From positions 1-20,206 of the IMG/VR virus record IMGVR_UViG_3300017949_001443: DNA of 20,206 nt. One strand, given 5' to 3'. The DNA comes from a virus. Position 1 is the first letter of the stretch. The number at the start of each line of letters is the position of its first letter. Below are positions 1-20,206 of this stretch, piece by piece. The notes below the pieces were generated by a model. The model made no database searches. It was not told where the DNA came from and saw only the letters and a program-made list of their open reading frames with translations. A program made the translations under genes and the position numbers.

Positions 1-279
1 ACAACTGATAGTATTACTATCAAACAAATATATCAAACAAAAGATGTTAGAGATAGTTTTATAAGTTTAATAGATACTTATGTGTTTTATGATAAAATAG
101 GAATTCCGTTTACTGAAAGCGAAAGATGTATCAACGAAGTTGAAAAAGAAGACATTATAAACAAGGCAAGGTCAAACGATTATGTGATTGTGCAGTATCT
201 AAGACCTGATCATTATAGATCAGGAATAGTAATAGGTGATCCGTTAAAAGGAGAAAGTCTTGTTAGTATTTCCGATTAA
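1..279 (+). CDS. Unidentified protein, 5'-truncated by window edge
   Basis: The reading frame is open from base 1 to a TAA at 277-279, giving at least 92 codons with no stop, so the true start lies left of the window. A GTG at 82 could serve as an internal start but has no convincing ribosome binding site. The product is mixed charged and hydrophobic, with no signal peptide or membrane segment and a C terminus ending in VSISD. I do not recognise the family. It is the only gene on the + strand and converges on the - strand gene cluster, overlapping the 3' end of the neighbouring oxygenase gene by about 36 bases. It may belong to an oppositely transcribed module that continues outside the window. 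Confidence 0.6.
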   Translation, partial: TTDSITIKQIYQTKDVRDSFISLIDTYVFYDKIGIPFTESERCINEVEKEDIINKARSNDYVIVQYLRPDHYRSGIVIGDPLKGESLVSISD

Positions 280-750
280 ATGTATTCTTGTAAATTTGCT
301 TACATGAGGATTTGCATTTACAAATGTGTGAGGATATCTTGTATCTACCCAATAAACGCTACCGTCAGCAGGTAATCTAATAAGTTGTTCGTCCACTAAA
401 AAGAAACAGTTTTCGTTAGTTGTAATAGGTATGTGAATTCTTGGGCTGCTATCTTTGTGATATCCATAACAAGTTATACTTGGCAGTGACATGTATCGTG
501 TTCTGTACAACCCATATTCTTCTATAATAGAATATGTATATTCTAACATATCATCGTAAAGACGGACAGTATATTCTTCTTCATCGTTGCGATAGTTTGT
601 ATTTGTACTTATAGCACTATTTACATCGTCTTTAGATTTTCCTTGTAAAGGATATTGACGTTGTTCTGGAATATAAAGTAAATCGTCACGAAGTTGATCT
701 AAATCAACTTCGCCTATTTTTTTAATTAAGTGCGACCCAGCTTGTGCCAT
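244..750 (-). CDS. Aspartyl/asparaginyl beta-hydroxylase-like 2OG-Fe(II) oxygenase
   Basis: A 168-aa protein whose C-terminal half matches the cupin-fold Asp/Asn hydroxylase pattern. H98 in YHKD, the RIHIPI block at 104-109 with R104 and H106, H141 in PHTFVN, and R155 in RIHL line up with the metal His, 2-oxoglutarate Arg, second metal His and second Arg of human AspH. Such enzymes use Fe(II), oxygen and 2-oxoglutarate to hydroxylate protein side chains or small molecules; the substrate here is unknown. An AAGG precedes the ATG at 750. The start overlaps the end of the tail fibre gene by 29 bases, so the two are probably co-translated late in infection. Modification of the fibre or another virion protein is inference. 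The family call is fairly sure. Confidence 0.72.
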   Translation of the reverse strand: MAQAGSHLIKKIGEVDLDQLRDDLLYIPEQRQYPLQGKSKDDVNSAISTNTNYRNDEEEYTVRLYDDMLEYTYSIIEEYGLYRTRYMSLPSITCYGYHKDSSPRIHIPITTNENCFFLVDEQLIRLPADGSVYWVDTRYPHTFVNANPHVSKFTRIHLIGNTNKTFSF

Positions 751-2128
751 CGTAACCTTGGAATTGAGTTAATGAAGTCACAAATACAATCATGCCAGCT
801 GCTGGAGATGTTATGTCAGCATCACGTGCAGTAGGATCAGCATACACTCCAGGTTGCACAAAACCTGATGCAGTTATGTTACCAACAACATCTAGTTTTT
901 CGTCTGGATCGTCTTTGCCTATACCTAGCCTACCTTGTCTGTTAAACACCATAGCATTATCGGCACCGGTTGTACCTGTTTCGTCATATGTTAAGAACAA
1001 TATACGTCCTGGCATAACGCCAGTACCAATTGCAGAAGTATATTTGTCTGGTCCTATTTTTAAAACAGCAGCGGGCGAGTATCCGTTGCCGTCATACCCT
1101 GTGTATGACATATCAATAATAGTATCACCTGCAGATAATACAGTTGGTGTTGCCTGTGATCCTCGAGCTGCTTTATATACAGCACCTGGACCGTTAGTTC
1201 CAGTTGTAATGCAACTTAATTGGAAAGGTGCAACATCTGGATCATTGTCGTCACTTGTAACAATAACTTTTTCACTTGTAATCAATGCATTATCTACATT
1301 ACATACAAGTGTATTAGTCATACCATCTAGCAATGCAGTGCTGTTATTTCCAAAAACAGAACCTTGTAAGTCTCCATCAACATAACCGTTTACGTTACCT
1401 TGTACATTACCTATAACATCGCCATTGTGTACACCAGTTGTATTACCAGTTACATTACCAATTAAATCGTTAGTTAATGTTCCTACAATTACATCTGCAT
1501 GTACCCAGGCATTTACTGCATCAACTAGTAATACACTATTGTCAGCAAAAATAGAACCTTTTACATCACCTGTGTGATAACCTGTGGTATTACCAGTTAC
1601 ATCACCAGTGACATCTCCGGTTACATCCCCTGTAAAAGTATTTGTACTTACGTCTACCATTACAGTTGAATTGTCTGCTATTACATCAGAATTAATTGCA
1701 CCTGCACTTAAAACACCATCTACTGAAAGACCACTGAAATAACCATTACGCCATCTTAAAGAGTTACTACCAATATCGTAAGCAATGTCTTGTGCTGGCT
1801 TTAAGTGTCCGGATACATCTCCGCCTACATTAATTAAATCGCCACCTGTTCCATCACCTAAGTTAATGTTTCCAGTAGCAACAATGTTACCAGTAATGTT
1901 TATATTGCCTGTACCGTTAATGTTAAAACCGTTAAGGTCTAAGTTACCACCTAATTGTGGATTTGGATCATTGTTTACAGCGTTAGTTGCACCAACTTGC
2001 TTGCCGCCGGATGTGGTTCCATCACCGACATAAACCAATTTTGTGTCAGTGGTATATATTAATTCTCCCGATGCGGGAGTAATAGCTAATCTTTCAGCAT
2101 TTGTGCCGCGTCTGATCTGTAGGGCCAT
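722..2128 (-). CDS. Tail fibre / adhesin-like structural protein
   Basis: A 468-aa protein with the layout of marine myovirus fibre proteins. The N-terminal segment (about 1-42; QIRRGT, GELIYTTDT, VYVGDGTT) is the type that begins many marine phage fibres. Residues 50-135 are Gly/Asn-rich beta repeats (NGTGNINITGN). Residues 149-275 hold diverged copies of an ADNST-x-LVD module joined by GDVTG-type turns. Residues 396-420 (NRQGRLGIG, EKLDVVGNITASG) are followed by a C-terminal module with AAGMIVFVTS and YDGTSWVALN, a common fibre ending. AGGAG sits 8 bases before the ATG, and a T4-late-like CATAAATA box lies about 32 bases upstream. It probably contributes to host binding or an accessory fibre. 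Which T4 gene it corresponds to cannot be said. Confidence 0.8.
   Translation of the reverse strand: MALQIRRGTNAERLAITPASGELIYTTDTKLVYVGDGTTSGGKQVGATNAVNNDPNPQLGGNLDLNGFNINGTGNINITGNIVATGNINLGDGTGGDLINVGGDVSGHLKPAQDIAYDIGSNSLRWRNGYFSGLSVDGVLSAGAINSDVIADNSTVMVDVSTNTFTGDVTGDVTGDVTGNTTGYHTGDVKGSIFADNSVLLVDAVNAWVHADVIVGTLTNDLIGNVTGNTTGVHNGDVIGNVQGNVNGYVDGDLQGSVFGNNSTALLDGMTNTLVCNVDNALITSEKVIVTSDDNDPDVAPFQLSCITTGTNGPGAVYKAARGSQATPTVLSAGDTIIDMSYTGYDGNGYSPAAVLKIGPDKYTSAIGTGVMPGRILFLTYDETGTTGADNAMVFNRQGRLGIGKDDPDEKLDVVGNITASGFVQPGVYADPTARDADITSPAAGMIVFVTSLTQFQGYDGTSWVALN
1304..1684 (-). repeat. Diverged tandem modules in the tail fibre gene
   Basis: Residues 149-275 of the fibre contain three diverged copies of a module starting with VIADNSTVMVD, IFADNSVLLVD and VFGNNSTALLD. 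They are separated by runs of GDVTG, GNVTGNTTG and similar five-residue turns. At DNA level this gives imperfect short repeats such as the ACATCACC-type motifs near 1563-1630. Internal repeats of this kind allow changes in fibre length by recombination or slippage. Confidence 0.6.
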
Positions 2129-2159
2129 GTACGAACTCCTGGTAATAATTATTCATATG

Positions 2160-2167
2160 TATTTATG
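2160..2167 (-). promoter_or_regulatory. T4-type late promoter candidate before the tail fibre gene
   Basis: Read on the - strand the box is CATAAATA, one base off the T4 late consensus TATAAATA recognised by the phage sigma factor gp55. It lies about 32 bases upstream of the fibre ATG. This suits a structural gene expressed late. The call rests on the motif and its position only. Confidence 0.5.
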
Positions 2168-2180
2168 CCTTTTGGAGAAT

Positions 2181-2492
2181 TCATTTACGTTTCTTCATAA
2201 ACAATCTAGTTCTATTTTGTATATCTCGCTTAACTCGTTCTGTATCTAATCGGAAATCTATGTTTTCTATAACATCTTCGTATTGAGAAAACAAATCCTC
2301 TAAAGCCTCTTCTAAATCTGGAATTTCTTGGTCTAAGGACTTTTTAACGTCAATATCCCAAATTTTACCATCTCTGAAGTATACCTTTACACTATCTAAA
2401 TACTGTACTGGTATAACTTCAACTTCGACATCATCTAAAATTTCAGGCCAGCGATCTATAACGGAAGGGGGGAGCTTCTTGTTCTTAGGCAC
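2181..2492 (-). CDS. Conserved hypothetical protein, basic C terminus
   Basis: A 103-aa protein of unknown function. Residues 20-50 look like short beta strands (VEVEVIPVQYL, VKVYFRDGKIWDI), followed by an acidic helical stretch (LEEALEDLFSQYEDVIENI) and a strongly basic end (RTRLFMKKRK). The best available start is GTG at 2492, overlapping the stop of the preceding gene by 8 bases. The GAAAGAAG before it lies too close to be a normal ribosome binding site, so translation probably depends on coupling. It is the last gene before the late promoter of the fibre gene. Confidence 0.65.
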   Translation of the reverse strand: MPKNKKLPPSVIDRWPEILDDVEVEVIPVQYLDSVKVYFRDGKIWDIDVKKSLDQEIPDLEEALEDLFSQYEDVIENIDFRLDTERVKRDIQNRTRLFMKKRK

Positions 2493-3093
2493 CTTCTTTC
2501 ACTTTACTCTTTTTTTTAGTAGGAACAAGTTCTTCTGCTTGTTCTCTAAGACGCTTTGCTTCTTTAAATAAAGAATCTGCCTGTGATCTATACTGTGCAG
2601 CTAAATCCTCGTCAGTCAACAAACCATCAGTAGTAACAGCAGCAGCTTCGTTTAACGGCTCTACAACTGATTCAGTTTCTTGTGTTTTTTGTGTTTCTTG
2701 TGTAGATGCACCTTTAAGTGCTAGATCTGCAACAGTAACACCTTTTTGTTCTGCGATAATTTGATTTAGTTCTGCTAAACTAATTACTGTTTGTCTATCA
2801 GGAGTCATTTCTACAGAGTCAGTGGGCATTTTTACCATCTTGCCTGTTGTATGGAAACCTGCAAGCATGTTTCTGCCATCTGGTAAAGTTGTTCTTGCCA
2901 TAACCTCAGCAAATTCGTTTGCTCTTTGTCCTGCGTCAGACTCGACTGCTTTCATTAGTGTGTCGTGCTCTTCGGCCATTAAGTTTTCGGTAGTAACTAC
3001 AACACAGTTATCAGGTTCGTTAGGCACAACTCTGTATGCAACTACAACCTTCCTTTTATTATTTTTAATTCTACCTACATGTTTAAGTGCCAT
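2485..3093 (-). CDS. Conserved hypothetical protein of marine T4-like phages
   Basis: A 202-aa protein that I cannot assign. The N-terminal 75 residues look globular (RKVVVAYRVVPNEPDNCVVV, then a helical stretch ending in FAEVMARTTLPDGRNML). Residues 130-140 form a Gln/Thr-rich linker (QETQKTQETE). Residues 165-195 form a charged helix, probably a coiled coil, ending in a lysine-rich tail. GGAGAG lies 6 bases before the ATG. It follows the 77-aa gene closely and overlaps the next one. A structural or assembly role fits the low-complexity linker and the nearby fibre gene but is speculative. Confidence 0.7.
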   Translation of the reverse strand: MALKHVGRIKNNKRKVVVAYRVVPNEPDNCVVVTTENLMAEEHDTLMKAVESDAGQRANEFAEVMARTTLPDGRNMLAGFHTTGKMVKMPTDSVEMTPDRQTVISLAELNQIIAEQKGVTVADLALKGASTQETQKTQETESVVEPLNEAAAVTTDGLLTDEDLAAQYRSQADSLFKEAKRLREQAEELVPTKKKSKVKEGA

Positions 3094-3095
3094 AA

Positions 3096-3329
3096 TTACT
3101 CTCCTTTAGCGGCTGCTTGTTGGGTAGAGACTGCACTTAAAAATGTATCTAACTTATTATATACTTGACCAACGGTCATCATTTCGTTAGGTTTAAATGC
3201 TCCTCTACTACTTGCAACATCGATAATTGTTTTAATACCTGCTAGGTCTTGGATTGTAAGTTCAGGACCTTGCTCCTGTTGTACAGGTGCTTCTTCAGTT
3301 GCAATTTCTTTAGTAACTTCTTCAGTCAT
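3096..3329 (-). CDS. Small conserved hypothetical protein (77 aa)
   Basis: The first 24 residues are acidic and probably disordered. The conserved-looking core runs from LTIQDLAGIKTIIDVASSRG through AFKPNEMMTVGQVYNKLDTFL. I recall this core pattern in small unassigned proteins of T4-like cyanophages, but no function is known to me. GAGGAG precedes the ATG with good spacing. The stop lies only two bases before the next gene's start, so the two are probably translated together. Confidence 0.7.
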   Translation of the reverse strand: MTEEVTKEIATEEAPVQQEQGPELTIQDLAGIKTIIDVASSRGAFKPNEMMTVGQVYNKLDTFLSAVSTQQAAAKGE

Positions 3330-3352
3330 TATATACTCCTCTAGTATGTTAT

Positions 3353-3625
3353 TTAATTATATTTTAAGTGTGGACACGCCAAAGTGAAATAAGAACATTC
3401 TTTATGATCTTCAAAGCCGATCTTTAAAACTGTATCTATGTCACCATGGTTGTTTACTAGTACAGATTTTCCTATGTAAAATCTGCCTTTTAAGTTAGTA
3501 GTAATCCATTTAGATATACTTTGTTCGATGTTATACCTTACTGGTATATTTACATATTCAAAGTGTGGTACAGCTACAGACTGACGGCGAATATTAAAAA
3601 AATCGTAATGATTAGGCTTCTTCAT
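3353..3625 (-). CDS. Conserved hypothetical protein (90 aa)
   Basis: A 90-aa protein with a mixed alpha/beta look (FEYVNIPVRY, FYIGKSVLVNNHGDIDTVLKIGFED) and a Cys/His pair near the end (SYFTLACPHLKYN). No known family is recognised. Its ATG lies inside the last codons of the VWA/metallopeptidase gene (14-base overlap) with no clear ribosome binding site, so translation is likely coupled to that gene. A functional link to the MoxR/VWA pair is possible but unproven. Confidence 0.65.
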   Translation of the reverse strand: MKKPNHYDFFNIRRQSVAVPHFEYVNIPVRYNIEQSISKWITTNLKGRFYIGKSVLVNNHGDIDTVLKIGFEDHKECSYFTLACPHLKYN

Positions 3626-4955
3626 AGTGCGCTGTGACGCCGAATGGCGCTTTCATGTCTTTGTCTCTGTGGCCGTGTACAATAAAGATAGTATCACAGT
3701 ATTCTGGATCACCCCAACTATCCCATGGATACCCGTCTGTAAACATAATAAATTTCTTAGGTTGGATATCATGTTCTTTCATATATTCCCAATTAGCCAT
3801 AAAGTCGGTACCACCACCGCCCATAATTTCGTAGTCTAATAAGTCATCCCCACCATCTGCACTAAAGTCTTGTTCGTTATAAACTTTAGTATCAAAACAC
3901 CACAATTTAATATTGTAGTCTTTGTATTCTTCCATGATGCCTTTTACTTCACCTAGAAAATCTTTTGCTTGGTCGTCACCAATAGAACCTGACATATCTA
4001 AGCTGACACAAACATCAATTGTGTCCATAAAATTCATTCCCGGTAGTATAGCACCAGTGTGCCAGCCTTTGCGTGACGGACGACTAAATGTATAATCATT
4101 GCGAATAGTTGATTGGATTTGCTGACGTAGTAATTCCCGCCAATTCATTTTAGGTTCTGTAAGTTCTTTGATCATACGCTGGATTTCACCTGGCACGTTG
4201 CCGGCTCCTGCGCTCTGAGCGGACTGTAACATTCCGTCTTTAATTTCATCGCGTATTTTTTTAAGTTCTTCTTTAGAAAATTTAGGTTTTTTCTTACTGA
4301 CGTTATTACCGTTTTCGTCTTTTTCTTCTTGTCCATCACCGTCGCCGTCACCGTCGCCCTCCATGTCGAGGTGTTCGTCGAGCATTTCGCCTAGTTGTTT
4401 AAGATATTCTTCTCCGTTTTTCTTAGCAGAGTCAAACAGCTCATCGTAGATTTCTTCTGATGTCCATTCTTCATATTTAAAATCTTGATAACAGTCTACA
4501 AATTTAGGTTTTTCGCCAATACGATCACGAACAAGCAAATTATTTACTTTGTAATCGGCAGCAATGTTATACAACATAGGGATACGATCACCTCTGCGTC
4601 CTAAATGATCATATACGCAATGTAAAATTTCATGAGCAATAACAAACTCAATTTCTTTATTGTTCATTTCATTAAAGAACTGAGTATTAAAATATAAGTT
4701 TCTACCGTCAACGGCGGCAGTCATAAGCCACTCGTCGGCAGCAACAATGCGCAAACGTGTAGCCATGTTACCAAAAAACGGATGGCGCATTAACAGCCCT
4801 ACCCGTGCAACAATAATTCTTTCAATTACATCCTTACGCATCTCTAATAATGCGGATTCTGTAATATTAGGATCCGGTTGCCAATTTTTTAGTTTTGTTT
4901 GCGTGTCTTTGGCAGACATTTTTAGTGCGGTATATTGAGGTAAAAAATCTAACAT
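3612..4955 (-). CDS. VWA-like metallopeptidase-domain protein (DUF2201 type)
   Basis: A 447-aa two-domain protein. The N-terminal part (about 35-175) holds the zinc-protease-like motif HEILH at 108-112, followed by NIAADYKVNN at 130-139, which can give the third ligand. An acidic linker with a (GD)n run lies at 200-208. The C-terminal VWA domain has DMSGS at 320-324, GGGTD at 380-384 and FTDG at 405-408, a complete MIDAS metal site. This is the VWA-like/DUF2201 family, often found beside MoxR ATPases in bacteria. The MoxR gene lies directly upstream, separated by a terminator and a new promoter. AGGA precedes the ATG. Its role is probably metal-dependent remodelling or maturation of a protein partner; whether it cleaves protein is unknown. 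Confidence 0.85.
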   Translation of the reverse strand: MLDFLPQYTALKMSAKDTQTKLKNWQPDPNITESALLEMRKDVIERIIVARVGLLMRHPFFGNMATRLRIVAADEWLMTAAVDGRNLYFNTQFFNEMNNKEIEFVIAHEILHCVYDHLGRRGDRIPMLYNIAADYKVNNLLVRDRIGEKPKFVDCYQDFKYEEWTSEEIYDELFDSAKKNGEEYLKQLGEMLDEHLDMEGDGDGDGDGQEEKDENGNNVSKKKPKFSKEELKKIRDEIKDGMLQSAQSAGAGNVPGEIQRMIKELTEPKMNWRELLRQQIQSTIRNDYTFSRPSRKGWHTGAILPGMNFMDTIDVCVSLDMSGSIGDDQAKDFLGEVKGIMEEYKDYNIKLWCFDTKVYNEQDFSADGGDDLLDYEIMGGGGTDFMANWEYMKEHDIQPKKFIMFTDGYPWDSWGDPEYCDTIFIVHGHRDKDMKAPFGVTAHYEEA

Positions 4956-4983
4956 TGCTGATCCTGGTTTGTTAATTTAATAT

Positions 4984-5012
4984 ATAGTAACATTATTTAC
5001 TACAAATGTCAA
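4984..5012 (-). promoter_or_regulatory. Sigma70-type promoter for the VWA/metallopeptidase gene
   Basis: On the - strand TTGACA (5007-5012) is followed after 17 bases by TACTAT (4984-4989). Initiation near 4977 would give a leader of about 22 bases before the ATG at 4955. It lies just after the MoxR terminator, so the two partner genes appear to be transcribed separately. Confidence 0.65.
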
Positions 5013-5020
5013 CCTAAAAT

Positions 5021-5044
5021 TTATGGGGGACTAAGCCCCCATAA
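5021..5044 (-). terminator. Rho-independent terminator after MoxR
   Basis: A perfect 9-bp inverted repeat (TTATGGGGG / CCCCCATAA) with a 6-base loop begins 4 bases after the MoxR stop. On the - strand it is followed by ATTTT. The five consecutive G:C pairs stand out in this AT-rich sequence. It is the only clear intrinsic terminator seen in the window. Confidence 0.75.
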
Positions 5045-5048
5045 AATA

Positions 5049-6134
5049 TTATGCAGCCTGAGCTGCCGCAATATACTTGCCATAATTATCGTGGAACTCG
5101 TCGAAACATTCTACTTCGTCCGGATCAATTGGCAATGCATATTGAGTTAGTGCAAGTTTGATACCCATAACAACAAGTTCGGTTTCGAAATTATCCATTG
5201 CAAAACGCAAGAAGTTGTTGACTTTGTCATCAAACTTTTTATCGCCCTTATCGCAAGCTTCTTTTAGTTCGTAACAAAGAGACACAGTCAAGGAATACAT
5301 AGCACTGATTTCTTTTGACTTTAGCTCTTTTACCTTACCAGAAAGAATATCGCTAGGGTTAGGCATTTGTCCAGCAACTTTACGGTGTGCCATAAATTTG
5401 ACAGCCAAGCCTTCACCAACCGAGCCACTAACAAGATCGGTGGTGGTGTTCTCATCATCGTCGTCTTCGAGTAATTCTGATACAAACGACCAAGAACGAG
5501 GAGTAGCAAAAGAACGGCTAGGAGACTTAGGATCAAAGTCATACAAGTCTTTCTTAGAGAAAGTCAAGTAGCCTACAACATCTTTATGGATGTTGTTTTC
5601 AATTGCCCAAACAAACCAGTCATCAAATGATACTGCAAGTTCGATATGTACAAAACGGTTTGCCAATGGAGCCGGCATACGGTAAGTGACGCCTTTATCT
5701 GCTTCACGGTTACCAGCGGCGACAATCAAAACGTTGTCTGGCAATTCGTACTGTCCTACACGACGATTAAGAATTAATTGGTATGCTGCCGCTTGTACTG
5801 CTGGCGCTGCCGAATTCATTTCGTCTAAGAACAAAATAATGTATTTGTGTTTTGCAGCCAGTTCTGCGTCTGGTAATTCTGCAGGCGCCGCCCAAACCAT
5901 TTTGTTATCGTTGGCAGCGTAATATGGGATACCTTTAATATCTGTTGGCTCCCAAAGTGAAAGTCTAACATCAATTACATGAGCCTCCATTGATTCTCCA
6001 ATTTGATGTACAATATCTGATTTACCAATACCTGGAGGACCCCACATAAAAATTGGGCGTTGTTTTTTAAAAGCTCGTACAATGCTTTTTTTAGCTTGAT
6101 TCGGTGTTACAGTGCGGCTAGCGACAGCTTCCAT
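5049..6134 (-). CDS. MoxR-like AAA+ ATPase
   Basis: A 361-aa AAA+ ATPase. It shows Walker A GPPGIGKS at 32-39, Walker B LFLDEMN at 101-107, sensor-1 Asn in AAGNREAD at 139-146 and an arginine-finger-like PAPLANRF at 154-161. The C-terminal helical part includes an acidic stretch (LLEDDDDEN). MoxR ATPases work with VWA-domain partners to remodel or activate protein or metal complexes, and the VWA/metallopeptidase gene follows directly. The frame stays open to a GTG at 6197, but that lies upstream of the predicted transcription start. The ATG at 6134 has GAAGGA about 8 bases before it, so 6134 is chosen. The gene forms its own transcription unit between a promoter and a terminator. Confidence 0.88.
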   Translation of the reverse strand: MEAVASRTVTPNQAKKSIVRAFKKQRPIFMWGPPGIGKSDIVHQIGESMEAHVIDVRLSLWEPTDIKGIPYYAANDNKMVWAAPAELPDAELAAKHKYIILFLDEMNSAAPAVQAAAYQLILNRRVGQYELPDNVLIVAAGNREADKGVTYRMPAPLANRFVHIELAVSFDDWFVWAIENNIHKDVVGYLTFSKKDLYDFDPKSPSRSFATPRSWSFVSELLEDDDDENTTTDLVSGSVGEGLAVKFMAHRKVAGQMPNPSDILSGKVKELKSKEISAMYSLTVSLCYELKEACDKGDKKFDDKVNNFLRFAMDNFETELVVMGIKLALTQYALPIDPDEVECFDEFHDNYGKYIAAAQAA

Positions 6135-6184
6135 AATGTATTCCTTCGTTTTTGTTTCAGTGCTTAATTTCTTACTATGTATAT

Positions 6185-6214
6185 ATAATAGCATCACTCT
6201 AAAGGAAATGTCAA
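6185..6214 (-). promoter_or_regulatory. Sigma70-type promoter for MoxR
   Basis: TTGACA (6209-6214) and TATTAT (6185-6190) on the - strand are 18 bases apart, inside the last codons of the Smr gene and its stop. The predicted start near 6178 gives a leader of about 44 bases to the MoxR ATG at 6134. Confidence 0.6.
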
Positions 6215-6442
6215 CCTTTTTTTCTTCAATTTTATTACAAAACTTCCAGGATTATGTTTAGGCTGTGACCATTCTCTAATATAAGGATGATTATGTGCCC
6301 AGGTAGGAAACTCGCGCATCATAGCACCTTGTCCTGTTATGACTACACATTTTCTGTGATTTGCAAGATACGCTTCGTCTACTGCACGTTTGAATTTGCG
6401 CCAGCCTTCGTGTATGTGATATCCGTGTAGATCAATCCTCAT
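6194..6442 (-). CDS. Stand-alone Smr domain protein
   Basis: An 82-aa protein consisting almost only of an Smr (small MutS-related) domain. It has DLHG at 4-7, the helix HEGWRKFKRAVDEAY, the signature ITGQG at 35-39 and PGSFVIKL at 65-72. Smr domains bind or nick nucleic acids; in bacteria stand-alone forms act on branched DNA or on mRNA at stalled ribosomes. Which applies here is unknown. The ATG at 6442 overlaps the stop of the upstream gene by 11 bases, and only a weak CAGG lies before it. The C terminus is lysine-rich, and the gene's end also carries the MoxR promoter. Confidence 0.8.
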   Translation of the reverse strand: MRIDLHGYHIHEGWRKFKRAVDEAYLANHRKCVVITGQGAMMREFPTWAHNHPYIREWSQPKHNPGSFVIKLKKKRLTFPLE

Positions 6443-6824
6443 TACCTGATTGTCTTTTCATCGCTTTTGAAATACCATATTTTCTTATATCTCCTGAAAA
6501 TAGATGCAGTTCGACTGCCTTTTTTTCGTTAGTTACTGATATATTCCGATTAGTCAAGTAGTACGGACAATCAATAAACTGATCTAAAAAAATTAATACT
6601 TGGGTTGTAATTTGAAAATTAGCTGGATAAGGAACTTCATAAGTTTGTAAATTTAGTTCTTCCTTTACAAATCTATATCCTTCATCTGTAAGTCGTAGGC
6701 CGCCCGCATCCTTGGCTCTAGTATTTTGCCACCATACAGGCATGTATTCTTTCAAAGTAGCATGAGATATAGCAATATCTTTTTGTTTTAGAAATATTTT
6801 AGTGTATGTTTCTTTCCAGTTCAT
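6432..6824 (-). CDS. Conserved hypothetical protein (130 aa)
   Basis: No known domain is recognised. The sequence has a helical N-terminal half (NWKETYTKIFLKQKDIAI, RLTDEGYRFVKEEL) and a conserved-looking C-terminal segment (VELHLFSGDIRKYGISKAM) that I recall from unassigned proteins of T4-like marine phages. Its ATG lies inside the end of the SGNH hydrolase gene (26-base overlap), so it is probably translated by coupling. It sits between the SGNH and Smr genes in what looks like a late transcript. Confidence 0.65.
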   Translation of the reverse strand: MNWKETYTKIFLKQKDIAISHATLKEYMPVWWQNTRAKDAGGLRLTDEGYRFVKEELNLQTYEVPYPANFQITTQVLIFLDQFIDCPYYLTNRNISVTNEKKAVELHLFSGDIRKYGISKAMKRQSGNED

Positions 6825-7398
6825 TGTTGACCCATTCTGCTATAATATCATGACCGAGGTTATTAAAATGGCCTGCATCGTCGATTACATTTTGCCTTGC
6901 TATATTAGGTATATTATTGTATTCGAAGCTGAAGTTGCTTTTTTCTTTTATTGCGTTTACTAGAATATTGTGCTCTAAATTGCCCAGTTCTTTGCTATAA
7001 AATCTATAATAGTTTTTTGCAAATTTTATTTTTTGATAATCTTTAGTCCATTGCATCCTTGCATTTCCAGGAACAATAGTTGATATACTTGTATTAGCCC
7101 TAATATTGGGATCTAATCTATAATAATTATTTGTATTATAGAGAGAATCTAAATTGACTTGAAAGTCGCCTATTCTAGAAAATCTATGAGGATGAGTAAT
7201 TTGAAATATTATTATATCTGCTGTGATTAATTTTGAAAATTCTTCTAACAAGTACAACGAAAGCGTTACACTAGAGCCACCTATAGCTAGGTTGTAAACT
7301 TTGTCTTTAGATCTAATTTTAGATAATTTTTCAGCCCAACTATAATATTGTTCTGGCATTCCGGCAGTGTAACTGCATCCCAGACAAAGAATATTCAT
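6799..7398 (-). CDS. SGNH/GDSL-like hydrolase
   Basis: A 199-aa protein with the blocks of the SGNH fold. LGCSYT at 6-11 has the nucleophile S9 in a GxS context, NLAIGGSS at 36-43 gives the second-block Gly, ITHPHR at 67-72 stands near the third block, and DDAGHFNNLGH at 173-183 holds the DxxH pair D174 and H177. Family members are esterases, acetylhydrolases or lipases. In a phage, plausible roles are de-acylation of host surface glycans or modification of a virion polysaccharide, but the substrate is unknown. The ATG at 7398 overlaps the upstream stop (ATGA) and has GAAGAAGAG before it. Confidence 0.68.
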   Translation of the reverse strand: MNILCLGCSYTAGMPEQYYSWAEKLSKIRSKDKVYNLAIGGSSVTLSLYLLEEFSKLITADIIIFQITHPHRFSRIGDFQVNLDSLYNTNNYYRLDPNIRANTSISTIVPGNARMQWTKDYQKIKFAKNYYRFYSKELGNLEHNILVNAIKEKSNFSFEYNNIPNIARQNVIDDAGHFNNLGHDIIAEWVNNELERNIH

Positions 7399-7688
7399 TT
7401 CTCTTCTTCTACTTTTTCACCGGACGTTAGTTTAACTACTGAAAAATCGTTACAATTAAACATATCGTTTAATTTTTTTGCTAAATTGTGTGCGTGTCCT
7501 GGATTAGAGAAGGAAACTTTTTTATACTTAGGTCCAGGATAGTTAGTTAACATATTAGAAGATTTCAAATTGAAAGCTTCATCCTTATAGAATACTGCCC
7601 AAATGGCTTCAGCCTTCAGAACTTGTTCGCTTTTATATGTTTTTTTATCTATGTACTCAACTAGTACCGTCGGCTTCGGTCTACTCAT
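7395..7688 (-). CDS. Conserved hypothetical protein of T4-like cyanophages (97 aa)
   Basis: The sequence includes LKAEAIWAVFYKDEAFNLKS, NYPGPKYKKVSFSN and GHAHNLAKKLNDMF. I recall this pattern as widely conserved in T4-like cyanophages, but no function is known to me. It seems to be a compact alpha/beta protein with an acidic tail (GEKVEEEK). AAGGA lies 8 bases before the ATG at 7688, and a late-type GATAAATA box sits about 30 bases upstream. It begins the transcript that includes the SGNH and Smr genes. Confidence 0.75.
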   Translation of the reverse strand: MSRPKPTVLVEYIDKKTYKSEQVLKAEAIWAVFYKDEAFNLKSSNMLTNYPGPKYKKVSFSNPGHAHNLAKKLNDMFNCNDFSVVKLTSGEKVEEEK

Positions 7689-7717
7689 ATGCGCAATCCT
7701 TAAATAATATACGCATA

Positions 7718-7725
7718 TATTTATC
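7718..7725 (-). promoter_or_regulatory. T4-type late promoter candidate
   Basis: GATAAATA on the - strand is one base off TATAAATA and lies 30 bases before the ATG at 7688. The spacing is almost the same as for the CATAAATA box before the tail fibre gene. It lies in one of the few intergenic gaps (7689-7747). A late role for the 97-aa, SGNH, 130-aa and Smr genes follows if it is real. Confidence 0.42.
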
Positions 7726-7747
7726 TCTTTTTAGTTATGTGCGCACA

Positions 7748-7990
7748 TTACTTCCAGCCGGCTCCTGCATCCATATTAATTTGTATTACTTGGTCATCGT
7801 TAGATGATTTAGAAATAAGTATTTTTTCTAGGTCGCCGTTCAATCTTGCCATAACTTCTCCCAGTGCAAAAGCAAGTCTTTTAGCTTGGTCTAAAGACAT
7901 TTTAACTTCTTTTGCTCTACTCGCATCTGCACTTTTTGTTTGGGAAATAAATTGCTGTATTGGCGCAGTATTTAAAGGTTCATTTTGCAC
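7748..7990 (-). CDS. Small conserved hypothetical protein (80 aa)
   Basis: A mainly helical core (KMSLDQAKRLAFALGEVMARLNGDLEKIL at about 30-58) is followed by a short beta end (DQVIQINMDAGAGWK). This matches a small unassigned protein I recall from T4-like cyanophages. The ATG at 7990 overlaps the end of the preceding gene by 11 bases. An AGGAG is present but farther upstream than usual, so coupling to the preceding gene is likely. Function unknown. Confidence 0.65.
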   Translation of the reverse strand: MQNEPLNTAPIQQFISQTKSADASRAKEVKMSLDQAKRLAFALGEVMARLNGDLEKILISKSSNDDQVIQINMDAGAGWK

Positions 7991-8441
7991 GACTTAACTC
8001 CTGTCGCATTTCAAGTTCTGTTTTGAAAGGACCTTTATAATGATAACGTTCTAGAGTGATAAGTTTTGGACAAAAGCTTTTCACCCATCCTTTGTCAAAT
8101 CTTATAATGTAATAACCTGCACAATATAAACTTTTTGATTTTTCACTTTTTGTAAACAATGGAAGTTTACGTTTTACATCATACATATCGTTGTAAGGAA
8201 CACAACTAGTAGGAAAACTATTGCTTTCTTTCTGTTCGTGTTTTTCTATGCTTAAATTTGTCCAAGTGAGTTTATCTTTAAATTTTTTAGTAAGTTGTTT
8301 TTCGTTTTTAAAAAATCTAGTTCCAGTAGAATCGCTGAGCATATACTGGTCATCTGATATAGACAAGGTACCTACCCTAATACCGTTGTCTTCTACAATC
8401 CAAAATTTGTTTTTAATAATTTCTTTAGCATTAACGCTCAT
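7980..8441 (-). CDS. Conserved hypothetical protein (153 aa)
   Basis: The N-terminal half has beta segments (KFWIVEDNGIRVGTLSI, YMLSDSTGTRFF). The C-terminal half has the conserved-looking stretch LYCAGYYIIRF, WVKSFCPKLITLERY and YKGPFKTELEMRQEL, which I recall from unassigned T4-like phage proteins. The frame extends to 8516, but the ATG at 8441 has GCGAGGT at good spacing and overlaps the exonuclease stop by only 11 bases, so it is chosen. The gene is co-transcribed with the exonuclease, which hints at nucleic acid metabolism. No catalytic motif is seen. Confidence 0.68.
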   Translation of the reverse strand: MSVNAKEIIKNKFWIVEDNGIRVGTLSISDDQYMLSDSTGTRFFKNEKQLTKKFKDKLTWTNLSIEKHEQKESNSFPTSCVPYNDMYDVKRKLPLFTKSEKSKSLYCAGYYIIRFDKGWVKSFCPKLITLERYHYKGPFKTELEMRQELSRAK

Positions 8442-9420
8442 ACGGATACCTCGCTTGTAATGGTTCAGAATAATGTTGTGCTTGATCTGCAATACGTTGC
8501 ATATCCCACTTAGCACAGAACTTCATAAGACGCATACCGACCTGTGTAACATCCTTAGGTTCTACTTCGTTTATTGTGTTATTAATTATCTCTTTGATAT
8601 CAGCTGGCTGTGCAGTTAAGTCACAAAGTGTTACATTGCGGTTGTAGTCGTCCAAAACACGGTGCTCAACACCATTATGATCAACCCAACGCTGTAACAT
8701 AAGATTATTCCAGTTATAACCTTTCGTGGTCTTATCGTCAAATGCTTCCAATAGACCAACTTTATTTTTTGTACCTTTCTTGCGAACGCCTGGATAAGCG
8801 GAGAAAACATTGTCACTGGTATCACCTCGCATACATTTTTCAAATAACATAAATTGTGGATTAGGTGCAGGCTTAGGCTCACCTGTTTTCTTGTCTACAA
8901 CAGCCTTGCCCTTATCATCAAAGTATCCTTCATGTGTAATAGTTGTGTTACTAACGCCGTTATACTGCCTTACATTAGGTGCAATTAGTTGTGCAAAGTC
9001 ACCGTCTGTACTGATAATAACATGATTGTCATTGGGATGATTTTGTACCCAACCTGCAATAAGATCGTCTGCTTCTAGTACAGGATTATGTAGTACAGTG
9101 CAGTTAGTTTTGTCGGAAATAAAGTTTTTAAACTCATCAAAGATTTCAAAGAACACTGCATCTTCTTCAGCTTCACGTGGGCTCATTGCGTCACGAGTTT
9201 CTTGACGGTTACGCTTGTACGGAGCATAAAAGTCTTTGCGCCAGCTACGTCCTTCTAAGCAGAATACAACATGGTCAGCGTCAAAATCATTCCATGCCTT
9301 TTTAATACTATTAAGTGTAATGTGTAGTGCCATACCTACTTTTGTATCGATATCTCCACGTACTACATGACGTGCTCTAAAGAAAGTGTTAAGTGTGTCT
9401 ACAAGTATATAAGTTGCCAT
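8431..9420 (-). CDS. rnh: 5'-3' exonuclease / flap nuclease, T4 RNase H-like
   Basis: A 329-aa member of the FEN/5'-exonuclease superfamily. The acidic metal-site motifs appear in order: ILVDTLN at 5-11, YKRNR at 68-72, EADDL at 116-120, STDGDFAQL at 137-145 and RGDTSDNV at 198-205. The last is followed by a helix-three-turn-helix-like GVRKKGTKNKVGLLEAF. T4 RNase H (305 aa) removes RNA primers and nearby DNA from lagging-strand fragments, and this protein should do the same. It has its own promoter, lies alone after a 66-base gap, and leads a transcript with two small genes. The T4-type assignment over PolA-type exonuclease rests on length and phage context. Confidence 0.87.
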   Translation of the reverse strand: MATYILVDTLNTFFRARHVVRGDIDTKVGMALHITLNSIKKAWNDFDADHVVFCLEGRSWRKDFYAPYKRNRQETRDAMSPREAEEDAVFFEIFDEFKNFISDKTNCTVLHNPVLEADDLIAGWVQNHPNDNHVIISTDGDFAQLIAPNVRQYNGVSNTTITHEGYFDDKGKAVVDKKTGEPKPAPNPQFMLFEKCMRGDTSDNVFSAYPGVRKKGTKNKVGLLEAFDDKTTKGYNWNNLMLQRWVDHNGVEHRVLDDYNRNVTLCDLTAQPADIKEIINNTINEVEPKDVTQVGMRLMKFCAKWDMQRIADQAQHYSEPLQARYPYER

Positions 9421-9454
9421 TTTAGTGCCTATGATGGTTACTATTATCTATTAT

Positions 9455-9483
9455 AGTGTACACGAATATGTGTATTATGTCAA
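9455..9483 (-). promoter_or_regulatory. Sigma70-type promoter for the exonuclease gene
   Basis: TTGACA (9478-9483) on the - strand is followed after 17 bases by TACACT (9455-9460). A perfect TATAAT also lies directly downstream (9450-9455) but at 22 bases, too far for this -35 box. The site fills the gap between the 132-aa gene and the exonuclease ATG. Confidence 0.55.
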
Positions 9484-9486
9484 CCA

Positions 9487-9885
9487 TTATGATACAGAAC
9501 TTTTACCTTTATCTATCGGAACAACATTAATATAACCTGCACCTCTATCTGTATCGATGCCTTCTTCTTCTAACATTTGGTATACAATAGTTTTAAACCA
9601 AGCATCCACAATTAGTTCGTTTGTTTCACCACTATAACCTGCATCGAGCAATTGCTCGATAAATTCGTTGTTCCAGTCTAGTTCGAAAAAACCGTTACGA
9701 ATGTTCTCTGGATTAACCTGTGTATCTAAAACAGCGACCCATGGTTCGCCTTTTTTAGTTGCTTCTTGTTTTTCAATTTCAAGTGCAGCTCTACGATTTT
9801 CTTCTGGAGTAAGTTCTTTTTCTTTAACAGGTTCTTCTATAATTTTAGGAGTTACACCTAGCGTTTGTTTTAGTTTATCCCACAT
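9487..9885 (-). CDS. Conserved hypothetical protein (132 aa)
   Basis: An acidic and charged N-terminal half (PVKEKELTPEENRRAALEIEKQEA) looks like a flexible helix. The C-terminal half (WVAVLDTQVNPENIRNGFFE, LDWNNEFIEQLLDAGYSG, IVDAWFKTIVYQML) is a conserved-looking small domain that I recall from unassigned T4-like marine phage proteins. AAGGAAG precedes the ATG at 9885, which overlaps the upstream gene by 11 bases. It is the last gene of the folE-queE transcript. Whether it takes part in deazaguanine synthesis is unknown. Confidence 0.68.
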   Translation of the reverse strand: MWDKLKQTLGVTPKIIEEPVKEKELTPEENRRAALEIEKQEATKKGEPWVAVLDTQVNPENIRNGFFELDWNNEFIEQLLDAGYSGETNELIVDAWFKTIVYQMLEEEGIDTDRGAGYINVVPIDKGKSSVS

Positions 9886-10084
9886 CTTTTTCTTCCTTTA
9901 AGTATTCCACGCTTTGTGTCATACGTGTTATTGAAAAATACTTAGGGTCATTATAAGTATGTGTACCTTCTGCTCTTAGATCAATATACATACCTTCTTT
10001 TTGTAGTACAGCCCAAAGAGCATTTAAATCTTTCAACTGCTTTTTAAAATCATTAACAAGTTTAGTTACTTTTGGGTCCTTCAT
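9875..10084 (-). CDS. Small hypothetical protein (69 aa)
   Basis: A 69-aa protein, helical at the N terminus (TKLVNDFKKQLKDLNALWAVLQKEG) followed by beta-like segments (MYIDLRAEG, KYFSITRMTQSVEYL). No family is recognised. AAGGA lies 7 bases before the ATG at 10084. The start overlaps the stop of the 30-aa ORF that follows queE (ATGA), so translation of this gene may be coupled to that ORF. Confidence 0.62.
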   Translation of the reverse strand: MKDPKVTKLVNDFKKQLKDLNALWAVLQKEGMYIDLRAEGTHTYNDPKYFSITRMTQSVEYLKEEKDVG

Positions 10085-10173
10085 AATTGTTTCCTTATTT
10101 TCTCATATTGTTTTTCAGTAATCTTTTTTGCTTGTAAAACTTCAAGATCTTCTTTGCTAAGTCCCCCAGGCAT
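10081..10173 (-). CDS. Possible 30-aa SHOCT-like ORF overlapping the end of queE
   Basis: An ATG at 10173, inside the last codons of queE, opens a 30-codon frame that ends exactly at the start of the next gene (ATGA overlap). The product has SKEDLEVLQAKKITEKQYEK followed by IRKQL, a pattern like the SHOCT mini-domain (helix, Gly/Lys turn, ITxxxxE helix). There is no good ribosome binding site. It could be a coupled mini-gene, or a C-terminal extension of QueE reached by a +1 shift at the G5 run near 10166-10171. It could also be chance coding, although it fills the gap exactly. Confidence 0.35.
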   Translation of the reverse strand: MPGGLSKEDLEVLQAKKITEKQYEKIRKQL

Positions 10174-11116
10174 TTCCGAATAAGCTGATGTGTAGTCTGG
10201 GACTGAATCGCCAGCCTCTTTCCATACACGCTTCTGCCACGTCTTTAACGTTGAGACTATATTCTTCCGAACGTCCTCCAAGCGGCATAAGATATACTGG
10301 ACACTCGATGCCTGCTGCACGATATTCTTCAACAGCTCTATTAACTTCGTCAAAGTCATCCATAGTAGCAACAACAAACTTGAAATACATATCACTGCCA
10401 TCCACAAGGGAATACTCACGAGCAACGTCAGGCTTAATAGCATCACTCCAAGGTTCGCCTGAAACGGAGAGCTTTGGTGAGCAGCTAAATGTGACTTTAA
10501 TTCTATCGTTATCGTTGAGATAATTGAAGAAGTCATCATGTAAAGGTTGTGTAGTATTAGTTTCAATTGTGACATTTTTTAAATCAGCCATTTTAGGATG
10601 TTCAAACAACTCTACATAAAGTCGTTGCCAAGCTAGTAATGGCTCTCCTCCTGTTAAAATAAGATGTACGTCTTGACCATTGTCCATAGTCCACTTGCCT
10701 TCTGGCAGTAAACTAATCAAGTGTTCAACAACTTCGTCTACTTCTGCAAGTTTGTTGAAGTGTTTAAACTCTGGATAGATACTTGCATAAGTATCACAAC
10801 CTGTATGGATAATAGGCAAGTCTTCAAATTTTTCAGTTGTTTTGTGTACACCTGCGTCAAGCAATGCTTTTACTTCTGCATTGTAACGCTGACCTTCTTT
10901 GTGTTGTTCCCAGCGATCTTTTTTAGTGTCAACACCGAAGTTCATACAACGGAAGTTACAACCAAATGTACGTAGGAATACACTGGGTACTCCTACAAAC
11001 TTCCCTTCACCTTGTACACTATAAAATGCTTCACTGTAACGTAGTTTCATTGTTGGTTTCCTGTTAACTGCTTCATAAGAAGGATAACCTTTTTCAAATA
11101 CTGGACTTTCAATCAT
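10157..11116 (-). CDS. queE: QueE, 7-carboxy-7-deazaguanine synthase (radical SAM)
   Basis: QueE converts carboxy-tetrahydropterin to 7-carboxy-7-deazaguanine using SAM and a 4Fe-4S cluster. The evidence is QGEG near residue 35, the cluster motif GCNFRC, TGGEP of the radical SAM core near residue 155, IETNTT near 185, and the C-terminal RLHISLFGNAWG. The cluster cysteines are odd: CxxxC is followed not by xxC but by NFG, and the third Cys appears only 49 residues later in HTGCDTYASI, giving CX3CX49C. The TTG at 11122 is ignored because the ATG at 11116 forms a TAATG junction with folE and has AGGAG upstream, giving 319 aa. It is translationally coupled to folE. Confidence 0.9.
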   Translation of the reverse strand: MIESPVFEKGYPSYEAVNRKPTMKLRYSEAFYSVQGEGKFVGVPSVFLRTFGCNFRCMNFGVDTKKDRWEQHKEGQRYNAEVKALLDAGVHKTTEKFEDLPIIHTGCDTYASIYPEFKHFNKLAEVDEVVEHLISLLPEGKWTMDNGQDVHLILTGGEPLLAWQRLYVELFEHPKMADLKNVTIETNTTQPLHDDFFNYLNDNDRIKVTFSCSPKLSVSGEPWSDAIKPDVAREYSLVDGSDMYFKFVVATMDDFDEVNRAVEEYRAAGIECPVYLMPLGGRSEEYSLNVKDVAEACMERGWRFSPRLHISLFGNAWGT

Positions 11117-11799
11117 TAGCAAGCAAACTCCTGTTGTAATTTAATATTGTCAAAGAACTCTTTCTTTGTACCAGGATCTGTTTTAAACGCACCTTTTAGT
11201 ACAGTTGTTTGTGTAAGTGAACTATGTGCCATAATGCCTCTATTTTCACAGCAACCGTGTGTTGCTTGAATGTACACACCTAAGTGATCGGCGCCAGTTG
11301 CTTTAGCAATCTCACGAGCAATGTCGTTAGCAAGTTCTTCTTGTAGCGTACCACGTCTAGCACACCATTGTGCAATACGTGTATATTTAGAAAGACCAAT
11401 TAGTTTAGCACTTGCAATAATACCAATATATGCTACACCAGATACTGGCTGATGGTGATGCGAACAAACACTTTTCAGTTCACTTCGTACAACTAACATA
11501 CCTTCATAACGATCATCGTCATGATTAGGAAATGCTGTTGCACTTGGAACAGGATCATACCTTCCGCTCATTAATTCATTAAAGTACATTTTAGCAAGAC
11601 GTTTTGCTGTACCTTGTGAGTTAGGATCGTTGTGTCGATCAATTAGTAGTGTGTCTAGTACACCTTCAAATGCAACAGTTGCTTCTTCGATAAGTTCTTC
11701 CTTATCGCCTTTCTGTAGTACTTCTGAAATGTTGTCGCCAGCCCAATAGCGAATGTTTGCATCTTGCAAACGGGCTTTAATTTGTTCTGCTTTGCTCAT
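11116..11799 (-). CDS. folE: GTP cyclohydrolase I
   Basis: FolE opens the imidazole ring of GTP and forms dihydroneopterin triphosphate, the first step of pterin and 7-deazaguanine synthesis. The 227-aa product matches E. coli FolE in length and motifs. SVCSHHHQPVSGVAYIGI near 110-127 supplies zinc ligands C112 and H115 and catalytic H114. IGLSKYTRI lies at 134-142. ATHGCCENRGI at 179-189 supplies H181 and the second zinc Cys (C183). CGGAG precedes the ATG, and an exact-consensus sigma70 promoter lies upstream. With queE downstream in a TAATG overlap it forms a two-gene deazaguanine unit. Folate or tetrahydrobiopterin supply is the alternative use. Confidence 0.93.
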   Translation of the reverse strand: MSKAEQIKARLQDANIRYWAGDNISEVLQKGDKEELIEEATVAFEGVLDTLLIDRHNDPNSQGTAKRLAKMYFNELMSGRYDPVPSATAFPNHDDDRYEGMLVVRSELKSVCSHHHQPVSGVAYIGIIASAKLIGLSKYTRIAQWCARRGTLQEELANDIAREIAKATGADHLGVYIQATHGCCENRGIMAHSSLTQTTVLKGAFKTDPGTKKEFFDNIKLQQEFAC

Positions 11800-11814
11800 T
11801 TAGTTCTCCGAGTT

Positions 11815-11832
11815 ATAGACGAGGATGTCTAT
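11815..11832 (-). other. Hairpin in the folE leader
   Basis: ATAGAC and GTCTAT form a 6-bp inverted repeat with a 6-base loop. It starts within a few bases of the predicted folE transcription start (about 11835) and ends about 15 bases before the ATG. It could stabilise the 5' end of the mRNA or be an operator-like palindrome. It is short and no specific function is claimed. Confidence 0.3.
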
Positions 11833-11841
11833 TATGTTGTT

Positions 11842-11870
11842 ATTATATACTTTATTTAGGTTTTTGTCAA
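11842..11870 (-). promoter_or_regulatory. Exact-consensus sigma70 promoter for folE-queE
   Basis: TTGACA (11865-11870), a 17-base spacer and TATAAT (11842-11847) on the - strand match the ideal sigma70 promoter at all twelve positions. The gap 11800-11875 is otherwise non-coding. The site should be read by unmodified host RNA polymerase from the start of infection. Confidence 0.82.
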
Positions 11871-11875
11871 GTATA

Positions 11876-12076
11876 TTATGCAAAATATCCATCAATAACT
11901 TCTAAAATATCATGATATTTTGCTATTTCCATCATTTCTTTTTCAATCTCATCCATTACATCTCCGTGTTCGCCGATGCCTGCTGGATTGTTTAGTAGAA
12001 TTTCTACGTTCATTCTGTGCTTTTCAACGTGTCCTAGTGCATGATCTCTCGATGCTTTAAGTAGTTGCTGTCTCAT
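11876..12076 (-). CDS. Small conserved hypothetical protein (66 aa)
   Basis: A helical protein with SRDHALGHVEKHRMNVEILL, then NNPAGIGEHGDVM, then an acidic helix (DEIEKEMMEIAKYHDILEVI). I recall this pattern as very common in T4-like cyanophages without a known function. Several His residues are spread along it but form no clear metal site. The ATG at 12076 overlaps the HIT gene by 20 bases and has AAAGGA about 11 bases before it. It is the last gene of the long queD-led transcript. Confidence 0.72.
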   Translation of the reverse strand: MRQQLLKASRDHALGHVEKHRMNVEILLNNPAGIGEHGDVMDEIEKEMMEIAKYHDILEVIDGYFA

Positions 12077-12419
12077 TTTTATAGTTTCCTTTCTCTGGTA
12101 TCACGTGCCGCACTCCTCCACGAGGATCTTCCATATCACCCTTGCGGCGAGGGATGAGATGTACATGTGGATACATAACAGTTTGACCTGCTTCTTCGCC
12201 TATATTTTGACCGATGTTGTAAGCATTGCAATAACCTTTTTGCACCCAGTCATGGCCCCATGCATAGGCTGCTTTGTAGCACTTAGCCAAATGGTCCCAA
12301 TCTTGTACCTTAGGCACAAAAAGAACATGTCCTTCGGTTACAGGAAAGCCGTCTTTAAATACAGTATATTCTTTGGTATCTATTAGTATGTCCTTCCAAG
12401 GTACTTCGTTAAACTGCAT
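12057..12419 (-). CDS. HIT-family protein (variant histidine triad)
   Basis: A 120-aa histidine-triad fold protein with PVTEGHVLFVPK near 26-37, NIGQNIGEEAGQTV near 68-81 and PHVHLIPRR at 84-92. HIT proteins hydrolyse or transfer nucleoside phosphoesters and phosphoramidates. The usual HxHxH is YPHVH here: the first His is Tyr (Y83), while the nucleophile-position H85 and the following H87 remain. The frame starts with TTG at 12434, but the ATG at 12419 has GAGGA with good spacing and is chosen. It overlaps the end of the upstream glycosylase gene. The substrate is unknown; a nucleotide-salvage role fits the phosphoribosyltransferase two genes upstream. Confidence 0.82.
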   Translation of the reverse strand: MQFNEVPWKDILIDTKEYTVFKDGFPVTEGHVLFVPKVQDWDHLAKCYKAAYAWGHDWVQKGYCNAYNIGQNIGEEAGQTVMYPHVHLIPRRKGDMEDPRGGVRHVIPEKGNYKNETATT

Positions 12420-12789
12420 AAAACTCTTCCTCAATGTATCTTTTTAATTCGTGATCACCTACATTTTCAGGTAGTTCTTTTTTATAAAACAGCCTATAAC
12501 TATCGCTACCGTACTTTCCAATGCCATATAACTCTGTAGCATCTTCGCCGTCCCAATCTTCAAACTGTTCGCTCATTCTATACAGTCTTTCTGCTCGAAC
12601 TCGTTTCATTCCTAACGGTGCAATTACTTCTTCAATCTCGTCTCTTGTTGCATGAAGTAATGCAGTGTGCGTTGGCCATTTAGAAAAGAAAACAGGTAGA
12701 ACAGCCTTTACTTGTTTTCTGCCTGTTTGGTTTAAACACATGACGCCCACCATATGTTGCCAAACATTTTCTACTTGCTGTTGCACCAT
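12409..12789 (-). CDS. MBD4-like HhH-GPD DNA glycosylase
   Basis: A 126-aa HhH-GPD domain that resembles the glycosylase domain of eukaryotic MBD4 more than bacterial MutY or Nth. VGVMCLNQTGRKQ near 14-26 matches the LNRTSG region, APLGMKRVRAERL matches KPLGLYDLRAKTI, and LYGIGKYGSDSYRLF at 87-101 matches LHGIGKYGNDSYRIF. GDHELKRY then supplies the catalytic Asp D112. The Lys of bifunctional Nth is absent, so a monofunctional T:G or U:G mismatch glycosylase is expected. No iron-sulphur Cys cluster follows. Starts at GTG 12804 (GTGA overlap with the upstream stop) and ATG 12789 are both possible. It lies in the queD-led transcript beside a HIT gene. Confidence 0.8.
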   Translation of the reverse strand: MVQQQVENVWQHMVGVMCLNQTGRKQVKAVLPVFFSKWPTHTALLHATRDEIEEVIAPLGMKRVRAERLYRMSEQFEDWDGEDATELYGIGKYGSDSYRLFYKKELPENVGDHELKRYIEEEFYAV

Positions 12790-12800
12790 TAAATCATCTC

Positions 12801-13361
12801 TCACTGTCCGACATTCTCCCAGGGATAAACTAACCAAACATCTTCTTCTGACTTGTTTACTTCATGCACACTGTAGTCTACAGTGCCGTCAAACTCGCTT
12901 GATAAGTTATCTGTAATAGTAGCAAAGCGAACGTTCTTGTGCCATACGCTATCCCAAGTACTTTCTTTTGGTAGACAACTGCTTTGCCAATCCTTTTTTA
13001 TCCAGTTAAATGTAGCACCAGTATCGTTAATATCATCTACAATAAGAATGTTTTTGCGTTTGCTTAGGTCCCAACGAGTTTTATAAATTTCACGATCTTC
13101 TTCGTTTACATAACCAAAAGCATCTTCGCTCATCCAACAGTTACTTTCGCAACCGTTGTCATCTCCGTTATCACGTAAACTAATCTTTAGTGCTTCTCCA
13201 CGCACATTTAACATATTAGATAAAATAGTTGCAGGAACATTGCCGCCTCGTGTAATACCTACAATGTAGTCAGGCTTCCAATTGTCATTATACATTTGCA
13301 GTGCAATGTTTAGGCAAGCACGTTCTATGTCCTGCCACGAATAGTAATGTTTCTTAATCAT
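12801..13361 (-). CDS. Type I phosphoribosyltransferase
   Basis: A 186-aa PRTase with the PRPP-binding signature ILIVDDINDTGAT at 105-117 and an upstream YIVGITRGGNVPA at 32-44, the usual PPi-loop region. Family members join a base to PRPP or the reverse; the closest type by look is hypoxanthine/xanthine-guanine PRTase, but the base-binding hood does not identify the substrate. A Cys-containing insert (NGCESNCWMSED at 70-80) is present. GAGG precedes the ATG, which overlaps the upstream stop (ATGA). In a transcript led by queD it might salvage the guanine released by base exchange; that is inference. Confidence 0.82.
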   Translation of the reverse strand: MIKKHYYSWQDIERACLNIALQMYNDNWKPDYIVGITRGGNVPATILSNMLNVRGEALKISLRDNGDDNGCESNCWMSEDAFGYVNEEDREIYKTRWDLSKRKNILIVDDINDTGATFNWIKKDWQSSCLPKESTWDSVWHKNVRFATITDNLSSEFDGTVDYSVHEVNKSEEDVWLVYPWENVGQ

Positions 13362-13588
13362 TTCAATGCCTCAAAGGTTTTGTATTTTTCAAGTTGTTCT
13401 TCGTAAGCATCCTTTAGTTCTTTTAGTTTAGGATACTTTGCTTCCATATCTACATCACGCTTTAATAATAACAGAGAATCACGCATTTCGTCAAGTTCTT
13501 TTAGTATGTCTCTACCTTGTACAATAGCCCGACCCTCTACAGTAAGAGAGTGTTCTACAGGAAATATGCTTTCAATATGATCACGCAT
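13358..13588 (-). CDS. Small coiled-coil conserved hypothetical protein (76 aa)
   Basis: Starts RDHIESIFPVEHSLTVEGRA after the initiator Met, followed by a long charged helix (LKELDEMRDSLLLLKRDV, YPKLKELKDAYEEQLEKYKT) that is probably a coiled coil. I recall this as a common small protein of T4-like cyanophages of unknown function. The frame runs up to 13717 inside the cupin gene, but the ATG at 13588 with GGAG about 10 bases upstream fits better and leaves only an 8-base overlap. Confidence 0.7.
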   Translation of the reverse strand: MRDHIESIFPVEHSLTVEGRAIVQGRDILKELDEMRDSLLLLKRDVDMEAKYPKLKELKDAYEEQLEKYKTFEALK

Positions 13589-14030
13589 CGTCTTTGGCTC
13601 CGCGGGCAAGGTACTGCTCGTTATGGATCCATTCTCCGTCTTTGAGGAATCCCCATTCAGTGGCTTTCTTGCCCATGAAGAAAAGACTCCAGCAAGGGAT
13701 TTCATTACCATGTTCATCTCTTTCTAATTCTAAATAGTGCAAGTCACTGGCTTTGCGATAACGGAAGTGACCAGGTCCTCTCCAGTAGCGTCCTTGAGGA
13801 GTATTCTCCCAGTAGCCACCTTTTAGGATAAGTGTAGCATATGACCAAGGATGATCGTGCAGTGTGGGCTCATCACTTAGCAATACTTTGTGTAGTGTGA
13901 TGTTAAACGGAAACTGCTTTCTATCTTTGAGAAAAACGTAATAACGGACTAGATAAGGAACATTGCTATCACGCTCTGTGATAACACGTCTACGTCCTAG
14001 TTTGTCCATAATCTTAGAAAGGAATGTCAT
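13581..14030 (-). CDS. Cupin-like metal-binding protein
   Basis: A 149-aa protein with a cupin-type beta-barrel pattern. ITLHKVL near 44-50, LHDHPWSYATLILKGGYWE at 57-75 with H58 and H60, GPGHFRYRKASDLHYLEL at 85-102 with H98, and WSLFFMGKKATEWGF at 114-128 form the barrel strands. Metal-binding cupins include dioxygenases and isomerases; the reaction here is unknown. I recall this gene as conserved in marine T4-like phages. The ATG at 14030 (AGGAG 9 bases upstream) is preferred over TTG at 14036. It overlaps both neighbours in the queD-led transcript. Confidence 0.7.
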   Translation of the reverse strand: MTFLSKIMDKLGRRRVITERDSNVPYLVRYYVFLKDRKQFPFNITLHKVLLSDEPTLHDHPWSYATLILKGGYWENTPQGRYWRGPGHFRYRKASDLHYLELERDEHGNEIPCWSLFFMGKKATEWGFLKDGEWIHNEQYLARGAKDDA

Positions 14031-14328
14031 CGTCAATCTCTCCTGCCTTTATCTTTCCTTCATAATCTTGTTGCACCATATCGTACACTGATTTAAAATT
14101 ACGCCAAACCTTTTCTAATGCTGGATATTGTTTACACATTTTTTCAACTTCACTAGGCCAAATACCATCTTCACCTGTTAAGTTCCAAGTATGGCTATCA
14201 TAACTTACTTCTGATGTATTAATTGTAAATGTACCGTCGTTAAGATATGAAGTATCGATTGTAATGTCTTCACCGCTTACATAATCATCTATATTAATAG
14301 TAATTGTATCAGTTTTTGATTGCGTCAT
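14014..14328 (-). CDS. Conserved hypothetical protein (104 aa)
   Basis: The N-terminal half is rich in Thr, Asp and Ile with alternating hydrophobic residues (TDTITINIDDYV, DGTFTINTSEVSYDSHTWNL), probably beta sheet. The C-terminal half is helical and acidic (PSEVEKMCKQYPALEKVWRN, EIDDDIPF). No family is recognised. The ATG at 14328, with GGAG 9 bases upstream, overlaps the glycosyltransferase end by 20 bases. It lies between the glycosyltransferase and cupin genes. Confidence 0.62.
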   Translation of the reverse strand: MTQSKTDTITINIDDYVSGEDITIDTSYLNDGTFTINTSEVSYDSHTWNLTGEDGIWPSEVEKMCKQYPALEKVWRNFKSVYDMVQQDYEGKIKAGEIDDDIPF

Positions 14329-15370
14329 ACAGTGCCGCTCCACTAAAAAATTCTTTGTTTAGTTTAGTTCTTTGTTTTTCTAAACTGACGAGATAGTCAT
14401 TATAGTTTTCCATGTAGTCGCGAATCTTAGCAACAAGTTCGCCACGATACTTAATATATGAACTCCAGTCTTCAGTCCATTTGCTAGGATACTTAAACTC
14501 TGGTAATGCCATTTCTGTATAGCTCAGTCTATCTGGCACCATAGGAATAGCATCTACAAGTGCGCCTTCGTACCAACTAATGCCTAGTGTTTCTTGTAAA
14601 TTAGCTGAGAACACCATCTTTGCTTCACCTAGCAAGTTATGATATTCGTTCTTTGTAAGCGAACGCTCTTGACAAACTACAAACTCATATTCAGAGAGAT
14701 GATGAGATAAATCACGGAAGATTTCAACTTGTTTTTCAGGAGCAATACGATGCGGAAACAAGATAAGGTTACGCTTGTCCATGCCACTGTAAGTAACAAG
14801 CGATTCTTTCAAATACTCCATAGGCCATCCTACACGTTTTATACTATCGTCTGCCCATACTTCGCTATAGTCAGGTACAAATACGTCTTTAAACATATCA
14901 ATATGAAAGTCTGTAGCAAAGAAGTTATCATCGTAACATTGGAACATTGACATTTCTGCATGACGTACCCAACGAGCATCGCCTATTAGTCGTCCAAGAA
15001 AGTCTTGAGGATCATAGCTGCCAGCATGCCAGAGACCGCCGACATTAATATCTGTGCCAAGAAGGCTAGCCATGTATCGTAACTGAATAACGGTAGGGTT
15101 CCAAGCATCAGTGTAAAGGAAATAGTCCCCACTATTAATTTTGCCGTCGCAGAAGAGTCGACCAATCTGCTCAAGCTGATTAGACTTGTAAACATTTGTA
15201 CCTCCAAAATTGAGAAACGCCCCAGGTGTTGTAGCCTGCGGCGCCTCTCCTCCACTTATTACAACAACTTTTTCATTCGTAGCTCGTTGCAGTTGACGCG
15301 GAAGGTGTTCTTTCCACTGCTTTGTATAGCGTGTGTCAACTGCTTCAATGTCTACGATGTAAATAGTCAT
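14309..15370 (-). CDS. GT-B glycosyltransferase
   Basis: A 353-aa protein with GT-B features. A Rossmann-like N-terminal part has IYIVDIEAVDTRYTKQW and GGLWHAGSYD near 111-120. The C-terminal nucleotide-sugar domain has NLILFPHRIAPEKQ at 201-214, AKMVFSANLQ at 250-259 and an E-x7-E motif (E260 to E268). GT4-like enzymes transfer sugar from a nucleotide donor. The acceptor is unknown: host surface glycan, virion protein or modified DNA base are all possible. It is unlike T4 alpha- or beta-glucosyltransferases as far as I can tell. The ATG forms a TAATG overlap with the upstream 70-aa gene, with GGAG before it. It is co-transcribed with queD. Confidence 0.8.
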   Translation of the reverse strand: MTIYIVDIEAVDTRYTKQWKEHLPRQLQRATNEKVVVISGGEAPQATTPGAFLNFGGTNVYKSNQLEQIGRLFCDGKINSGDYFLYTDAWNPTVIQLRYMASLLGTDINVGGLWHAGSYDPQDFLGRLIGDARWVRHAEMSMFQCYDDNFFATDFHIDMFKDVFVPDYSEVWADDSIKRVGWPMEYLKESLVTYSGMDKRNLILFPHRIAPEKQVEIFRDLSHHLSEYEFVVCQERSLTKNEYHNLLGEAKMVFSANLQETLGISWYEGALVDAIPMVPDRLSYTEMALPEFKYPSKWTEDWSSYIKYRGELVAKIRDYMENYNDYLVSLEKQRTKLNKEFFSGAALYDAIKN

Positions 15371-15582
15371 TAATTTCTCCGATTATTAAATTTGCGTCCT
15401 GCATTGCGAGCTTTTGCTCGCATCCATCCTTGCCATTTTTGATAGGCTTCCCAATTAGGGTCGTCCTTGTTATACAAAGCTTTTTCATCAAAAACTTTGC
15501 CTTCGAAGCGACAATAGTCGCGATACTTATCTAAGTCGTTAAACACTTTAGTATATGCTTCACGATTAAATTCGATTGCCAT
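15370..15582 (-). CDS. Small basic conserved hypothetical protein (70 aa)
   Basis: A Tyr/Lys/Arg-rich protein: FNREAYTKVFNDLDKYRDYC, then NWEAYQKWQGWMRAKARNAG and a basic tail. It is probably helical and may bind nucleic acid, but no family is recognised. AAGGAAG precedes the ATG with good spacing. The stop overlaps the glycosyltransferase start (TAATG). Confidence 0.66.
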   Translation of the reverse strand: MAIEFNREAYTKVFNDLDKYRDYCRFEGKVFDEKALYNKDDPNWEAYQKWQGWMRAKARNAGRKFNNRRN

Positions 15583-15603
15583 TTTATTCTTCCTTTAATA
15601 GCA

Positions 15604-16011
15604 TTAATTTGGTTTAGGATAAAAGATTGAACAGCCATTTTCATTATCTTCAGCTACGCTGATCTCTACAAAGCGGCCGGGATACTTTGCAGAAATTTCA
15701 TTGTACAAGTCATCTGCGATCATCTCACAGCTCTTGTGATTTAACTCTAGTACGCCTTCAACGTCATAGAGTCGTTGCATCCAGCGTTTAAACTGAATGA
15801 ACTCAATATCGCGATCGTTATGAAATACTTCAATACGAACACGAAAGTGAAAGATATGGCGATGTGGAATACCAAGGAATGATACATCATCCCAATCGCC
15901 TGTTGCTAGTGCAGGGTCTTTGTCAGCACCTGGATACATATGTACACCTTCTTTTGCAAAGGTAACCCAAATACTGCGTTCTGCTTTACGCATTACATTG
16001 TCTTGCGCCAT
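15604..16011 (-). CDS. queD: QueD-like 6-pyruvoyl-tetrahydropterin synthase homologue
   Basis: QueD converts dihydroneopterin triphosphate to 6-carboxy-tetrahydropterin. With the ATG at 16011 the protein is 135 aa. H24, H50 and H52 (GVHMYP, PHRHIF) match the zinc ligands H23, H48 and H50 of rat PTPS in spacing, H92 (LNHKSC) matches H89, and E121 (VAEDNENG) matches E133. The catalytic Cys just before the HxH pair is missing: the segment is DVSFLGIPHRH. C95 and C127 lie elsewhere. The frame extends to 16068, but that would leave almost no leader after the promoter, while 16011 has GAGAGAAGAAG 8 bases upstream. It may be a diverged QueD or act on another deazaguanine intermediate. Confidence 0.78.
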   Translation of the reverse strand: MAQDNVMRKAERSIWVTFAKEGVHMYPGADKDPALATGDWDDVSFLGIPHRHIFHFRVRIEVFHNDRDIEFIQFKRWMQRLYDVEGVLELNHKSCEMIADDLYNEISAKYPGRFVEISVAEDNENGCSIFYPKPN

Positions 16012-16077
16012 TTTAAAATCTTCTTCTCTCATTCTACGTGCCATATAATCGTGGTAGCGTTCTTGCATTGTCTTTAT

Positions 16078-16106
16078 AGTATACTTTCATTCTATAACTT
16101 TGTCAA
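16078..16106 (-). promoter_or_regulatory. Sigma70-type promoter for the queD-led transcript
   Basis: TTGACA (16101-16106), 17 bases, TATACT (16078-16083) on the - strand: 11 of 12 consensus bases. The -35 box lies inside the last codons of the upstream 177-aa gene. Initiation near 16071 gives a leader of about 60 bases to the preferred queD start at 16011. Confidence 0.75.
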
Positions 16107-16620
16107 GGCCATATTTCGTCCAATCCGTAAATTTATTACGGTCCATTAGATCATGTAGGCTGTGACACCAAACACCTGGATTGGTTGCGTTAAAATCCTT
16201 ATCATCCAATTTAATCATGGTGTTATAATTATACTGTTTGATGTAAGGAAGGGGAATACGAATCTGCGGAATAAAGTTATCGCACTCAATCATACGACTT
16301 TCAAGCAGTGCTTCCGCATGACTGTAAGGAAGATCTAAACTACAAAGAATTCCCTTGTCAAGGAATGTCATAACCAGTTCTTCCCATTCGTCCCATGCAT
16401 CTGCATCTTTTGGAAAGTTTACTCCTGGGTTGAAACTGTGATTAGCACCAAAGAAGATATGTTCACACTCTTCGTCAATAAAATGTTTTTCAATTAGATA
16501 GACGTCTTGTACACCAGTTACAAATAAAGTTTTCTTTCCAATAGCAGGAGTCTTTTCAACTTCTACACCTGTAAAGAAGATAATATCTTCTGCTACACCT
16601 GTTTCGTAATCTCGTTTCAT
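16087..16620 (-). CDS. Conserved hypothetical protein between dpdA and queD (177 aa)
   Basis: A well-ordered alpha/beta-looking protein: FFTGVEVEKTPAIGKKTLFV, HIFFGANHSFNPG, ILCSLDLPYSHAE, FIPQIRIPLPYIKQ, IKLDDKDFNATNPGVWCHSL. I recall this as strongly conserved in T4-like marine phages but do not know a function and see no standard motif. Candidate polar residues are those around KLDDKDF and GVWCHSLHD near the C terminus. The ATG overlaps the YdcH-like gene's stop (ATGA) and has AAAGG upstream. Lying directly between dpdA and queD, it is a candidate for an unassigned deazaguanine step. Confidence 0.75.
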   Translation of the reverse strand: MKRDYETGVAEDIIFFTGVEVEKTPAIGKKTLFVTGVQDVYLIEKHFIDEECEHIFFGANHSFNPGVNFPKDADAWDEWEELVMTFLDKGILCSLDLPYSHAEALLESRMIECDNFIPQIRIPLPYIKQYNYNTMIKLDDKDFNATNPGVWCHSLHDLMDRNKFTDWTKYGLDKVIE

Positions 16621-16820
16621 CCTAGTGCCTTTAGTTCTGTTTCAAGTCTGTGAATTTCATCTTTAAGCCAAAGTTTTTGGGTTTTTTTACGGTTAATTGC
16701 ACCGTCGTCTTCCCATTTATTATACATGTCTTTTATCTCGTCGTCAAGCTTTCTATGACGTTTATATAACTCTTGTAGATAATTTGCAATTTTATTGTGC
16801 TTCTCCGTGAAGTTGCTCAT
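16617..16820 (-). CDS. YdcH/DUF465-like small helical protein (67 aa)
   Basis: The sequence ELYKRHRKLDDEIKDMYNKW, then DDGAINRKKTQKLWLKDEIH and RLETEL follows the DUF465 (YdcH) pattern: H-x-x-LD-x-x-I, an acidic turn, then a K-rich helix ending in LKDEI. These are short helical hairpins of unknown function. The ATG at 16820 has GAGGA 8 bases upstream, and its start lies inside the end of the dpdA-like gene (29-base overlap). Confidence 0.65.
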   Translation of the reverse strand: MSNFTEKHNKIANYLQELYKRHRKLDDEIKDMYNKWEDDGAINRKKTQKLWLKDEIHRLETELKALG

Positions 16821-18336
16821 CTTCAAGTTCCTCTAATTTAGTTTCATCAAGCTCGTTTTCATCGACAGTATCACTTTCATCGACTTCAAATAAATTATCA
16901 AAAAATGTGCTTGCATTTACAGTCTTTTTACCAACTGCACCCCTAGTACCAGGAATAGCCATCCAAAAACGGCTATGCTCGTCGACAAGTGCTAGTGCCT
17001 TGTCTTTGTCGTCTGTTGCAAATATTTCTTCCACAACATCTCTAAAAAATACCCTGTCAAATTGCTCTTGAACAAGCATGCGCGGAACGCATCCATTGTC
17101 GTATTGTCTGTTTGCTTCTTGTACTGCATTAATGTGACTCCATACATTATGACCCATTTGGATAGCGTAGGAAAAACTATCCCAAGACGTTTTGCCCTCT
17201 TTACCTATTTTGTTTAGGTCTCCTGGAGCATACGTACAAACGTCTGATACTTTGAGTTCGGCAGTAATGGGACTGTCTTCAAAGTTTTTAAATATCCCAT
17301 CTGATATAACAGCATCTCTAAACAAGCGTTGATCTGTAGCATATTTCTTATTGTCAACTGACGGCACCATACGATACGTCCATTTGCTTCGGTCTTCAGT
17401 CTCATTCTGAATGTAGATTTGTCCATTCGCGGTTGCCAAGAAAGGACTAGCACAGTCAAAAGTAATAGTATAGTTTTCATTATGATGTTTCCGTACTGCT
17501 CGTTGAATATCAGTTAGTAGTGTAGCCCACTCTAGTTTGCTTGTACCTAGGAAGTGCATAAAGTCTTGCACACCTTTTTCAAGTAAACCGTCATAGCGTA
17601 GTGCAATCAATCTTTTAAGTACAAGATGTACATCGCACATATTCTGACCACCCATTGACCACCCATTAAAATGTTCATTTGGATATTGTTTAGGATCACT
17701 GTACTTCTTCATACGCTGATACCAATCTTCTGCGTCAGCGTGATTTTCACCTTGTAGAACGTTTAAAAATTTACAGTTGCCGTTGCGGTTACGAATAAAC
17801 CAATCGTTGTTAATGTAAGTACCTTGTACTGCTTCCATGTAACTAGTGATACCAGTTGCTTTTTGTCCTGCAGGCGAACGTGCTACCCACGCAGGAATAT
17901 CAAGGATCATACCATAGTCCATATAAGCATCCATCCACGTAAGCACCTGCTCACGTTTCTTTTGTGCTTTTGGACAGCTAGGATCTTTCCAATCACCTTC
18001 CCAAACGCCTTTACCAATCTGGAAGCCGCCTGAGTCGCCTAGTATCCAACTGTTGTTACGATCTCTGTTACGCACCATATCTTCTTTTGGAGCATGCTTG
18101 TTTACATCAAGATCGGCATGACCTGCAGAGTAAAGTGTCCAGTGATAATTAAACAATCCATCCTGCTTATTTAGGTAGTTAAGACTTTCAACACCATTTG
18201 TAAAATTTGAAGGAATACGTGCAGGATCTACATAGTTATCAAAACGTTGTTTACCTACGTAAGTGGCATAAAAGCCACTTAACGCAGGAAGAAAAACAGC
18301 ATAATCTTTTTGTGTTGCAGTTAAGTCTCTATTCAT
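16792..18336 (-). CDS. dpdA: DpdA-like 7-deazaguanine DNA transglycosylase (TGT superfamily)
   Basis: A 514-aa TGT-superfamily protein, predicted to swap guanine in DNA for a 7-deazaguanine base. DSGGFQ at 101-106 gives the general-base Asp D101, LDIPAW near 145-150 the base-recognition region, VLQGE near 193-197 the IVQGG equivalent, SMGGQ at 227-231 the GG loop and TFDCASPF at 292-299 the nucleophile D294. The CxCxxC zinc motif of tRNA enzymes is not seen. The C terminus is unusual: STFFDNLFEVDE at 476-487 resembles clamp-binding peptides of T4 (hydrophobic-D-x-L-F), followed by an acidic tail to the end. The start forms a TAATG junction with the clamp gene. DNA rather than tRNA as target is inferred from the phage context and folE/queD/queE. 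Confidence 0.85.
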   Translation of the reverse strand: MNRDLTATQKDYAVFLPALSGFYATYVGKQRFDNYVDPARIPSNFTNGVESLNYLNKQDGLFNYHWTLYSAGHADLDVNKHAPKEDMVRNRDRNNSWILGDSGGFQIGKGVWEGDWKDPSCPKAQKKREQVLTWMDAYMDYGMILDIPAWVARSPAGQKATGITSYMEAVQGTYINNDWFIRNRNGNCKFLNVLQGENHADAEDWYQRMKKYSDPKQYPNEHFNGWSMGGQNMCDVHLVLKRLIALRYDGLLEKGVQDFMHFLGTSKLEWATLLTDIQRAVRKHHNENYTITFDCASPFLATANGQIYIQNETEDRSKWTYRMVPSVDNKKYATDQRLFRDAVISDGIFKNFEDSPITAELKVSDVCTYAPGDLNKIGKEGKTSWDSFSYAIQMGHNVWSHINAVQEANRQYDNGCVPRMLVQEQFDRVFFRDVVEEIFATDDKDKALALVDEHSRFWMAIPGTRGAVGKKTVNASTFFDNLFEVDESDTVDENELDETKLEELEDEQLHGEAQ

Positions 18337-19064
18337 TACTTACTCTGAGCTGGAAGAATATAAGCGTATTTTGCCATACCCGAATCTACTGAAATTTGCA
18401 TTGCACCTTGATCTGAAATACTCATAGTTAAATCACCATCTAGATTTAAGATACTTTGTACTTGTGCTACTGGCCAACTCCAGGTGTGTTGTAAACTTCC
18501 CTCAACACCGTGTTGAAAAATAAACTCGCCTGCGTGTGTGCTTGCATCACCAAAGCTAAACACTAGATTGCCATCTTCTGTTTTTACTTTGAAAACAGTT
18601 TCTTCTGAATGTGCTGCACTTTGTAATTTCATACGTGCAATAGATGCTACGCTTGGTGTAAAACTTACATTCCAATTTGCACCTTTGAACTTAACAGTTT
18701 TAAGTTTTTCCTCAATGATTGCTTTGTTCATAAAGCGATAATCATTCTGAAAATCACCTGCGGCATTTTCAAAGTGAATGTGTGTCGGAACTGTTTCACC
18801 ATTACGTTCTGCTTCGACAACTTCAATCTTTGCGTCCTTTTGGTACTCAGGATTTTTTAAATGCAAATTTAGTTTGTCTAAGTTAGGCATACCAAATGTG
18901 CCTTTAAACTCTTGTATTGATGAGTGTGTTTGTGCTGATAAAATAACAGAACGATCTTCTGCCATTGAGTCAATTTGTGTGCCTTCTTCGTTGCTAACTT
19001 TAACCAAACTAAGAAATCCTAGTGAGTGTGTATGTGCAACAATATCTTGTAAAATGTCTTTCAT
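18336..19064 (-). CDS. gp45: DNA polymerase sliding clamp, T4 gp45-like
   Basis: A 242-aa ring-clamp subunit, close to T4 gp45 (228 aa). Two beta-alpha-beta-like halves are visible. The first includes IVAHTHSLGFLSLVKV, MAEDRSVILSAQ and GTFGMPNLDKL at 55-65. The second includes FTPSVASIARMKLQSAAH, GNLVFSFGDAS and a C-terminal MQISVDSGMAKYAYILPAQ, the usual clamp ending. A trimeric clamp would tether the replicative polymerase and, in T4, activate late transcription together with gp33 and gp55. GGAG precedes the ATG, which overlaps the epimerase stop (ATGA). An exact-consensus promoter lies just upstream. It begins the transcript carrying the dpdA-like gene. Confidence 0.85.
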   Translation of the reverse strand: MKDILQDIVAHTHSLGFLSLVKVSNEEGTQIDSMAEDRSVILSAQTHSSIQEFKGTFGMPNLDKLNLHLKNPEYQKDAKIEVVEAERNGETVPTHIHFENAAGDFQNDYRFMNKAIIEEKLKTVKFKGANWNVSFTPSVASIARMKLQSAAHSEETVFKVKTEDGNLVFSFGDASTHAGEFIFQHGVEGSLQHTWSWPVAQVQSILNLDGDLTMSISDQGAMQISVDSGMAKYAYILPAQSK

Positions 19065-19846
19065 GTGACTGTTTCTCCATTGAATAAAGTTATTATATTG
19101 TCTAAGCCTTTGTTTGTCAAGAACTTTTCTACTGTATATTTAGGTTTAAAGCCTAGTGCCTTCATTTTTTCTGTATTAGCGCAAGTCCATTCTCGCTCTC
19201 CTGGGGTATTTAGACGCACCGGCAAATCAGGTGCTAAGTCTTGGATCCTAACAGGATGCCCCGTACCAATATCAACCACTCCGTTTACATGTGTTTTTCT
19301 AATTAGTATTTCGATTGCATCTAGAACATCTTCAATATGTATAAAATCTCTATAATGTCTGGTAACATATTCTAATTTACCATTTTTTAATTTATTAAAG
19401 AACATGTTTTCTCTAGGACAATTATCGGAATACACTGTATGAAAACGCATACCTAGTGTATTTGGATAACGCTCCCCTAGTTCTTCAAGTATGTATTTAC
19501 TAGCCGCATAAGGGTTCAAATCGGGCTCGTATGCGCTCGAACTGCTCGCATACAGTATACGTGTATCAGGATAGCGTTCAAACAGTCTGCGGCTTGCTTC
19601 TACATTGTTAAACCAGTACCCTGCAGGATCTTTTAAACTTTCACGTACACCACTTTTACCTGCTAGATGTATAATTAGATCAAACTCTTCTTTTAAATCA
19701 CATGTGAGCAAGTCTTGTGTTTGGTTTAGCTTATCTCTATCCCAACCGTCAATTAAGTCAATACCTATTACTTGATTGTTCTTTTTTAATCTTTTTAGTA
19801 ATGCAGAGCCTATAAAGCCTCTATGTCCTGTTAGTAAAATCTTCAA
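19061..19846 (-). CDS. NAD-dependent epimerase/dehydratase (extended SDR)
   Basis: With a TTG start at 19846 this is a 261-aa extended SDR protein. It has ILLTGHRGFIGS at 3-14 (GxxGxxG NAD site), LIIHLAGKSGVR near 57-68, ILYASSSSAYEP near 97-108 and the catalytic YAASK at 113-117, then RDFIHIEDVLDAI near 166-178. Such enzymes epimerise or dehydrate nucleotide sugars. The frame extends to an ATG at 19873, but AAGGA lies 8 bases before the TTG and the TTGA overlap with the upstream stop is typical of this genome, so TTG is preferred. It pairs with the upstream PMM-like HAD gene, suggesting nucleotide-sugar supply. Confidence 0.82.
   Translation of the reverse strand: MKILLTGHRGFIGSALLKRLKKNNQVIGIDLIDGWDRDKLNQTQDLLTCDLKEEFDLIIHLAGKSGVRESLKDPAGYWFNNVEASRRLFERYPDTRILYASSSSAYEPDLNPYAASKYILEELGERYPNTLGMRFHTVYSDNCPRENMFFNKLKNGKLEYVTRHYRDFIHIEDVLDAIEILIRKTHVNGVVDIGTGHPVRIQDLAPDLPVRLNTPGEREWTCANTEKMKALGFKPKYTVEKFLTNKGLDNIITLFNGETVT
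19092..19120 (-). promoter_or_regulatory. Exact-consensus sigma70 promoter for the clamp-dpdA transcript
   Basis: TTGACA (19115-19120), 17 bases, TATAAT (19092-19097) on the - strand match the sigma70 consensus at all positions. The promoter is embedded in the 3' coding part of the epimerase gene and gives a leader of about 21 bases to the clamp ATG. Confidence 0.8.
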
Positions 19847-20206
19847 TTTGCTATTCCTTGTTCTTGGAACCATTGCAGATATTCTAAAGTGTTACCCCAG
19901 TGAGATATAGCTCTGTGATGATGTACAATTTTTGCTAATGGATAGTCATTACCGCCTTCATCCATAGAGTCTCCAAAAAACCATAAAACATCTTCCGGAT
20001 CAAAATCTTTTTTAATTTGACTTTTGTCCATTCCTTTTGGACTTATATCTAGTCCTGTTTCTCCGCCTACTTTTGCATCGAGTTCTGTAAAGATTAAATT
20101 AAAGTTATGTGCAATGAGATCACGCTCGTTATATTCTGTGTCCCACGTAACATATTTTGCACGTTCTATTTTATCTGCGTTACGTCCTACAATACTAAAG
20201 TTACAC
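19843..20206 (-). CDS. Phosphomannomutase-like HAD phosphatase, 5'-truncated by window edge
   Basis: The frame is open to the right window edge; at least 120 C-terminal residues are present. The segment runs FSIVGRNADKIERAKYVTWD, then VGGETGLDISPKGMDKSQI, then FFGDSMDEGGNDYPLAKI. This order resembles eukaryotic-type phosphomannomutase (PMM2/SEC53), with its IGR region, FPDGWDK and FFGD-x-x-x-x-GGND motifs of the HAD-IIB fold. The Lys after the G-x-D and the GDxxxxGGND metal site are conserved. The N-terminal DxDxT nucleophile lies outside the window. It is probably a hexose-phosphate mutase or phosphatase feeding sugar-nucleotide synthesis with the adjacent epimerase. An ATG at 20031 is internal and not the likely start. 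Confidence 0.72.
   Translation of the reverse strand, partial: CNFSIVGRNADKIERAKYVTWDTEYNERDLIAHNFNLIFTELDAKVGGETGLDISPKGMDKSQIKKDFDPEDVLWFFGDSMDEGGNDYPLAKIVHHHRAISHWGNTLEYLQWFQEQGIAN

Follow-up and report, generated by a model that had tools for sequence, protein, structure and literature searches.

A QueD-like T-fold protein encoded by marine phage DNA, a probable enzyme of a 7-deazaguanine DNA-modification pathway

Cui et al. 2023 (NAR) reportedly predicted that DpdL is a decarboxylase of 7-carboxy-7-deazaguanine (CDG) in phages carrying 2'-deoxy-7-deazaguanine. Phage 7-deazaguanine DNA modification systems have been described that combine FolE, QueD, QueE and QueC with DpdA; in the survey of these systems, QueC was present wherever a phage had the complete preQ0 set, and one phage in which QueC alone was lacking was considered possibly to carry the QueC substrate, CDG (PMC6884629). 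Phage PA5oct has previously been listed with a deazaguanine synthesis and incorporation system (PMC7824862). The locus analyzed here lies in a 20,206-base virus record from a marine phage, and genome context is readable only within this fragment of approximately 20 kb. We refer to the whole of it as the window. Like the surveyed systems, the window encodes FolE, QueE and a TGT-fold DpdA; it differs from them in that a confident QueC is generally missing from phages of this kind, and in that a QueD-like protein and a linked glycosyltransferase are present. With DpdL, to which it is likened by context, the QueD-like protein would share an expected pathway position after QueE, with DpdA present and, in most of the family, no QueC, whereas the window's branch has an additional GT4 glycosyltransferase and a different DpdA. 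By this analogy, the QueD-like protein most likely belongs to the predicted DpdL-type step, in a form of phage 7-deazaguanine DNA modification to which a glycosyltransferase is linked. Compared with QueD itself (E. coli, 4ntk/3qn9), it has the T-fold, three zinc-type histidines, the anchoring glutamates and the pathway neighborhood in common, but it has an invariant Leu in place of the catalytic Cys, neither the Asp-His pair nor a match to the Pfam PTPS model, and normally a separate QueD alongside.

The gene is an intact ORF (Table 1), and the start given in the earlier note, position 16011, is Met20 of the full frame. Because residues 1-28 show coding conservation in near relatives and are predicted to form a helix in the AlphaFold model, 16068 is the likely start, and residues are numbered from it throughout (the former C95 is C114 and the former C127 is C146). 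The protein has no match in Pfam or NCBIfam; PF01242, the Pfam PTPS model, did not match it at E 0.1, and the gathering score was not reached. In PHROGs, residues 31-149 match the phrog_17812 profile at E 5e-30. Members of phrog_17812 include the phiST and ACP17 proteins and are annotated there as being of unknown function; the function proposed below would apply to this widespread phage family. Cultured phages that encode a member include PA5oct, Paride, ACP17, phiST, Phosso, X1, BUCT-ZZ01 and MA9V-3; further members are found in hundreds of IMG/VR contigs and a few bacterial contigs.

Table 1. Genes of the window discussed in the text, in order of position.
Feature	Coordinates	Strand	Remarks
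QueE-like radical SAM 7-carboxy-7-deazaguanine synthase	10157..11122	minus	phrog_2076, E 1e-52
FolE, GTP cyclohydrolase I	11116..11799	minus	PF01227, E 3e-37; phrog_2197
HhH-GPD base-excision glycosylase domain protein	12409-12837		PF00730
Phosphoribosyltransferase-domain protein	12801..13361	minus	PF00156
GT4-type glycosyltransferase	14309..15370	minus	linked to QueD-like gene in most loci
QueD-like T-fold protein, phrog_17812 family	15604..16068	minus	154 aa; intact ORF
177-aa protein, unknown function	16087..16620	minus	between QueD-like gene and DpdA; linked in 84 of 193 loci
DpdA-like guanine transglycosylase	16792..18336	minus	514 aa; DSGGFQ and FDCASP motifs; TGT fold
NAD-dependent epimerase/dehydratase, GDP-mannose 4,6-dehydratase-like	19061..19873	minus	only in glycosyltransferase-containing loci
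Phosphomannomutase	19843..20205	minus	PF03332; cut by window end

An AlphaFold model of the QueD-like protein, a step suggested in the earlier note, was built from 42 aligned relatives (pLDDT 88.2) and has a predicted T-fold with the topology of QueD and PTPS. Its best structural matches are QueD and PTPS chains, among them E. coli QueD (4ntk; Z 12.0, 2.3 Å over 110 residues, 20% identity) and P. horikoshii PTPS (2dj6; Z 12.4), and the Foldseek E value is 2.5e-4. Sequence comparisons gave less. A PDB search with the single protein returned chance matches only, a PDB search with the family profile placed the PTPS PH0634 at E 0.49, and comparison of the family profile with that of QueD gave Prob 75 over the C-terminal half only, so that the relation to QueD is based mainly on fold. 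T-fold aldolases also appear among the structural matches, and FolE is encoded nearby; both would be compatible with an enzyme of pterin or folate metabolism, resembling dihydroneopterin aldolase or PTPS-III, that has nothing to do with DNA modification. The aldolase matches are lower, however (Z about 10.5, 8% identity), and the QueD-like gene is linked to QueE and DpdA, which makes such an enzyme highly improbable.

We aligned the family with QueDs taken from Magnetospirillum and from phages of the same kinds and compared their residues. The zinc-type histidines, H43 (in GVH) and H69 and H71 (in HRH), are all invariant, in agreement with the triplet described from the first reading, and are putative metal ligands. 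Two glutamates, E115 (in an SCE motif found in 167 of 167 family ORFs) and E140, align with the invariant ligand-side Glu residues of the QueDs, which in PTPS and QueD are the pterin anchors. The "His/Glu pair" of the earlier note is therefore half kept: the Glu stands, but the catalytic Asp-His of QueD lies in a loop that is deleted in the QueD-like family. In the aligned QueDs this pair (D56-H57) and the catalytic Cys are invariant. The lack of a Cys ahead of HxH, the observation from which this work started, holds across the family, with none at positions -8 to -1 in 167 ORFs representing 64 distinct motif strings. All 64 strings have Leu at -4, which in the window protein is Leu65, at the position of the QueD Cys.

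Also invariant in the family are R86, E89, C114 and H83, the last of which falls within the family-specific motif H-N/D/E-x-R-D/E-x-E-F. The position of C114 adjoins the pterin-anchoring Glu, and several phage QueDs that retain their own catalytic Cys also have a Cys there (GCE), which argues that C114 is not a displaced catalytic Cys. It is thus an unlikely substitute nucleophile, the role that had been suggested for it, given also the loss of Asp-His and the presence of separate PTPS/QueD genes. C146, the other Cys named in the earlier note, occupies a position that varies across the family and is rejected as catalytic.

This loss of the QueD catalytic residues, together with clustering of the gene with QueD and QueE, would fit a QueD paralogue that has lost activity and serves to bind or regulate QueD, QueE or DpdA. 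On the other hand, the zinc-type histidines, the ligand Glu residues, H83, R86, E89 and C114 stay invariant across very divergent members, suggesting that the active site is under selection, and we regard an inactive paralogue as improbable. The combination of lost catalytic residues with a retained metal site and ligand pocket may instead be read as a clear case of a T-fold enzyme that has shifted downstream within the pathway it came from.

A search for a second QueD was among the checks named in the earlier note. Each of the 11 complete phage genomes examined that encode the QueD-like protein also has a separate PTPS/QueD-family gene. In 10 of these 11 it passes the Pfam cut-off; in the remaining genome, Vibrio phage D479, the match is below cut-off only, and the protein is long and divergent, still with Cys and HGH. 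Of 24 IMG/VR records that are 100 kb or longer, 16 have a separate PTPS-family gene; the other 8, several of them relatives of the window, have no QueD even by a phage-QueD profile. Roughly half of those relatives closest to the window that reach 100 kb lack a visible QueD, so that host supply or incomplete records must be assumed for them. In phiST, ACP17 and many contigs, QueE, QueD, FolE, the QueD-like gene and DpdA lie together in a cluster, and dozens of loci, as well as Magnetospirillum, have QueD and the QueD-like gene in one and the same cluster.

These distributions bear on whether the protein might be a true 6-carboxytetrahydropterin (CPH4) synthase that uses C114 or another residue as nucleophile. 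Its QueD fold and zinc-type site, and the several large marine relatives without another QueD, would fit such an enzyme. Against it, the Asp-His pair is lost besides the Cys, a Cys at the C114 position is also found in QueDs with a catalytic Cys, and a separate PTPS/QueD-family gene is present in every complete genome and beside the QueD-like gene in many loci. Given the lost catalytic residues and the separate gene in 11 of 11 genomes, the protein is very probably not a CPH4 synthase. We would therefore caution against taking members of this family for QueD in predictions of phage DNA modification that rely on gene content.

Confident QueC is generally absent from the phages that carry the QueD-like gene. 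Only 2 of 37 phage or virus records have a protein over the Pfam cut-off for QueC, D479 clearly and a second record (G001) marginally, and the protein of the latter looks like a TilS-type ATPase. On inspection, most of the weak QueC matches proved to be PP-loop ATPases of other kinds. D479, G018 and G020 (loci L176, L180 and L181) encode divergent proteins of the PP-loop ATPase type in which a QueC-like CxxC motif is present. The pathway context of most of the family is thus FolE, QueD, QueE and DpdA without QueC, the exceptions being the QueC match of D479 and several records that lack QueD.

Since the pocket and metal ligands of QueD are kept, its catalytic residues are lost, QueD is normally present and QueC is usually absent, the protein is best read as acting on CDG. 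The earlier note had raised a different reaction of this kind, on 7-carboxy-7-deazaguanine, and the residue pattern, the co-occurring QueD and the generally missing QueC favor it. We propose that the protein is a QueD-fold metalloenzyme of the phage 7-deazaguanine DNA-modification pathway, most likely a CDG decarboxylase, and assign this reading a probability of roughly 0.6. By analogy with the predicted DpdL step, decarboxylation of CDG to 7-deazaguanine would most likely be the reaction, as it is the simplest one. CDG would come from FolE, QueE and a QueD that either the host supplies or the phage encodes at another site. E115 and E140 would hold its 2-amino-4-oxopyrimidine edge, placing the 7-carboxylate at the putative His3 zinc site, and CDG would be converted to 7-deazaguanine with the C7 proton donated by one of the invariant residues, for example H83 or C114; the choice of acid is a guess. 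The DpdA-like transglycosylase would then swap guanine in DNA for the product, on which, in the window's branch, the GT4 glycosyltransferase may act further.

The product of the DpdA-like gene is identified by motif and predicted fold. Its model (pLDDT 87) matches tRNA-guanine transglycosylases, with Z 19.5 to 2ash, and D101 and D294, the Asp residues of the DSGG and FDC(x)P motifs, are invariant. The Pfam TGT model does not match this protein, a negative that we do not count as evidence because the model misses all of these phage DpdAs. The QueE-like protein is below cut-off in the NCBIfam QueE models, and it has an insertion of about 45 residues between the second and third radical SAM Cys residues (GCNFRC...TGCDT); the insertion is common to several related phage QueEs, while others have normal spacing.

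What plain decarboxylation leaves unexplained is the linked glycosyltransferase. Among 193 loci of at least 8 kb with a QueD-like gene, a GT4-type glycosyltransferase is found in 156 and a phiST-type DpdA, which we infer to be a DpdA from its position and family behavior, in 27, with no overlap. When the comparison is confined to loci of 12 kb or more whose DpdA can be assigned, 78 in number, the split is 64/1 versus 0/13 (Fisher p 6e-14, a value that overstates independence because the loci are related). New here is this glycosyltransferase linkage of the QueD-like gene, which never occurs with the phiST-type DpdA. It is an association and not proof of function, with 27 loci in the phiST-type branch and lineages that differ. 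NAD-epimerase genes lie near the glycosyltransferase in 54 loci and in 0 of the 27 phiST-type DpdA loci, and sugar-nucleotide genes of the dehydrogenase and aminotransferase types follow the same branch pattern. In BUCT-ZZ01, two glycosyltransferases flank the QueD-like cluster.

These counts, the restriction of sugar-nucleotide genes to the glycosyltransferase branch and a Magnetospirillum cassette of glycosyltransferase, QueD-like gene, DpdA and QueD could point to another kind of tailoring, in which CDG, or the base in DNA, is made glycosylatable for GT4 by something other than simple decarboxylation. However, the same invariant residues are found in the 27 phiST-type DpdA loci, which have no such glycosyltransferase, so the reaction should not depend on the glycosyltransferase and is probably the same in both branches; moreover, no redox or group-transfer cofactor partner is constantly linked. 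We consider such tailoring unlikely, and a CDG decarboxylase remains our preferred reading. The glycosyltransferase, if it acts on the modified base, probably works downstream of the QueD-like protein. As a sugar acceptor, the decarboxylated base might offer C7 for C-glycosylation, a purely speculative possibility.

A fuller pathway can be sketched for phages and Magnetospirillum, in which the QueD-like protein prepares position 7, a DSGG-type DpdA inserts the base and GT4 adds a sugar to give glycosylated 7-deazaguanine DNA; we put it forward tentatively, as a minority possibility. If the glycosyltransferase linkage is functional, it would point to a hypermodified guanine of which we know no report. 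The glycosylated base, if real, would be the DNA counterpart of mannosyl-queuosine in tRNA. Its sugar might derive from mannose, as the window has a GDP-mannose-dehydratase-like gene and a phosphomannomutase fragment, both adjoining the DpdA region (19061-20205).

The cassette order of glycosyltransferase, QueD-like gene, DpdA and QueD is seen in some Magnetospirillum genomes on long bacterial contigs (L170, L172, L173 and L175), where the QueD is a normal one (PF01242, E 1e-22). One further ORF belongs to the cassette and a tyrosine recombinase lies near it; a CoiA-like nuclease gene is upstream in L172 and L173. The cassette is possibly a mobile DNA-modification or restriction island.

Two other genes of the window recur in related loci. 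The phosphoribosyltransferase gene is found beside QueE and FolE in both the glycosyltransferase and the phiST-type DpdA branches, and its product might possibly salvage the guanine released by DpdA exchange. A family similar to the HhH-GPD glycosylase protein is present in 16 loci, all of the glycosyltransferase branch.

Bakedbeans and MA9V-3 have proteins in which the QueD-like domain is fused to a further region at its N-terminal side (fusion coordinates L095 7230-8408 and L100 7503-8381); in MA9V-3 this region looks HNH-like by eye. The domain has C-terminal extensions in L205 and L215. A 459-aa QueD-like protein in BFVD (A0A6J5LEZ6) is titled alcohol dehydrogenase, a title that suggests a further fusion.
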